From NCBI RefSeq assembly GCF_001011035.1, contig NZ_CP011492.1:1495501-1559500 (forward strand): a stretch of 64,000 nt of DNA, given 5' to 3'. The notes under the pieces are model-generated. The model made no database searches. It was not told the origin of the DNA and worked only from the letters and a program-made list of their open reading frames with translations. Every line of letters starts with the position of its first letter. The first letter of the stretch is position 1. This DNA comes from Streptomyces sp. CNQ-509 (GTDB lineage Bacteria > Actinomycetota > Actinomycetes > Streptomycetales > Streptomycetaceae). The position numbers were made by a program, and so were the translations under genes. Shown here one piece after another: positions 1-64,000 of this stretch.

Positions 1-46
1 GGGCGGCGGGGGCGCGAGCGGCTGAGGCGTCAGAGGTGCTGCGGGT

Positions 47-68
47 CGCACCGGATGCTTCCGGTGCG
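47..68. terminator. Perfect 8-bp stem-loop near the window edge
   Basis: CGCACCGG (47-54) and CCGGTGCG (61-68) pair perfectly around a 6-nt loop. The hairpin lies downstream of lgt on the minus strand. It has no T-run, as is usual for high-GC intrinsic terminators. The rest of bases 1-244 shows no convincing gene. It could instead belong to a neighbouring gene outside the window. Confidence 0.45.
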
Positions 69-244
69 CGGCGGGGGCCCGGCAGGCTGAGGTGCCCTTA
101 CCGGCCGTATCACCGGGGTTCGGTCGCCGGACTCGCCGGACAGACTCTAGGGGACGATCCGGCCGGGTGACCGGGCCGGACACGGGCGGGGCCGTCGCCG
201 CGGGTGCGGTGACGGCCCTGCCGTGCGTGCGGTGTGCGGGGCGG

Positions 245-1375
245 CTACGTGTGCCGGCCGCGCTCCCCCGCGGGGGCGTCCCCCGCGGCCTTGGCCTCGG
301 CCGCGCCGGCGGTCGCGGGCTCCTGCTCGCCGGCGGCCCCGGAGGCGTCGCCGGGCCCGTCCGGTCCTTCCGCCTCGCCGGGCTCGCCGTCCTTCGCGTC
401 GGCCCCGGCCTTCCCGGCGGCGCCGGGCGCGTCCTTCCCGGGGGCGCCGGGCGCGTCCTTCCCGGGGGCGCCGGGCGCGTCCTTCCCGGGGGCGCCGGGC
501 GCGTCCTTCCCGGGGGCGCCGGGCGCGTCCTTCCCGGGGGCGCCGGACTCGTCGTGCGCGGCGCGCTCCACGACCTCCTCGCGGCCCGGCCGCTTCTTCG
601 CCGACACCACGATGTAGAGCACCGCGGCGGCGAAGACCAGGATCGACGTCCAGACGTTGAGCCGCAGCCCGAGGACCTCGTGCGCCTCGTCCACGCGCAG
701 GTACTCGATCCAGCCGCGGCCCGCCGTGTACCCCGCGACGTAGAGCGCGAAGGCCCGGCCGTGGCCGAGGCGGAATCGCCGGTCGGCCCAGATCACCAGC
801 AGCGCGACGCCGATGCACCACAGCGACTCGTACAGGAAGGTCGGGTGGAAGGTCTCGGCGGTGCCGGTGACGGAGTACTCCGCGTCGATCTCGACGGCCC
901 AGGGGACGTCGGTCTGCTTGCCGTACAGCTCCTGGTTGAACCAGTTGCCCCAGCGGCCCAGGGCCTGCGCGAGCGCGATGCCGGGCGCGACGGCGTCGGC
1001 GTAGGCCGGGATCGGGATGCCGCGGCGGCGGCAGCCGATCCAGGCGCCGAGTGCACCCATCGCGATGGCGCCCCAGATGCCGAGGCCGCCCTCCCAGATC
1101 TCGAAGGCCTTGACCCAGTCGCCACCCTCGCCGAAATACGGCTCGTACGTGGTGACGACGTGGTAGAGCCGGCCGCCGACGAGGCCGAAGGGCACGGCCC
1201 AGATGGCGATGTCCGCGACGGTCCCCGCCCGGCCGCCGCGTGCGATCCAGCGACGTCCGCCGAGCCAGATGGCCACGAAGATGCCGAGCAGGATGGCGAG
1301 GGCGTAACCGCGCAGCGGGAGCGGTCCGAGGTGCCAGACGCCCTCGGAAGGGCTGGGGATGTATGCGAGATCCAT
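245..1375 (-). CDS. lgt: Prolipoprotein diacylglyceryl transferase with repeat-bearing C-terminal tail
   Basis: Lgt transfers diacylglycerol from phosphatidylglycerol to the lipobox cysteine of prolipoproteins in the cytoplasmic membrane. The 376-aa protein has several membrane segments, an EGGLGIWG stretch near residue 95 and the Lgt signature GRWGNWFNQELYG at about 140-152, whose Arg141 matches the essential arginine. The start is set at MDLAYIPSPSEG: the frame is open for 18 further codons upstream, but those are basic and atypical. After about residue 275 comes a charged tail absent from short Lgt proteins. It contains five exact copies of GAPGKDAP and then an Ala/Glu/Gly-rich end. If topology follows E. 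coli Lgt, the tail is cytoplasmic. The gene lies downstream of the trp genes and a DsbA-like gene. Confidence 0.96.
   Translation of the reverse strand: MDLAYIPSPSEGVWHLGPLPLRGYALAILLGIFVAIWLGGRRWIARGGRAGTVADIAIWAVPFGLVGGRLYHVVTTYEPYFGEGGDWVKAFEIWEGGLGIWGAIAMGALGAWIGCRRRGIPIPAYADAVAPGIALAQALGRWGNWFNQELYGKQTDVPWAVEIDAEYSVTGTAETFHPTFLYESLWCIGVALLVIWADRRFRLGHGRAFALYVAGYTAGRGWIEYLRVDEAHEVLGLRLNVWTSILVFAAAVLYIVVSAKKRPGREEVVERAAHDESGAPGKDAPGAPGKDAPGAPGKDAPGAPGKDAPGAPGKDAPGAAGKAGADAKDGEPGEAEGPDGPGDASGAAGEQEPATAGAAEAKAAGDAPAGERGRHT
419..538. repeat. Five tandem 24-bp repeats inside lgt
   Basis: Five consecutive identical 24-bp units (419-442, 443-466, 467-490, 491-514, 515-538) encode the in-frame octapeptide GAPGKDAP on the minus strand. 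Because the unit length is a multiple of three, copy-number change by slippage would keep the frame. Exact identity between units points to recent expansion. Confidence 0.95.
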
Positions 1376-1473
1376 AGCAGGTCCGACGGTACCGTGCCGC
1401 GGCGCGGCGCGGGGAGCCCGCGGGGACAACGGCTCCGTAACTCTCCGCGATGTCGCCGCCCCGCAGAGGTGGC

Positions 1474-2247
1474 TCAGTCCTTACCGGCGTCCTCGACGAG
1501 CTGCTTGAAGCTCTCCGGGGTGAGGTTCGAGCCCGGCCCGAGGATGTTCTCGCCCTCCAGCAGCACGGTGGGGGTCGAGTTGTGGCCGGACTTGCCGAAC
1601 GCCTCGTCGGACGCGTCGACCCAGCCGTCGAACCTGCCGTCGTCGACGCAGGAGTCGAAGCGCTTGCCGCGCAGCCCGTCGACCTTGCCCGCCAGGTCCT
1701 TGAGGTGTCCCTTCTCGGCGAAGGCGTCGTCGTTCTCCGGCGGCTGGTTGCGGAAGAGCACGTCATGGTACGGGACGAACTTGCCGGCGTCCTGGGCGCA
1801 GGCCGCGGCGTTGGCGGAGTTCAGCGAGCCGGTGCCGCCGAAGTTGCCGTCGATGAGCTTGACCAGCCGGTACTCCGTGCGCAGTTTCCCCGCGTCCTCC
1901 AGCTCGTTGATCGTCTTGCTGAAGCGGTCCTCGAACTGGCCGCAGGCCGGACAGCGGAAGTCCTCGTACACGGTGAGGGCGGCCGGGGCGGCCGCCCTGC
2001 CCGCGGGCAGCGCGAGGCGGTCCTCGCCGACGGCGCCCTTCGGGAACACGACGGGCTTGTCGTTGGTGTCACTGCCGCTGTTCTGGCCGATGAGGACGCC
2101 GACCACCGCGACCACGGCGAGCACCCCGACCACCGCGGCGAGCACGACCAGCATCCGCCGCCGCTTGTCCATGGACCTCTGCCGCTCGCGCTCGGCCTGC
2201 ATCCGGTCCCGGGCGGTGCGCTTCCCCTGAGAGTTGTTCTCGCTCAC
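1474..2247 (-). CDS. Membrane-anchored DsbA-family thioredoxin-like protein
   Basis: This 257-aa protein is a thiol:disulfide oxidoreductase-like protein with its catalytic domain outside the membrane. A basic N-terminus is followed by one hydrophobic anchor (residues about 31-53), then a DsbA-type fold with the redox motif CPAC in YEDFRCPACGQFE. The cis-Pro region reads STPTVLLEG near the C-terminus. It starts at GTG, 98 nt upstream of lgt, and is probably co-transcribed with it. A clear paralogue sits at 61.4 kb. The exact substrate cannot be told; maturation or folding of secreted proteins is the family role. Confidence 0.88.
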   Translation of the reverse strand: MSENNSQGKRTARDRMQAERERQRSMDKRRRMLVVLAAVVGVLAVVAVVGVLIGQNSGSDTNDKPVVFPKGAVGEDRLALPAGRAAAPAALTVYEDFRCPACGQFEDRFSKTINELEDAGKLRTEYRLVKLIDGNFGGTGSLNSANAAACAQDAGKFVPYHDVLFRNQPPENDDAFAEKGHLKDLAGKVDGLRGKRFDSCVDDGRFDGWVDASDEAFGKSGHNSTPTVLLEGENILGPGSNLTPESFKQLVEDAGKD

Positions 2248-2285
2248 GCCCGGCTATAACGAGGGACCCGGCCCCCGGTGACGGA

Positions 2286-2609
2286 TCAGAACACGCGCCC
2301 GTACTGCAGGTAAGCGGCGGCGGCGGAGAGCACCAGCACGACCGAGACGAGGACGAGGCAGACGGTGAGGGCGCGCGGCACCGGCGCGTGGGGCATCCGC
2401 GGGCGGGGGCGGCGCATCCGGTGCTCTTTCGGTGCCGCCTCGCGCCGGGCCTCCTCGGCGGCGAGCCGCTCCGTGACCTCGTACCACCGCGCGGAGCGCT
2501 CCTTCGGCGCGGTGGCCTCTATCTGGCCCAGGGAATCCCTCTGGAACCGCTCCCATATGTCATCGGGCAGACGCGGCTCGTCGTCGGCGCCGGGCTGATT
2601 GCCGGCCAT
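2286..2609 (-). CDS. Small single-pass membrane protein, unknown function
   Basis: This 107-aa protein has a soluble, charged N-terminus rich in Glu and Arg (residues 1-65), a basic Arg/Pro stretch (RMRRPRPRMP), one hydrophobic helix near residues 79-101 and a short tail. The ATG is preceded by GGGGAGG at good spacing. It lies between trpA and the DsbA-like gene on the same strand, as part of what looks like a conserved actinomycete block. No catalytic motif is visible. Confidence 0.75.
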   Translation of the reverse strand: MAGNQPGADDEPRLPDDIWERFQRDSLGQIEATAPKERSARWYEVTERLAAEEARREAAPKEHRMRRPRPRMPHAPVPRALTVCLVLVSVVLVLSAAAAYLQYGRVF

Positions 2610-2701
2610 CGGGCCCTCCCCTGTGCGGCACGGATTACTACGTCAAGTTTCGCACGTCCGTACCCACCGCGGAGGGCCCTGTGGATATCCGCTTGGGTCG
2701 C

Positions 2702-3531
2702 TCAGCCCCGGCGGCGTACCCCCTCGGCCAGCTCACCCGCGAGCGCCCGCACGGCCGCGAGGCCCGCCTCGTGGTCGTCCCCCGCGGCCAGCAGCCGCTT
2801 GACGAACGCCGAGCCGACGATCACGCCGTCGGCGAACGCGGCGACCTCGGCCGCCTGGTCCGCCGTCGAGACCCCGAGGCCGACGCAGACCGGCAGGCCG
2901 CCGTCCCGTGCCGCCTCGGTGGCGCGGGTGCGCCGGACCAGGTCCTGGGCCTCGCGGCCCACGGACTCGCGGGTGCCCGTGACGCCCATCAGCGACGCGG
3001 CGTAGACGAAGCCGCTCCCGGCCGCCGTGATGGCCGACAGCCGCTGCTCGCGGCTGCTGGGGGCGACCACGAAGACCGTGGCCAGGCCGTGCTTGTCGGC
3101 CGCCTGGCGCCACGGCCCCGACTCCTCGACGGGCAGGTCGGGCAGGATGCAGCCCGCGCCGCCCGCCGCGGCCAGGTCATCGGCGAAGCGCTCGGGGCCG
3201 TAGCGGTCGACCGGGTTCCAGTACGTCATGCAGAGCACCGGGGCGTCCGTCGCGGACTGCACCTCGGCGACCGTGCGGATGACGTCCTTGATACGCAGCC
3301 CGCCGCGCAGCGCGATGTCGTCGGCGGTCTGGATCACCGGGCCGTCCAGCACCGGGTCGCTGTGCGGCAGGCCGACCTCGAGGGCGTCGCAGCCGCCTTC
3401 GAGCATGGCGGTCATGGCCCGTACGCCCGTGTCCACGTCGGGGAAGCCGGCGGGCAGATAGCCGATGAGGGCCGCCCGGTCCTCCGCCTTCGCGGCGGCG
3501 AGCACGGCGTCGAGCCGCGCGATGTTGCCCG

Positions 3532-3535
<4 letters not shown>
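2702..3535 (-). CDS. trpA: Tryptophan synthase alpha subunit
   Basis: TrpA cleaves indole-3-glycerol phosphate to indole and glyceraldehyde-3-phosphate and passes indole to TrpB in the alpha2beta2 complex. The 277-aa sequence carries [19 protein letters not shown], placing the catalytic Glu at about 53 and Asp at about 64. The GTG start (VTGNIARL) overlaps the trpB stop as GTGA, so translation is probably coupled. The open frame continues upstream into trpB in another frame, but that extension is not trpA-like. It is the last trp gene of the run. Confidence 0.97.
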
Positions 3536-4747
<1,212 letters not shown>

Positions 4748-4773
<26 letters not shown>

Positions 4774-5032
4774 GACTGATCCTCGGTCGGAACGGATGAC
4801 GGACGGCGTGGGGACACGCCGCGTGCCATCGCATGCCGTTGATCTGGCCCGGCTCGGCCCCGATGTGGTACCTCACCCGCCGCCCGCGCACCCGCCGCGC
4901 GGGAGCCCGGCAGCCACGCGGCCGGCACCCGGGGGCGAGGACACCTCCCCCCTGGCGGACGGAGGCGAGCGCGGCGCCGCCGCCGGCCGCCGCGCCCCGC
5001 GGCGGGTGGGAGCGCTCCGCGTGCGTGCTCAC
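4748..5032 (-). CDS. trpM: Small TrpM/TrpX-like protein between trpC and trpB
   Basis: A 94-aa frame starts at GTG, 7 nt after the trpC stop, and runs 26 nt into trpB in a different frame. Its second half contains [30 protein letters not shown] and a third cysteine: a short basic Cys-containing protein. Known biology: Streptomyces trp loci carry a small gene at this position (trpX, also called trpM, reported to modulate tryptophan synthesis and development). The position, size and basic Cys/Arg character fit. The N-terminal 30 residues are low-complexity and may not be translated; no strong Shine-Dalgarno is visible. It could also be a non-coding spacer, but the absence of stops and the exact position argue for a gene. 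Confidence 0.6.
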
Positions 5033-5039
5033 CGGGGCG

Positions 5040-5849
5040 TCAGCCCCGCCCGTGGCGCAGCGCGGGGTGGGCGCCCGCGGCGACGAGGTCGGCGACGGCG
5101 GCGCGCGGGTCCTTGCCGGTGACCAGGGACTCGCCGACGAGCACGGCGTCGGCGCCGTCGTTCGCGTACGCGATGAGGTCGTGCGGGCCGCGCACGCCGG
5201 ACTCGGCGATCTTGACGATGTGGTCGGGGATCTCGGGGGCCACCCGGCCGAAGTTGCCGCGGTCCACCTCGAGCGTCTTGAGGTTCCGCGCATTCACGCC
5301 GATGATCTTCGCCCCGGCGGCCACCGCCCGCTCGGTCTCCTCCTCGTCGTGCACCTCGACCAGGGGCGTGAGCCCGATGGACTCGGCCCGCTCCACCAGC
5401 GAGACCAGCGCCTCCTGCTCCAGCGCCGCGACGATCAGCAGCACCAGGTCGGCGCCGTACGCCCGCGCCTCCCAGAGCTGGTACGACGTGACCACGAAGT
5501 CCTTGCGCAGCACCGGCAGGTCCACCTTGGCGCGCACGGCCTCCAGGTCCGCCAGCGAGCCGCCGAAGCGGCGCTGCTCGGTGAGGACGCTGATGACGGC
5601 GGCGCCGCCCGCCTCGTAGTCCGCGGCGAGCGCGGCCGGGTCGGCGATCGCCGCGAGCGCGCCCTTGGACGGGCTGGAACGCTTGACCTCGCAGACGACG
5701 GTGACGCTGTCGCCGCGCAGCGCGGCCACGCCGTCGCGCGCCTGGGGGGCTCTGGCGGCGCGCTCCTTCAGCTCGTCGAGGCCGACCCGGGCCTGCCGCT
5801 CGGCGAGGTCCTCGCGCACGCCGTCAATGATCTCGTCGAGCACACTCAC
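5040..5849 (-). CDS. trpC: Indole-3-glycerol phosphate synthase
   Basis: TrpC closes CdRP to indole-3-glycerol phosphate. The 269-aa length is typical. [11 protein letters not shown] holds the catalytic lysine and substrate-binding residues, and [13 protein letters not shown] and IAESGV are family motifs. The start is GTG at [10 protein letters not shown], with AAAGGGG about 10 nt upstream; the longer open frame upstream is not TrpC-like. No trpF is present in the window; PriA from the his operon would supply that step. Confidence 0.97.
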
Positions 5850-6008
5850 GCGAGCGGACCCCTTTCTGCTGGCGCCGGTGCCGGTGCCGGCCGGCGCCGG
5901 GCGCCGGCCGCCGGCGGGCGGCTGTTCGGGTACCTGTGATGGTATCCGGCACCGGGCGGAAGCCCCGAATCCGGACCTTCTCCGTCCCACCAGCCGGACG
6001 CGCCTCGG

Positions 6009-6443
6009 CTACGGTCCCAGCGCCGCCCCGAACGGCAGGTTCCGCAGCAGCGTAAACGCTGCGACCAGCGCGAACAGCACCGGCCCCACGGGCAGTCGCG
6101 CCGGGATCCGGATCCGCGGGAGCGCGCGCGGGAGGGGGCGTACGGCGGCGAGGAGCCAGCCCAGCAGGGCGACGCCGAGGACGGCCGCGCCCGCGGCCGC
6201 GAGGGCGTTGGCGCCGAGCGCTCCGGCCGCGTCGCCGTGGGCGAGCGCGTACGCGCAGCGCAGGCCGCCGCAGCCGGGGCAGGCCAGGCCCGTGTACGCG
6301 AGGACGGGGCAGGGCGGGTAGCGGCCGGGCTCGTTCGGGTCGGCGGCGCCGACCGCGGCGAGGCCGGCGGCGGCGCAGGCCAGCGCGGCGAGCGGGGGCG
6401 CGAGGCGCCGTAGCGGGGCGGTCGCGGCGGTACGGGCGGACAC
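6009..6443 (-). CDS. DUF2752 family membrane protein
   Basis: This is a small integral membrane protein of about 144 aa from the GTG at VSARTAATAP. It has three or four hydrophobic segments and the family hallmark CPGCGGLR, preceded by CPVLAYTGLA. The frame also extends to an ATG 69 nt further upstream, but that extension is not hydrophobic and has no ribosome-binding site. It sits between the HGxxPAAW gene and trpC on the same strand, a common actinomycete arrangement. The biochemical role is unknown. Confidence 0.85.
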   Translation of the reverse strand: MSARTAATAPLRRLAPPLAALACAAAGLAAVGAADPNEPGRYPPCPVLAYTGLACPGCGGLRCAYALAHGDAAGALGANALAAAGAAVLGVALLGWLLAAVRPLPRALPRIRIPARLPVGPVLFALVAAFTLLRNLPFGAALGP

Positions 6444-6573
6444 ACCCGGATTGTCCCGGTGGGGGAGCGCGGGCGCATCCGGTACGGCGTACGGCAGGCA
6501 AAGGCGGCGCACGGGCGGCGCCGCGCGCCCCGGCGCGGATCTCCCGGCCGGGGCGGGGCGCGGACCGTACGGG

Positions 6574-6798
6574 CTACTCGCCGGCGGTGCGCACCGGCGG
6601 CAGCGGCTTCTTGCCCATGCCCATGCCGCGCATCACGGCGCCGACCACGCCGCCGATGGGGATGATGGCCAGGCTCAGCCAGAAGAGCAGGGGCTGGTCC
6701 ATCACCATCAGAGCGCCCGAAACGCAGAACCCGATGAAGATGATGACCACCGCGGTCCATGCGGCCGGCGTGTGTCCGTGGTCGTGGTTCTCCGCCAT
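6574..6798 (-). CDS. HGxxPAAW family small membrane protein
   Basis: This 74-aa protein begins MAENHDHGHTPAAW, the defining HGxTPAAW motif. Two hydrophobic segments (WTAVVIIFIGFCVSG and FWLSLAIIPIGGVVGAVM) and a short basic tail follow. The start is fixed by GAGGAG 8 nt upstream of the ATG. The family is an actinomycete-specific neighbour of trp genes with no known activity. Confidence 0.9.
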   Translation of the reverse strand: MAENHDHGHTPAAWTAVVIIFIGFCVSGALMVMDQPLLFWLSLAIIPIGGVVGAVMRGMGMGKKPLPPVRTAGE

Positions 6799-6887
6799 TA
6801 CTGCACTCCTCGAAACGTACAACCGCTCATATCACCAGACGGGGCCATTGTCCCCGATCGGTCCCGGCCGCCGACGACGGGGGCCGG

Positions 6888-7520
6888 TCAGCGTTCGCGG
6901 GTGGGGTCCTCGCCGCGGTCGAGGGCCTTCCACAGCTCCTCGGGCCGCTCCGGGTCCACGGGCGCTGCCCGCCGCGGGCGGGCGGCGGCGCCGGCGCCGG
7001 GTCGCTCGTAGCGCCCGGACATCGCCGGCCAGCCGGGGCCGTAGCGGAGCGCGAGCAGCCCGGCGCAGAGCAGCAGCACGCCGCCGGCCAGGCTCACCCA
7101 GGCCCAGGCGGTGTGGCTGACGGCGGCGACCGTGGCGTCCGTGAGGCCGGCCGCCTCGGCGGCCTGGTCGTCGAGCGCGGCGGTGTCGGAGGCGCCGAGG
7201 GCGGAGGCGGCGATCACGCCGACGCCGCAGAGCGTGAGCAGCGCGGCGACGACGGTGCGGCCGGCGCGGCGGACGGCGAAGACGGCGACGAGGGCGGCGA
7301 GCCCGACGATCGCCAGCGCCGACGGCACGCCGGTGACGTCCCGGCCGCCGGCGGTGACGTGCAGCGCGGCGTCCGCGACGGGTGTGGCCGCCTCGCCCTC
7401 GGCCCAGGTGCGGCCGGCGGCGACGAGGATCACGGCCGCCCCGAGCGCGCCGGAGAGCAGGGCGGCGGCGAGCGGGACGCGGGAGGCGGACTGATGTGTC
7501 ACCCGGTAAGTGTCTCGCAC
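6888..7520 (-). CDS. TIGR02234 family trp-operon-associated membrane protein
   Basis: This 210-aa protein has four hydrophobic segments: near residues 15-35, RDVTGVPSALAIVGLAALVAVFAV, VVAALLTLCGVGVIAAS and TAWAWVSLAGGVLLLCAGLLAL. It ends in a charged Arg/Pro-rich tail. This pattern and its place after trpE match the family of hypothetical membrane proteins tied to actinomycete trp operons. The start is uncertain between GTG at 7520 and GTG at 7502; neither has a well-spaced Shine-Dalgarno. Confidence 0.85.
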   Translation of the reverse strand: MRDTYRVTHQSASRVPLAAALLSGALGAAVILVAAGRTWAEGEAATPVADAALHVTAGGRDVTGVPSALAIVGLAALVAVFAVRRAGRTVVAALLTLCGVGVIAASALGASDTAALDDQAAEAAGLTDATVAAVSHTAWAWVSLAGGVLLLCAGLLALRYGPGWPAMSGRYERPGAGAAARPRRAAPVDPERPEELWKALDRGEDPTRER

Positions 7521-7664
7521 CCCTCAGGACCGGTCCCGGCAGGGGGCGCGGCGGCCGGGCACACGCGCCGGAGCCGCCGGGCCTGGACGGGCGCCGAAGG
7601 CCGTGGCGTACGGCCCCGGCGCCCCCGTCCTGCCGCCGCGGCCGGGCCGCCCCCGTACGCCCCG

Positions 7665-9218
7665 CTACCCCGCCGTCTCCCGGCCGGCCCGCGACAGGTG
7701 CCCCGCCGCCGAGACCGCCCGCAGCACCGCCGCCGCCTTGCTGCGGCACTCCGCGTCCTCCGCCGCCGGATCGGAGTCCGCCACGATCCCGGCGCCCGCC
7801 TGCACGTACGCCGTGCCGTCGCGCAGCAGCGCCGTGCGGATCGCGATGGCGGTGTCCGCGTCCCCGGCGAAGTCCAGGTACCCGACGCAGCCGCCGTACA
7901 GCCCGCGCCGCGTGGGCTCCAGCTCCTCGATGATCTGCAGCGCCCGCGGCTTCGGCGCCCCCGACAGCGTCCCGGCGGGGAAGCAGGCGGTGAGCACGTC
8001 GAACGCGGTACGCCCCGGGGCGAGCCGGCCGGTGACCGTGGAGACGATGTGCATCACATGGCTGTAGCGCTCGATGGACATGAAGTCCACGACCTCGACG
8101 CTGCCGGGCTCGCAGACCCGGCCGAGGTCGTTGCGCCCGAGATCGACGAGCATGAGGTGCTCGGCGCGCTCCTTCTCGTCGGCGAGCAACTCCTCGGCCA
8201 GCGCCGCGTCCTGCTGCGGCGTCGCGCCGCGCGGGCGCGTACCCGCGATGGGGTGCAGCAGGGCGCGCCCGTCCTCGACCTTGACCAGCGCCTCCGGGCT
8301 GGAGCCGACGACGTCGAACGCGCCCCCGCCCGCGCCGGTGTCGGGCAGCCGGATCAGATACATGTACGGGCTGGGGTTGGTGGCCCGCAGCGCGCGGTAG
8401 ACGTCGAGGGCGCTCGCGGCGCACGGCGTCTCGAACCGCTGCGAGGGCACGACCTGGAACGCCTCCCCCGCCCTGATCCGCTCCTTGATGTCCGCGACCG
8501 CCGCCCTGAACTCCGCGCCGCCCCACAGCTCCCCGTACTCCGGCAGCGCGGACGGCGGCAGCGGCGCCGCGCTCGCGGCGGTGGGGCGGGCGAGGTCGGC
8601 CGTCATCGCGTCGAGCCGGGCGACCGCGTCCGCGTATGCCTCGTCGACGCCCGTGTCGAGGTCGTTGTGGTTGATCGCGTTGGCGATCAGCAGGACGCTG
8701 CCGTCCCAGTGGTCGAGGACGGCGAGGTCGGAGGTGAGCAGCATCGTCATCTCCGGCAGCCGCAGGTCGTCACGAGCGCTGTCGCCGATGCGCTCCAGCC
8801 GCCGCACGGCGTCGTAGCCGAGGTAGCCGACCATGCCGCCGGTGAAGGGCGGCAGCGCGTCCCGGCCTTCGGCGCCCTGGTGCAGGTCGCGCGGGGTGTG
8901 CAGGGCTTCGACGGTGGCGCGCAGGGCGGCCAGCGGGTCACCCCCGGTGGGCAGGCCGACGGGCGGGGTGCCGAGCCAGTGGGCCCGGCCGTCGCGCTCG
9001 GTGAGGGTGGCGGCGCTGCGCACGCCGACGAACGAGTACCGCGACCACGTGCGGCCGTTCTCCGCCGACTCCAGCAGGAACGTGCCGGGGCGCTCGCCGG
9101 CGAGCTTCCGGTAGAGCCCCACGGGAGTGTCGCCGTCGGCGAGCAGCCGGCGCACGACGGGGATGACGCGGCGGTCCTTGGCCAGCGTGCGGAACGTCTC
9201 CCGGTCCGGAGTGGTCAC
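7665..9218 (-). CDS. trpE: Anthranilate synthase component I
   Basis: TrpE makes anthranilate from chorismate, with ammonia from a glutamine amidotransferase partner (trpG is not in this window). The 517-aa protein has the N-terminal regulatory part with LLES near residue 50, the core site of tryptophan feedback inhibition, and the chorismate-binding C-terminal half with [19 protein letters not shown] and [10 protein letters not shown]. The GTG start overlaps the hisI stop (GTGA). Because it overlaps hisI, there is no room for a Trp-rich leader peptide or attenuator directly before it. Confidence 0.97.
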
Positions 9219-9592
9219 TCGGCGCCGCCCACGGTCAGCTCGCGGCCGTCGAAGCAGGTGCGGCTGCCGGTGTGGCAGGCGGGGCCGACCTGGTCGACGC
9301 GGACGAGCACGGTGTCGGCGTCGCAGTCGAGCGCGACCGACTTCACGTGCTGCACGTGCCCGGACGTCTCGCCCTTGACCCAGTACTCCTTTCGGCTGCG
9401 GCTGTAGTACGTGCCGCGGCCGGTGGTGAGCGTGCGGTGCAGCGCCTCGTCGTCCATCCACGCCAGCATGAGCACTTCGCCGCTGTCGTACTGCTGCACG
9501 ACGGCGGGCAGCATGCCGTCGGCGTTCCGCTTCAGGCGCGCCGCGACGGCGGGATCGAGGTCGGAGGGCCGCGCGGGCCGGTTGCCGGTCAT
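9215..9592 (-). CDS. hisI: Phosphoribosyl-AMP cyclohydrolase
   Basis: HisI opens the adenine ring of PR-AMP in the third step of histidine synthesis. The 125-aa protein contains the Mg-binding DCDAD motif and the Zn-binding cysteines in [13 protein letters not shown], plus [13 protein letters not shown]. It is the first gene of the minus-strand his-trp run, overlaps trpE, and lies about 34 kb from the rest of the his genes. Confidence 0.97.
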
Positions 9593-9707
9593 GGGGCCAT
9601 TGTGCCAACAGAGACGGACACACCACGGTCCCGGAGGGCGCGACGCGCGCGGCCGGGGATGGCCCCTTCCCGTACATCGGAACGTGCCGATAGGGCATGC
9701 TTCGCCC

Positions 9708-10355
9708 ATGACCAACCCACCTCCGGATCCGCCCGCAAGACCCCGCGGGCCGATGACCGCCGTCACCGCCGCGGTGGCCGCGGCCCTGCTCGTCGCCGTG
9801 GCGGTCGCCGCCTTCCTCGTGCTGCGCGGCGGGGACGGCGGCGGGACGCAGGCGGGCGGCCCCCGGCCGCAGGGCAGCGCGGAGCGGCCGGCGGGGCAGG
9901 ACGGCCTCGGCGGTGCGGAGACGATGAGCGCGAGCGCGGGCTCGGCGGCGGGCACCGCGGACGCGCGGGGGGACCTGGAGCCGACCGAGTCGCACATCCC
10001 GTACGTGGTGCTGCGGACCGGCGAGTGCTTCGACCACCCGTCGCTCGACACCAGCGTCGAGTCGGTCGAGACCCGCCCGTGCACCGGCCCGCACGACGGC
10101 GAGGTCATCGGCAACCGCACGCTCAGCGGCGACTTCCCGGACGGCGACGCGCTGGACGACCAGGCGCTGGGGCTGTGCCGGCGGGCCGCGGAGGAGAAGC
10201 TGGAGACGATGCCGGCGGACGGGCGGCACTACTTCTACTACGCGATGTACCCGACGATGACGACGTACGAATACCAGAGCCAGGACGAGATCTCCTGCGC
10301 GCTCACCCTCAGCACCGAGCCCGACGGCCCGAAGCTGACCGGGCCGCTGCCGTGA
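9708..10355 (+). CDS. Single-pass membrane protein with septum-formation-like extracellular domain
   Basis: This 215-aa protein has one N-terminal transmembrane helix (residues about 18-40), a Gly/Ala-rich linker and a C-terminal extracellular domain. That domain has paired cysteines in [20 protein letters not shown] and [11 protein letters not shown], and a further Cys in ISCALTLS. The CFD...C..PHDGEV pattern matches the septum-formation (Septum_form/DUF4190-associated) family of actinomycetes. It starts at ATG (MTNPPPDPP), divergently from hisI, and the 115-bp gap must hold both promoters. Function is inferred from family only. Confidence 0.75.
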
Positions 10356-10434
10356 CTCCCGCCCGATCCGCGGGCGCCGGCTCCCGGCGCGGCCTTGCGT
10401 GCCCCGGCGTCGCGGACGGTCGTAGGGTGGCCGC

Positions 10435-11067
10435 ATGACGACCCATGCGAAGCGGGAACGGCTACTCCTCGCCGATCTGCTGGAGGGCGCCGGATCCGAG
10501 GCGCCGACGCTGTGCGAGGGCTGGACGACGTACGACCTGGCGGCGCACGTGGTGGTGCGCGAGCGCCGGCAGGACGCGGCGGGCGGCATCCTCTTCAAGC
10601 CCCTGCAGAACCGGCTGGAGCGCGTGCAGGCGGAGTTCCGGCAGAAGTCGTACGAGGAACTGGTGCAGCTCATCCGCAGCGGGCCGCCGCGGTTCTCGCC
10701 GTTCGCGCTCAAGCAGGTCGACGAGGCCGCGAACGTCGTGGAGTTCTACGTGCACGCCGAGGACGTCCGCCGCGCGCAGCCCGACTACGCGCCGCGCGAG
10801 CTGGACCCGGTCTTCTCCGACACCCTGTGGAACCGGCTGGAGCGCGGCGCGAAGATGATGGGCCGCAAGTCGCCCGTCGGGCTGGTGCTGCGCCGCCCCG
10901 ACGGCCAGACGGCGGTGGCCCACCGGGGCGCGCCCGTGGTCACGGTGACCGGGGAGCCTGCGGAGCTGCTGCTGTTCGCCACCGGGCGGCAGGAGGCGGC
11001 GAAGGTGGAGCTGGAGGGCGACGAGGACGCCGTGGCGCAGGCGCGGTCGGCGCCGCTCGGCATCTGA
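10435..11067 (+). CDS. TIGR03085 family metal-binding (DinB/maleylpyruvate-isomerase-like) protein
   Basis: This 210-aa protein is a four-helix-bundle protein of the mycothiol-dependent isomerase/DinB superfamily. [20 protein letters not shown] holds the first metal-ligand histidine and [13 protein letters not shown] the second metal site; the C-terminus ends with a predicted sterol-carrier-like strand set. These are TIGR03085 hallmarks. The exact substrate is unknown; mycothiol-linked detoxification is the superfamily theme. It follows the septum-formation-like gene by about 80 bp on the same strand. Confidence 0.85.
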
Positions 11068-11177
11068 CGCCGCACGGCGGCCCCGCCCCGGCTTCTGACG
11101 TCGCCCGGCCGGACATTGCGCCTGGCAGCGGGGCGCCGGTCCGGCTACGGGGCCGGGGCGGGCGGCGGTTGTGGCAG

Positions 11178-11520
11178 CGGGCCCGATGAGCCGGTGCCCG
11201 CGCACGTAGCGCAGTCCCTCGCGCAACTCCCGCCCGGCGCCCGCCGGATGCGCCCGCGCCGCTGCCGCTGCGGGTCCGTCGGGCGCGTCGGGTGCGTCCG
11301 GCGCGTCGGGCCGGTCCGGCAGGGGGCGTAGCGCAGCGGCAGCAGCAGCGGCACCGACGCGGCGAACAGCAGCCCATCGCCCTCACCACCCCGGTCTCCG
11401 CGGGTCCCGCGACCCGCTGCGCGGCCCAGCCGAGGGCTGGGAGAACACGCCGTCGCCGAGCACGGAGAGGGCGTACGCGACGAGCCACCGCAGGACCACG
11501 GCGTCGCGGTACGCGGGCAT
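11178..11520 (-). pseudogene. Remnant of an MFS transporter
   Basis: From ATG 11520 the minus strand reads MPAYRDAVVLRWLVAYALSV, the N-terminus of an MFS permease, then shifts frame and reads LGWAAQRVAGPAETGVV. After an internal gap of an estimated 100 codons it shifts again to LLFAASVPLLLPLRYAPLPD and ends near GLRYVRGHRLIGP. MFS permeases are about 400 aa, so only the first helix, a middle loop and a connecting stretch survive. It directly follows the ArsR remnant, a usual regulator/exporter pairing. Bases 11068-11177 show nothing else. Confidence 0.7.
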
Positions 11521-11537
11521 GCGCGCGGGCCCCCGGC

Positions 11538-11826
11538 TCAGGGGCGGAAGGGGAAGCCGTAGAGGTGGAGGGCGACGGTCTCGCGCCCGGAGGACCCCGC
11601 GGCCTCCGCCGCCTGCGCCCGCTCCCGCCACTTGCGCACGAACGCGCCCATCTCCTCCGCCAGCTCCTGCAGTTCGCCGGCGGTCAGCCGGACGGTGTAC
11701 TCCGAGCTGAACGCCGCCCGCGTCCACTCCCGCCCCCACCCGGCCTGCTGGTCCAGGTAATTGAGGTACGTACGGGTCCGGGTGGCCAGCAGCTCGCGGG
11801 TGACGCCCGTCAGCGCCGCCGTTCCC
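11538..11826 (-). pseudogene. Truncated ArsR-family regulator (C-terminal part)
   Basis: The minus strand reads LTGVTRELLATRTRTYLNYL, continues through FSSEYTVRLTAGELQELAEE and ends VALHLYGFPFRP then stop. This matches the C-terminal half of winged-helix ArsR-type regulators. The DNA-binding N-terminus is missing: upstream of about 11826 the sequence changes to unrelated, less GC-rich DNA leading into the SH3-like gene. It ends 17 nt before the MFS remnant. Confidence 0.7.
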
Positions 11827-12000
11827 TCAATGTTCGTTGCACAACAGCCCGGCAGTTCTGCGGCGGCGCGGGGCCCGCAGGGGCCTCGTCGCCGGTGATC
11901 GCCGACGTTGTGGATGGCCGGTTTCGTACTCCTGAGCTAAAGATTCCGCAGGTACGTTCAATGCCGCATCGGCCGGGATATGAAGGGGGAAGAGGTTGCC

Positions 12001-12363
12001 GTGAAAAGGTTCGGGCGAAGGTTCGCAGTCCTGTTGTCCGCCGCAGCACTGCTTGGCGCCACACAAGTCGCTGCTTCGCCGGCCGCCAACGCTTCGGTGA
12101 GCTGCAACTGGGGTGGGGGCAACTATGATTCGGGTTACGGCATCATCAAAAGTGGGACCTATGGCCTCAAGGCCGGCCCGTATTCCTCCTGCAACACGGT
12201 GGGCACACTCGTCGGCGGAGTGCTGCTGTATTTCCACTGCTGGCACTACAACGACTACGGGAATCTCTGGGTATATGGCCGCATCGCCGGCACCGACACC
12301 ATGGGCTGGACGTCGGGTGCCAACTTCTCCAGCCACTGGACGGATGGAACGCCCGGCTGTTGA
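12001..12363 (+). CDS. Small secreted SH3-like protein
   Basis: The product is about 120 aa from the GTG at VKRFGRRFAV, preceded by GGGGAAGAGG. The N-terminus is a Sec signal peptide (RFGRRFAVLLSAAALLGATQ, cleavage probably after ASPAANA). The mature part has four cysteines and the pattern YGLKAGPYSSCNTVGTL...LYFHCWHYNDYGNLWVYGRIAGT, which resembles bacterial SH3-type domains of secreted Streptomyces proteins. Codon use is noticeably less GC-rich than the neighbours (many T- and A-ending codons), suggesting transfer or weak selection. An alternative ATG at 11980 has no ribosome-binding site. Confidence 0.7.
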   Translation: MKRFGRRFAVLLSAAALLGATQVAASPAANASVSCNWGGGNYDSGYGIIKSGTYGLKAGPYSSCNTVGTLVGGVLLYFHCWHYNDYGNLWVYGRIAGTDTMGWTSGANFSSHWTDGTPGC

Positions 12364-12469
12364 CGTCGGCGTGGCGCCCATCGGCTCGCCGCGCGGGGTT
12401 CCGGGACGCCTGCCGGGGCGGCCGGCGACCGGCGGGATGCCGCATCTCCACAAGATCGTGTGACGGGTT

Positions 12470-13174
<705 letters not shown>

Positions 13175-13260
13175 GAGCCGATGCTACGAGCGCACGCATA
13201 TCGTCCGCGTATAGAAAACCGCATACGCACCGGCAACGGCCCGCCGCGTGCACTGGCGGA

Positions 13261-13944
13261 ATGACTCGAACCCGGCGATCGGCGCGCAGAGGAATCCGTG
13301 GGATACGCACGCTTCTGGGGGTCGGCATGATCGCCCTCGTCGTGGCGATCGTCGCGCCGCTCGGCTACCGGTCGATGCAGACCCCGTCCGGCTCCACCGC
13401 CTCCCCCGCCCCGGTCACCCCGTCTTCCGCGGAGGCACCGGAGCCGGCCGAACCGGCGGAATCCCCGCAGCGCAAGCGGTCCGGGCCGGTCGGCGAGGCC
13501 GACGGCGTCGTCCCCGAGGGCACGACGGTTTTCGACGACGGCGTTCCGGCGGTGGCCGGACTCGACGCCGCTTTGCGGACCGCGCTGCGCGAGGCGGCGA
13601 CGGATGCCGCGGCGTACGGAATCGACATCCGGGTCAATAGCGGCTGGCGTTCTCCGGCGTACCAGGACCGGCTTCTCCGCGACGCGATCGGGAAATACGG
13701 GTCGGAAGAAGAAGCCGCCCGCTGGGTGGCCACCGCGGAAACCTCGCCGCACGTGTCGGGCGACGCGGTCGACCTCGGGGAATCCGACGCGACGATGTGG
13801 CTCGCCGAGCACGGCGCCGCCTACGGGTTGTGCCCGGTCTACCGGAACGAGCCCTGGCACTACGAGCTGCGCACCGAGGCGATCGGCGGCCGCTGCCCGC
13901 CGATGTACGCCGACCCCACCCAGGACCCGAGGATGCAGAGTTGA
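13261..13944 (+). CDS. vanY: VanY-like M15 D-Ala-D-Ala carboxypeptidase
   Basis: This 227-aa protein has an N-terminal membrane anchor (residues about 17-36), a Pro/Ala/Ser-rich linker to about residue 75 and an extracellular peptidase domain. Zn-site motifs are visible: SGWRSPAYQD, SPHVSGDAVDLGE (His and Asp ligands) and NEPWHYELR (catalytic Glu/His region). The family removes the terminal D-Ala from peptidoglycan stem peptides, lowering glycopeptide targets. It is divergent from the VanR-like gene and overlaps or abuts the VanJ-like gene, which supports a glycopeptide/cell-wall role. Confidence 0.85.
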   Translation: MTRTRRSARRGIRGIRTLLGVGMIALVVAIVAPLGYRSMQTPSGSTASPAPVTPSSAEAPEPAEPAESPQRKRSGPVGEADGVVPEGTTVFDDGVPAVAGLDAALRTALREAATDAAAYGIDIRVNSGWRSPAYQDRLLRDAIGKYGSEEEAARWVATAETSPHVSGDAVDLGESDATMWLAEHGAAYGLCPVYRNEPWHYELRTEAIGGRCPPMYADPTQDPRMQS

Positions 13945-13961
13945 GCGAGCGAGTTCTCACG

Positions 13962-15008
13962 ATGAAACAGCCGGACCCGGCGGATACCTCGAACACTCCG
14001 GACACCCCGGACGCCCCGGACGCCGCGGCCACACCCCGGCCCCGTACCCCGCCCCTCCGCCGTGCGGCCCGCGCCCTCCGCCGCCCCGCGCCCTGGCGGC
14101 GCGGCCTCGTGCTCGCCGCGCTGGCGCTGCTGCTCGGCCTGGTGATGGCGCTGCACGCGCGGGTCCCCAGCGGGATCATGAACCTCGGCAGCTTCACGGA
14201 GACCTTCCTGCCGTGGTTCGGCCTCTGCGTCCTCCCGCTGCTCGCCGGGGCGCTGTGGCGCCGTTCCGCGTCCGCGGTGGTCGCGCTGGTGCTGCCGGTC
14301 ACGGTGTGGCTGAGCCTCTTCGGCGGGCTGCTCACCGACAAGTCCCGGCCGGGCAGCGACCTCACGGTCGCCGGCCACAACGTCGGCGCGGCCAACCCCG
14401 ACCCCGCCGGCACCGCCCGCGACCTGGCCGCCTCCGGTGCGGACCTGCTGGCGCTGCAGGAGCTGACCGACACGGCCCGGCCGGTGTACGAGGCGGAGCT
14501 GGCGAAGACGTACCCGCACCACACCACGAGCGGCACCGTCGGGCTGTGGAGCAAGCTCCCGCTGTCGGCGACCCGCCCCGTCGACATCGCCATGTATCCG
14601 TCCCGCGCGCTGCGCACCACCGTGGCGACCGAGCGGGGCCCGCTGGCGGTGTACGTGGCCCACCTGGGGTCCGTGCGTGTGAACCTCCGCGCGGGCATGT
14701 CGACGGCCCAGCGGGACGCGGGCGCCGAGGCGCTGGCCGCGGCCGTCGCCGCCGAGCCGACCGGGCGCGTGGTGGTCCTCGGAGACCTCAACGGCACCGT
14801 GGACGACCGGGCGTTCGACGCCCTCACCGGCCAGATGCGCTCGGTCCAGGAGGAGGCGGGGAACGGCTTCGGCTTCAGCTGGCCGGCCGGCTTCCCGGTG
14901 GCGCGGATCGACCAGATCCTCGTACGCGGCGTGGAGCCGCGGAGTGCCTGGCTGCTGCCCGCCACGGGCAGCGACCACCTGCCGGTGGCGGCGGGCATCG
15001 CCTGGTGA
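13962..15008 (+). CDS. vanJ: VanJ-like membrane endonuclease/exonuclease/phosphatase-fold protein
   Basis: The 348-aa protein has a Pro/Asp/Thr-rich cytoplasmic N-terminus, three transmembrane helices between about residues 48 and 125, and an extracellular EEP-fold domain. Catalytic-type motifs are VAGHNVGAANP, LLALQELTD, VVLGDLNGTVDD and TGSDHLPVAAGIAW (C-terminal Asp-His). This architecture is that of VanJ, reported to confer teicoplanin resistance and linked to undecaprenyl-pyrophosphate recycling. ATG 13962 is used; a TTG at 13941 that overlaps the vanY stop is an alternative. Tight spacing implies an operon with vanY. Confidence 0.78.
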   Translation: MKQPDPADTSNTPDTPDAPDAAATPRPRTPPLRRAARALRRPAPWRRGLVLAALALLLGLVMALHARVPSGIMNLGSFTETFLPWFGLCVLPLLAGALWRRSASAVVALVLPVTVWLSLFGGLLTDKSRPGSDLTVAGHNVGAANPDPAGTARDLAASGADLLALQELTDTARPVYEAELAKTYPHHTTSGTVGLWSKLPLSATRPVDIAMYPSRALRTTVATERGPLAVYVAHLGSVRVNLRAGMSTAQRDAGAEALAAAVAAEPTGRVVVLGDLNGTVDDRAFDALTGQMRSVQEEAGNGFGFSWPAGFPVARIDQILVRGVEPRSAWLLPATGSDHLPVAAGIAW

Positions 15009-15220
15009 GCGCGGGCGCGGGGCACCATGCGGCGGATAACCCCGTTCTGCGGGATCCGACAGGAAAATGGCACCGCGCGCACCGGAGTATTGACGCGCCC
15101 CCGCGCCGTTGCCAGACTCCGCGGCCGAGTTCTCCTCGGCGGCCTCCATGGGGGAGCAGCCCCGTCGGCCGGCCACCGATGCCCACGCAGCACACCCGAT
15201 GCGCTGAGGAGTGTTCTCGT

Positions 15221-17071
15221 ATGCGGTCAACCACCACGCGCAGACAGGCGGTCACCGGCCTCCTCGGCACCGCGGCGGCGCTCGGCGCCGGCACGGCCGC
15301 CGCCGGCCCCGCCGCGGCCCGCTCCGGCGGCACGGCGGGGTCCGGTTCGTACGCCCGGCTGCTGGCCGGGGCGCTGGCCCGCCGGATGACCCTGGAGGAG
15401 AAGGTCGGCCAGCTCTTCGTGGTCGAGGTCGCCGGGCAGGACGCCGACGACGTGACCGACGCGGCCGCCGCCGTCAACGAGCGGCGCTACGGCGTCCGCA
15501 CCCCCGCCGACGTCGTACGCAAGTACCGCCCCGGCGCCGTCATCTACTTCAGTGCCCGCAACGACGACAACCTCCGCGACGCCCGCCAGATCGCCCGGCT
15601 CTCCAACGGCCTGCAGCGTGCCTCGCTCGCGCAGCGCCGCGGCGTCCCGCTGATCATCTCGACCGACCAGGAGAGCGGCCTCGTCCAGCGGCTGCCCACC
15701 CCGCCGGCCACCGAACTGCCCGGCAGCATGGCCGTGGGCGCCACCTACGCGACCGCCGACGCCCAGCGCGCCGCCGAGATCACCGGCCGGGAGCTGGCGG
15801 CGCTGGGCATCAACCAGAACTACGCGCCCGTCGCCGACGTCAACGTCAACCCCGACAACCCCGTCATCGGCCTGCGCTCCTACGGCGCCGACCCGCAGCA
15901 GGTCGCGCGCATGGTCGCGGCGGCGGTGCGCGGCCAGCGCCGCGGCGGCGTCGCGTCCGCCGCCAAGCACTTCCCCGGCCACGGCGACACCGGCCAGGAC
16001 AGCCACTTCCTGCTGCCGCGCATCGAGCACACCCTGGAGCAGATCCACGAGCTGGACCTGCCGCCGTTCCGGGCCGCGATCGCCGCGGGCCTGGACACGG
16101 TGATGACCGCGCACATCCTCGTCCCCGCGCTCGACGACGGCGTGCCCGCCACCATGTCGCACCGCATCCTGACCGGGCTGCTCCGCGAGGAGCTGGGCTT
16201 CGACGGGCTGATCGTCACGGACGCGCTGGACATGGGCGGCGCCACCTCGCAGTACCCGCCGGAGCGGGCGTCGGTGGCGGCGTTCGCGGCGGGCGCGGAC
16301 ATGCTGGTGCTGCCGCCGCAGATGGACGTCGCGTACGCATCCGTGCTCGCGGCGGTACGCGGCGGCGAGATCGGCGAGCGGCGGCTGGACGAGTCGGTGG
16401 TGCGCATCCTGGCGCGCAAGATCGACGAAGGGCTGTACTTCGGCCCGTTCGTCGACGAGCGCCGGGCGGAGCGGATCGTCGGGAACGCCGCGCACGTCGC
16501 GGACGCGCGGGCCCTCACCGGGCGGGCGGTGACGCTGGTGAAGAACGACACCGGGCTGCTGCCGCTGGCCGCGGGGGCGCGGCGGGTGCTGGTCGCCGGG
16601 TGGCAGACGTCGTCGGCGCCGGCGCTTGACCGGCTGGCGCAGGCGGTCGGGGCGCGTGCCGGGCAGACCGCGACGGTGCTGGCGACGGGCGGGACGCCGG
16701 CGCAGGCAGTGATCGACGCGGCGGTGGCCGCGGCACGGGACCACGACCTGGTGCTGGTCGGCGCCAACGCGGCGGCCGGGGCGGAGCCGGTGGCGCAGCG
16801 GGGCGCGGCGCAGGCGGCGCTGGTGCGGGCGCTGCTCGCGTCGGGGACGCCGGTCGCGGTGGTGGCGGTGCGCAACCCGTACGACGTGCGGCGGTTTCCG
16901 GAGGCGCCGGTGTACCTGTGCACGTACGGCACGGGGGCGGAGGTGCTGACGCGGGCGGTCGACGCGCTCTACGGCGACCTGCGGCCGACGGGGCGGCTAC
17001 CGGTGGCGATCCCGGAGCCGGGGGCGACGGGCGCGGACCTGTACCCGCTGGGGCACGGGCTGGAGTACTGA
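15221..17071 (+). CDS. Secreted GH3 beta-N-acetylglucosaminidase (NagZ-like)
   Basis: This 616-aa protein has a twin-arginine-type signal (TTTRRQAVTGLLG, cleavage near residue 35), a GH3 (alpha/beta)8 domain and a C-terminal GH3 sandwich domain. KHFPGHGDTGQDSHFLLP is the NagZ signature with its catalytic His-Asp dyad; VTDALDMGG holds the nucleophile Asp. Such enzymes hydrolyse GlcNAc from muropeptides or chitooligosaccharides. GAGGAG lies just upstream of ATG 15221. It follows the vanY/vanJ pair, so a peptidoglycan role is likely. The exported form differs from cytosolic NagZ of Gram-negatives. Confidence 0.9.
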   Translation: MRSTTTRRQAVTGLLGTAAALGAGTAAAGPAAARSGGTAGSGSYARLLAGALARRMTLEEKVGQLFVVEVAGQDADDVTDAAAAVNERRYGVRTPADVVRKYRPGAVIYFSARNDDNLRDARQIARLSNGLQRASLAQRRGVPLIISTDQESGLVQRLPTPPATELPGSMAVGATYATADAQRAAEITGRELAALGINQNYAPVADVNVNPDNPVIGLRSYGADPQQVARMVAAAVRGQRRGGVASAAKHFPGHGDTGQDSHFLLPRIEHTLEQIHELDLPPFRAAIAAGLDTVMTAHILVPALDDGVPATMSHRILTGLLREELGFDGLIVTDALDMGGATSQYPPERASVAAFAAGADMLVLPPQMDVAYASVLAAVRGGEIGERRLDESVVRILARKIDEGLYFGPFVDERRAERIVGNAAHVADARALTGRAVTLVKNDTGLLPLAAGARRVLVAGWQTSSAPALDRLAQAVGARAGQTATVLATGGTPAQAVIDAAVAAARDHDLVLVGANAAAGAEPVAQRGAAQAALVRALLASGTPVAVVAVRNPYDVRRFPEAPVYLCTYGTGAEVLTRAVDALYGDLRPTGRLPVAIPEPGATGADLYPLGHGLEY

Positions 17072-17083
17072 GGCGGCGGGGTG

Positions 17084-17110
17084 CCGCGGCCGTCTCCCGT
17101 ACGGCCGCGG
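17084..17110. terminator. Bidirectional terminator hairpin between GH3 and LysR genes
   Basis: CCGCGGCCGT (17084-17093) and ACGGCCGCGG (17101-17110) form a perfect 10-bp stem with a 7-nt loop between two convergent genes. There is no T-run; high-GC hairpins of this kind commonly terminate in both directions. Confidence 0.7.
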
Positions 17111-17156
17111 TGCCGCCGGGCGTCCCCGTTCGCGTACGGCCCGCGGCGCCCCGCGG

Positions 17157-18065
17157 TCACGTCCCCGACCCGCCGCCGGCCGCGCTGATCAGCAGCCGGC
17201 GCAGCTCCCGCGCCGCCCGGGGCGGCGACACGTCGCCCCGGTGCGCCACGGAGATCGTCCGGTGCAGCCCCGGCGCCGCGAACGCCGTCGTCCGCAGCCC
17301 CGAGCGCTCCGCGACCATGCTCGGCACCACCGCCACCCCGAGCCCGGCCCGCACGAACCCCAGCACCGCGTCCATCTCCCCGCCCTCCACCCCGAACTCC
17401 GGCTCGAAGCCAGCCTCCCGGCACGCCGCGACCGTCAGCTCCCGCAGGTCGTACCCGTGCCGGAACATCGCCAGCGGCCGCCCCCGCAGATCCCCGATCC
17501 GGATGCCCCGGCCGGCGCCGTCGGCGCTGGTCACCGGCGGCGCGTCCGGCGACGAGACCACGACCAGCTCCTCGCGCAGCAGCTCCGTCGTCGTCAGCGC
17601 CGGTGCCTGCCCCGCCAGCGGCGTGATGACGAGGGCGAGGTCCAGCTCGCCGGCCGCGAGCGTCCGTACGAGATCCTGCGAGCCGTCCTCGTGGACGTGC
17701 AGCTCGATGCCCGGGTAGCGGGCGTGGAACGCGCGCAGCGCGTCCGGCACCAGGCTCGCGCAGAGGCTCGGCGTGGCCCCCAGCCGCACCCGCCCGCGCC
17801 GCAGGTGCGCGACCTCCTGCACCTCCCGCCGCGCCGTCTCGGTGTCGGCGAGGATCCGCCGCGCCAGCGGCAGCAGCGCTTCGCCGGCGTCGGTGAGCGT
17901 GATGTGGCCGCGGGCGCGGTGGAACAGCTCGGCGCCCAGCTCCCGCTCCAGCGCCCGTACGGACTGCGACAGCGACGGCTGCGCCACGTGCTCGCGCTCG
18001 GCGGCCCGGGTGAAGTGGCGGGTGTCGGCGACGGCGGCGAAGTAGCGGAGCTGCTGCAGGTGCAT
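17157..18065 (-). CDS. LysR-family regulator divergent from sdh/frd genes
   Basis: The 302-aa protein has an N-terminal LysR helix-turn-helix (MHLQQLRYFAAVADTRHFTR, LSQSVRALERELGAELFHR) followed by the periplasmic-binding-like effector domain. The frame is open upstream, but the LysR fold begins at ATG 18065. It is transcribed divergently from the succinate dehydrogenase genes, and a T-N11-A palindrome sits between them, so it probably controls both. From memory, a LysR gene accompanies the second sdh cluster in other Streptomyces. Confidence 0.92.
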   Translation of the reverse strand: MHLQQLRYFAAVADTRHFTRAAEREHVAQPSLSQSVRALERELGAELFHRARGHITLTDAGEALLPLARRILADTETARREVQEVAHLRRGRVRLGATPSLCASLVPDALRAFHARYPGIELHVHEDGSQDLVRTLAAGELDLALVITPLAGQAPALTTTELLREELVVVSSPDAPPVTSADGAGRGIRIGDLRGRPLAMFRHGYDLRELTVAACREAGFEPEFGVEGGEMDAVLGFVRAGLGVAVVPSMVAERSGLRTTAFAAPGLHRTISVAHRGDVSPPRAARELRRLLISAAGGGSGT

Positions 18066-18082
18066 GGATCCAGCGTAGCCGA

Positions 18083-18101
18083 CGATAGCCACCGCCTATC
18101 G
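18083..18101. promoter_or_regulatory. LysR-type T-N11-A operator
   Basis: CGATAG (18083-18088) and CTATCG (18096-18101) are perfect inverted arms around 7 nt, embedding TAG-N7-CTA, an exact T-N11-A LysR box. It lies 18-36 bp upstream of the lysR start and about 58 bp upstream of the sdhC-like start. Confidence 0.7.
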
Positions 18102-18158
18102 AAAGCAGCGAATTCATGTCTTGGACGGATCCCGGGTGGCGTCCCTACCGTCACAGGC

Positions 18159-18911
18159 ATGGCCCTGACCACCAAGCCGGCGTCGAAGCCCGCCGGCGCC
18201 CCCGTCCGGGAAGCGGCCCGCCCGCGGGCGTACCCGCCGTCGCTCCTCGCGCTGCTGTGGCGCTCCACCGTCGGCAAGAAGACGGTGCTGGCCGTCACCG
18301 GCCTGATCATGCTCGCCTACCTCGTGGCCCATCTGATCGGCAACCTCAAGATCTTCTACGGCGCCGAGGAGTTCAACGACTACGGCCACTGGCTGCGCAC
18401 CCTCGGCGGCCCGGTGCTGCACTACGAGTGGGCCCTGTGGATGATCCGGGTGGTGCTGGTGGTCGCCGTCGTCCTCCACGGCGTGACCGCGTACCAGCTC
18501 AGCCGCCGCGACATCGCGGCGCGCCCGGTCGCGTACGTCCACAAGCGCCGGCGCGCCGGCTACGCCACCCGCACCATGCGCTGGGGCGGGGTGATCCTCG
18601 GTCTCTTCATCGTCTGGCACATCCTCGACCTCACGACGCTGACCGTGAACGAGAACGCCCAGACCGGCCGCCCGTACGAGAACACCGTCGCCACCTTCTC
18701 CACCTGGTACGGCAACGTCGTCTACATCACCGCGATGCTCGCCCTCGGTCTGCACCTGCGGCACGGATTCTGGAGCGCCGTGCAGACCCTCGGCGTCGCG
18801 AGCCCGGCCCGCGAGCGGGCCCTCAAGACCGTCACCAACACCCTTGCGCTGGTGCTGACCTGCGGCTTCATCTCCCTCCCCGTGGCCGTCATGACGGGAG
18901 TCGTGAACTGA
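18159..18911 (+). CDS. sdhC: Succinate dehydrogenase/fumarate reductase cytochrome b subunit
   Basis: This 250-aa membrane anchor is of the single-subunit di-heme (B-type, SdhC/FrdC) class with five transmembrane helices. Heme-ligand histidines are probably in [39 protein letters not shown] and [10 protein letters not shown]. It links the flavoprotein and Fe-S subunits to menaquinone. ATG 18159 follows the LysR operator. The next gene starts 2 nt after its stop. No sdhD is needed for this type, and none is present. Confidence 0.92.
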
Positions 18912-18913
18912 GG

Positions 18914-20859
<1,946 letters not shown>

Positions 20860-20863
<4 letters not shown>

Positions 20864-21603
20864 AGGTGACCCTGCGGGTCTGGCGGCAGCCGGGCCCCGA
20901 CGCGCCCGGCGAGATGGTCTCGTACGAGGTCGAGGACGTCACGCCGGAGATGTCGTTCCTGGAGGTGCTGGACACCCTCAACGAGCGCCTGATCCTCGAC
21001 GGATCGGAACCGGTCGCCTTCGACCACGACTGCCGCGAGGGCATCTGCGGCGCGTGCGGCGTCGTCATCAACGGCCAGGCGCACGGCCCGGAGCGTACGA
21101 CGGCGTGCCAGCTGCACATGCGGTCCTTCGCGGACGGCGACGTCATCGACGTCGAGCCGTGGCGGGCGGCGGCGTTCCCGGTGGTGAAGGACCTGGTCGT
21201 GGACCGCTCGGCCTTCGACCGCATCATCGGCGCCGGCGGCTACATCACCGCCCCCACGGGCAGCGCCCCCGACGCCCACGCCACCCCGGTCCCCAAGCCG
21301 GCGGCGGAGACGGCCTTCGAACACGCGGAGTGCATCGGCTGCGGCGCCTGCGTCGCCGCCTGCCCCAACGGCTCGGCCATGCTGTTCACCGCCGCGAAGG
21401 TGGTCCACCTGGGCGCCCTGCCGCAGGGCGCCCCGGAGCGCGAGTCGCGGGTGCTGGACATGATCGGCCGGATGGACGACGAGGGCTTCGGCGGCTGCAC
21501 GAACACCGGCGAATGCGCGGTGGCCTGCCCGAAGGGCATCCCCCTCCAGGCGATCTCGTCGCTGAACCGGGAATTCCTCCGCGCAGCCCGCAAGTCGGCG
21601 TAG
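20860..21603 (+). CDS. sdhB: Succinate dehydrogenase/fumarate reductase iron-sulfur subunit
   Basis: The 247-aa protein starts at GTG overlapping the sdhA stop. [16 protein letters not shown] binds the 2Fe-2S centre, [14 protein letters not shown] the 4Fe-4S centre and [14 protein letters not shown] the 3Fe-4S/second site. It passes electrons from FAD to the quinone site in the cytochrome b subunit. It ends only 10 bp before the convergent MFS gene. Confidence 0.96.
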
Positions 21604-21613
21604 GGCGGCTCCC

Positions 21614-22840
21614 TCACCCGGCGGTGCGGGCGAGGCCGTCCTCGGAGGCGCCGTCCGAGGTCTTCCCTCCCCGGCCCGTACCGAGCCGCAGCAGCAGCGA
21701 GGCAGCCGCCAGGACCACACCGAACCAGATGACGCTCGTGACGCCGACGTGGTCGGCGAACAAGCCGCCGAACAGCGCTCCGAGCGCGATGCAGGTGTTG
21801 TACGCCATGGTGTTCAGCGACATGGCGGCTTCGAAGGTCTCGGGTGCGGCGGCGAGCGTCATGTTGACCTGGGACAACTGCACGGCACCGAAGGAGAGCC
21901 CCCACAGGGTCAGCGCGACGGCGGCGCCCGGTTCCCCGTTTCCGACGGTGCGCAGCAGCAGAAGGGCCGCCAGGAGGCCCACGAGGCCGATGACGAACGT
22001 ACCCCGCAGGTTCCTGTTCACCGTGTAGCCGGCGACGAAGTTCCCCACCGCACCGCCGACGCCGAAGACGATCAGGACGGTGGTGACGAAGGCGGCGGAC
22101 GCGGACGCGGTGTCCTCCAGGTAGGGGCGTACGAACGTGTAGGCGCCGAAGTGCCCGAGCACGAAGAAGACGACGATGAACAGCACCGTGCGCAGTTGCC
22201 TGTTCTCGACCGGCAGGCTGAAGACCTCGCGGACGGACACGGCGTTCTGCGCCGGCATGGACGGGACGAGGGCCGCGACCGCGGCGAAGACCAGCACGCT
22301 GAGGCCGGCCCAGATACCGAAGGTGGTCCGCCAGTCCGTCTGCGCCTCGATGACCGTACCGAGAGGGATGCCCACGACCGTGGCGATGGAGATGCCGGAC
22401 ATCACCACCGCGGCGGCCCGGCTCGCGTGCCGTTCGGGCACGATCCGCATGGCCATGCTCACGCCGATGGCCCAGAAGACGCCGCTGGCGAAGCCCATGC
22501 ACAGCCGCGTGCCGAGAATCAGTGGGTAGTTCGGCGAGACGGCGGTGACGAGGTTGCCCAGGGCCAGCACGGCGAGGAGCGTGGTCAGCAGGACGCGCCG
22601 GTTGACGCGCCTGGTCCAGGCCACGATGAACGGTACGCCGAGGCCGGCCGCGACACCCTGTGCGGTGACCATGAGACCTGCCGCACCGACGGATATGCCG
22701 AGGCTCTCACTCAGCGGAGTGAGCAGGCCCACGGGCATCAACTCGGTGGTGAGGAAGACGAACAGGCTGGCCGTGATGGCGGCGACGCCCAGCCATCCTT
22801 TCAGGGACGAGGGTGAATTCTGTTGCGCCTGTACAGGCAT
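21614..22840 (-). CDS. MFS efflux transporter (DHA1/AraJ-CmlA type)
   Basis: The 408-aa protein has 12 predicted transmembrane helices. The first helix region reads FVFLTTELMPVGLLTPLSES, typical of arabinose-efflux/chloramphenicol-type DHA1 permeases, and the loop after TM2 (VAWTRRVNRRVLL) carries the usual Arg-rich motif. It probably exports a small drug-like or sugar-like molecule by proton antiport. It is divergent from a LysR gene, with an operator in the 192-bp gap, so that regulator probably controls it. Confidence 0.9.
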   Translation of the reverse strand: MPVQAQQNSPSSLKGWLGVAAITASLFVFLTTELMPVGLLTPLSESLGISVGAAGLMVTAQGVAAGLGVPFIVAWTRRVNRRVLLTTLLAVLALGNLVTAVSPNYPLILGTRLCMGFASGVFWAIGVSMAMRIVPERHASRAAAVVMSGISIATVVGIPLGTVIEAQTDWRTTFGIWAGLSVLVFAAVAALVPSMPAQNAVSVREVFSLPVENRQLRTVLFIVVFFVLGHFGAYTFVRPYLEDTASASAAFVTTVLIVFGVGGAVGNFVAGYTVNRNLRGTFVIGLVGLLAALLLLRTVGNGEPGAAVALTLWGLSFGAVQLSQVNMTLAAAPETFEAAMSLNTMAYNTCIALGALFGGLFADHVGVTSVIWFGVVLAAASLLLRLGTGRGGKTSDGASEDGLARTAG

Positions 22841-23012
22841 GACATCTCTCCAGCGGTGTTTCTTACGGGTGAGGGTGAGGGGCGCAGCAACCGGAGAAGC
22901 CCGCTCTCACGACGCGTAGAAGCCCGCCGCAAAAAGCGCTCCGCGAGCCCGGCCAACGCACGCTCCGATTCTGAACCGAGCCCGATCCATGAGTCCAATA
23001 CATGTTTGTCAT

Positions 23013-23027
23013 CTCATTTATCGTGAG
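23013..23027. promoter_or_regulatory. T-N11-A LysR operator next to the regulator start
   Basis: CTCA (23013-23016) and TGAG (23024-23027) form a short dyad containing an exact T-N11-A, 5 bp before the LysR start codon and about 175 bp upstream of the MFS start. Its position over the regulator's own start suggests autorepression. The dyad extends imperfectly as TGTC/GACA outside. Confidence 0.55.
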
Positions 23028-23032
23028 ACAAG

Positions 23033-23929
23033 ATGAATCCCATGGAGCTCCAGCAGATGCGTTACGTGCTCGCCGTCGCCGAGACGAAGAGCTTCACCCG
23101 TGCCGCCGAGCGCTGCCTCGTCGTCCAGTCCGCCCTGAGCCACCAGATCGCCCGCCTGGAACAGGAGTTGGGCACCAGGCTGTTCGAGCGCACCACCCGC
23201 CGGGTGCGGCTGACGCCCGCGGGCGAGGCGTTCCTCCCGGCGGCCCGCCAGTGCCTGGCCGCCGCCGAGCGCGCGAGCGTCGAGGTCGCCGCCGCCATCG
23301 GCGAAGTACGCGGGCAGCTCTCCGTCGGTGTGATTCCGTCCGTGGCCGCCGTCGACATCCCGGGCACCCTGCGCGACTTCCGCCGGCAGTATCCGAAGGT
23401 GCGCATCAGCCTGCGCGTGGGTGCCAGCGACGAACTCGTCGAACAGGTCAGGGAAGGGGACATCGAGATCGCTTTCCTCGGGCTGCCGACCACCGCGCGG
23501 CCCAAGGGGGTCGAGGCCCGCGAGGTCGGGCGGGACCGGCTCGTCGCCGTGGTCTCCCCCGACCACCCCCTCGCCGGTGCAGGGTCGGTCGACCTGCGAC
23601 GGCTCTCCTCGGAGGAGTTCGTGGACCTGCCGGCGAAGACCGCCGGCCGCACCCAGTCCGACCTGGCCTTCTCCGCCGCCGGCCTCACCCGTGACGTCAC
23701 GTTCGAAGTGACCAACGCGGACTTCCTGGCCCGGCTGGTCGGGCAGGGACTCGGCGTGGCGATGCTGCCCTCCGCGTACGTGCCCCAACTCAGCGGCGTG
23801 ACCACGATCCAGGTCACCGACGCCCCGGCCCGCGTCGAGTACGTCGTCTGGACCTCCGACAGCCGCACCCCCGCGGCGACCGCGTTCCTTCGCCTGCTCA
23901 ACCTCCCGGACGCCCGCGAAGCACCGTGA
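23033..23929 (+). CDS. LysR-family regulator of the divergent MFS gene
   Basis: The 298-aa protein has an N-terminal winged helix (MELQQMRYVLAVAETKSFTR, SALSHQIARLEQELGTRLFE) and an effector-binding domain starting QLSVGVIPSVAAVDIP. Starts at 23033 or 23042 are both possible; neither has a clear Shine-Dalgarno, and a leaderless or short-leader transcript is plausible. Divergent pairing with an exporter suggests an inducer-sensing role. Confidence 0.9.
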   Translation: MNPMELQQMRYVLAVAETKSFTRAAERCLVVQSALSHQIARLEQELGTRLFERTTRRVRLTPAGEAFLPAARQCLAAAERASVEVAAAIGEVRGQLSVGVIPSVAAVDIPGTLRDFRRQYPKVRISLRVGASDELVEQVREGDIEIAFLGLPTTARPKGVEAREVGRDRLVAVVSPDHPLAGAGSVDLRRLSSEEFVDLPAKTAGRTQSDLAFSAAGLTRDVTFEVTNADFLARLVGQGLGVAMLPSAYVPQLSGVTTIQVTDAPARVEYVVWTSDSRTPAATAFLRLLNLPDAREAP

Positions 23930-23996
23930 GACCGCGGGACGTCCGGCCGAGCCCCGCGGTCCTCCGCCTCACGCCGTACGGGCGCGCCCTGGGCAC

Positions 23997-24440
23997 CTAC
24001 GCCGGCGGCTCCGCGCATGCGGCGGCGATGGCCGCCGTGTCCCAGTAGAAGGGGCGCACCTCGGCTATCCGGCCGTTCTCGATCCTGATCGTCTGCAGGA
24101 TCGGAAAGGTCAGCTCCCGCCCGGTGGCCCGGGCCCGCGCCCGCACCTGCGTAAGCACCACCGATGTCCCACCGGTGGCGAGGAACCGCTGCTCCAGCAT
24201 CTCGAACTCCGCCCAGGTCGCGGACATCGCGAGAAAGAACTCCGTCATCCCGTCGTGCCCGCGCCACGTCCCCCCGTAGGGCAACGCCTCCGCCTGGTGC
24301 AGAACGACGTCCGGCGCGAAGTACGGCGCGAGCGTGTCGAAGGAGGCCACACCGGGTCCGCCGGCTGCCAGGTACACGGCTTCGGCTTCGTACATCCCGC
24401 GGAGCACCGCCGCCGCGTCTGAGGTCTGTGCGGTCGTCAT
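23997..24440 (-). CDS. SnoaL/NTF2-like family protein
   Basis: The 147-aa protein has a cone-shaped NTF2-like fold pattern: YFAPDVVLHQAEALPYGGTW, GHDGMTEFFLAMSATW and IENGRIAEVRPFYWDT. Members include polyketide cyclases, ketosteroid isomerases and many uncharacterised proteins. No specific catalytic set identifies its substrate. It stands alone between the LysR gene and the divergent HTH gene. Confidence 0.8.
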   Translation of the reverse strand: MTTAQTSDAAAVLRGMYEAEAVYLAAGGPGVASFDTLAPYFAPDVVLHQAEALPYGGTWRGHDGMTEFFLAMSATWAEFEMLEQRFLATGGTSVVLTQVRARARATGRELTFPILQTIRIENGRIAEVRPFYWDTAAIAAACAEPPA

Positions 24441-24688
24441 GCGCCCAGACTGCCGCGCGGGGCAGGCGCTGTCTGGCAGGAATCCGACGGCAGGTCGGCA
24501 AGCCCCCAGGAGGGTTACTTCTTGTAACTGTGAAGTGACCGTGCGGCGCTAGGCTCGGGGGCACGTCGATCACCAGACGAAGGACATGGGGGTTTGCGGA
24601 TGTCTCCAAGCCGCGTGAGCTGCACCCGGACCGTTCCGCCCGCGACCTGTACGGATCGGAGGTCCGCCGGTACCGGAACAACGCCGGG

Positions 24689-25441
24689 ATGTCGCTGGAG
24701 GCGTTGTCCGGTGTCGTGATGTACAGCAGGGCTCACCTGTCGCGTATCGAGACGGCGGAGGCGATCCCGCCGCCGGACCTGAGCGAGAAACTGGACGCCT
24801 GCTTCGGCACGGACGGCCACTTCGGACGCCTGTACGGCGTCGCCAGGCGGGAGATCCACCCCGACCAGTACCGGCGCCGGATGGAGCTTGAAGCGCGGGC
24901 CGTCGCCATCGTGCACTACGCCCCGTTCGTGATCCCCGGCCTTCTCCATTCCGAGCGTTATGCCCGGGCGATCTTCACGGTCTGCAACCCGTCCGCACCT
25001 GCCGGGTCGATTGACGACCTGGTGACTGCCCGTCTCAGTCGGCGGGACATCCTCAAGGGGGAGAAGCCCGCGCGGCTCTCCTTGATCCTCGAAGAGTCGG
25101 CGATCACTCGGACCATCGGCGGGCCGGGTGTGATGCACGAGCAGCTCCGGTCACTGCTCACATGGGTCGAGAGCCGGTCGAGTCTCGTCCAGGTTCTCCC
25201 GCACTCGCACGGGGCACACGCTCTGTTGGGCGGTACGTTGGCGCTGTGGACCCTGGACAACGGCACCGCGGTCGCCTACGAAGAGAGCATCACCACGGGC
25301 CACTTGATCGAGGATCCCGAGAAGATTCGCTGGTGGGCCCAGGCGTGCGATGTACTACGTGCGTACGCGCGATCGCCCGCCGAGACCGCGGAGTTCATTC
25401 GGTCTGTCATGGAGGAACTTCCCGATGAGCATCACCCCTGA
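24689..25441 (+). CDS. XRE-type HTH regulator with DUF5753 domain, N-terminus disturbed
   Basis: The annotated frame starts at ATG inside the HTH: MSLEALSGVVMYSRAHLSRI. The same frame is open upstream from about 24540 and encodes family-like residues (KPRELHPDRSARDLYGSEVR, then RYRNNAG), but has no start codon there. ATGs at 24586 and 24600 are in another frame. A single-base change near 24600-24610 would join them, so the gene looks frameshifted or starts in an unrecognised way. The rest is the DUF5753 ligand/partner domain (FVIPGLLHSERYARAIF, FSP-like LVQVLPHSHGAH). It overlaps the DUF397 gene, its usual partner. Confidence 0.8.
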   Translation: MSLEALSGVVMYSRAHLSRIETAEAIPPPDLSEKLDACFGTDGHFGRLYGVARREIHPDQYRRRMELEARAVAIVHYAPFVIPGLLHSERYARAIFTVCNPSAPAGSIDDLVTARLSRRDILKGEKPARLSLILEESAITRTIGGPGVMHEQLRSLLTWVESRSSLVQVLPHSHGAHALLGGTLALWTLDNGTAVAYEESITTGHLIEDPEKIRWWAQACDVLRAYARSPAETAEFIRSVMEELPDEHHP

Positions 25442-25667
25442 CCTGTCCGGCACGAACTGGGTCAAGTCCAGCTACAGCAACGGCAACGGCGGGGACTGCG
25501 TGGAATGGGCACCCGACTTCGCTGCGACGGGCATCGTGCCCGTCCGGGACTCCAAGGACCCGGACGGACCCGCCCTCACCTTCACGACCGACGCCTGGGC
25601 AGCGTTCATCACCGACGTGAAGACCGGCACCTTCCCCACCCCCAAGCACTCCAGCCGTAGATCGTGA
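25425..25667 (+). CDS. DUF397 domain protein
   Basis: This 80-aa protein has the DUF397 core: NWVKSSYSNGNGGDCVEWAP, VPVRDSKDPDGPALTF and WAAFITDVKTGTF. It starts at ATG inside the last 17 nt of the HTH gene, so the two are translationally coupled. Streptomyces genomes hold many such HTH/DUF397 pairs, some of which act in developmental control (the BldB/WhiJ type) or toxin-antitoxin-like ways. Here the regulator may be damaged. Confidence 0.92.
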   Translation: MSITPDLSGTNWVKSSYSNGNGGDCVEWAPDFAATGIVPVRDSKDPDGPALTFTTDAWAAFITDVKTGTFPTPKHSSRRS

Positions 25668-25780
25668 TCTTCATGCCTGAGTGGCTTGTCGACGGGAGCG
25701 GAATGAGGGCATCGGGCGCGGGGCGGGTGTGCTCGTCACGCGTACGACGGCGAGGAAGGCGTGCGCGAGCAGGAGGACAT

Positions 25781-26185
25781 GTGCAACGTGGCGAAGTCTG
25801 GTGGGTGGAGTTCGACGAGCGGCGGCCGGTCGTGCTGCTGTCGGGAGACGACGCGTCCGGGATCCGGGTGATGCAGGTCGTCGCTCCAGCGGGTGTCGAC
25901 ATCACCGGTCTGGGCGTCGAAGTGGCAGTAGGCGCCGTGGAAGGACTGCCCTTTGAAGGCGTGCTGCGGTTCGCGTTGCCGCGTCCGGGCTTTACCCCTT
26001 GCACGTGGCTGACCACCGTGTCCCGGGACGACCTGATCGAGCGAGCGGGCGTTCTGTCCCCCGCGAAACTCAGCGAGATGGAGAACGCCCTCCGTCTCGG
26101 TGAGCAGGCCAAGGAGTGGACCCCGGCGACGACCGCGAAGCTCAGCGAGCTGAGGAACGCCCTCCGTCTCGGTGGACTCGGGTAG
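25781..26185 (+). CDS. PemK/MazF-like protein with duplicated C-terminal segment
   Basis: The product is 134 aa from GTG 25781, with AGGAGG 4 nt upstream. VQRGEVWWVEFDERRPVVLLSGD is the MazF/PemK-type opening strand set, and LTTVSRDDLIERAGVLS resembles the family C-terminus. MazF toxins are sequence-specific endoribonucleases. No antitoxin gene is adjacent. The C-terminus contains AKLSEMENALRLG followed 24 residues later by AKLSELRNALRLG, from a direct DNA repeat, which lengthens the last helix. It may be a stand-alone relative rather than an active toxin. Confidence 0.65.
   Translation: MQRGEVWWVEFDERRPVVLLSGDDASGIRVMQVVAPAGVDITGLGVEVAVGAVEGLPFEGVLRFALPRPGFTPCTWLTTVSRDDLIERAGVLSPAKLSEMENALRLGEQAKEWTPATTAKLSELRNALRLGGLG
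26063..26173. repeat. Direct repeat duplicating a helix in the MazF-like gene
   Basis: The 39-bp segment at 26063-26101 recurs at 26135-26173 with a few substitutions, spaced by a 72-bp period (a multiple of three). It encodes the two AKLSE..NALRLG helices. The period keeps the frame, so it looks like a recent tandem duplication. Confidence 0.85.
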
Positions 26186-26366
26186 GCGTCGAAGGACCGG
26201 ACGCCCGCGACGGCGTGGCCGGTCTCGTCCAGATGATCGACGCTGCCGGCTGCCTCCTCGGCGCTCCTCACGATCGAGATCACGCGCCAGCCCGGTGGAT
26301 CAGCGCAGTCGAGCGGGCAGGCATGCGCTGTGAGCTGCGGCCACCGCAACGTGTGATCATGGTGCC

Positions 26367-26945
26367 ATGGCATCCGGTCGGATCATCTTCCTCAACGGCA
26401 CCTCCAGCTCGGGGAAGTCGAGCATCGCCAAGGAGCTTCTGGGCATCCTGGACGACGGCGTCTACTTCCACATGGCGGTCGACGGCTTCAACGCGATGCG
26501 CACCAAGCGGGAACTCGGGGCGGACGAACTCGATGCCGCGCTGCGGCGGACCAGGATGGGCTTCCACCGCTCGATCGCGGCCATGGCGGAGGCGGGCAAC
26601 GACATCGTGGTCGACCATGTGCTGAGCGAGCCGTGGCGGCTGCTCGACTGCCTGACGCTGCTGCCGGCTGAGGACGTGCTGTTCGTCGGTGTCTACTGCC
26701 CGTTGGACGAGCTGACCCGCCGCGAGCGGGCCCGGGGCGACCGCCCGCCGGGCCTCGCGGCGCACCAGTACGACCTGGTCCACAGCCACGGTGACTACGA
26801 CTTCGAGTGCGACACCAGCGCGGCAAGCCCACGGGAATGCGCGCAGCGGATCAAGGAGTTCCTCCCGCACCGCCCCACGCCCACCGCCTTCACCCGCCTC
26901 CGCCGACACCACCTGGCTGACGGCCGGGAACCGCTGACGGCATGA
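26367..26945 (+). CDS. Chloramphenicol phosphotransferase-like P-loop kinase
   Basis: This 192-aa P-loop protein has the CPT-type Walker A GTSSSGKSS at residues 11-19 and an aspartate at about 39 in HMAVDGFNAM, the position of the catalytic base in CPT. VGVYCPLDELTRRERARGDR matches the family lid. CPT phosphorylates chloramphenicol on the primary hydroxyl in its producer; many homologues act on unknown substrates. It starts at ATG 26367. Bases 26186-26366 upstream show no gene. Confidence 0.85.
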   Translation: MASGRIIFLNGTSSSGKSSIAKELLGILDDGVYFHMAVDGFNAMRTKRELGADELDAALRRTRMGFHRSIAAMAEAGNDIVVDHVLSEPWRLLDCLTLLPAEDVLFVGVYCPLDELTRRERARGDRPPGLAAHQYDLVHSHGDYDFECDTSAASPRECAQRIKEFLPHRPTPTAFTRLRRHHLADGREPLTA

Positions 26946-26985
26946 GGCATGCGTACTCGGCCGTTGGCTCGCTCATGGCGGAAAC

Positions 26986-27681
26986 CTACCCCGTGAGAGC
27001 CGAGTAGGCGGCCTCCGCTCTGCGCCCCGGAGCCACGTCACTCGGAGCGTGCGCCAGGAACGCATTGGTCGGGCCCTCGAACACGAGCCTTCCGGTGCTC
27101 AGAACCGCAACGTGATCCGACTCCTCCGCCAAGTCCGTCACGTCGTGGGTGGACATCATCACGCGGACATCCGGCCGGAGATCAGTCAGATGAGTTCGGA
27201 ACTGACGCCTCTGCGTCGGGTCCAGGCCGGCAGTCGGCTCGTCAAGGAGCAGGACCTTTGCCCCGTGGACCATTGCTGACGCGATGCCGATGCGCCGCAC
27301 CTGGCCGCCGCTCAGCCGATTCATCTTCACATTCTCTTGCGCGGAAAGCTCCACCTGCGCCAGCGCATCGGAAGCAGACTCCCATGCCGAAGACTTGCTC
27401 ATCCCCTTCAACCAGCCGACGTAGGCGACCTGCTCTCTGGCCGTAAGTCCTGCCATGACGGGGATGTTCTGGGGCATCCAAGCAACCGTTCTCCGGTATG
27501 AGCGGTCCCCGGACGGTATGCCGTCGAGGGCGATCGCGCCCTTCGTTGGCTGCGCAACACCCGCCGCCAGGCGCAGGAGGGTGGACTTCCCCGCACCGTT
27601 GGGGCCGAGAAGAATGGTCACTCCAGGGTTGAGTTCATAGTCAATGCCCTCAAAGTTCGCCGAACAAGAGATCCGTCGCAT
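26986..27681 (-). CDS. ABC transporter ATP-binding protein
   Basis: This 231-aa protein has Walker A GPNGAGKST, a Q-loop WMPQN, the ABC signature LSGGQVRRIG, Walker B VLLLDEPTAG and a switch His in STHDV. ATG 27681 overlaps the end of the permease gene, so the pair is coupled. The codon use is less GC-rich than in the flanking genes, suggesting acquisition. With the six-helix permease it probably forms a small ABC-2-type exporter of drug or lantibiotic type. Confidence 0.9.
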   Translation of the reverse strand: MRRISCSANFEGIDYELNPGVTILLGPNGAGKSTLLRLAAGVAQPTKGAIALDGIPSGDRSYRRTVAWMPQNIPVMAGLTAREQVAYVGWLKGMSKSSAWESASDALAQVELSAQENVKMNRLSGGQVRRIGIASAMVHGAKVLLLDEPTAGLDPTQRRQFRTHLTDLRPDVRVMMSTHDVTDLAEESDHVAVLSTGRLVFEGPTNAFLAHAPSDVAPGRRAEAAYSALTG

Positions 27682-28258
27682 AATGCCCCGAGAGGTGTCG
27701 CAACCAGAACGGCTCGTACGACCATGCCGCAGAAACCGCGTAGAAGACGGCGACGGAAAGAATCGGCGGCGCAAGACGCGGCGGGGTGACCGTGCCGACA
27801 CAGAACCCGATCGCACAGTGCGCGAGTGAAATCACCAGCGCCATCAGCACAAGGACCAATGATCCTGCGTCAGGTGCCGTTCCTTCTTGCACCAGAGCCA
27901 TGCACACAGGGACAAGAATCAGAATCCATGCGACAGCGACGACAGGCAGAAGTGACTCTAATGCAATCCTGTAGCGAAAGCGCACGGGGGATAGCTTCCA
28001 CACCTGGTCCCGCTTGAGGCGACCCGCTTCCCATGCGGAAAGCCCCGAGGCGACAGCATATGACACCGCGTAGAACGACAAGAGTACGGACGAAACAACG
28101 TACGGCGCATATTCAGGCTGCCCCGTGGGTGGCTTGAAGTCTTCCTTGAAGCTCTTGAAGAAGTAGAGATATATCAACCCGAGGCAGACGGGGACGGCCC
28201 AGGTTGCGCTGCTCACCCGAAGCCGGGTTCCAAGCTTCACGGCGTAGCTCCGATGCAC
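27650..28258 (-). CDS. ABC-2-type membrane permease subunit
   Basis: The 202-aa protein has about six hydrophobic segments (WAVPVCLGLIYLYFF, YVVSSVLLSFYAVSYAVAS, SLLPVVAVAWILILVPVC, LVLVLMALVISLAHCAIGFC, PPILSVAVFYAVSAAWS). It resembles ABC-2 permeases of small exporters, without strong family motifs. It overlaps its ATPase gene by 32 nt. The 5' end overlaps the divergent DUF402-like gene by a few bases, so one of the two starts is probably misplaced or that gene is truncated. Codon use is lower in GC than the window. Confidence 0.75.
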   Translation of the reverse strand: MHRSYAVKLGTRLRVSSATWAVPVCLGLIYLYFFKSFKEDFKPPTGQPEYAPYVVSSVLLSFYAVSYAVASGLSAWEAGRLKRDQVWKLSPVRFRYRIALESLLPVVAVAWILILVPVCMALVQEGTAPDAGSLVLVLMALVISLAHCAIGFCVGTVTPPRLAPPILSVAVFYAVSAAWSYEPFWLRHLSGHYATDLLFGEL

Positions 28259-28717
28259 ACCTTCGCGTCCTGCGAACTCAAGGCTCCTCCTGGACTCGAC
28301 GCGAACGCGAAGCTAATCCGGGCGCCAGAAGCTCATCAAGCGAACTCGGAAATGCACCCATTGCGTCACAAACCGAACCGCCCACGGCTCGGCACGCACG
28401 AAGGCGGATGGTACGTCGACCTGGTCGAAGTGGCGGAAACCGCCCCGAAGCAACTGGTGGTCCACGACCTCTACGTCGATATCGTCGTGCCCCCGCGCGG
28501 CCGGCGCTACGAAGTCCTCGACCTCGACGAACTCGCCGACGCGCTGCGGGACGGCAGTATCGAAGCCCTCACCGCCGCCGGAGTTCTGCGCAACGCCCAG
28601 CGCTTCATCGACAAACACCTGCGCGTTCTCGATCGGGAAGCCCCCGACTCATGGCCGGACTTCCCGCCGGCAGCCATTCGGGACCTGGTCGAGCTGCCTC
28701 CCGTCGGCGTCGGGTGA
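28253..28717 (+). CDS. DUF402-like protein, probably truncated at the N-terminus
   Basis: The recognisable part runs from GGWYVDLVEVAE through LVVHDLYVDIVVPPRGRRYE, VLDLDELADALRDGSI and AQRFIDKHL. This is the C-terminal half of DUF402 proteins (RNase G/phosphatase-related fold). The first 45 residues do not look like the usual N-terminal strand region, and the frame begins inside the divergent permease start. It may use an internal ATG at 28351 or be a 5'-truncated relic. The 3' end overlaps the convergent flavin reductase by 69 nt. Confidence 0.55.
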   Translation: MHTFASCELKAPPGLDANAKLIRAPEAHQANSEMHPLRHKPNRPRLGTHEGGWYVDLVEVAETAPKQLVVHDLYVDIVVPPRGRRYEVLDLDELADALRDGSIEALTAAGVLRNAQRFIDKHLRVLDREAPDSWPDFPPAAIRDLVELPPVGVG

Positions 28718-29407
28718 GGCGGTGCCACCCCCTGCCCCCTCGCCCAGCCTCCGGTAGCTCCGGGCCGGATAGAGCAGCGGCTCCCCCGGCCCTCCGCAGC
28801 CGACCGCCGTCACCTCCGCGATGATCAGCGTGTGGTCGGCGACCTCGACGTGTCGCGTCGTACGGCACGACAGGACCGCCGCGCTCCCCGCCAGTTCCGG
28901 CCCGCCGCCGTACCGCGAGGGACGGTGGTCGATGCCCGCGAACTCGTCGGCGCCGAAGGCGTCGCGGCGGGTGAAGTGGTCGGCCAGGGCGTGTTGGTCG
29001 GCGGCCCGGATGTTCACGGTGAAGGCACCCGTCTCCCGGATGAGGGCCTGCGTGCGGCTGCCCCGCTGGGGGGAGATCAGCAGGGTCGGCGGGCGCAGGG
29101 AGATCGACAGCAGCGAGTTGGCGGTCATGCCGTGCGGGGCGCAGGCACCGCGGGGGCCAGCAGCGCCCCCGCAGGCATCGCACGCACTGCAAGCACCCTC
29201 CTGGCCGCACGCACCACCCGGGCCGCAAGCACCCTCCGGACCGCACACACCACCCGGGCCGCAACCACCCTGCTGCCCGCCCGCCCCCTGCGTGCCCCAC
29301 CGCCCGCACGTCGTGACCACCGCGATGCCCGTCCCAAAGTGCCGCATCGCCTCGCGGTACGCGCCCGGGTCCGCCTGGTCGGAGCCGGGAGGGCGGAGCG
29401 GGGTCAC
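28649..29407 (-). CDS. Flavin reductase-like protein with Cys/Gly-rich repeat insert
   Basis: This 252-aa protein has the FMN-binding flavin reductase fold: YREAMRHFGTGIAVVTT, GMTANSLLSISLRPPTLLIS, RETGAFTVNIRA and VADHTLIIAEV. Between the first and second elements, where the family has a short hairpin, lies an insert of about 50 residues with repeated CGPGG/CGPEGA units and about nine cysteines. The GTG start overlaps the stop of the luciferase-like remnant (GTGA), so it was the reductase partner of that oxygenase. The product may still be functional, but its partner is broken. Confidence 0.75.
   Translation of the reverse strand: MTPLRPPGSDQADPGAYREAMRHFGTGIAVVTTCGRWGTQGAGGQQGGCGPGGVCGPEGACGPGGACGQEGACSACDACGGAAGPRGACAPHGMTANSLLSISLRPPTLLISPQRGSRTQALIRETGAFTVNIRAADQHALADHFTRRDAFGADEFAGIDHRPSRYGGGPELAGSAAVLSCRTTRHVEVADHTLIIAEVTAVGCGGPGEPLLYPARSYRRLGEGAGGGTASPDADGRQLDQVPNGCRREVRP
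29188..29290. repeat. 36-bp tandem repeats encoding a Cys/Gly-rich stretch
   Basis: About 2.7 copies of a 36-bp unit (12 codons, in frame) encode CGPGGVCGPEGA-type segments on the minus strand inside the flavin reductase. Copies differ by a few bases. The unit length preserves the frame. Confidence 0.8.
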
Positions 29408-29918
29408 CACGCGGGGTCGAGCGGCGCCGGGGCCGCCAGGGCGGGGAAGTGCGGGACGACCTCCTCGGCGAGTTGGGCCACCGCCTCCGCCGCGGGGCGG
29501 CGGCCGTGCTGGACACCGAGGGCAGCGTGGTTGACGCCGACGTCCCGCCAGCGGCCGAGGAGTTCGACGAGTCCGCGCGCGCCGGTACGCAGGACGAAGC
29601 CGCCGCGCAGCGGGGTGGGCGGGTGGCCGGGGGTCCTCGACGAGGTCGATCCACTCGTTGGTGGCGACCGGGCGGAACTCGCCGCCGGGGACCAGCGCCC
29701 GCCAGTCGGCGAGCTTCTGCCCCAGTCGCTGCGGGCCCGCGGGGTCGGCGGTGGCCGACGGGTACACCAGCCACCCGTCCGCGTACTCGGCGATCCAGTC
29801 GCGGGACTGCTGCGAGGACCCGGTGACCAGCAGCGGCACGCCGCCGGACACCGGCTTCGGCAGCAGGTGGGCGCCGCCCGCGCCGTCGAGGGCGCCGTCC
29901 CCCAGCAGCTCGCGGAAC
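29404..29918 (-). pseudogene. 5'-truncated, frameshifted luciferase-like monooxygenase
   Basis: The surviving part reads FRELLGDGALDGAG, LLPKPVSGGVPLLVTGSSQQ, WIAEYADGWLVYPSATADPA and NEWIDLVEDP, then continues in the next frame as TPLRGGFVLRTGARGLVELL and ends HFPALAAPAPLDPAW. This is the C-terminal half of a TIGR03571-type flavin-dependent oxidoreductase. The shift lies in a C-run near 29632 (five Cs where four would keep frame). The N-terminal half is gone: at about 29919 the sequence passes into a TetR fragment on the opposite strand. A sequencing indel could explain the shift but not the truncation. Confidence 0.8.
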
Positions 29919-29919
29919 G

Positions 29920-30342
29920 ATGGCCGTCGAGGCGATGCGCCACGGCGCCCGCGAGTTCGGCGAGCTGCTGGCGCGCGGGCTCGCCTCCGCCGCCGACCCG
30001 GCCGAGGCCACGGCCGCGTGCGCGCTGCTGCTCGCCGAGGACCTCAGGCGGTCGGAGTGGACGGACGGCTGCCCGGTCGCGGTGACCGCGCTGGAGACCA
30101 TCGGCCGCGTCCCCGGACTCCAGGAGGCGGCCACCCGGGCGCTTACGGACTGGCGCGACATGATCATGGTCAAGCTCACCAGGAGCGGCATCGAGCCCGC
30201 GGCGGCCCGCTCGCTGGCCGGCACGGTCATCAGCGTCCTGGAGGGCGCCGAGCTGCTGACCCGCGTGACCGCGGACGACACCCCGCTGCGCGACGCCGCC
30301 GGCCACCTCGCCCAGCTCGTCGCGGCGGCGCCGCTGAGGTGA
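29920..30342 (+). pseudogene. TetR-family regulator lacking its DNA-binding domain
   Basis: The frame encodes 140 aa: MAVEAMRHGAREFGELLARG, ALLLAEDLRRSEWTDGCPVA, WRDMIMVKLTRSGIEPAAAR and GTVISVLEGAELLTRV. These match the ligand-binding part of YxaF/LmrA-type TetR regulators starting just after the DNA-binding helices. No HTH is encoded upstream; the sequence before it is the truncated monooxygenase on the other strand. It could be translated from ATG 29920, but could not bind DNA in the usual way. Confidence 0.78.
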
Positions 30343-30390
30343 CCGCGGGCGGTGTGGACGTCCTCGGTGAACTGGCCTTTACTGCTCCGC

Positions 30391-31290
30391 ATGGATCCGA
30401 TGAACGCTGCCGTGCTCGGTCCCGGCGGGGTCGGCGGGCTGCTCGCCGGGCTGCTCGCCCGGGCCGGGCACCGGGTGACCTGTCTGGCCGGCGACGCGAC
30501 CGCCGGTGCCCTCCAGGCCGACGGAATCACCGTCAACAGCAAGCAGTTCGGCGACTTCGCCACCCACGTGGCCGGCGACACCGAACTGCGCGAACCCGTC
30601 GACCTGTGCGTCGTCGCCGTGAAGGCCACGGCCTTCGACGCCGCCCTGGAACGGGTGCCCCCCGCGGCGCTCGGCGACGGACTCGTGGTGCCGCTGCTCA
30701 ACGGCGTCGACCACATGGCCGCGCTGCGCGAGCGCTACCGCCCCGAGCAGGTCGCCGCCGGCACGATCACCGTGGAGTCCACCCGGATCGCGCCCGGACT
30801 CATCGAGCACGGCAGCCCGTTCACCAAGGTCTCGCTCGCCTCCGCCACGGCGCCGCGCGCGCGGCTGGAGGCGGTCGCGCGGGTGCTGACCGACGCCGGC
30901 GCCGAGGTGCAGGTCCGGGACGACGAGGCGAGCGTCCTGTGGACGAAGATGGCCTTCCTCGCGCCGATGGCCCTGCTCACCACCCGCCACGGCCTGCCCG
31001 TCGGCGGCGTACGGACCGAGCACCGGGACGAGATGCTGGCGCTGCTGGCGGAGACCGCCGCGGTCGCGAGCGCGTGCGGGGCACGGGTGGACGCGGCGGC
31101 GGTCGCGACGATGTACGACACCTTCCCGGCCCGTACGAAGTCCTCGATGCTCCGCGACGCGGAGGCCGGCCGGCCCCTCGAACTCGACGCGATCGGCGGC
31201 GCCCTGCTGCGCGCCGCCGGGGCGCACGGGATCGCGGTGCCGGTGGCGGAGCGCCTGGTGGCGGAGATCGGCGCACGGGCGGGCGCGTAA
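30391..31290 (+). CDS. Ketopantoate reductase family (2-dehydropantoate 2-reductase)
   Basis: The 299-aa protein has an N-terminal NADPH Rossmann fold (AAVLGPGGVGGLLAGLLARAGH), a VVAVKATAFD stretch with the substrate-adjacent Lys, and a C-terminal helical domain with LWTKMAFLAPMALLT and RTKSSMLRDAEAGRPLELDA. The family includes PanE, which makes pantoate for CoA, but many actinomycete copies have other substrates. It starts at ATG 30391 (or 30400), 48 bp after the TetR remnant, and was probably its regulated neighbour. Confidence 0.88.
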   Translation: MDPMNAAVLGPGGVGGLLAGLLARAGHRVTCLAGDATAGALQADGITVNSKQFGDFATHVAGDTELREPVDLCVVAVKATAFDAALERVPPAALGDGLVVPLLNGVDHMAALRERYRPEQVAAGTITVESTRIAPGLIEHGSPFTKVSLASATAPRARLEAVARVLTDAGAEVQVRDDEASVLWTKMAFLAPMALLTTRHGLPVGGVRTEHRDEMLALLAETAAVASACGARVDAAAVATMYDTFPARTKSSMLRDAEAGRPLELDAIGGALLRAAGAHGIAVPVAERLVAEIGARAGA

Positions 31291-31666
31291 CGCCCCGAGG
31301 GCCGCGGCGACCGCGGCGGCCGCCCGGGCGGGCGGGCGTCCGGGACAACTGGCACGCGGCGGGGCGCGGCATCCAACTGCCGTGCCCCGCCCGCCTGTTC
31401 GCCACCTGCCCGGTTCGCTCCTACGACCAGTGAAGACGCCCGTCCTCGTGGGCGGACCCTTCACAACACTTCTTTGAGCTGTTAGCCTCGCAACGCGATA
31501 TGGGAGCGCTCCCACCCTTCACACACCACCGCTCGGGACGCGCGGCGGGAAGGTCAAGTATTGACATGTACTCGTCAGTAATGCCGCGCTCCTGAACGGC
31601 CCCCCACGCACACCCCCCGCAACCCCCCACCTCCAACGCCCGCCACGGGCGTGGAAGGAGAGCCGC
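31291..31666. other. Non-coding promoter region of the GH6 cellulase gene
   Basis: No gene is supported in these 376 bases. The region holds a perfect CebR operator (31501-31514), a TTGACA -35-like hexamer at 31561 without a well-spaced -10, and a GGAGAG ribosome-binding site just before the ATG at 31667. Confidence 0.7.
31501..31514. promoter_or_regulatory. CebR operator
   Basis: TGGGAGCGCTCCCA is a perfect 14-bp palindrome identical to the published CebR box. CebR is the LacI-family repressor that is released by cellobiose/cellotriose and controls cellulase and cellobiose-uptake genes in Streptomyces. It lies about 150 bp upstream of the GH6 start. Confidence 0.92.
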
Positions 31667-33037
31667 ATGAGAAAGTCACGCCTCCGTGTCACCGGCGTCA
31701 GCGCGGCGGCGCTGGCGGCCACCGGGACCCTGCTGACGTACTCGCTGTCCGCGCCGCCCGCGGCGGCCGAGACCGCGGCGCCCGGCGACAACCCGTACGC
31801 GGGCAGCCAGTTGTACGTGAACCCCGACTGGTCCGCCGCGGCCACCCAGGGCGGCGGCGCCGCCATCGCCGACACCCCCACCGCCGTATGGCTCGACAGC
31901 ATCGCGGCCATTACGAGCGGCTCCGACGGCTCCAACACCATGGGTCTTCGCGAGCACATGGACGAGGCGCTGGCGCAGGGCGCCGACGCCATCCAGATCG
32001 TCACGTACAACCTGCCCGGCCGCGACTGCGCCGCGCTCGCCTCCCGGGGCGAGCTGGGCCCGACCGAGATCGACCGGTACAAGAACGAGTTCATCGATCC
32101 GATCGACGAGATCCTCGACGACCCGGCGTACGAGAGCCTCAAGATCATCAACGTCGTCGAGATCGACTCGCTGCCCAACCTCGTCACCAACGTCAGCGGC
32201 CGGCCCACGGGCACGCCCGAGTGCGACGTGATGAAGGCCAACGGCAACTACGTCAAGGGCGTGGGCTACAACCTCGCCACGCTCGGCGACAACGGCAACG
32301 TCTACAACTACATCGACATCGGCCACCACGGCTGGATCGGCTGGGACGACAACTTCCAGCCGACCGCCGACCTGCTCTACCAGGCCGCCAACGCCGAGGG
32401 CGCCACGCCCGAGGACGTCACCGGTTTCGCCGCCAACACCGCGAACTACGGCGCCACCGAGGAGCCGTACTTCTCGATCGACGACGTGGCCGGCGACGGG
32501 CCCATCCGGGAGGGGCACAGCTCCTGGGTGGACTGGAACCGCTACGTGGACGAGCAGTCCTTCGCCCAGGCGTTCGTCACGAAGGCAGCTCCGGCCGCCG
32601 GGTTCCCGTCCGGCATGGGCGCGATCATCGACACCTCGCGCAACGGCTGGGGTGGCGCCGACCGGCCGACCGGTCCCGGGGACATCTCCGGGCCCGGTGA
32701 GGAGTACGTCAACGACAGCCGCACCGACCGCCGGATCCACCTCGGCAACTGGTGCAACCAGTCCGGAGCCGGCCTCGGCGAGCGGCCGACGGTCTCGCCC
32801 GCGGCCAACATCCACGCCTACGCGTGGATCAAGCCCCCGGGTGAGTCGGACGGCGCCAGCGAAGAGATCCCGGACGACGACAAGGGCTTCGACCGGATGT
32901 GCGACCCGACGTACGAGGGCAACGAGCGCAACCAGTACAACATGTCGGGCGCCCTTCCCGACGCGCCGACCTCCGGTCACTGGTTCCAGGCGCAGTTCGA
33001 AGAACTGATCGCCAACGCGAACCCGCCGGTGAACTAG
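31667..33037 (+). CDS. Secreted GH6 cellulase (cellobiohydrolase type)
   Basis: This 456-aa protein has a Sec signal peptide (RKSRLRVTGVSAAALAATGT, cleavage near residue 36) and then a GH6 catalytic domain: YVNPDWSAAA, TAVWLDSIAAI, QIVTYNLPGRDCAA, INVVEIDSLPNLVTN, YIDIGHHGWIGW, SFAQAF and NIHAYAWIKPPGESDG (catalytic/substrate loop), with paired cysteines. Long loops over the cleft suggest an exo-acting cellobiohydrolase. There is no CBM2 or linker, unlike most Streptomyces GH6 enzymes. It is controlled by the CebR box upstream and followed by GH48, its classic exo-exo synergy partner. Confidence 0.93.
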   Translation: MRKSRLRVTGVSAAALAATGTLLTYSLSAPPAAAETAAPGDNPYAGSQLYVNPDWSAAATQGGGAAIADTPTAVWLDSIAAITSGSDGSNTMGLREHMDEALAQGADAIQIVTYNLPGRDCAALASRGELGPTEIDRYKNEFIDPIDEILDDPAYESLKIINVVEIDSLPNLVTNVSGRPTGTPECDVMKANGNYVKGVGYNLATLGDNGNVYNYIDIGHHGWIGWDDNFQPTADLLYQAANAEGATPEDVTGFAANTANYGATEEPYFSIDDVAGDGPIREGHSSWVDWNRYVDEQSFAQAFVTKAAPAAGFPSGMGAIIDTSRNGWGGADRPTGPGDISGPGEEYVNDSRTDRRIHLGNWCNQSGAGLGERPTVSPAANIHAYAWIKPPGESDGASEEIPDDDKGFDRMCDPTYEGNERNQYNMSGALPDAPTSGHWFQAQFEELIANANPPVN

Positions 33038-33060
33038 CGCACGCGAGTTCCCCGCGCCCT

Positions 33061-33090
33061 CCGCCGCCGGCCGCCGGATCCCGGCGGCGG
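33061..33090. terminator. Hairpin after the GH6 gene
   Basis: CCGCCGCCGG (33061-33070) and CCGGCGGCGG (33081-33090) are perfect 10-bp arms; an inner 7-bp stem (33071-33077 with 33081-33087) competes. It lies 24 bp after the GH6 stop. The remaining bases to 33323 form a 230-bp leader for GH48 with no second CebR box seen. Confidence 0.6.
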
Positions 33091-33323
33091 AGCGGCCCGG
33101 TGGCGGCCCCCGGGACGGCCGCCACCGGGCACCCACGGCGCCTCACGGGCAGAAGGAGCCAGGCGTCCACCCCCCTCACCGGGCAGCGAGGGCGCCCCGC
33201 CGGACCCCGCGCGGTCCGCCCGGCTCCCGGGATTCGGCCTGGCCCCTGCCCACGGCCCCGCATCACCACCTCCCACCCCTCCCGCAGGGCCGCGCGCCCG
33301 CGGGCTCCCCGAGGAGACCCCCC

Positions 33324-35354
33324 ATGTCCAAGTCACTGTCCCGCCGGCGGTTCACCGCCGCGGCCGGCGGCGCCGCCTTAGCTACGGCCGTCGCAGCACC
33401 CACCGCCGCCCGGGCCGGCACGGCCCCCGAGGAGACGACGACGGCGGCCCCGCAGGGTCCGTACGACGACCTCTTCCTCGCCCAGTACGAGAAGATCAAG
33501 GACCCCGCCAACGGGTACTTCAGCCCGGACGGCATCCCTTACCACAGCGTGGAGACCCTGATCGTCGAGGCGCCCGACCATGGGCACGAGACGACGTCCG
33601 AGGCGTTCAGCTACTGGATGTGGCTGGAGGCCGCGTACGGCAGGGTCACCGGCGACTGGAGTCCGTTCAACGCCGCATGGGAGGCGGCAGAGCAGTACAT
33701 CATCCCGACCCGCGCCGACCAGCCCGCCAACGGCTCGTACAACCCGGGCGCGCCCGCCACCTACGCGCCCGAGCACTCGGACGTCTCCCAGTACCCGGCG
33801 CAGCTCGACCCGTCCGTGTCCGTCGGCCAGGACCCGCTGGCGGCCGAACTGGCGTCCGCATACGGGACGATGGACATCTACGGCATGCACTGGCTGCTCG
33901 ACGTCGACAACACCTACGGCTACGGCAACACCCCCGGCACCGGCGGCCAGAACGGCCCGGGGCCCGGTCCCTCGTACATCAACAGCTACCAGCGCGGCTC
34001 GGAGGAGTCGGTCTGGGAGACCATCCCGCAGCCGACGACCGACCTCTTCGAGTACGGCGGCCCCAACGGCTACCTCGACCTCTTCGTCGGAGACGCCTCC
34101 TACGCGCAGCAGTGGAAGTACACCAACGCCCCGGACGCCGACGCCCGCGCCGTACAGGCCGCGTACTGGGCGCTGACCTGGGCCGAAGCGCAGGGCAACG
34201 CCGGGCAGATCTCCGCCTCGGTGGCGCGGGCCGCGAAGATGGGCGACTACCTGCGGTACTCGATGTTCGACAAGTACTTCAAGCGGATCGGCGACTGCAC
34301 CAGCCCCACCGGGTGCCCGGCGGGCTCAGGACGCAGCTCCCAGCACTACCTGCTGTCCTGGTACTACGCCTGGGGCGGCGCCGCGGGCAGCGGCGGCTGG
34401 GCCTGGCGCATCGGCGACGGCGCCTCCCACCAGGGCTACCAGAACCCCTTCGCCGCCTGGGCGCTCTCCACCGTGCCCGAGCTGACCCCCAAGTCCCCCA
34501 CCGCGAAGAGCGACTGGTCGACGAGCCTGACCCGGCAGTTGGAGTTCCTGCGCTGGCTGCAGTCCGCGGAGGGCGGGATCGCCGGCGGCTGCACCAACAG
34601 CTGGGAGGGCCAGTACGGCAGCCCGCCCGCGGGCACGCCGACCTTCTACGGCATGGCCTACGACTGGCAGCCCGTCTACCACGACCCGCCCAGCAACAAC
34701 TGGTTCGGCATGCAGTGCTGGGGCATGGAACGGGTCGCGGAGCTGTACTACGCCTCGGGCAACGCGACGGCGCAGGCGCTCCTGGAGAAGTGGGTGGCCT
34801 GGGTCACGCCGGAGATCACCGCGGAGGCGGACGGCACGTTCCGCATCCCGGCGACGCTGTCCTGGGACGGCGCCCCGGACACCTGGAACCCGGCGAGCCC
34901 CGGCGCGAACGCCGGGCTGCACGTCTCGGTCGCGGAGTACGGCACGGACGTGGGCGTCGCGTCGGCGCTGGCCAAGACGCTGACGTACTACGCGGCCAAG
35001 GCCGGCGACGCCGCCACGGCCGACGTCGCCAAGCGGCTGCTGGACGCGCTGGCCGCGAACGCCGACGACCTGGGCATCGCGGTGCCCGAGACGCGGGCCG
35101 ACTACCGGCGCTTCACCGACGAGGTGTACGTCCCGTCCGGCTGGTCGGGGACGATGCCGAACGGCGACGTCGTCGAGCCGGGCGTCACGTTCATCGAGCT
35201 GCGCTCGTGGTACCGCGACGACCCGGAGTGGCCGAAGGTGCAGGCCCATCTGGACGGCGGGCCGGCGCCGGAGTTCACGTACCACCGCTTCTGGGCGCAG
35301 GCGGGGCTGGCGATCGCCTTCGCGGTGTACGCCGAGCTGTTCCCGTCCGCCTGA
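33324..35354 (+). CDS. Secreted GH48 reducing-end cellobiohydrolase
   Basis: This 676-aa protein has a Tat-type signal (SRRRFTAAAGGAALATAV) and a single GH48 (alpha/alpha)6 catalytic domain of about 630 residues. Hallmarks are LIVEAPDHGHETTSEAFSYW with the catalytic-acid Glu, INSYQRGSEESVWETIPQPT and YYAWGG. GH48 enzymes cut cellobiose processively from reducing ends. Streptomyces GH48 proteins usually carry FN3 and CBM2 modules and reach about 950 aa; here both are absent. It probably acts with the upstream GH6. Confidence 0.95.
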   Translation: MSKSLSRRRFTAAAGGAALATAVAAPTAARAGTAPEETTTAAPQGPYDDLFLAQYEKIKDPANGYFSPDGIPYHSVETLIVEAPDHGHETTSEAFSYWMWLEAAYGRVTGDWSPFNAAWEAAEQYIIPTRADQPANGSYNPGAPATYAPEHSDVSQYPAQLDPSVSVGQDPLAAELASAYGTMDIYGMHWLLDVDNTYGYGNTPGTGGQNGPGPGPSYINSYQRGSEESVWETIPQPTTDLFEYGGPNGYLDLFVGDASYAQQWKYTNAPDADARAVQAAYWALTWAEAQGNAGQISASVARAAKMGDYLRYSMFDKYFKRIGDCTSPTGCPAGSGRSSQHYLLSWYYAWGGAAGSGGWAWRIGDGASHQGYQNPFAAWALSTVPELTPKSPTAKSDWSTSLTRQLEFLRWLQSAEGGIAGGCTNSWEGQYGSPPAGTPTFYGMAYDWQPVYHDPPSNNWFGMQCWGMERVAELYYASGNATAQALLEKWVAWVTPEITAEADGTFRIPATLSWDGAPDTWNPASPGANAGLHVSVAEYGTDVGVASALAKTLTYYAAKAGDAATADVAKRLLDALAANADDLGIAVPETRADYRRFTDEVYVPSGWSGTMPNGDVVEPGVTFIELRSWYRDDPEWPKVQAHLDGGPAPEFTYHRFWAQAGLAIAFAVYAELFPSA

Positions 35355-35361
35355 CGCGGCG

Positions 35362-35399
35362 GGCCGGCCGGCGCCCCGCCACGCGGGGTGGCCGGCCGG
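35362..35399. terminator. Strong GC-rich hairpin after the GH48 gene
   Basis: GGCCGGCC at 35362-35369 pairs with GGCCGGCC at 35390-35397, enclosing a second stem (CCCCGC/GCGGGG) around a 3-nt loop. It starts 8 bp after the GH48 stop, consistent with an intrinsic terminator. Confidence 0.65.
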
Positions 35400-35571
35400 C
35401 TTCGCCGCGCGGTGCCGCCGTCCCGCGCCGCGCCCGGCCGCCCCGGGCGGCGGCCCCGGCGCGGGCTCCCGGCAGGGCTCCGACCTGCCGGGACATGGCG
35501 GGGAATAGGGTTGCGCAGACACACGTTCTCCGGTGTGATTGAGCTTTCAACCACGGAGAGGGTGAGATCCG

Positions 35572-36675
35572 GTGCAGTTCGGGATCTTCAGTGTCGGCGA
35601 CGTCACCCAGGACCCCACCACGGGTCGGGTGCCGAGTGAGCACGAGCGGATCAAGGCCATGACCGCCGTCGCGCTCAAGGCCGAGGAGGTCGGTCTCGAC
35701 GTCTTCGCCACCGGCGAACACCACAACCCGCCGTTCGTCCCCTCGTCCCCCACCACCATGCTGGGCTGGATCGCGGCGCGCACGGAGCGGCTGATCCTGT
35801 CCACCTCCACCACGCTGATCACCACGAACGACCCCGTGAAGATCGCCGAGGACTTCGCGATGCTCCAGCACCTGGCGGACGGCCGGGTGGACGTGATGAT
35901 GGGCCGGGGCAACACCGGGCCCGTCTACCCCTGGTTCGGCCAGGACATCCGGCAGGGCATCCCGCTCGCCGTGGAGAACTACGCGCTGCTGCACCGCCTG
36001 TGGCGCGAGGACGTCGTCGACTGGGAGGGCCGCTTCCGCACCCCGCTGCAGGGCTTCACCTCCACCCCGCGTCCCCTGGACGGCGTGCCGCCGTTCGTCT
36101 GGCACGGCTCCATCCGCTCGCCGGAGATCGCCGAGCAGGCCGCGTACTACGGCGACGGCTTCTTCGCCAACAACATCTTCTGGCCGAAGGAGCACTTCCA
36201 GCGGCTGATCGAGCTGTACCGCACGCGCTACGCCCACTACGGGCACGGCACGCCGGAGCAGGCGATCGTCGGCCTCGGCGGGCAGGTGTTCATGCGGAGG
36301 AACTCGCAGGACGCGGTACGGGAGTTCCGGCCCTTCTTCGACAACGCGCCGGTGTACGGGCACGGGCCCTCGCTGGAGGAGTTCACCGAGCAGACGCCGC
36401 TGACCGTGGGCAGCCCGCAGGAGGTCATCGACAAGACGCTGACGTTCCGCGAGTCCTTCGGGGACTACCAGCGGCAGCTCTTCCTCCTCGACCACGCGGG
36501 CCTGCCGCTGAAGACCGTGCTGGAGCAGTTGGACCTGCTCGGCGAGGAGGTCGTGCCGGTGCTGCGCGCGGAGTTCGCGAAGAACCGTCCGGCGTCCGTG
36601 CCGGAGGCGCCGACCCACGCCGCCCGCGTGGCGGCGGCCGCCGCCGGGCAGGGCGACGAGGAGGAGGTGGCGTAG
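35572..36675 (+). CDS. LLM-class flavin-dependent oxidoreductase (CE1758 family)
   Basis: The 367-aa TIM-barrel protein is of the bacterial luciferase-like family. It has MQFGIFSVGDVTQDP, ATGEHHNPPFVPSSP (family His pair), STSTTLITTNDPVKIAEDF, GRVDVMMGRGNTGPVYPWFG and VGLGGQVFMRRNS. It oxidises an unknown substrate with O2 and reduced FMN. The next gene, overlapping at the stop, is an NADPH-dependent FMN reductase, the expected supplier of FMNH2. The start is GTG 35572; the 200-bp upstream region carries its promoter. Confidence 0.9.
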   Translation: MQFGIFSVGDVTQDPTTGRVPSEHERIKAMTAVALKAEEVGLDVFATGEHHNPPFVPSSPTTMLGWIAARTERLILSTSTTLITTNDPVKIAEDFAMLQHLADGRVDVMMGRGNTGPVYPWFGQDIRQGIPLAVENYALLHRLWREDVVDWEGRFRTPLQGFTSTPRPLDGVPPFVWHGSIRSPEIAEQAAYYGDGFFANNIFWPKEHFQRLIELYRTRYAHYGHGTPEQAIVGLGGQVFMRRNSQDAVREFRPFFDNAPVYGHGPSLEEFTEQTPLTVGSPQEVIDKTLTFRESFGDYQRQLFLLDHAGLPLKTVLEQLDLLGEEVVPVLRAEFAKNRPASVPEAPTHAARVAAAAAGQGDEEEVA

Positions 36676-37325
36676 TGACCGCGCTGAAGCTGACCGTGGT
36701 GTCGGCCGGGCTGAGCGTGCCGTCGTCCACCCGGCTGCTCGCCGACCGGCTGGCGGAGGCGGTACGGCGGCAGCCGGCCGACGACGGCCGGCAGGTCGAG
36801 GTGCAGGTGGTCGAGCTGCGCGACCTGGCCGCCGACATCGCCCACAACACCGTCACCGGCTTCCCGTCCGCGGCCCTCGCCAAGGCGATCGACGCGGTGA
36901 CGGGCGCCGACGGCCTGATCGCCGTGACGCCGGTCTTCTCCGGCTCGTACAGCGGACTGTTCAAGTCGTTCTTCGACGTGATCGGGGCGGCGGACGACGG
37001 TGCGCTGGCCGGGAAGCCGGTGCTGGTCGCGGCGACCGGCGGGACGGCGCGGCACTCGCTGGTGCTGGAGCACGCGATGCGGCCGCTCTTCGCCTACCTG
37101 CGGTCCGTCGTCATCCCCACCGCGGTGTACGCGGCGGCCGACGACTGGGGCGGCAGCGGCGACCCGCTGACCGACACCCTGCCCACCCGGATCGCCCGCG
37201 CCGCGGGCGAGCTGGCCGAGCTGATGCACGGCCGGCAGCCGCGCCCGGCGGCCGGCGGTCCCGAGCAGGTGGTCCCGTTCGAGCAGCAACTGGCCGCACT
37301 GCGGCCGGAGACCCGGAAGGAGTGA
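36675..37325 (+). CDS. NAD(P)H-dependent FMN reductase (CE1759 family)
   Basis: The 216-aa flavodoxin-like protein has LTVVSAGLSVPSSTRLLADR at the phosphate-binding loop, TPVFSGSYSGLFKSFFDVIG around the isoalloxazine and VLVAATGGTARHS. It feeds FMNH2 to the upstream luciferase-like oxygenase. It overlaps both that stop codon and, almost, the TPR start (gap of 1 nt), so the three form one operon. Confidence 0.9.
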   Translation: MTALKLTVVSAGLSVPSSTRLLADRLAEAVRRQPADDGRQVEVQVVELRDLAADIAHNTVTGFPSAALAKAIDAVTGADGLIAVTPVFSGSYSGLFKSFFDVIGAADDGALAGKPVLVAATGGTARHSLVLEHAMRPLFAYLRSVVIPTAVYAAADDWGGSGDPLTDTLPTRIARAAGELAELMHGRQPRPAAGGPEQVVPFEQQLAALRPETRKE

Positions 37326-37326
37326 C

Positions 37327-37737
37327 ATGAGCGAGGAGTTCCGGGGCTTCAACGCCTTCGGTCCCGACGGCGAGCCGGCCGCCAGCCGCTGGAGCGACGT
37401 GCTGAACATCTTCGCGGCGCCCGAGGCGGAGGACGCGGCGTCCCGCTGGGAGCGGGCCGGTGCGCTCTTCGACTCGAAGGACTACGTGGGGGCGGCGAAG
37501 CTGCTGACCGCGGTGGTCGAGGAGTACCCCGACCAGGTCGCGCCCCGGCTGCTGCTGGCCCGGGCGTACTACCACTCCGCGCAGTTGACCCGCGCCGAGA
37601 CGGAGCTGCGCGCGGTCCTCGACCGCGACCCGGTCGAGCACTACGCCCACCTGATGCTGGGCCGCACGCTCCAGCGCCAGGGCCGCGAGGACGAGGCGGC
37701 GGGCGCGCTGCGCACGGCGGAGGCGCTGGGCGCCTAG
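37327..37737 (+). CDS. Tetratricopeptide-repeat protein
   Basis: The 136-aa protein holds three helix-turn-helix TPR units: ASRWERAGALFDSKDYVGAA, DQVAPRLLLARAYYHSAQLT and VEHYAHLMLGRTLQRQGRED. The N-terminal 30 residues are unique. It probably acts as a protein-interaction partner of the oxygenase/reductase pair. Its TAG stop is part of the CTAG that forms the left boundary of the downstream repeat element. Confidence 0.85.
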   Translation: MSEEFRGFNAFGPDGEPAASRWSDVLNIFAAPEAEDAASRWERAGALFDSKDYVGAAKLLTAVVEEYPDQVAPRLLLARAYYHSAQLTRAETELRAVLDRDPVEHYAHLMLGRTLQRQGREDEAAGALRTAEALGA

Positions 37738-37978
37738 TCCCTGTCTGACACACAGCGCCGTCCGCCCTCTGGGCGGGCTCCCCCACAGCGCGCAAGCGCG
37801 CGTGGGCGGTACCCCCAGGCGTCTGGTGCGTGCGATCGCAAGGCGGAGGGCCGACCGCATAGTGGGCCTCTTCGGCCGATCCGACAACGCAGCGAGCGTG
37901 CGTGCCAGGCTCCCCCACAGCGCGCTGCGCGCACGTGGGCGGTACCCCCAGACGCAGGCGGGATCTGCCAGACAGGGC
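37738..37978. mobile_element. CTAG-bounded 241-bp MITE-like element, copy 1
   Basis: A non-coding 241-bp element is flanked by CTAG on both sides (37734-37737 and 37979-37982). Its ends are inverted: CCCTGTCTG on the left and CAGACAGGG on the right. The segment at about 37822-37962 is nearly identical to the reverse complement of 39606-39749. Internal hairpins (CCCCCACAGCGCGC with its complement) could terminate transcription. No transposase is encoded, so it would need help in trans; CTAG as target suggests an IS5-like relative. From memory, related dispersed elements are common in Streptomyces. Bases 37983-38063 hold the araC promoter. Confidence 0.75.
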
Positions 37979-38063
37979 CTAGCGGCGCCGGACGGCGGGC
38001 CGGGCTGCGTCAGGGCCCGGGCCGCCGTTCCCTCGCCCGCGGTCAGGCGGCCATACTGGGCCC

Positions 38064-38906
38064 GTGGAATACGTCGGCATCGTGCCCGCTCCGCCGCTCG
38101 ACCGCTTCATCGACGACATCTACTGCCTCACCGGAGTGCCGCGGCACCGGCTGATGAACGTTCCCCCGATGCCGTCGGCGCACTTGTTCCTGCACCACGG
38201 CGGACCGGTCCGCCTGTGGGACTCGGACCGTTCCGTGCCGCCGGCGCTGATGACGGACGGGTGGTTCATGGGCGTATGGACCAGGCGCTTCCTCTTCGCG
38301 TACCCCCCGCGTGTGCGGCTCGTCGGGGTGCACTTCAAACCCTGGGGCATGTCGCCGTTCGCCGGCCTGCCGGCGGCCGAACTGCGCAACCGGTGGGCAC
38401 CACTCGACGCCGTCTGGCAACGCTCCGCGGACCGGATACGCAACCGGATCGGCGACGCCGCGTCGGCCGCCGAGGCGCTGCGGGTGGTGGAGGAGGAGCT
38501 GCGTTCGCATCTCGCCGTGGCCCCCGCGCGCGGTCTCGACCTGGTCCGGCACACGGGCGGGTGGCTGGAGACCTCGCACGGCACGGTCGCGGTCCGTGCG
38601 CTGGCCGATGCCGCCGGGGTGAGCGGCAATCATCTGGCCGGCCTCTTCAAGGATCACGTGGGTGTCACCCCGAAGCGGATGGCGCGGATCTACCGCTTTG
38701 CGCGGCTGATCGTGTCGGTGGACGCCCTGCGCCCGGTCGACTGGTCCGGTCTCGCCCAGACGGCGGGCTATTTCGACCACGCCCACTTCAGCAGGGAGTT
38801 CAAGGACTTCACCGGCCACACTCCCACGGAGTACCTGGCGCTGCGGCGCCGGTTCCCCGCCGAGCGGCGGGATCCGCAGGATCTCGGCCCGATGCCGGCC
38901 GATTGA
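38064..38906 (+). CDS. AraC-family regulator with DUF6597-type N-terminal domain
   Basis: This 280-aa protein has an N-terminal cupin-like sensor (PPLDRFIDDIYCLTG, VGVHFKPWGMSPFAGLPAAE), a linker and a C-terminal double HTH: ALADAAGVSGNHLAGLFKDH and DWSGLAQTAGYFDHAHFSRE, with FTGHTPTEYLALRR. The GTG start directly follows a good promoter-free 80 bp after the repeat element. It is transcribed with the RibD-like gene and both are bracketed by the inverted elements, so it may regulate that gene. Confidence 0.9.
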   Translation: MEYVGIVPAPPLDRFIDDIYCLTGVPRHRLMNVPPMPSAHLFLHHGGPVRLWDSDRSVPPALMTDGWFMGVWTRRFLFAYPPRVRLVGVHFKPWGMSPFAGLPAAELRNRWAPLDAVWQRSADRIRNRIGDAASAAEALRVVEEELRSHLAVAPARGLDLVRHTGGWLETSHGTVAVRALADAAGVSGNHLAGLFKDHVGVTPKRMARIYRFARLIVSVDALRPVDWSGLAQTAGYFDHAHFSREFKDFTGHTPTEYLALRRRFPAERRDPQDLGPMPAD

Positions 38907-38978
38907 TTTCTTACATGCCCGGGTCCCCACGGTGCGGGAAGATCGCGGAAACCCGCAAGGACACGTCGAGGAGAGCCC

Positions 38979-39590
38979 GTGGGCACGGTGATCATGCACA
39001 GTGTGGTGTCGGTGGACGGCTTCATCGCCGATGAGAACGGCGAGGTCGGTCCCCTGCACGACTGGTACTTCGGCGGGGACGTCCCCCTCGTCGTGGGCGA
39101 GGAGGGGGAGTTCGACCATTCCGGTGCCGGAACCGGCTTCAAGGTCTCCCGCGCGTCGGCAGACTATGTCCGGTCGATGTGGGAGTCGATCGGCACGATC
39201 GTGATGGGCCGCACCCTCTTCGACCAGGTGAACGGCTGGGAGGGCCGGCCGCCCGCGGGCGATCACATCGTCGTGGTCTCCCACCGGCCGAAGCCGCCGG
39301 GGTGGCATCCGGAGGCGTCCTGCCACTTCGCCGACAGCGTGCCGGGTGCGATCGGCAAGGCCCGGGAGCTCGCCGGGGAGCGGGTTGTCGCGGTGAACGC
39401 CGGCGAAGCGGGGGCCCAGGCGCTCGCGGCCGGTCTGGTGGACGAGGTGGCGATGGACGTGGTCCCGGTGGTGTTCGGATCGGGCAGACGCTACTTCGGC
39501 GGCATCCGCGGGCAGCACCTGCTGGAGGATCCGCACGTCGTCATCGAGGGCGAAGGAGTGCTGCACCTGAAGTTCAAGGTACGCCGCTAG
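38979..39590 (+). CDS. Dihydrofolate reductase family / RibD C-terminal domain protein
   Basis: The 203-aa protein has a DHFR-like NADPH fold: VIMHSVVSVDGFIADENGEV, IVMGRTLFDQVNGW, DHIVVVSHRPKP and LVDEVAMDVVPVVFGSGRRY. Members reduce varied substrates (riboflavin pathway pyrimidines or unknown). It starts at GTG with GGAGAG upstream, 72 bp after the araC stop. Its TAG stop is part of the CTAG bordering the second repeat element. Confidence 0.88.
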   Translation: MGTVIMHSVVSVDGFIADENGEVGPLHDWYFGGDVPLVVGEEGEFDHSGAGTGFKVSRASADYVRSMWESIGTIVMGRTLFDQVNGWEGRPPAGDHIVVVSHRPKPPGWHPEASCHFADSVPGAIGKARELAGERVVAVNAGEAGAQALAAGLVDEVAMDVVPVVFGSGRRYFGGIRGQHLLEDPHVVIEGEGVLHLKFKVRR

Positions 39591-39832
39591 GGTGTCTTCA
39601 CTCTCCCGTCTGCGGCTGGGGGTACCGCCCACGGGCGCGCAGCGCGCTGTGGGGGAGGAGCCTGGCACGCACGCTCGCCGCGTTGTCGGGATCGGCCGAA
39701 GAGGCCCCCTATGCGGTCGGCCCTCCGCCTTGCGACCGCACGCACCAGACTCCCCCTACGCCCCGGGGGCGTGGGCGGTGCCCCCTGCGCCGCCCTCCCT
39801 GCGGGCGAACGACGCGAGATTGAAGACAGATC
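39591..39832. mobile_element. CTAG-bounded 242-bp MITE-like element, copy 2 (inverted)
   Basis: This is the inverted partner of copy 1, flanked by CTAG at 39587-39590 and 39833-39836. Its terminal inverted repeat is GTCTTCA (left) and TGAAGAC (right). Bases 39606-39749 match copy 1 in reverse complement with few differences; the outer third has the same hairpin layout but has diverged. Bases 39837-39894 show nothing further. Confidence 0.75.
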
Positions 39833-39894
39833 CTAGGGTCTCGCCGCCCGGTTCCTCCGCCGGTAGGACGCCGGCGGCGGAACTCCGCGCAGCG

Positions 39895-41067
39895 CTACCG
39901 GAGGCGTTCCACGATCGTCGCGTTCGCCAGGCCGCCCGCCTCGCACATCACCTGCAGCCCGTAGCGGCCGTCCACCGCGTCCAGCGCGCCGAGCAGCGTG
40001 CCCAGCAGCCGCGTGCCCGACGCGCCCAGCGCGTGGCCCAGGGCGATCGCGCCGCCGTGGACGTTGACCCGCTCCGGGTCCGCTCCCACGTCGCGCTGCC
40101 ATGCCAGCGGCACGGGCGCGAATGCCTCGTTCACCTCGAAGGCGTCGATGTCGCCGATCGTCAGGCCCGCCTTGGCCAGCACCTTCCGCGTCGCCGGTAC
40201 GACGCCCATCAGCATCAGCACCGGGTCGTCGCCGGTCACGGCGAAGGAGTGGAACCGCGCCCGCGGCGTGAGGCCCAGCTCCGCCGCCCGCTCCTCGCTC
40301 GTGATCAGCACGGCGGAGGCGCCGTCCGTGAGCGGCGAGGAGTTGCCGGGCGTGATGTGCCAGCCGATCTCGGGGAAGCGCTCGGCGACGGCCGGGTCGT
40401 AGAAGGACGGCTTGAGCGCGGCGAGCCCGTCCAGGGACGTCGACGGCCGTACGGTCTCGTCCTTGCGGTGCTCCCCCACGGGCACGACGTCCGCGTCGAA
40501 GACGCCCCGCTCCCAGGCCCGTACCGCCAGCCGGTGCGAGCGCTCGGAGAACGCGTCCAGCTCCGTACGCCCCAGCCCCCAGCGCGCCGCGATCAGCTCC
40601 GCGGAGTGGCCCTGGGCGATCAGCCCGCCCGGGTAGCGGGCGGCGAGCCGGTCGCCGAACGGGTCGCGGCCCACGGCGGCGGTGCCCATCGGCACCCGGC
40701 TCATCGACTCGACACCGGCGGCCACGGCGATGTCGTACGCCCCGGCCATCACCCCCTGCGCCGCGAAGTGCGCGGCCTGCTGCGAGGAGCCGCACTGCCG
40801 GTCGACGGTGGTGCCGGGCACGGACTCGGGGAAGCCGGCGGCGAGCACGGCGTTGCGGGCGATGTTGAACGACTGGTCGGCGGCCTGCGTGACGCAGCCG
40901 GCGATCACGTCGTCGAGCCGCGCGGGGTCGAGCCCGTTGCGGTCGACGAGCGCGCGCAGCACCTCGGCCAGCAGGTCGACGGAGTGGACGCCGGACAGGG
41001 CGCCGCCCGGCTTGCCCTTGCCGGAGGCCGTGCGGACGGCGTCGACGACGACTGCGGTGGTGGTCAT
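39895..41067 (-). CDS. Acetyl-CoA acetyltransferase (thiolase)
   Basis: This 390-aa thiolase has a nucleophile Cys in VDRQCGSSQQAAHFAAQGVM, an active-site His in NVHGGAIALGHALGASGTR and a second Cys in LQVMCEAGGLANATI. These are the degradative/biosynthetic thiolase motifs. The start is ATG 41067; the open frame upstream belongs to other genes. It is divergent from a TetR gene, with a clear palindrome between the two, so it is probably repressed by it. The substrate chain length cannot be told. Confidence 0.93.
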   Translation of the reverse strand: MTTTAVVVDAVRTASGKGKPGGALSGVHSVDLLAEVLRALVDRNGLDPARLDDVIAGCVTQAADQSFNIARNAVLAAGFPESVPGTTVDRQCGSSQQAAHFAAQGVMAGAYDIAVAAGVESMSRVPMGTAAVGRDPFGDRLAARYPGGLIAQGHSAELIAARWGLGRTELDAFSERSHRLAVRAWERGVFDADVVPVGEHRKDETVRPSTSLDGLAALKPSFYDPAVAERFPEIGWHITPGNSSPLTDGASAVLITSEERAAELGLTPRARFHSFAVTGDDPVLMLMGVVPATRKVLAKAGLTIGDIDAFEVNEAFAPVPLAWQRDVGADPERVNVHGGAIALGHALGASGTRLLGTLLGALDAVDGRYGLQVMCEAGGLANATIVERLR

Positions 41068-41132
41068 GGGCGTCGGGCCCCTCTCTCGCTCTGCGGCGTC
41101 AGGTTCTCGGCCTGGCCTGGTTACCGCAGAGT

Positions 41133-41155
41133 TACATACCGGGAGTACGTATGTA
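41133..41155. promoter_or_regulatory. TetR operator between thiolase and regulator genes
   Basis: TACATAC (41133-41139) and GTATGTA (41149-41155) are perfect 7-bp arms with a 9-bp spacer, 27 bp upstream of the tetR start and 66 bp upstream of the thiolase start. This AT-richer dyad in a GC-rich gap is the natural site for the divergent TetR protein. Confidence 0.8.
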
Positions 41156-41181
41156 CAGGGTACGCCGCCTAGAATGCCCGC

Positions 41182-41811
41182 ATGAAGACCCGCAGAACGC
41201 AGCAGGAGCGCACGGCGACGACGACGAAGGGCCTGGTCGGCGCCGCCCGCGTGCACTTCGCCCGGGACGGCTACGCCGCCGCCTCCCTCGACGCGATCTG
41301 CGCCCAGGCGAGCATCACGAAGGGTGCGCTCTACCACCACTTCCGTAACAAGCAGACCCTCTTCCACGCCGTCTACGCGGCCGAGCAGCACCGGCTGCGC
41401 GACGCCATCGCCGACGCCTTCCGCGCCTGCCCGGACCCGTGGGACGGCCTGCGCGCGGGCCAGCGCGCGTTCCTCACCGGCTCCATCGAGCCCGGCACCC
41501 AGCGGATCACGCTGCTCGACGCCCCGGGAGCGCTCGGCTGGGCCGTGATGCGCGAGGTGCAGGCGGACTGCCGGGCGATGACGCGGCGCGGGCTGGAGCA
41601 GGCGGTCGGCACGGTCGTGCACGGCGGTGAAGACGCCGTTCCGGCGGTGGAGTTGGACGCGATGGCATCGGTGGTCTTCGGGGCGCTCTGCGAGTGCGCG
41701 ATGGCGGTGGCGCACGCGCCGGACCCGGACGCGGTACTGGCGGCGTCCCTGCGGCAGGTGGACCGGCTGGTGGCGGCCCTGCCGGGCGCGCCCGTGGGCC
41801 GCGCCGGGTGA
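41182..41811 (+). CDS. TetR-family regulator of the divergent thiolase gene
   Basis: The 209-aa protein has an N-terminal HTH: TATTTKGLVGAARVHFARDG, SLDAICAQASITKGALYHHF and RNKQTLFHAVYAAEQ. The C-terminal half is the ligand-binding/dimer domain (LLDAPGALGWAVMREVQADC). It starts at ATG 41182. Divergent placement with an operator suggests it represses both itself and the thiolase, with an acyl-CoA or related ligand as possible inducer. Confidence 0.93.
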   Translation: MKTRRTQQERTATTTKGLVGAARVHFARDGYAAASLDAICAQASITKGALYHHFRNKQTLFHAVYAAEQHRLRDAIADAFRACPDPWDGLRAGQRAFLTGSIEPGTQRITLLDAPGALGWAVMREVQADCRAMTRRGLEQAVGTVVHGGEDAVPAVELDAMASVVFGALCECAMAVAHAPDPDAVLAASLRQVDRLVAALPGAPVGRAG

Positions 41812-41862
41812 GCCGGTCCGCGGACCGATAATCGGTTGCCGGCGGGGGCGTTGACCTGTGCA

Positions 41863-42966
41863 ATGGCCGCCATGGTCACCCAGGCGCCCCCACCGCGACG
41901 AGACGACGAGCCCGTGCGCATCGGCGCCCTCGCCCCGCTCACCCCGCCCGGCTGGGCCGAGGCGGGCCGGCATCTGGTCGCCGGGCTCGAACTGGGCGCC
42001 CGCGAGGTCAACGACGCCGGCGGCATCGCCGGGCGCCCCCTGGAGCTGCTGGTACGGGACACGGCCGCAGATCCGCGGCGCGCCGCGGCGGCGGTGGACG
42101 AGTTGGCCGGGCTGGGCGTCGCCGCGCTGGCGGGCGAGTACCACAGCGTCGTCGCCCGTACCGCTGCCGCCCGGGCCGACGCCCTCGGCGTGCCGTTCCT
42201 GTGCTCGTCCGCGGTCCTGGACGCGCTCACCGAGCAGCCGGCCGACGGCATCGCGCGGATCGCCCCGGCGCAGACCCACGGCTGGCGGCTGTACGCGGAC
42301 TTCCTCCTCGGCGCGGGCCACCGCCGTCTCGCCGTGGCCGCCCAGCCGAGCGTCTACTGGGCGTCCGGGACCCGGATCCTGCACGACCGGCTCGCCCCGC
42401 ACGGGGGCACGGTGACGGAGCTGGACGTGGGTGCGCTCACCCCCGAGGCCCTGTGCGACGCGCTCGCCGCCAGTGGCGCGACGGCCCTCCTGCTGCTCGT
42501 CGGCCACCCGGAGCCCGCGGTGCCGCTCGTCCGGTCCGTACGCCGCGACCCGCGGCTGGCCGGGATGCTGCTCGGCGCCCCGGCCGGACAGCCCGAGTTC
42601 GACGAGTGGGCGGCGCTGCTGGGCGCCGAGGGCGCGGGGGTCCCCTTCCTGCGCTATCTGCCGGAGCGGCTGACGCCCCTCGGCGTACGCGTCGAGGCGG
42701 CGCTGCGCGAACGGCTCGCCGGGGCACCCTCGTTCGTCGCCTTCGAGGGCTACGACACGCTCGCCGTCCTCGCCGCCGTGCTCCGCGGCGGGGCGGGCGC
42801 GCGCACCGCCGCCTGGGGGGACGTAGCGGTCGACGGGACCCGGGGGCCGATACGGTTCTCGCGCGTGCCCGGGATCGACGTGTGGCAGTGGGCCTGGCCG
42901 CCCGTCCAGGTCGTCGACCGGGATCCGGCGGAGCCCGGCCGCTTCCGGGTCCTGCACACCGGCTGA
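41863..42966 (+). CDS. Periplasmic-binding-protein-like (Peripla_BP_6) protein without signal peptide
   Basis: The 367-aa protein has the branched-chain amino-acid-binding (LivJ-type) fold: VRIGALAPLTPPGWAEAGRH, ELGAREVNDAGGIAGRPLEL, LAGEYHSVVARTAAA and FEGYDTLAVLAAVLR. The N-terminus (MAAMVTQAPPPRRDDEP) lacks a signal peptide or lipobox, and no permease or ATPase genes are near. It may be a cytoplasmic ligand sensor or a relic of an ABC system. It follows the TetR gene on the same strand by 51 bp. Confidence 0.75.
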   Translation: MAAMVTQAPPPRRDDEPVRIGALAPLTPPGWAEAGRHLVAGLELGAREVNDAGGIAGRPLELLVRDTAADPRRAAAAVDELAGLGVAALAGEYHSVVARTAAARADALGVPFLCSSAVLDALTEQPADGIARIAPAQTHGWRLYADFLLGAGHRRLAVAAQPSVYWASGTRILHDRLAPHGGTVTELDVGALTPEALCDALAASGATALLLLVGHPEPAVPLVRSVRRDPRLAGMLLGAPAGQPEFDEWAALLGAEGAGVPFLRYLPERLTPLGVRVEAALRERLAGAPSFVAFEGYDTLAVLAAVLRGGAGARTAAWGDVAVDGTRGPIRFSRVPGIDVWQWAWPPVQVVDRDPAEPGRFRVLHTG

Positions 42967-42986
42967 GCCGGCCGCCGCGGGCCCGC

Positions 42987-43771
<785 letters not shown>

Positions 43772-43775
<4 letters not shown>

Positions 43776-44194
43776 GCGCCGGCCGCTTCCCGGGAGCCGC
43801 CTGGGCGGTACGCCTCGACCTCGACCTCGACGACCAGCCGCGGGTCGACGAAGCCGGAGACGATGATCAGCGACGCGGCGGGGCGGATGGTGCCGAACAG
43901 CTCCTTGTGCGCCCCGCCGACCGCCTCCACATCGCGCGCGTGGGTGAGGAACATCCGGGTCCGCACGACGTCCTCGCGCTCCAGGCCGACCCGCTTCAGC
44001 GCCTCGAACGCGACGCCGAAGGCGGTCATGGCCTGAATGTGCGGATCGCCCTCGCCGACGATCACGCCGTCCACGACGGACGTGCAGCCGGCCACCAGCA
44101 CGAGGCCGTTGGGCAGCTCCACCGCGCGCGAGTAGCCGAACTCCTCCTCCCACGGGGCACCGGACGAGATTCGACGCACTCCGCCACCGGCCAT
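43772..44194 (-). CDS. ridA: RidA/YjgF-family reactive-imine deaminase
   Basis: The 140-aa protein begins [20 protein letters not shown] and contains [30 protein letters not shown] and [20 protein letters not shown]. The conserved Arg of RidA is in RTRMFL. RidA hydrolyses 2-aminoacrylate and related imines that damage PLP enzymes. Here it lies between priA and hisF, sharing bases with both stops, so it is co-expressed with histidine genes. Whether it has a his-specific role is unknown. Confidence 0.9.
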
Positions 44195-44919
44195 CAGGAC
44201 ACCGCCTCCAACGCCTCTTCCATCGTGAACGCCTTCGCGTAGAGCGCCTTCCCGACGATCGCTCCTTCGACTCCCTCCGGGACGAGAGTGGCGAGAGCCC
44301 GCAGGTCGTCGAGGGAGGAGACGCCGCCGGACGCGACGACCGGCCGGTCGGTGGCGGCGCAGACGTCGCGCAGCAGTTGCAGGTTGGGGCCCTGGAGGGT
44401 GCCGTCCTTGTTGATGTCGGTGACCACGTAGCGCGCGCAGCCCTCGGCATCGAGCCGGGCCAGCGTCTCGTACAGGTCGCCGCCGTCGCGGGTCCAGCCG
44501 CGGCCGCGCAGGGTGGTGCCGCGGACGTCGAGGCCGACGGCGATGCGGTCGCCGTGCTCGGCGATGACCGCGGCGACCCACTCGGGGGACTCCAGGGCGG
44601 CGGTGCCGAGGTTGACGCGGGTGCAGCCGGTGGCGAGGGCGGCGGCCAGGGACGCGTCGTCGCGGATGCCTCCGGAGAGCTCGACCTTGAGGTCCATCGC
44701 CGCGACGACCTCGCCGATACGGGCGCGGTTGTCGCCGGTGCCGAAGGCGGCGTCGAGGTCGACCAGGTGCAGCCACCCGGCGCCGGCGCGCTGCCAGGTG
44801 AGCGCGGCCTCCAGCGGGTCCCCGTAGCCGGTCTCGGTGCCGGACTCGCCGTGCACCAGGCGTACGGCCTGGCCGTCGCGGACGTCGACGGCGGGCAGCA
44901 GCTCCAGGGCGGTGGTCAT
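44194..44919 (-). CDS. priA: Bifunctional HisA/TrpF isomerase PriA
   Basis: The 241-aa TIM barrel has [20 protein letters not shown] (catalytic Asp near 12), [30 protein letters not shown] (PriA-type loop) and [15 protein letters not shown] (second Asp). In actinomycetes PriA does both ProFAR isomerisation (HisA) and PRA isomerisation (TrpF), which fits the lack of trpF in the window. ATG 44919 gives the usual length; ATG 44934, overlapping the hisH stop (TGATG), is the alternative. Confidence 0.95.
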
Positions 44920-44933
44920 CTCGCGGGGCGTCA

Positions 44934-45602
44934 TCAGAGGGTCTCGATCCAGTTCTTGAGGAGGAGGGCACCGGCGTCGCCGGACTTCTCGGGGTGGAAC
45001 TGGGCGGCCCACAGGGGTCCGTTCTCGACGGCTGCGACGAACGGCTCGCCGTGGGTGCTCCAGGTGACGGCGGGCGGGGAGATGCGCGGGTTGTGCACCT
45101 CCAGCTCCCAGCGGCGGGCGGCGTAGGAGTGCACGAAGTAGAAGCGCTCCCCGGCGTCGATGCCCGCGAACATCCGGGAGCCGGCCCCGACCTCGACGGT
45201 GTTCCAGCCCATGTGCGGCACGACGTCGGCCCGCAGCGCCTCCACCGTGCCGGGCCACTCGCCCATGCCGTCGGTCCGTACGCCGTGCTCGACGCCCTGC
45301 TCGAAGAGGATCTGCATGCCGACGCAGATGCCCAGCACGGGCCGGCCGCCGGCCAGCCGGCGCTCCACGACCCAGTCGCCGCGGGCCTCCTTCAGCCCGC
45401 CCATGCAGGCGGCGAAGGCGCCGACGCCGGGCACCAGCAGGCCGTCGGCGGCCATCGCCCGGTCGTAGTCGCCGGTGATCTCCACCTCGGCGCCCGCGCG
45501 GGCGACGGCGCGCTCGGCGGAGCGGACGTTCCCGAAGCCGTAGTCGAAGACGACGACGCTCTTGCGCCCGCCGCCGCCCTCACCGCGGCGGGCGGCGGGC
45601 AC
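44934..45602 (-). CDS. hisH: Imidazole glycerol phosphate synthase glutaminase subunit
   Basis: This class I glutamine amidotransferase supplies ammonia to HisF. The core runs from [20 protein letters not shown] to KNWIETL, with the nucleophile Cys in GICVGMQIL and the His/Glu pair in QFHPEKSG. The start is uncertain: GTG 45602 gives 222 aa. TTG 45662 or GTG 45668, which overlap the stop of the small gene upstream, would add a low-complexity Ala/Thr/Pro N-terminus encoded by short repeats. No ATG is available. Confidence 0.92.
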
Positions 45603-45658
45603 GGCGGAGGCGGTGGGAGCGGTGGCGGCGGTGGGAGCGGTGGCGGCGGCGCGGTCGG

Positions 45659-45823
45659 TCAACCCCACACCCCCAGCCGCAGGACGCCCGCGGCGAGCGC
45701 CATCGCGGCGCCGATGGCGAGCACGGCGATCACGTTCTTCGACTGGCCCTGCTTGACGAAGGAGATGACGCCGCCGAGCAGGAAGAGCCCCACGAAGATC
45801 AGCAGTATCGACAGGCCGTTCAT
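45659..45823 (-). CDS. Small two-helix membrane protein in the his operon
   Basis: This 54-aa protein ([20 protein letters not shown], then [10 protein letters not shown] and a second hydrophobic stretch) probably has two transmembrane helices with a short basic loop. The ATG shares bases with the hisB stop (TAATG). Its place between hisB and hisH is seen in other Streptomyces his operons, from memory. Function is unknown. Confidence 0.8.
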
Positions 45824-46416
45824 TACAGCGCGCCCTTGGTCGACGGGATGCCGGTCTGCCGCGGATCGATCTCCGCCGCATAGCGCAGGGCGCGGGCGAG
45901 CGCCTTGAACTGGCACTCGACGATGTGGTGCGCGTTGCGCCCGTACGGCACGTGGACGTGCAGGGCGATCTGCGCCTGGGCGACGAACGACTCCAGGATG
46001 TGCCGGGTCATCGTCGTGTCGTAGTCCGCGCCGATCATCGGGGCCATGCCCTCGGGCTCGGTGTGCACCAGGTACGGGCGGCCGGACAGGTCGACGGTGA
46101 CCTGGGCCAGCGACTCGTCCAGCGGCACGGAGGCGTCGGCGAACCGCACGATGCCGCGCTTGTCGCCGAGGGCCTGCCGGAAGGCGGCGCCCAGGGCCAG
46201 CGCGGTGTCCTCCATGGTGTGGTGGCTGTCGATGTGCAGGTCGCCGTCGGTCTTGACGGTGAGGTCGAAGAGGCCGTGGCGGCCCAACTGGTCGAGCATG
46301 TGGTCGAAGAAGCCGACGCCCGTCGACACTGAGACCTCGCCGCGGCCGTCGAGGTTCAGCTCGACGACGACCGAGGTCTCCTTCGTGGTGCGCTCGACGC
46401 GGCCCACGCGGGTCAT
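45823..46416 (-). CDS. hisB: Imidazoleglycerol-phosphate dehydratase
   Basis: HisB dehydrates IGP to imidazole-acetol phosphate. The 197-aa protein has the Mn-binding histidine motifs [31 protein letters not shown] and [15 protein letters not shown]. It is the monofunctional bacterial type, without the phosphatase domain of the enteric enzyme. The ATG overlaps the hisC stop (ATGA). Confidence 0.97.
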
Positions 46417-47519
46417 GAGTTGCTCTCCTTCTTCAGCGCGCGCACCGCATCGAGGAACGCGTCGTTCTCCGCCGGTGTGCCTGCGCTGACGCGCAGGAAG
46501 CCGGGCACGCCGTTGTCACGGACCAGCACGCCCGCGTCCAGCAGCCGCTGCCATGCCGCGTACGCGTCCGGGAAGCGGCCGAACTGGACGAAGTTGGCAT
46601 CGGACTCGGTGACCTCGCAGCCGAGCGCGGTCAGCTCCGACACCAGCCGGTCCCGCTCCTGCTTGAGCTGTTCGACGTACTGGAGCAGGGTATCGGTGTG
46701 CTCCAGGGCGGCGAGCGCGGTGGCCTGGGTGACGGCGGACAGGTGGTACGGCAGCCGGACGAGCTGGACCGCGTCGACCACGGCGGGGTCGGCGGCGAGA
46801 TAGCCCAGCCGCAGGCCGGCGGCGCCGAACGCCTTGGACATCGTGCGGGTGAGGACCAGCCGCGGGCGGCCCTCGATCAGCGGCAGCAGCGACGGGCGGT
46901 GGCTGAACTCGCCGTACGCCTCGTCCACCACGACCATCGAGGGGCCCGCCGCCTGCGCGGCCTCGTACAGCCGCAGGACCGTCCCGCGGTCCACGGCGGT
47001 GCCGGTGGGATTGTTCGGCGAGCAGACGAACACCACCTCGGGGCGGTGCTCGGCGATGGCGCGCTCGGCGGCGCCGGCGTCGATCGTGAAGTCCTCGCGC
47101 CGCGGGCCCGAGAGCCAACCGGTGCCGGTGCCGCGGGAGATGAGCGCGTGCATCGAGTACGACGGCTCGAAGCCGATGGCGGTGCGGCCGGGGCCGCCGA
47201 AGGTCTGCAGCAGTTGCTGGATGACCTCGTTGGATCCGTTGGCCGCCCACACCTGGGCGGTGGTCACCTCGTGGCCCGCGGTGCGCGACAGGTAGCGCGC
47301 CAGCTCGGTGCGCAGCTCGACCGCGTCCCGGTCGGGGTAGCGGTTGAGGTGGCGGGCGGCCTCGGTGACGCGCTCGGCGATGCGCCGGACCAGCGGCTCG
47401 GGCAGCGGGTAGGGGTTCTCGTTGGTGTTCAGCCGGACGGGCACGTCGAGCTGGGGCGCGCCGTACGGGGACTTGCCGCGCAGTTCGTCGCGGACGGGCA
47501 GGTCGTCGATCGCGGTCAC
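46413..47519 (-). CDS. hisC: Histidinol-phosphate aminotransferase
   Basis: This 368-aa PLP class I/II aminotransferase has [60 protein letters not shown] and the PLP lysine in [17 protein letters not shown]. It converts imidazole-acetol phosphate to histidinol phosphate with glutamate. The GTG start overlaps the hisD stop (GTGA). The long open frame upstream lies within hisD and is not HisC. Confidence 0.97.
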
Positions 47520-48886
47520 TGCTGCGGCACCTTCCCTCCGCTGTGCCCGCCTGGCTCGCCTCCGGCGAAACGCGCCTTCAGCGCGGCGCCGTGCGCGGGC
47601 AGGTCCTCGGCCTCCGCGAGGTTCACCACGTGCGCGGTGACCTCGGCGAGGGCGTCGCGCGTGTAGTCCACGACGTGGATGCCCTTGAGGAAGGACTGCA
47701 CGGACAGGCCCGAGGAGTGGCAGGCGCAGCCGCCGGTGGGCAGCACGTGGTTGGAGCCGGCGCAGTAGTCCCCCAGCGAGACCGGGGCGTACGCGCCGAC
47801 GAAGATCGCGCCGGCGTTGCGCACCCGGGCGGCGACCGCCGCCGCGTCGGCGGTCTGGATCTCCAGGTGCTCGGCGGCGTAGGCGTCGACGACGCGCAGG
47901 CCGGCCTCCAGGTCGTCCACGAGCACGATGCCGGACTGCCGGCCGCCCAGCGCAGCGGTGATCCGCTCGCCGTGCCGGGTGGCGGCCACCTGCGTCTTCA
48001 GCTCGGCCTCGACCGCCTCCGCCAGCCGCTCCGAGGGCGTGACCAGCACGGCGGCGGCCAGCTCGTCGTGCTCGGCCTGGCTGACGAGGTCCGCGGCGAC
48101 GTGCGCGGGGTCCGCGGTGTCGTCGGCGAGGACGGCGATCTCGGTGGGGCCGGCCTCGGCGTCGATGCCGATCCGGCCCTTCAACAGGCGTTTGGCGGCG
48201 GCCACATACACGTTCCCCGGGCCGGTGACCATGTCGACGGGGGCGCACTCGTCCGTGCCGTACGCGAACATGGCGACGGCCTGGGCGCCTCCCGCCGCGT
48301 ACACCTCGTCCACGCCGAGGAGGGCGCAGGCGGCGAGGATCGTCGGGTGCGGCAGTCCCGCGCCCCACGAGTTCGGCACGTCCTTCTGCGGGGGCGAGGA
48401 GACGGCGAGCGACGGCACGCCCGCCTCCTGGGCCGGCACCACGTTCATGACGACGGAGGACGGATACACGGCCTGGCCGCCCGGCACGTACAGCCCGACG
48501 CGGGCGACCGGGAGCCAGCGTTCCGTGACGGTCCCGCCGGGGACGACCCGCACCGCGGTGTCGGCGCGGCGCTGCTCGCGGTGGACGATGCGGGCGCGGC
48601 GGATCGACTCCTCCAGCGCGGCGCGCACCTCCGGGTCCAGCTCGGCCAGCGCGCGCCGCAGCGCCTCCGCGGGCACCCGCAGCCGCTCCAGCGTCACTCC
48701 GTCGAAACGCTCTGTGATCTCGATCACCGCCGCGGTGCCGCGATGCCGGACGTCCTCGCAGAGCGGACGCACCTTCTCCAGGGCGGCCTCGACGTCGAGC
48801 TCGGCACGGGGCAGCAGGTCGCGGTCGATGCCGCCGCCTGCATCGGAAGCGGCGGCGGAGCCGCGCAGATCGATTCGGGAGATCAC
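47516..48886 (-). CDS. hisD: Histidinol dehydrogenase
   Basis: HisD oxidises histidinol to histidine in two NAD-dependent steps. The 456-aa Zn enzyme has [82 protein letters not shown] and [11 protein letters not shown]. It is the first gene of the minus-strand his operon. The GTG start is preceded by GGAGG at unusually short spacing. Confidence 0.97.
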
Positions 48887-48960
48887 GCCTCCAAGTCTCT
48901 CAGACGGCCCAGGGCCGCGGCCCGGTTGTCCACAGGCTGGACCGCAAAATCGTCACTGTC

Positions 48961-48973
48961 AGTACCTGGTACT
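48961..48973. promoter_or_regulatory. Perfect 13-bp palindrome upstream of the his operon
   Basis: AGTACCTGGTACT is a perfect 6+1+6 dyad, 75-87 bp upstream of hisD and 69-81 bp upstream of the divergent membrane-protein gene. Position and symmetry fit an operator for one or both. No known regulator site is recognised with certainty. Confidence 0.6.
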
Positions 48974-49041
48974 AGCGTTCAGTGTGCCGCCCCGAGGGGA
49001 ATCAGAGCCGTACGGGACGGACGCGGGCAGACCAGGGGAGC

Positions 49042-50649
49042 GTGTCGTTGACCGCTGCACAGCACGACCGGGCGGTGCCGCCCGAGGACCTTTCGGCGAC
49101 GGAGCGGGGGCTGTGGGAAGCCTTCCAGGAAGGAGCGACATACGATCTGCGTTCGCGCGATCCCGGGCAGAACGACCCGGCTGGGCTGCACATCTGGGGG
49201 CCGGAGCGCAGCGTGCGCGCCTCCTTACTCGCCCGGCTCCTGCTGCACGGCCCGCCGGCCCGTCCCGGCCGCGTCTCGTCACTGAAGCTGGCCGGTGCGT
49301 ACGTCACGGGCACGCTCGACCTCTCCGGCGGCAGCGTCGAGCCGTACGTGGAGCTCCGCAACTGCCGCTTCGAGAACGAGATGCTGCTGCCCGAGTGCTC
49401 CTTCGCCACGCTGCGCCTGGTGGAGTGCTCGGTCCCCAGGCTGGAGGCCGCCCGGCTGACCACCAGCGGGGACATGCACATGCCCCGCTGCACCGTGGAC
49501 GGCGGCATCCGGCTCACCGACGCCCACATAGGCACGGACCTGCTGCTCAGCCAGCTCACCGTCGGCCGTGACCGGCGAGGCGTGGCCGTCGCCGCCGACG
49601 GCATCACCGTCGGCCAGGACCTCCAGGCCGACCTGCTCCAGGCACACGGCGAGCTGCGGATGCGCGGCGCGACCGTCGGCGTCTCGCTGAACCTGAGCGG
49701 CAGCGTCCTGCGCAACCCGTACGGCAAGCGCGCGCTCAACGCGCCGCAGCTCACCGTCGAGCGCTCGCTGCACATGGGCCCGGCGGCGGTTCCCGAGGCC
49801 GCGACGGGCGGGGCCACGCCCCCGTACGGCATCAGCGGCCACACCCCGCCGCGCGGCACGCGGATGCAGCGCTTCGAGTGCCACGGCGGGCTGCGCCTGG
49901 ACGACGGCCGCTTCGGCGACTCCATCGACCTCGACGGCGCGCGCTTCGTGATGGATCCGGAGCAGGAGATGTCCCTGCGCCGGATCCAGACGCCCGAGCT
50001 GCGCTTCATGGGCCGCGAGCCGGAGGGCGGCAGGGTGGTGCTCTCCGGCGCCCGGGTGGTCAACCTCCGCGACAAGTACACGAGCTGGCCGGGTCCCGGC
50101 CGGCTGGCGATGGCCGGGTTCTTCTACGAGCACCTCATACCCGTCGGCGCCTTCCCGCTGGTGCACCGGCTGGAGTGGGTGGAGGCCGCCACCCCGGAGT
50201 TCTCCCCCGAGCCGTACGAGCTGCTGGCCGCCGTCCTGCGGAACACCGGCGAGGACCACGAGGCGCGCGAGGTCATGCTCGCCAAGCACCGCCGCCAGCG
50301 CGAGACGCTGCCGGTGACCGGCAAGGCGTGGGGCCTGCTGCAGGACTGGACGGTCGCGTACGGCTACCGCCCCACCCGCGCCGTGGTCTGGATGGCGGTC
50401 CTCTGGGCGGTCGGCTCGCTGCACTTCGCCCGGCAGGAGCCGCGCGCGCTGCGTCCCGGCGAGGGGCCCGAGTGGAGCCCGCCGCTCTACGTGCTCGATC
50501 TGCTGCTGCCCGTCATCGACCTGGGCCAGGACAACGCCTGGCATCAGTCGGGGCATTACCAGTGGACGGCCACGGTGCTCGTGCTCGCCGGCTGGGTGCT
50601 CGCCACCACGGTGGCGGCCGGCGTCTCCCGTGCGCTGCGCCGCCAGTGA
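49042..50649 (+). CDS. Pentapeptide/beta-helix-like membrane protein (annotated oxidoreductase in relatives)
   Basis: The 535-aa protein has a long repetitive middle of strand-turn units (KLAGAYVTGTLDLSGG, VELRNCRFENEMLL, GDMHMPRCTVDGGIRL, GELRMRGATVGVSLNLSGS) suggestive of a right-handed beta-helix, then two C-terminal transmembrane helices (VVWMAVLWAVGSLHFA and WTATVLVLAGWVLATTVAAG). From memory, Streptomyces relatives next to hisD are labelled oxidoreductase, but no cofactor motif is visible. GTG 49042 has AGGGGAG upstream. It is divergent from hisD. Confidence 0.8.
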   Translation: MSLTAAQHDRAVPPEDLSATERGLWEAFQEGATYDLRSRDPGQNDPAGLHIWGPERSVRASLLARLLLHGPPARPGRVSSLKLAGAYVTGTLDLSGGSVEPYVELRNCRFENEMLLPECSFATLRLVECSVPRLEAARLTTSGDMHMPRCTVDGGIRLTDAHIGTDLLLSQLTVGRDRRGVAVAADGITVGQDLQADLLQAHGELRMRGATVGVSLNLSGSVLRNPYGKRALNAPQLTVERSLHMGPAAVPEAATGGATPPYGISGHTPPRGTRMQRFECHGGLRLDDGRFGDSIDLDGARFVMDPEQEMSLRRIQTPELRFMGREPEGGRVVLSGARVVNLRDKYTSWPGPGRLAMAGFFYEHLIPVGAFPLVHRLEWVEAATPEFSPEPYELLAAVLRNTGEDHEAREVMLAKHRRQRETLPVTGKAWGLLQDWTVAYGYRPTRAVVWMAVLWAVGSLHFARQEPRALRPGEGPEWSPPLYVLDLLLPVIDLGQDNAWHQSGHYQWTATVLVLAGWVLATTVAAGVSRALRRQ

Positions 50650-50679
50650 GGTACCGGCCGGGACCGTTAGGATCCGCCT

Positions 50680-51417
50680 GTGACCACCGCACGCCTGCCC
50701 CTCTTCCCGCTGAACGCGGTGCTGTTCCCGGGCCTCGTCATGCCCTTGAACGTGTTCGAGGAGCGGTACCGGGCGATGATGCGCGACCTGCGCAAGCTGC
50801 CCGAGGCGGAGCGGCGGTTCGGCGTGGTGGCGATCCGGGACGGGCGCGAGGTCGCGCCCACGGGCCCGGGCCTGCCGGACCAGACGGCGCTGCCCCGGCG
50901 CGGCCCCGCGGCGGGCTTCGGCGCCGACCCGATGCAGGCGTTCTACGGCGTCGGCTGCGTCGCGGACGCGGCGACGATCCGGGAGAAGGACAGCGGCGGG
51001 TACGAGGTGCTGGTCACCGGGACCCGCAGGTTCCGGCTGCTGTCGGTGGACGCCGCGGGCGAGTACCTGACCGGTGAGGTCGAGGCGCTGCCGGAGCAGT
51101 CGGGCGAGGGCGCGGGCGTGCTGTCCGCGGCGGTCGTACGGGCCTTCAGGACGTACCAGAAGAGGCTGGCCGGCGCCCGCGAACGCTCGCTGGGCGCGGC
51201 CACGGAGCTGCCGGACGAGCCGTCGGTGCTGTCGTATCTCGTCGCCGCGGCCGCCGTGCTGGACACCCCGTCGAAGCAGCAGCTCCTCCAGGCCAGGGAC
51301 ACCGCCTCGCGGCTGTCGGCGGAGCTGAAAATCCTGCGGCGGGAGAGCGCGGTGCTGGGTAAGCTCCCGTCGCTGCCCGCGGTCGACCTGACGCGGCATC
51401 CGACGAGCCCCAACTGA
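50680..51417 (+). CDS. LON peptidase substrate-binding (LON-N) domain protein
   Basis: This 245-aa protein consists of the Lon N-terminal domain: RLPLFPLNAVLFPGLVMPLN, FEERYRAMM, FGVVAIRDGREV and VLVTGTRRFRLLS, followed by a helical bundle. It has no ATPase or protease domain. Such stand-alone domains occur in many actinomycetes; the role in proteolysis is inferred. The start is GTG 50680. Confidence 0.92.
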   Translation: MTTARLPLFPLNAVLFPGLVMPLNVFEERYRAMMRDLRKLPEAERRFGVVAIRDGREVAPTGPGLPDQTALPRRGPAAGFGADPMQAFYGVGCVADAATIREKDSGGYEVLVTGTRRFRLLSVDAAGEYLTGEVEALPEQSGEGAGVLSAAVVRAFRTYQKRLAGARERSLGAATELPDEPSVLSYLVAAAAVLDTPSKQQLLQARDTASRLSAELKILRRESAVLGKLPSLPAVDLTRHPTSPN

Positions 51418-51434
51418 CCCCGGTGCCCTTTCCC

Positions 51435-51932
51435 ATGGCCAAGAAGAAGCAGGCCGGATCCACCCCGGCCACGGTGGCGCTGACCCAGGCCGGCGCCGAG
51501 TTCACCGTCCACGCGTACGCCCACGACCCCGCCGCCGCGTCGTACGGCGAGGAGGCGGCGGAAGCGCTCGGCGTCGATCCGGGCCAGGTCTTCAAGACCC
51601 TGGTCGCCGAGGTCGACGGCGCGCTGACCGTCGCCATCGTGCCGGTCTCGGGCGCGCTGGACCTCAAGGCGCTCGCCGCGGCGGCCGGCGGCAAGAAGGC
51701 CGTGATGGCGGACCCGGCGCACGCCGAACGCACCACGGGCTACGTCCGCGGCGGCATCTCCCCGCTGGGCCAGCGCAAGCGGCTGCCGACGGTGCTGGAC
51801 TCCTCGGCCGCCGGGCGGCCGACGGTCTGCGTCTCCGCGGGCCGGCGCGGCCTCGAGGTGGAGCTGTCGCCGACGGTGCTGGCGGAGCTGACGGGCGCGG
51901 TCGTGGCGCCCATCGCGCGCGACGGCCGCTGA
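51435..51932 (+). CDS. ybaK: Cys-tRNA(Pro)/Cys-tRNA(Cys) deacylase YbaK
   Basis: This 165-aa YbaK/EbsC-fold protein hydrolyses mischarged aminoacyl-tRNA in trans. Motifs are FTVHAYAHDPAAASYGEEAA, VFKTLVAEVDG with the conserved catalytic Lys, GYVRGGISPLGQRKRLPTVL (YbaK loop GxxSPxG) and VCVSAGRRGLEVELSP. The start is ATG 51435; a GTG at 51423 is an alternative. It follows the LON-domain gene by 17 bp. Confidence 0.93.
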   Translation: MAKKKQAGSTPATVALTQAGAEFTVHAYAHDPAAASYGEEAAEALGVDPGQVFKTLVAEVDGALTVAIVPVSGALDLKALAAAAGGKKAVMADPAHAERTTGYVRGGISPLGQRKRLPTVLDSSAAGRPTVCVSAGRRGLEVELSPTVLAELTGAVVAPIARDGR

Positions 51933-51978
51933 CGCGGCGCGGGCGGGCCGGACCCCCGCCGGGCGGGCCCGCGTCCCG

Positions 51979-52053
51979 TCAGGCGGGCCTGCGGCCGTGG
52001 TTGGCCTTGCCCTTGCGGGTACGCCACTTGCGCTTGCGCGTCTTCTTCGACAT
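51979..52053 (-). CDS. 50S ribosomal protein bL37
   Basis: This tiny 24-aa, Lys/Arg-rich protein begins MSKKTRKRKWRTRKG and ends KANHGRRPA. The KANHG(K/R)RP ending matches the actinobacterial bL37, which binds 23S rRNA. It lies convergent with ybaK. It is too short for routine gene finders. Confidence 0.85.
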   Translation of the reverse strand: MSKKTRKRKWRTRKGKANHGRRPA

Positions 52054-52149
52054 GTCCAGGTCATACCGGAGTGCACGGAATCCGTCCAGGCTCCGCGCAG
52101 CCCTCCCCCCGGCGGGCGGGCCGTTCGGCACCGCGTACCCTCGTAGTTC

Positions 52150-53220
52150 GTGAGTACGCGCAGCGAAGCGGCGGGTCCTGCCGCGGCCGGGACCGCCACC
52201 CCGCCGGGCGCGGTGGTGTGTGCCGTGCGCGCGCTCGTGAAGACCTATCCCGCGCCCCGCGAGAGGCGCCGGCGGCGCAGGGACGCCGAGAGGCCCGCGT
52301 CCTCTACCTCCCCCGCCGGTCCCGTACGGGCCAGTGACGGCGTCGAGCTGGACATCCACGCGGGCGAGATCTTCGGTCTCCTCGGCCCCAACGGCGCCGG
52401 CAAGTCCACTCTCGTACGCCAGCTCACCGGCCTGCTGCGGCCCGACTCCGGCGGCATCGAGCTCTTCGGCCACGACCTCGTACGCCGCCCGGAGCTGGCC
52501 GCGCGGCTGCTGGCGTACCTCGGCCAGGAGTCCACGGCGCTGGACGACCTGACGGTGGCGCTGGCCGCCGAGACCACCGCCCGGCTGCGCGGCCTGCCCG
52601 CGGCCGCGGCCCGCGCGGAACGCGACGCCGTGCTCGGCGAACTCGGCCTCGACCGCCTCGCCGACCGCCCGCTGCGCCGGCTCTCCGGCGGCGAGCGGCG
52701 GCTGGCGTGCGTGGCGGCGGCGCTGGTCGGCGAGCGCCCGCTGCTGGTGCTGGACGAGCCGACGACGGCGATGGACCCGGTGGCCCGCCGCGCCGTGTGG
52801 GCGGCGATCGACCGGCGCCGGGCCGAGCGGGGCGCGACCGTGCTGCTCGTCACGCACAACGTCATCGAGGCCGAGACCGTGCTCGACCGGGTCGCGGTGC
52901 TCGACCGCGGCCGGGTCATCGCCTGCGACTCCCCCGCCGGACTGAAGGCCCTGGTGGGCGGGGAGGTCCGGGTGGACCTGGTCTGGCGCGACGAGCCGCC
53001 GCTCGACCTGCCGCAGATCGCGGAGCTGGCCCGCACCGCCCGCCGCACGGGCCGCCGCTGGACGCTGCGGCTGCCGGAGGACGCGGCGCGCGCCGCGGTC
53101 GCGGCGGTCACGGGCGGTCCCGCGTTCGCCGCGCTGGACGACTTCACGCTGACGACGCCGAGCCTGGAGGACGTGTACCTGGCCCTCGGCGGGCGGGACG
53201 AGGGACTGGTGAAGGCATGA
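52150..53220 (+). CDS. ABC transporter ATP-binding protein
   Basis: This 356-aa protein has Walker A GPNGAGKST after a 65-residue Arg/Pro-rich insertion near the N-terminus, signature LSGGERRLAC, Walker B LLVLDEPTTAMD and switch His in VTHNV. A C-terminal domain of about 80 residues follows, as in drug-efflux DrrA-type ATPases. It overlaps the permease gene at ATGA, so the two form an ABC-2 exporter. The substrate is unknown. Confidence 0.92.
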   Translation: MSTRSEAAGPAAAGTATPPGAVVCAVRALVKTYPAPRERRRRRRDAERPASSTSPAGPVRASDGVELDIHAGEIFGLLGPNGAGKSTLVRQLTGLLRPDSGGIELFGHDLVRRPELAARLLAYLGQESTALDDLTVALAAETTARLRGLPAAAARAERDAVLGELGLDRLADRPLRRLSGGERRLACVAAALVGERPLLVLDEPTTAMDPVARRAVWAAIDRRRAERGATVLLVTHNVIEAETVLDRVAVLDRGRVIACDSPAGLKALVGGEVRVDLVWRDEPPLDLPQIAELARTARRTGRRWTLRLPEDAARAAVAAVTGGPAFAALDDFTLTTPSLEDVYLALGGRDEGLVKA

Positions 53221-54191
53221 CGGACGGACATCTCGGCCTCGCGCAGGCCCCGCCCGGCGGCTCCGGCCCCGCGGCTGATGGACCGGCGGTACCCGGGCCC
53301 GCCCCCGCGAACGGGACCGCAGAGGGGACCGCCATGCCGAACGGAGCCGCCGGGGGCACCGGAGCCGACGGGGCCGAGGGAGCCGCCGGGAGCAACGGCA
53401 AGGGCTCCGCCCGGCGCGCCGCCTCCGTCCCGCTCGCGCCCCGCGTCCCGCTCCTCCCGGCCCTCGCCGCCGTCTACCGCGCCCAGCTCTCCCGCGCCAG
53501 GGTCGCCCGGCTGCCGCTGCTCTTCGTCGCCACCTTCCAGTCCATCGGGATCATGGTCCTGATGCGCGGCGTGGTCGACGCCGAGGCGCGCAGCTCCGAG
53601 GCCCACGCCGTGGTCGCCGGGTCGACGGTGCTCATCGTGGCGTTCGTGGCGCTGAACCTGCTCGCCCAGTACTTCGGCCAGTTGCGCGCCACCGGCGGCC
53701 TCGACCACTACGCGACGCTCCCGGTGCCGCCCGCCGCGGTGGTGCTCGGCGCGGCCGGCGCGTACGCCTCGTTCACCGTGCCCGGTACCGTCGTCACGGC
53801 CGTGACCGGCAGCCTGCTCTTCGAGCTGCCGCTGACGCACCTGTGGATCCTCGTGGCCGTCGTACCGCTGTCCGGCGCCGCGCTGGCCGGGCTCGGGGCG
53901 GTGCTCGGGCTGCTCGCGCCGCGGCCCGAGCTGGCGACGCTCTGCGGCCAGCTCGGCATGTCGGCGGCCCTGCTGCTCGGCGTGCTGCCCGCGGAGCGGA
54001 TGCCGGGGCCGGTCTCCTTCGCGCGCGACCTGCTGCCGTCCACGTACGGCGTGGAGGCGCTGATGGAGACTTTCGCGCCCCGTCCCGAGTGGGCCGCGGT
54101 CCTCGCGGACCTGGGGGTTTGCGCCGGTGTCGGGGTGCCCGCGCTGGCGGCGGCGACGTGGGCGTACCGCCGGGCGGCGCTGCGCTCGTGA
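53217..54191 (+). CDS. ABC-2 type transporter permease
   Basis: The 324-aa protein has a Gly/Ala/Pro-rich N-terminal tail of about 70 residues, then six hydrophobic segments (LPLLFVATFQSIGIMVLM, VVAGSTVLIVAFVALNLL, FTVPGTVVTAVTGSLLF, LWILVAVVPLSGAALAGL). ATG 53217 overlaps the ATPase stop. The unusual soluble tail is encoded by low-complexity DNA. Confidence 0.9.
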   Translation: MTDGHLGLAQAPPGGSGPAADGPAVPGPAPANGTAEGTAMPNGAAGGTGADGAEGAAGSNGKGSARRAASVPLAPRVPLLPALAAVYRAQLSRARVARLPLLFVATFQSIGIMVLMRGVVDAEARSSEAHAVVAGSTVLIVAFVALNLLAQYFGQLRATGGLDHYATLPVPPAAVVLGAAGAYASFTVPGTVVTAVTGSLLFELPLTHLWILVAVVPLSGAALAGLGAVLGLLAPRPELATLCGQLGMSAALLLGVLPAERMPGPVSFARDLLPSTYGVEALMETFAPRPEWAAVLADLGVCAGVGVPALAAATWAYRRAALRS

Positions 54192-54268
54192 GGACCGGCG
54201 GTCACGGCGACATTCCGAACGACCGTCCTGGCTACGGCGCGCAGCCCCGGCCCTGGCACGATGACGGG

Positions 54269-54943
54269 GTGACAGCTCCCCTGACACCGCACGAGCAACC
54301 CCCGCACGAGCAACCGGGCCACAACCCCTGGCAGTACCCGCCCGCCTCCGGCGGCGGAAAGGGCGGCCGGAAGTCCGGGGCCGACGACGACACCGATCTC
54401 GCCGGGGAGCTGTGGCAGGCATTCCTGCTCATGGTGGGCGTGGCGGCACTGGGCCTGCTGCTGGGCTTCCTGTGGGAACAGTTCGCGCCGCGGGTGCCGC
54501 TGGTGGTCCGCGGGGGCGATGCCTGGCTGAAGGAGAGCGAGAGCGAGGACGCCATCTCCATCGACGGCACCTTCGCGCTGCTGGGGCTGGCCTTCGGCGT
54601 GGTGACCGCGGTGGCGGTCTTCCTGTGGCGGCGCCGCGGCGGGCTGCCGCTGGTGCTGGGGCTGGCGCTGGGCTCGCTGATCGGGGCGGTGGTGGCCTGG
54701 CGGTTCGGCATCTGGCTGGGCCCGCCGGGGAACGTGGAGCAGCGGGCCAGGGAGATGAGCGACGGCAGCGGCTTCGACGCGCCGCTGGAGCTGAAGGCCA
54801 AGGGCGCGCTGCTGGCCTGGCCGGGAGCGGCGATGGCCGTGCACCTGGTGCTGACCGGGCTGTTCGGGCCGCGCGACCCGGAGCCGCAGGCGCTCGCGCC
54901 GCCGACGGGCGGCTGGGGAGGCTGGGGTTCCCCGACGTCCTGA
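54269..54943 (+). CDS. Integral membrane protein, unknown function (possibly DUF2567-like)
   Basis: The 224-aa protein has a Pro/His-rich N-terminus and four transmembrane helices: LMVGVAALGLLLGFLWEQ, FALLGLAFGVVTAVAVFL, LVLGLALGSLIGAVVAWRFG and AMAVHLVLTGLFG. The pattern of an extracellular loop starting FLWEQFAPRVPLVVRGG recalls DUF2567 membrane proteins, but this is tentative. GTG 54269 is the start; it follows the ABC permease by 77 bp. Confidence 0.75.
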   Translation: MTAPLTPHEQPPHEQPGHNPWQYPPASGGGKGGRKSGADDDTDLAGELWQAFLLMVGVAALGLLLGFLWEQFAPRVPLVVRGGDAWLKESESEDAISIDGTFALLGLAFGVVTAVAVFLWRRRGGLPLVLGLALGSLIGAVVAWRFGIWLGPPGNVEQRAREMSDGSGFDAPLELKAKGALLAWPGAAMAVHLVLTGLFGPRDPEPQALAPPTGGWGGWGSPTS

Positions 54944-55020
54944 GGCGGACCTGACGGGGGCGGCGGCCGGTACGTACGACGTGCCTACGGGCGGCGCGCG
55001 ACACCGCCCCGCCGAGTGCC

Positions 55021-56289
55021 CTACGCCTCCGGCTCCGCGGCCTGCGCGTGCTCCGCGGCGGAGCTGACGTCCACCTCGCGCCAGAACCCGGCCCGGATCG
55101 CGTACCGGTCGCGCTCGTCGATCTGGTCGTCCTTGTGCGCCAGCAGCCCGAAGCGGGCGGCGTAGCGCAGCAGCTCGCCGTCGATGCGGTGCGGGATGCG
55201 CGGGTACTGGCCGGCCAGCAGCCGCAGCTTCGCCTGGTCCGCCAGCCGCTCCATCCAGCGCCTGGCGAAGACCTGGCCCACCTCGAACGGGTCGCCGCCG
55301 ATGACGGTGATGTCCTCCTCGCGGTCCGCCCAGCGCTGCTCCGCGGTGGTGAGCTGGGCGAGCGTGGGGAGCCCGGCGACATCCGGCGGCTCCGCGCCCG
55401 GCCGCTCCACCCAGCCGCGGTCGGACGACCAGCGCAGCGTGGCGTTGCCCACGGGGTGCCCGTGGCGGCCTTCCGGCACGGCGGGGCGGCCCAGGCTCGC
55501 GAGGTCCTTCGGAGTGGGCACGCCGCCCTTGGCACCGGGGTCGTCCTCGTCCTCGGGTACGGCGTCGGGGGCCGTGCCCGCGTCGTCGTGGCGGCGTTCG
55601 GTGACCGGGGCGGTGGCCTGCGCGGTGCCGTTGGCGACGGCCGTCTGCTTGCCGGCGACGGAGGTCTCCGAGGGCGGGGCGGAGAGGATCGCGGCGATCT
55701 CGGGCCGCGGCACCGGGCTGGGGGCGCAGATGCCGGTGAGGTCCTTGGCCTGCATGGCGCGGGTGATCCAGGCCCGGTCGAGCACGCGCCGCTCGTCGGC
55801 CTCGGCGACCAGGTCCTCGGACTGGTTGTAGTCGCCGTCCGCGGCCTGGACCGCCCACAGGTGCACGGCGACGCCGTGCTCCTTCGCGGACATCATCCCG
55901 GGCAGCAGGTCGCCGTCGCCGGTGACGAGCACGACGTCGGCGCAGGCGCGGTTGCGGGCCAGCTCGGTCAGCTCGGCGTGCATCGCGGCGTCGACGCCCT
56001 TCTGCGCCCAGCGGCCGTCGCTGCGGGTGAGCGCGCCGAGGCGGACGGTGACGCGGGACATCACGCGCAGCCGCCGGTGCTCCGGCTGCGGTACGCGGTC
56101 GGGGGCCCCGTCGAACCAGTAGATGCGCAGCAGCCGCTGCCCGGTGTCGGCCTCGGCCTGGTCCCGCAGGCCCTGGATGAGCGCGGGGTGGTCGACGGTG
56201 ATCCGGGAGCGGGCGGGCTCTCCGGCGAGCAGGCTCGCGGCGGCGCCCAGCAGGTAGCCCGCGTCCACCAGGACGACGCAGCGGTCCAC
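55021..56289 (-). CDS. NYN-domain (PIN-like) putative RNase
   Basis: This 422-aa protein has an N-terminal NYN/PIN-like nuclease fold with acidic residues in VVLVDAGYLLG, QKGVDAAMHAELTELA and DVVLVTGDGDLLPGM. It is followed by a disordered middle (about 210-280) and a C-terminal winged-helix-like region (GDPFEVGQVFARRWMERLAD, YPRIPHRIDGELLRYAARFG). NYN domains cleave RNA in a metal-dependent way. It is transcribed toward, and ends 78 bp from, the previous membrane-protein gene. Confidence 0.88.
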   Translation of the reverse strand: MDRCVVLVDAGYLLGAAASLLAGEPARSRITVDHPALIQGLRDQAEADTGQRLLRIYWFDGAPDRVPQPEHRRLRVMSRVTVRLGALTRSDGRWAQKGVDAAMHAELTELARNRACADVVLVTGDGDLLPGMMSAKEHGVAVHLWAVQAADGDYNQSEDLVAEADERRVLDRAWITRAMQAKDLTGICAPSPVPRPEIAAILSAPPSETSVAGKQTAVANGTAQATAPVTERRHDDAGTAPDAVPEDEDDPGAKGGVPTPKDLASLGRPAVPEGRHGHPVGNATLRWSSDRGWVERPGAEPPDVAGLPTLAQLTTAEQRWADREEDITVIGGDPFEVGQVFARRWMERLADQAKLRLLAGQYPRIPHRIDGELLRYAARFGLLAHKDDQIDERDRYAIRAGFWREVDVSSAAEHAQAAEPEA

Positions 56290-56525
56290 GATTCACCCTC
56301 TTCTCAGCCGGTTCCGGGCCCGAGCCGCGGAGTTCACGTCGGGTTGCCTTCGAGTCTGCCCCACTGAGGGGTGGTTAACAGCAGGGCATCGATCATCGGC
56401 GTGGCGGACACCGATGCCCGGCCATGAACAGCACGTACTACGCACGGTAATTATCCGACATGCGAGGTATCTCAGGCCGTGCGAAGGTGATCTCCGCGGG
56501 GGTCCGCGCCTGTAAAGGATCAGTG

Positions 56526-56711
56526 ATGGGTAAGCGCAAGAACCGCGAGAAACAGCAGCAACAGCATTCCCACCGGGACAAGTACGCCGGCTCGCCGGCG
56601 GGCATACCCGACCGCGGCCGGCGGCAGTCCTTCGACGAGCCGCCGCCTGAGACCCGGGCCCAGGCGCCCGCGGGCGACGCCGGCACGCGTCCCCGGGCCG
56701 GGGAGCGGTGA
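56526..56711 (+). CDS. Small basic hydrophilic protein
   Basis: This 61-aa protein (MGKRKNREKQQQQHSHRDKY and a Pro/Arg-rich remainder) is probably disordered. The ATG is preceded by GGATCAG. It overlaps the next small gene at GTGA, and the two resemble each other in composition. Function is unknown. Confidence 0.6.
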   Translation: MGKRKNREKQQQQHSHRDKYAGSPAGIPDRGRRQSFDEPPPETRAQAPAGDAGTRPRAGER

Positions 56712-56902
56712 GCCCCATGAGCCGTAAGAACAGGAACCGCCAGAACGACCGCGCCGCCTCCCCGCAGGAGGAACGCGGCACGGAGACCGACTCCCCCTCG
56801 GCGGGCGGCCCGCCGCCCGACCAGGTCAGCGAGGCCGTGAATCCCGGCTCCGGGAGCCACAAGACCCAGAAGCACAAGGAGAAGCGCTTCGGTCACAACT
56901 GA
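56708..56902 (+). CDS. Small hydrophilic protein ending KHKEKRFGHN
   Basis: This 64-aa protein (or 61 from ATG 56717) is rich in Ser, Gly, Pro and charged residues, with a conserved-looking end HKTQKHKEKRFGHN. It is coupled to the small gene upstream by an overlapping GTG. The pair lies between the NYN gene and dnaE. It is probably conserved in Streptomyces; its role is unknown. Confidence 0.6.
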   Translation: MSPMSRKNRNRQNDRAASPQEERGTETDSPSAGGPPPDQVSEAVNPGSGSHKTQKHKEKRFGHN

Positions 56903-56995
56903 GCGCGGCCGGCGGGCACGCCCCTCGCGGGCGCGCCCGCATGCCGGCGCACGGCCGCCGGACCGGGCCGTCCCCGGCCCGGCGGCCGGCGCCCG

Positions 56996-59900
56996 TCAGC
57001 CTGCCAGACAGGACGGCCCGAGGAGCGCCTTCAGGTCGCCGAAGAGCGCCGGATCCGACGTCACCCGGTGACGGTCGAGGCGGAGCACGGTGGTGGTGCG
57101 GGAGCCCTGGAGCTTCACCCGCACCTCGGTGCCGCCGCGGTGCTGCGTCAGCACCTCGCCCAGCTTCTCCACCAGCGGCGGCGTGACCTTGACCGTGGGG
57201 ATCGTGATCGTCACCGGCGCGTTCGCGGACACCTCCGACAGGTCGGGGACGGCGAGTTCCATGGCGACGAGCCGGGGCACGTCCTCGCGCTTGTCGAGCC
57301 GTCCCTTGACGAAGACGATGGCGTCCTCGACGAGTTGGGTGGAGACCAACTGGTACGTGGCCGGAAAGAACATGCAGTCGAGGGAGCCGCCGAGGTCCTC
57401 GACGGTGGCGATGGCCCAGGCGTTGCCCTGCTTGGTCATCTTGCGCTGCAGTCCGGAGATGATGCCGCCGATGGTGACGATCGCCCCGTCGGCGTGGTCC
57501 CCGCCGTTGAGCGCCGCGATGGAGGCGTCGGCCCTGTCACCCAGGACGTGCTCGATGCCGAAGAGCGGGTGGTCGGAGACGTAGAGCCCGAGCATCTCCC
57601 GCTCCTGGGCGAGCAGATAGGACTTCTCCCACTCCTCGTCCGTGAACTGCACGTCGAGCCCGAAGCCCGGCTCGTCCGCCGCCGCCTCGTCGCCCATGCC
57701 GCCGAAGAGGTCGAACTGCCCCTCCGCCTCCTTCCGCTTGACGGACACCACGTTGTCGATCATCGGCTCGTACTGCGCGGTGAGGCCCTTGCGGGTGTGC
57801 CCGAGGGCGTCGAACGCCCCCGCCTTGATCAGCGACTCGACGGTGCGCTTGTTGCAGACGACGGCGTCGACCTTGTCGAGGAAGTCGGGGAACGACGCGT
57901 AGCGCCCCTTGGCCTTGCGGTTGCGAACGATCGACTCCACCACGTTCTGCCCGACGTTGCGCACGGCGGTCAGACCGAACACGATCGTGTCATCACCGCG
58001 GGGAGTGAAGTTCGCGTCGGACTCGTTGACATCCGGCGGGAGCACCTTGATGCCCATCTTCCGGCACTCGTTGAGATAGACCGCGGACTTGTCCTTGTCG
58101 TCGCGCACCGACGTCAGCAGCGCGGCCATGTACTCGGCGGGGTAGTTCGCCTTGAGATACGCCGTCCAATAGGAGACGAGGCCGTACGCGGAGGAGTGCG
58201 CCTTGTTGAACGCGTACCCCGCGAAGGGGACCAGGACGTCCCAGACGGCCTGGATGGCCTGGTCGCTGTAGCCCTTCTCGCGGGCGCCCTTCTGGAAGTT
58301 GACGAACTCGGCGTCGAGGACTTCCTTCTTCTTCTTGCCCATCGCCCGGCGCAGCAGGTCCGCCTGGCCCAGCGAATAGCCGGCGAGCACCTGAGCGGCC
58401 TTCTGCACCTGCTCCTGATACACGATCAGGCCGTAGGTGATGTCGAGGACCTCCTTCAGCGGTTCCTCGAGCTCCGGGTGGATCGGGGTGATCTCCTGCT
58501 GGCCGTTCTTGCGCAGCGCGTAGTTGATATGCGAGTTCATGCCCATGGGACCCGGCCGGTAGAGCGCCGAGACCGCGGAGATGTCCTCGAAGTTGTCGGG
58601 CTTCATCATGCGCAGCAGGGAGCGCATCGGCCCGCCGTCGAACTGGAAGACGCCGAGGGTGTCGCCGCGGCCCAGCAGCTCGAAGGTCCTGGGGTCGTCG
58701 AGCGGCAGGGACAGCAGCTCGATGTCCCGGCCCTTGTTCTGCTTCACCATCTTGACGGCGTCGTCCATGATGGTGAGGTTGCGCAGGCCGAGGAAGTCCA
58801 TCTTCAGCAGGCCGAGCGATTCGCAGGTCGGGTAGTCCCACTGCGTGATCGTCACCTGGTCGGTGTGGCGCACCCAGACCGGGACGTGGTCCACGATCGG
58901 CTCGCTGGACATGATCACGCCGGCCGCGTGCACGCCCATCTGGCGCACCAGGCCCTCGACGCCGCGCGCGGTGTCGATGACCTTCTTCACGTCCGGCTCG
59001 TTCTCGTAGAGCCCGCGGACCTCGCCCGCCTCGGAGTACCGGGGGTGGTCGGGGTCGGTGATGCCGGAGAGCGGGATGCCCTTGCCGAGCACGTCGGCGG
59101 GCATCGCCTTGGTGATCCGGTCGCCCATCGCGTACGGGTACCCGAGCACCCGCGCGGAGTCCTTGATCGCGTTCTTCGCCTTGATCGTGCCGTACGTGCC
59201 GATCATCGCGACCTTGTCGGCACCGTACTTCTCGGTGACGTAGCGGATCACCTCCGCCCGCCTGCGCTCGTCGAAGTCGATGTCGACATCCGGCATCGAC
59301 ACCCGCTCCGGATTCAGGAACCGCTCGAAGATCAGCCCGTGCTCGATCGGGTCCAGGTCCGTGATCCCCATCGCGTACGACACGATCGAACCCGCCGCCG
59401 AGCCGCGGCCGGGACCGACCGCGATCCCGTTGTTCTTCGCCCACATGATGAAGTCCGCGACCACCAGGAAGTACCCCGGGAACCCCATCTGGATGATGAC
59501 GTCCATCTCGTACTCGGCCTGCCGCTGGCGGTCCTCCGGGACGCCGCCCGGGTAGCGGCGGGCCATGCCGCGGCGGACCTCCTCCTGGAACCAGGTGACT
59601 TCGCTGTAGCCGTCGGGGACCTCGAAGCGGGGCATCAGGTCGCGCTTCTCGAACCACCCCGAGGTATCGATCTGCTCCGCCACCAGCAGCGTGTTCGCAC
59701 ACCCCTCCTGCCACGCGTCCGACGAATCGACCGCATACATCTCCTCGGTCGACTTCAGGTAATAACCCGTCCCATCGAACCTGAACCGATCCGGATCGGA
59801 AAGATTCTTCCCCGTCTGAATACACAGCAACGCATCATGCGCCCCCGCCTCCTGCGCATACGTGTAATGCGAATCATTCGTCACCAGCGGCGGAATCCCC

Positions 59901-60538
59901 AGCTTCCGCCCGATCTCCAGCAGCCCGTCCCGCACCCGCCGCTCGATCTCGATCCCGTGATCCATCAACTCCAGGAAATACCGCTGCTTCCCGAACACCT
60001 CCTGATACCACGCCGCCGCCGCCAGCGCCTCGTCGAACTGCCCCAGCCGCAACCGCGTCTGCACCTCACCCGAAGGACACCCCGTAGAAGCGATCAACCC
60101 CTCCGCATGCTCCGCGATCACCTCCTTGTCCATCCGCGGCCACTTCTGCAGCCACCCCTCCTTGTACGCATCGGACGACAACCGGAACAAATTATGCAAA
60201 CCCGTACGGGAAGACGCCCAGATCGTCTTGTGCGTATACCCACCGGAACCCGACACGTCATCACGCTTCTGATGCGGCTGCCCCCACTGCACCTTCCGCT
60301 TGTTCCGCCGCGACTCCGGCGCCACATACGCCTCGATACCGATGATCGGCGTCACCCCCGCCGCCGACGCCTGCACAAAGAAGTCATACGCACCATGAAG
60401 ATTCCCATGATCCGTCATCGCGATATGCGACATCCCCATCTCACGACACGCCGCGAACATATCCTTCAACCGCGCCGCCCCGTCCAGCAGCGAATACTGC
60501 GTGTGCACATGCAGATGCGTAAAAGGCGGCTTGGCCAC
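56996..60538 (-). CDS. dnaE: DNA polymerase III alpha subunit
   Basis: This 1180-aa replicative polymerase has an N-terminal PHP domain (HLHVHTQYSLLDGAARL, MTDHGNLHGAYDFF), the polymerase active site with three acidic residues in MPDVDIDFDERRR, GPGRGSAAGSIVSY, the KAHSSAYGLVSYW finger and a C-terminal OB-fold (AIVTIGGIISGLQRK). Full length for DnaE1. GTG 60538 is preceded by GGAGG. The 5' third uses noticeably more T- and G-ending codons than the rest. A long open frame on the opposite strand is a composition artefact. Confidence 0.98.
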   Translation of the reverse strand: MAKPPFTHLHVHTQYSLLDGAARLKDMFAACREMGMSHIAMTDHGNLHGAYDFFVQASAAGVTPIIGIEAYVAPESRRNKRKVQWGQPHQKRDDVSGSGGYTHKTIWASSRTGLHNLFRLSSDAYKEGWLQKWPRMDKEVIAEHAEGLIASTGCPSGEVQTRLRLGQFDEALAAAAWYQEVFGKQRYFLELMDHGIEIERRVRDGLLEIGRKLGIPPLVTNDSHYTYAQEAGAHDALLCIQTGKNLSDPDRFRFDGTGYYLKSTEEMYAVDSSDAWQEGCANTLLVAEQIDTSGWFEKRDLMPRFEVPDGYSEVTWFQEEVRRGMARRYPGGVPEDRQRQAEYEMDVIIQMGFPGYFLVVADFIMWAKNNGIAVGPGRGSAAGSIVSYAMGITDLDPIEHGLIFERFLNPERVSMPDVDIDFDERRRAEVIRYVTEKYGADKVAMIGTYGTIKAKNAIKDSARVLGYPYAMGDRITKAMPADVLGKGIPLSGITDPDHPRYSEAGEVRGLYENEPDVKKVIDTARGVEGLVRQMGVHAAGVIMSSEPIVDHVPVWVRHTDQVTITQWDYPTCESLGLLKMDFLGLRNLTIMDDAVKMVKQNKGRDIELLSLPLDDPRTFELLGRGDTLGVFQFDGGPMRSLLRMMKPDNFEDISAVSALYRPGPMGMNSHINYALRKNGQQEITPIHPELEEPLKEVLDITYGLIVYQEQVQKAAQVLAGYSLGQADLLRRAMGKKKKEVLDAEFVNFQKGAREKGYSDQAIQAVWDVLVPFAGYAFNKAHSSAYGLVSYWTAYLKANYPAEYMAALLTSVRDDKDKSAVYLNECRKMGIKVLPPDVNESDANFTPRGDDTIVFGLTAVRNVGQNVVESIVRNRKAKGRYASFPDFLDKVDAVVCNKRTVESLIKAGAFDALGHTRKGLTAQYEPMIDNVVSVKRKEAEGQFDLFGGMGDEAAADEPGFGLDVQFTDEEWEKSYLLAQEREMLGLYVSDHPLFGIEHVLGDRADASIAALNGGDHADGAIVTIGGIISGLQRKMTKQGNAWAIATVEDLGGSLDCMFFPATYQLVSTQLVEDAIVFVKGRLDKREDVPRLVAMELAVPDLSEVSANAPVTITIPTVKVTPPLVEKLGEVLTQHRGGTEVRVKLQGSRTTTVLRLDRHRVTSDPALFGDLKALLGPSCLAG

Positions 60539-60693
60539 GACGGAGGACCTCCAGCAGACGGTGGGCGCGAGGGCTCGGGCAGGACGCTGGGAAGTCTAGG
60601 ACGCGGCACTGACACCGCGGCCCCCCGGCCGCACTGAACCCGGGCCTCCCCTTTAGCACCGGTTTACGGTCCGCCGTGGCACAATCACGCACG

Positions 60694-61365
60694 ATGGAAC
60701 ACGCGGCCGTAACGATCAGGGTGATGCGCGCGGCGGTCTTCACCGCGCTGTGCATCAGCCTGTCCGCGGGCGCCCACGTGCTCCTCTCCGCCAACCCTCT
60801 GCCCCTGGGCATGCTGGCCGCGCTCTCCGCCGGCGTCTTCGCCGTCGCCTTTCTGCTCGCCGGCCGCCGCGAGCGCGGCTACTGGAGCATCGCGGCCCTG
60901 CTCGTGCCGCTGGAGCTGGCGGCGGACACCGTTTTCACCACCGGCCAGCACACCTGCTACGGCCAGTCCGGCGGCCCGGTCGCGGGCTCCATGCGCTCCC
61001 TGGGGCTCGATCTCCTCTGCTCCGGCGAGTTCGGCACCCCGCTGGCCCGGATGACCGCCCGCGGCGAGGCCCTGGCGGGTACCGCCGCCAGCCCCTGGCT
61101 GCTGCTCGGCGCCCACGTCGGCGTCGGCCTGGTCGCCGCCGCCTGGCTGCGCCGCGGGGAGGCGGCCCTCGCCGGGCTGCTGCGCGCCGCCGCGGCCGTC
61201 GCCTTCCGGCCGCTGCTGCTGGCCGTCGCGATCGTCACCGTCGCCCCGGTGCGGAGCACCGGCCGCCCCGGCCGCCGGCCGGACCGTACCCGCGCCGGCC
61301 GCCCCCAGCCGCACCTGCTCCACTCGGTCCTGCGGCGTGGCCCGCCGTGCCCGGCCGCTGCCTGA
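60694..61365 (+). CDS. Integral membrane protein of unknown function
   Basis: The product is about 223 aa with four hydrophobic segments (VFTALCISLSAGAHVLLS, GMLAALSAGVFAVAFLLAG, WSIAALLVPLELAADTVF, LLLGAHVGVGLVAAAWL) and an Arg/Pro-rich cytoplasmic tail. Two cysteines lie in the loop HTCYGQSGG...DLLCSGEFG. GTG 60676 is an alternative start. It precedes the DsbA-like gene by 63 bp and may be its membrane partner. Confidence 0.75.
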   Translation: MEHAAVTIRVMRAAVFTALCISLSAGAHVLLSANPLPLGMLAALSAGVFAVAFLLAGRRERGYWSIAALLVPLELAADTVFTTGQHTCYGQSGGPVAGSMRSLGLDLLCSGEFGTPLARMTARGEALAGTAASPWLLLGAHVGVGLVAAAWLRRGEAALAGLLRAAAAVAFRPLLLAVAIVTVAPVRSTGRPGRRPDRTRAGRPQPHLLHSVLRRGPPCPAAA

Positions 61366-61428
61366 TCCGGCAGCCAGGCCGAAGAAGCACGGACACAGCC
61401 ACACCGACCACAGAGGGACCTCACCACC

Positions 61429-62220
61429 ATGAGCAAGCGGAACAGCCAGGAAGCCAAGCGGGCTGCGCGCGAGCGGCTGCGCATCGAGCGCGAGAAGCAG
61501 GCCAAGAAGGAGAAGGTGCGCCGGCAGCTCTTCGTCGGCGGTGCCGTCGTCGGTCTGCTGGCCGTCGTCGGCGGCGTCGCCTTCGCGGTGACCACGCTCG
61601 GCGGCGACGACGGCACCGACAAGGACTGGGGCGCGGCGAAGAACGCCAAGCTCGTCCAGCCGGCGAACGCCGAGGGCGACAAGGGCACCACCGTCGTACT
61701 CGGCGGCAAGGACGCCGAGAAGACCGTCGACGTCTACGAGGACCTGCGCTGCCCCGCGTGCGCGCAGTTCGAGCAGCAGCTGGGCGAGCGGATCAAGAAG
61801 GGCGCCGAGGACGACAAGTACCAGCTCCGCGTCCACCTCGGCGCGATCATCGACGGCAACTTCGGCGGCAACGGCTCCAAGAACGCCGCCAGCGCCCTGG
61901 GCGCGGCGCTGGACGTCAGCACCGAGGCGTTCAAGGAGTACCACGGCCTGCTCTACTCGGCGGACCACCACCCCGCGGAGAGCGAGGACAAGTTCGCCGA
62001 CAACGAGTACCTGCTGGACGTCGCCAAGAACGTCGACGAGCTGAAGGGCAACAAGCAGTTCCAGAAGAACGTCAACAAGGGCACGTTCGACAAGTGGGCC
62101 CTGGAGATGATCGACAGCTTCAACGACGCCGGCATCGAGGGCACGCCGACCATCAAGATCGACGGCAAGAAGGTCGAGAGCAACGCGCTCCCGGCCGAGC
62201 TGGACAAGCTCGGCGCGTAG
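61429..62220 (+). CDS. DsbA-family thioredoxin-like membrane-anchored protein (paralogue)
   Basis: This 263-aa protein has a basic N-terminus of about 32 residues, one transmembrane helix (QLFVGGAVVGLLAVVGGVAF) and an extracellular DsbA fold with CPAC in YEDLRCPACAQFE. The cis-Pro loop reads IEGTPTIKIDGKKV. It is clearly homologous to the gene at 1.5-2.2 kb, including the NSQ..KR.ARERLRIEREKQ N-terminus. GAGGG precedes the ATG. The redox partner is unknown; the membrane gene upstream is a candidate. Confidence 0.92.
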   Translation: MSKRNSQEAKRAARERLRIEREKQAKKEKVRRQLFVGGAVVGLLAVVGGVAFAVTTLGGDDGTDKDWGAAKNAKLVQPANAEGDKGTTVVLGGKDAEKTVDVYEDLRCPACAQFEQQLGERIKKGAEDDKYQLRVHLGAIIDGNFGGNGSKNAASALGAALDVSTEAFKEYHGLLYSADHHPAESEDKFADNEYLLDVAKNVDELKGNKQFQKNVNKGTFDKWALEMIDSFNDAGIEGTPTIKIDGKKVESNALPAELDKLGA

Positions 62221-62229
62221 GACCCCGCG

Positions 62230-62823
62230 TCACGTGGCGGAGCGCACGTCCAGCTCCGCCACGAACGCATCCGCCACCTGCCTGGCGGACTGCGCCGCCT
62301 CCGCGTCGTAGTCCGCCAGGCCCGGGTCGGTGAACAGGTGCCCGGCGCCCGGGTAGCGGAAGACCTCCACGTCGGCGCCGGCCCGGCCCATCCGCAGATA
62401 CCAGGCCGTCAGCCAGTCGTGCGTCTCGTACGGGTCGGGGTCGGCCACGTGCAGTTGCACCGGCAGCTCGCCGGAGGCGGCCGCGGCCCCGTCGGCGATG
62501 TCGGACGTGCCGTGCATCAGCAGAAGTCCCCGCGCGTGCCGGTCCGCGAGCGCCAGGTTCTGCGCGAGCGCGCCGCCGAGCGAGAAGCCCGCGTACAGCA
62601 CCCCGCCAGCCGAGTACGGCGCCGCGGCCTTCACGGCCCGCGCCAGCAGCTCGTCGGTGCCGATCTCGTCCCTGACCTCCTGGCCCTCCTCCTCCGTTTC
62701 CGGGGTACGCCCGTCGTAGAGGTCGGGCACGACCACCTCGTGCCCGGCGGCGCGCCAGCGCTCCGCGGTTTCGTGCACGGCCGGACGCACTCCGTACATG
62801 GAGTGGAAAAGCAGAATCGTCAT
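62230..62823 (-). CDS. Dienelactone hydrolase-like alpha/beta hydrolase
   Basis: The 197-aa protein has an alpha/beta-hydrolase fold: ILLFHSMYGVRPAVHETAER, VVVPDLYDGRTPETEEEG, GVLYAGFSLGGALAQNLALA with nucleophile Ser in GFSLGG, and GAGHLFTDPGLADYD with the catalytic His. Typical DLH uses Cys; here a Ser is present, so an esterase activity is more likely. It is convergent with the DsbA-like gene, 9 bp away. Confidence 0.9.
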   Translation of the reverse strand: MTILLFHSMYGVRPAVHETAERWRAAGHEVVVPDLYDGRTPETEEEGQEVRDEIGTDELLARAVKAAAPYSAGGVLYAGFSLGGALAQNLALADRHARGLLLMHGTSDIADGAAAASGELPVQLHVADPDPYETHDWLTAWYLRMGRAGADVEVFRYPGAGHLFTDPGLADYDAEAAQSARQVADAFVAELDVRSAT

Positions 62824-62876
62824 CCGCCCATCGTGGCAGATACGGTCGGGAAGGTCCGCAGACGAAGGAGGCTCAC

Positions 62877-63956
62877 GTGTCCACCGAGGATGTGCTCCGG
62901 CCCGTCCTGGTCATCGGGGGCGCCGTGGCGGTCACCGCGATCGCCGGGGTCGTGGTCGACCTGCTGCTGCGCCGGGCCGACGCCCGGCATCCCGAGACTC
63001 CGATATGGGGCCTGCTGCGAAGCTGCCGGGCGCCGCTGCAGTTCGCCCTGCTGACGTCGATCCTGCTGGGCACGTACAAGCGCGCGGACCTGGCGCACGG
63101 CGACGACAGCCGCACGATCGTCACCCGCGTGCTGACGCTGCTGCTGATCGCATCCCTGGCGTGGCTGCTGACGAAGGTGCTCGCGGCCGCCGTGGAGCTG
63201 ACGTACCACCGCTACAAGGCCAGGGCCCGCGACTCCGCCCGCCGCCGGCGGGTGCGCACGCAGCTCACGCTCATCCAGCGCGTGGTGGTGTTCGTCATCT
63301 GCACGGTCGCGGTCGCCTCGATGCTGCTGACGTTCCCGCAGATGCGCGCGGTGGGCACCTCGATGCTCGCGTCCGCCGGCGTCATCGGCATCATCGCGGG
63401 CATCGCCGCCCAGTCGACGCTGGGCAACCTCTTCGCGGGGCTGCAGATCGCCTTCGGCGACCTGGTGCGCATCGGCGACACGGTCGTCGTGGAGGAAGAG
63501 TGGGGGACGGTCGAGGAGATCACGCTGACGTTCCTGACGGTGAAGACCTGGGACGAGCGCCGCATCACCATCCCCGTGTCGTACTTCACCAGCCAGCCCT
63601 TCGAGAACTGGTCGCGCGGCGGCCCCGAGCTGACCGGCACGGTCTTCTTCCACCTCGACCACTCCACGCCCGTGCGCGAGCTGCGCGAGCGGCTGCACGA
63701 AGTGCTGCTGGGCTGCGCGCACTGGGACGGGCGCGGCTGGAGCCTGGTGGTCACGGACACCACGCCGACCACGATGCAGGTACGGGCGCTGGCCACCGCG
63801 CGGGACGCCGACGCGCTGTGGGACCTGCGGTGCATGGTGCGCGAGGAACTGATCACCTGGCTGCGGGAGAAGCACCCCTACGCGCTGCCGAAGGTGATGA
63901 CAGCGCAGGCCCCCCTGGACGGCGCCCGGAAGGGCCCGGACGTCGAGGTGCCGTAG
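62877..63956 (+). CDS. Small-conductance mechanosensitive channel (MscS family)
   Basis: The 359-aa protein has about four N-terminal helices, the pore-lining TM3 (TSMLASAGVIGIIAGIAAQS) and the MscS beta-domain: LGNLFAGLQIAFGDLVRIGD, VEEEWGTVEEITLTFLTVKT and RITIPVSYFTSQPFENWSR. It opens under hypo-osmotic stress. AAGGAGG lies 9 nt before GTG 62877. It is divergent from the hydrolase gene, with 53 bp between. The last 44 bases of the window hold nothing further. Confidence 0.93.
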   Translation: MSTEDVLRPVLVIGGAVAVTAIAGVVVDLLLRRADARHPETPIWGLLRSCRAPLQFALLTSILLGTYKRADLAHGDDSRTIVTRVLTLLLIASLAWLLTKVLAAAVELTYHRYKARARDSARRRRVRTQLTLIQRVVVFVICTVAVASMLLTFPQMRAVGTSMLASAGVIGIIAGIAAQSTLGNLFAGLQIAFGDLVRIGDTVVVEEEWGTVEEITLTFLTVKTWDERRITIPVSYFTSQPFENWSRGGPELTGTVFFHLDHSTPVRELRERLHEVLLGCAHWDGRGWSLVVTDTTPTTMQVRALATARDADALWDLRCMVREELITWLREKHPYALPKVMTAQAPLDGARKGPDVEVP

Positions 63957-64000
63957 GACACGGTCGACGCCTTCGCGGCGCGCAGCGTCATTTGGCGCTC

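Follow-up and report, generated by a model that had tools for sequence, protein, structure and literature searches.

A conserved hairpin core, probably acting as RNA, in gene-less repeats at CTAG sites of Streptomyces

Two elements at CTAG sites

We analyzed a 64-kb window, the whole stretch of DNA under study, from the genome of Streptomyces sp. CNQ-509 and focused on two short elements, A and B, that flank a gene pair in inverted orientation. The features of the locus are as follows:

37327..37737, + strand: TPR-repeat protein gene, left of A
37734-37737: left-hand CTAG of A, including the TAG that ends the TPR gene
37738-37978, + strand: element A, 241 bp, MITE-like (type A), with ends CCCTGTCTGACA.. 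/ ..CAGACAGGG
37776..37817, + strand: GC-rich hairpin module of ~40 nt, left of the core in A
37817..37912, + strand: copy A of the conserved structured core, scoring 85.6 bits with model R1
37908..37950, + strand: second hairpin module of ~40 nt, right of the core in A
37979-37982: right-hand CTAG of A
38064..38906, + strand: AraC-type regulator gene (profile domains HTH_18, DUF6597)
38979..39590, + strand: RibD_C (DHFR-like) reductase gene (profile domain)
39587-39590: left-hand CTAG of B, including the TAG that ends the RibD_C gene
39591-39832, − strand: element B, 242 bp, MITE-like (type B), with GGTCTGTCTTCA-type ends
39658..39754, − strand: copy B of the conserved structured core, scoring 91.1 bits with model R1
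39833-39836: right-hand CTAG of B
39895..41067, − strand: thiolase gene, convergent to B

The original prediction described two CTAG-bounded elements of nearly equal length with terminal inverted repeats (TIRs), sharing about 140 bp of near identity in opposite orientation and enclosing an AraC regulator and a DHFR-family reductase. Our analysis agreed on each of these points: CTAG lies exactly on each side of both elements, and bases 81–226 of A align with the inverted B at 93% identity. The TIR of A is imperfect (26 nt, 77% identity), and B ends in GGTGTCTTCACTCTC and, as the reverse complement, GATCTGTCTTCAATCTC; the end types of the two elements, CCCTGTCTGACA versus GGTCTGTCTTCA, are unlike. 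The core common to both is about 96 nt long, has the minus strand as its sense strand in B, and is identical in 91 of 97 aligned columns. Modules resembling the left ~40-nt hairpin of A were also found alone, at loci L142–L144.

Each element had further been said to begin at the TAG stop of the gene to its left. The stops, at 37735–37737 and 39588–39590, indeed lie inside the left CTAG, and both elements thus start directly after a stop codon. Such positions are expected, since CTAG is rare in the window (10 sites observed versus 157.6 expected from base composition) and, by in-house gene calls, intergenic at all 10 sites.

Searches of the genome of origin with A and B, in which 40 first-look candidates were scored, returned at least 40 and at least 51 matches, numbers that argue against chance repeats. 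Near-complete copies, counting A and B themselves, number 8 for type A and 14 for type B, and the closest other copies are 98 and 97% identical, respectively. CTAG was found at the border, or within a few bases of it, at 31 of the 44 ends of these 22 copies, and on both sides in 11 of them. Copies with type A ends but no core, whole or partial, exist at 8 loci, and the core is therefore dispensable for the persistence of a copy and perhaps also for its movement. A simple in-house gene caller predicted no gene inside A or B, and the reading frames of at least 80 amino acids that touch them extend far beyond the elements. As had been proposed, they appear as nonautonomous, CTAG-targeting repeats with IS5-type ends. 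They share with MITEs a length of 50–500 bp, the lack of a transposase gene, TIRs, a CTAG target-site duplication, dispersed multiple copies, and occupied as well as empty sites, and are likely copies of two gene-less, parasitic MITE-like families.

The expectation of an IS5-family transposase with matching terminal repeats held for a different shell. Two 1,024-bp stretches of the same genome, bounded by CTAGGGCGTGTTTCGAA, contain DUF4096 transposase genes, and CTAGGGCGTGTTTCGAA ends also bound many elements with the core elsewhere. For the ends of A and B the expectation failed, as no pair of either end was found at IS distance in the genome of origin with up to three mismatches. An IS-length pair with exact CTAGGGCGTGTTTCGAA ends was likewise absent from G082, G132, G186, G225, and G240, some of which are draft genomes. 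Neither A nor B contains a DUF4096 or DDE transposase, whereas a DDE_Tnp_1 transposase domain is present at locus L061, the ends of which agree, by eye, with elements of the same end type in the terminal stretch only. We call A and B MITE-like because no autonomous partner with the same ends was found; such a partner may be lost, diverged, or located elsewhere. Their CTAG borders, GGG(N)CTGTC-type TIRs, and lack of genes resemble IS5-family (DUF4096) insertion sequences and MITEs, as does the presence of DUF4096 copies with CTAGGGCGTGTTTCGAA ends in the same genome. Unlike in those MITEs, shells with many kinds of ends share the inner core, which therefore does not resemble a deletion remnant of a single IS.

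A structured core in many shells

The core is predicted to fold into a single long hairpin with a lower stem, P1, and an upper hairpin, P2, whose sequence varies freely. In Streptomyces, P1 contains two tandem U·G/G·U wobble steps, while in some distant genera (e.g., L275 and L286) it is plain Watson–Crick. Above P1 follow a mismatch, four base pairs, an AAG loop opposite one base, and three base pairs, GCG/CGC; above this helix, a tandem G·A (or Watson–Crick) step with a nearly invariant CAA bulge leads into P2. The AAG loop is present in 90 and the CAA bulge in 91 of 92 cores. At the step 30/31:68/69, the same 92 cores have GA/GA in 85 cases, CC/GG in 4, and CT/GG, GC/GC, and GA/GG in 1 each. 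We considered a standard kink turn at this step and dropped it, since the exchanges support the pairs 30–69 and 31–68 and place the bulge on the opposite side.

We studied covariation in two alignments. Alignment A1 holds 45 of the 62 class-I cores, leaving out 14 copies from the genome of origin as well as L190, L236, and L237; alignment A2 was fitted to the model from 91 hand-chosen loci and, after the removal of eight antisense rows, keeps 93 of 101 cores, 92 of them distinct. In A1, 95.3% of the cells are paired, compared with 26–51% when slid, and 80 cells show compensatory changes on both sides versus 27.7 in shuffled data, a count reached in none of 500 shuffles; the number of further pair types (32 versus 32.3; 347 of 500 shuffles) does not exceed that of the shuffles. 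Among the 92 distinct cores, both-sided compensatory cells number 150 in P1 (29.9 shuffled) and 300 in P2 (109.5 shuffled), in each case unmatched in 300 shuffles, though the copies are related and the cells are not independent events. With that qualification, the covariation supports one secondary structure. The 3-bp inner helix barely varies, the loop bases are among the best conserved positions of the core, and the paired bases change in step.

The core is widespread. In an element search over 295 genomes, with two candidates scored per genome, a 250-position element query matched 221, and among the matches listed, all except those in G000 and G063 cover query positions 66–211 only. Using model R1, we found the core in 33 of the 40 Streptomyces-genus genomes sampled, with up to 51 copies each, and in 46 of 296 genomes of the class, 24 of them from the genus and 22 from a further 12 genera; this amounts to 13 of the 114 genera sampled. 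The loops are exact or nearly so in all 22 genomes outside the genus, with GCAAGGCG and CAACGC unchanged at one or more loci in 20 genomes and altered by one or two bases in the others (G348 and G442), while the sequence of P1 can differ completely and yet pair. Weak R1 matches at L028 (36.5 and 31.6 bits, a plain palindrome) and L020 (25.8 bits, a stretch just behind the RibD_C gene) were attributed to chance because the loops are missing. Forty plasmid records were found, all of them from Streptomyces; no match was found in 50,697 phage records, and viral contigs contained no exact pattern match.

No Rfam family reached its gathering score on the window stretch and eight loci, the best hit on a core being mir-1397 with 31.5 bits against a threshold of 70. 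We found no description of the core in the literature searched, a search that mostly lay outside subscription journals; it is not described in the accessible parts of PMC2267715, PMC1590033, PMC10969869, PMC2864571, and PMC2229807, and neither "Streptomyces" nor "actino-" occurs in the main text of a 2024 review of prokaryotic MITEs.

The shells around the core are diverse. We defined 15 end types by eye, some of which differ little from each other. Among 124 elements from 61 genomes, 80 matched such a type at both ends, 18 at one end only, and 26 at neither; hits that were clearly no elements had been filtered out of one search after it was run. Automatic clustering of the ends was rejected, as it chained unlike ends and accepted chance pairs. 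In the genome of origin, A, B, and GATGAATGA-type shells enclose near-identical P2 sequences, and the P2 of a CCCGTAA-type shell is similar. In a comparison aimed at the swapping of shells within genomes, P2 similarity was 0.889 for different shells within the same genome (47 pairs) versus 0.769 for the same shell in different genomes (419 pairs), but 0.751 (10 pairs) versus 0.770 (385 pairs) when the genome of origin was excluded. We take the core to be a structured module that probably acts at the RNA level and is carried by many types of MITE.

Strand asymmetry and the readings of the core

The pairing cells differ between the two strands. The 93 cores of A2 contain 2,651 Watson–Crick cells, 510 G·U, 42 A·C, and 227 other mismatches, and the 62 class-I cores 363 G·U versus 36 A·C. 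At the four wobble positions, G·U stands in 308 of 363 cells and A·C in none; the asymmetry is weaker in P2 (70 versus 27). Since P1 is Watson–Crick without wobble in some distant genera, the argument from G·U rests mainly on Streptomyces and near copies. Sense matches to R1 score 48.6–112.8 bits and antisense matches at most 39.5, and RNA folding z-scores are lower for the sense than for the antisense strand at L159 (−7.75 versus −4.56) and L254 (−8.84 versus −4.63); the A core of the window folds weakly (−1.96).

The reading that we prefer, with a probability of roughly 0.58, is that A and B are gene-less repeats of two end types at CTAG sites, enclosing one and the same core and likely moved in trans by IS5-type transposases. 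The core would work as a strand-specific hairpin, probably as RNA rather than single-stranded DNA, bound by a factor common to actinomycetes, and its function would serve the element and not the neighboring genes.

Imperfect hairpins that are strand specific and combine fixed extrahelical bases with a variable terminal stem are typical of attC sites and REP sequences. The core resembles them in all these respects, and it could instead be a hairpin folded on one DNA strand during replication or transfer and recognized by a recombinase or a Y1-type transposase, with the TIR shells as a second layer. The fixed bulges and the free apical stem are consistent with this, as are the occurrence of the core in shells of many end types, the Watson–Crick P1 of some distant genera, and a preference for the sense strand in DNA folding as well (−34.1 versus −26.0 and −36.8 versus −28.9). 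The attC boxes, however, are nearly lacking: GTTRRRY was found in 1 and RYYYAAC in 0 of the 93 cores, and both together in none; unlike attC and REP, the core sits inside TIR shells that often have CTAG at their borders. The G·U pairs are moreover kept at the wobble positions although G·T pairs are weak in DNA, and we regard an action as single-stranded DNA as unlikely.

The core could also be inherited internal sequence of plain MITEs, spread by transposition and horizontal transfer, with the hairpin merely reflecting MITE palindromy. Copies in the same genome are frequently almost identical, core-less copies occur, and the core shows no orientation bias, all as such a history would have it. 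Conservation strongest at the loop bases while the paired bases covary, loops retained exactly or nearly so in all 22 genomes read outside the genus above a P1 that can diverge and still pair, and an excess of G·U over A·C that symmetric upkeep of a palindrome would not produce nevertheless make it improbable. That the core encodes a short conserved peptide is very improbable: the third sense frame is open in 86 and the core length is 1 modulo 3 in 70 of the 93 cores, but the remaining 23 lengths fall outside that class (13 and 10), open frames are common at high G+C, and the P2 sequence changes freely while its pairing is kept.

As for the neighboring genes, we counted the placement of 99 of 102 cores, leaving out L001 (a false match), L145 (element B itself), and one fragment of L225; genes were called by a simple in-house script, and 9 of the 99 had no neighbor call on one or both sides. 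The cores lie in convergent gaps in 34 and in divergent gaps in 7 of 90 cases, the baseline in the window being 11 convergent and 12 divergent among 63 gaps, and the bias fits the location of CTAG at TAG stops. A role in the 3′ ends of neighboring genes was rejected, since despite the convergent bias the 49 copies in tandem gaps are evenly oriented (26 sense, 23 antisense). The orientation of the core shows no role for adjacent genes.

The AraC gene adjoins the RibD_C gene in other actinobacteria too, and a single alignment spans both in 37 of 58 fetched loci; none of the 58 has a match to A or B (BLAST, E 1e-3). In Streptomyces aculeolatus, the pair lies between the same neighbors in the same order and orientation, with 94% flank identity and neither element. 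Of the empty sites proposed as a check, the equivalent locus L002 indeed lacks both elements and has one CTAG at the B site, but the site is not base-exact as the right-hand intergenic sequence has diverged. The original idea that A and B form a composite unit, jointly mobilizing, inverting, or insulating the cassette they flank in inverted orientation, is scarcely credible and, as far as cassette movement goes, already contradicted by the sequences compared: the two end types differ, and the gene pair is conserved in place where the elements are missing.

Known repeats and the meaning of the core

To our knowledge, Correia elements have been found in a single genus and are defined by their TIRs; in the elements described here, the TIRs are variable, and conservation across families lies in an inner structured core. 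The published accounts, in their accessible parts, describe Correia and NEMIS elements of Neisseria as small gene-less repeats with long-hairpin transcripts, those of Correia being cut by RNase III (PMC10969869, PMC2229807). Our elements are similarly small, gene-less, and provided with a long hairpin, the latter predicted from sequence. The CIR repeats of Caulobacter and Brucella, according to the accessible part of their description, have a phylogenetically conserved RNA-level shape of two arms with an exposed GANTC motif at the loop (PMC2229807). The predicted shape of the core is comparable in its conservation and exposed motif, but it differs from CIR in being one long hairpin with CAA and AAG loops and a free apical stem.

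Returning to the preferred reading of a factor-bound hairpin, we tentatively extend it, at somewhat less than even odds, to a portable actinomycete RNA domain, unrecorded in Rfam, that would ride on mini-transposons with many kinds of ends, change carriers, be spread by whichever transposases a lineage has, and interact with one conserved cellular partner. The usual definition of a MITE rests on its ends, and the interior is often regarded as decayed filler. In the elements studied here, it is the ends that vary; the interior is conserved with compensatory base changes across actinobacterial families and reaches up to 51 copies per genome. If our reading is correct, a new family of structured RNA (or single-stranded DNA) lies hidden in repeats that mostly go unannotated and would offer a direct route to asking which selfish or host function keeps a noncoding mobile core intact.

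Elements A and B and the gene pair between them

The window, bases 1,495,501–1,559,500 of an 8.04-Mb genome in a single contig, contains two gene-less repeats that were originally proposed to form a composite-like unit that could mobilize or invert the genes between them. Both share a conserved hairpin of about 96 nt, hereafter the core.

37738–37978: element A, 241 bp between CTAG sites
37776–37817 and 37908–37950: GC-rich hairpin modules of about 40 nt (TCCCCCACAGCGCGC..GCGCGTGGGCGGTACCCCCA) flanking the core in A
39591–39832: element B, 242 bp between CTAG sites, inverted relative to A

The description of the two elements was borne out: both are bounded by CTAG, carry imperfect terminal inverted repeats and begin directly 3' of the TAG stop of the left-hand gene, and they have in common a stretch of about 146 bp with 93% identity in inverted orientation. 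B has a modified version of the flanking module, and modules resembling it stand alone at loci L142, L143 and L144; the module may be a REP-like repeat in its own right.

Of the two genes between the elements, one encodes an AraC-type regulator (HTH_18, DUF6597) and the other a reductase with a RibD_C domain. Among 58 loci fetched with the AraC protein, a single alignment spanned both genes in 37, and BLAST detected a match to A or B in none (0/58). At this locus, the nearest named relatives identified were Streptomyces aculeolatus and S. phytophilus, with flanks at 94% nucleotide identity. In S. aculeolatus the pair has the same neighbors, a TPR gene and a thiolase gene, without A and without B. 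Its sequence has one CTAG at the B site; because the right-hand intergenic region has diverged, the comparison indicates the absence of B and not a base-exact empty site. The ends of A also differ from those of B, and one transposase is thus not expected to use both as the outer ends of a composite. The idea of a composite moving the cassette was therefore abandoned, and the cassette is an ordinary gene pair. In S. phytophilus (L001, about 1715–1870), about 160 bp of diverged, element-like sequence lies at the same RibD_C stop codon as B, indicating either repeated insertion at this site or the divergence of an old copy.

Copies, borders and transposase candidates

Searches of the genome itself gave at least 40 matches for A and at least 51 for B, many of them partial copies (40 candidates scored); counting those in the window, type A had 8 near-complete copies and type B had 14. 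The proposed targeting of CTAG held up in these 22 copies: 31 of their 44 ends carry CTAG, and 11 copies have it on both sides. Within the window, CTAG is about 16-fold depleted (10 observed vs 157.6 expected from base composition), and a simple gene-calling script placed all 10 sites in intergenic sequence and none within called genes; four of the sites border A or B, and three overlap a TAG stop. Of 99 copies analyzed for placement, 90 had neighbor calls on both sides: 34 lay between convergent genes, 26 and 23 in the two tandem orientations and 7 between divergent genes, against a baseline of 11 convergent, 40 tandem and 12 divergent gene gaps in the window. This excess at gene ends is consistent with a CTAG target. 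The tandem copies showed no strand preference (26 vs 23, p = 0.78), and because orientation is free, the benefit would go to the element rather than to neighboring genes.

The search for an insertion sequence (IS) with matching ends succeeded in part. Two IS copies in this genome, L061 and L062, measure 1,024 bp, contain DUF4096 genes and are bounded by inverted CTAGGGCGTGTTTCGAA ends; L061, the copy tested further, has a DDE_Tnp_1 domain. The same end type bounds core-carrying elements of other genomes, and in five genomes with such elements no exact CTAGGGCGTGTTTCGAA ends were paired at IS length. For A and B, searches of this genome found no pair of their ends at IS distance, so movement of A and B in trans is something we infer, with IS5-type enzymes as the likely agents for elements of this kind. 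Accordingly, we describe both as MITE-like. In L061 (2380–2382), the stop codon of the transposase gene is the TAG of the right-hand CTAG border.

At another eight loci, complete or partial A ends occur with one hairpin module but no core, as would be expected had the direct hairpin repeats on either side of the core recombined.

Conserved fold of the core

A 38-pair structure accounted for 45 gap-free cores with 95.3% of cells paired, and sliding one side of it reduced paired cells to 26–51%. Changes on both sides of a pair numbered 80 cells compared with 27.7 in shuffles (0/500 as high), and further pair types were no more frequent than in shuffles (32 vs 32.3). In 92 distinct cores, aligned by fitting to the covariance model, both-sided cells numbered 150 against 29.9 shuffled in the lower stem (P1) and 300 against 109.5 in the upper variable hairpin (P2), with 0/300 shuffles as high in either; the 3-bp helix between the loops scarcely varied. 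The unpaired motifs were nearly invariant (AAG in 90/92 cores, CAA in 91/92). Beside the CAA bulge, two positions read GA/GA in 85/92 cores, GA/GG in one, and CC/GG, CT/GG or GC/GC in six, variants indicating that the positions are exchangeable with normal pairs.

The fold is also asymmetric between strands. Over all pairs we counted 510 G.U, 42 A.C and 227 other mismatches; four P1 wobble positions had G.U in 308/363 cells and A.C in 0/363, and reading the opposite strand turns these G.U into A.C. The asymmetry was weaker in P2 (70 vs 27). Sense-strand RNA folding gave z-scores of –7.75 and –8.84 for two diverse cores, and –1.96 for the weaker fold of the A core in the window, where the upper hairpin has partly decayed. 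These are repeated, CTAG-bordered, gene-less elements with a conserved fold and strand asymmetry.

Tandem U.G/G.U steps are stable in RNA, and because such steps are kept in Streptomyces, the core probably acts as RNA; a common factor may bind at its CAA/AAG face. Action as single-stranded DNA is kept alive by DNA folding, which favors the sense strand too, and we consider it unlikely. Against the proposed mechanism as a whole, core-less copies persist and the wobbles are absent in some distant genera.

Distribution of the core

With B as query, 221 of 295 Streptomyces genomes gave matches, and among the matches listed only the middle of B was covered, except in the rows of genomes G000 and G063. 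This middle part recurs within differently ended elements: 15 end patterns, drawn up by eye and including some close variants of one another, described both sides of 80/124 elements in 61 genomes. A covariance model of the core, R1, built from 45 cores, matched 33 of 40 sampled Streptomyces genomes (maximum 51 copies) and, with stricter filters, 46 of 296 genomes across the actinomycete class, including 22 that belong to 12 other genera. We inspected the DNA of all 22: in 20, at least one locus had the loops GCAAGGCG and CAACGC unaltered, and in G348 and G442 they were off by one or two bases. The core was present in 40 plasmid records, from Streptomyces, and phage records gave no match. In genome G165, three loci (L200, L219, L221) have a tandem duplication of the core part CGACAACGCGG.

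Searches of Rfam 15 with the window stretch and eight loci gave no hit above a family's threshold, and the literature searched showed no description of the core, which we file as a new structured module. The Correia and CIR repeats come nearest in behavior (PMC10969869, PMC2229807).

Genome G326 (loci L275–L304), from another family (f20), had 37 R1 matches, in which the same loops are enclosed by several unrelated lower-stem sequences. At L275 and L286 the lower stem is wholly different and Watson–Crick, yet paired around those loops. G326 is a good genome for studying the core outside Streptomyces.
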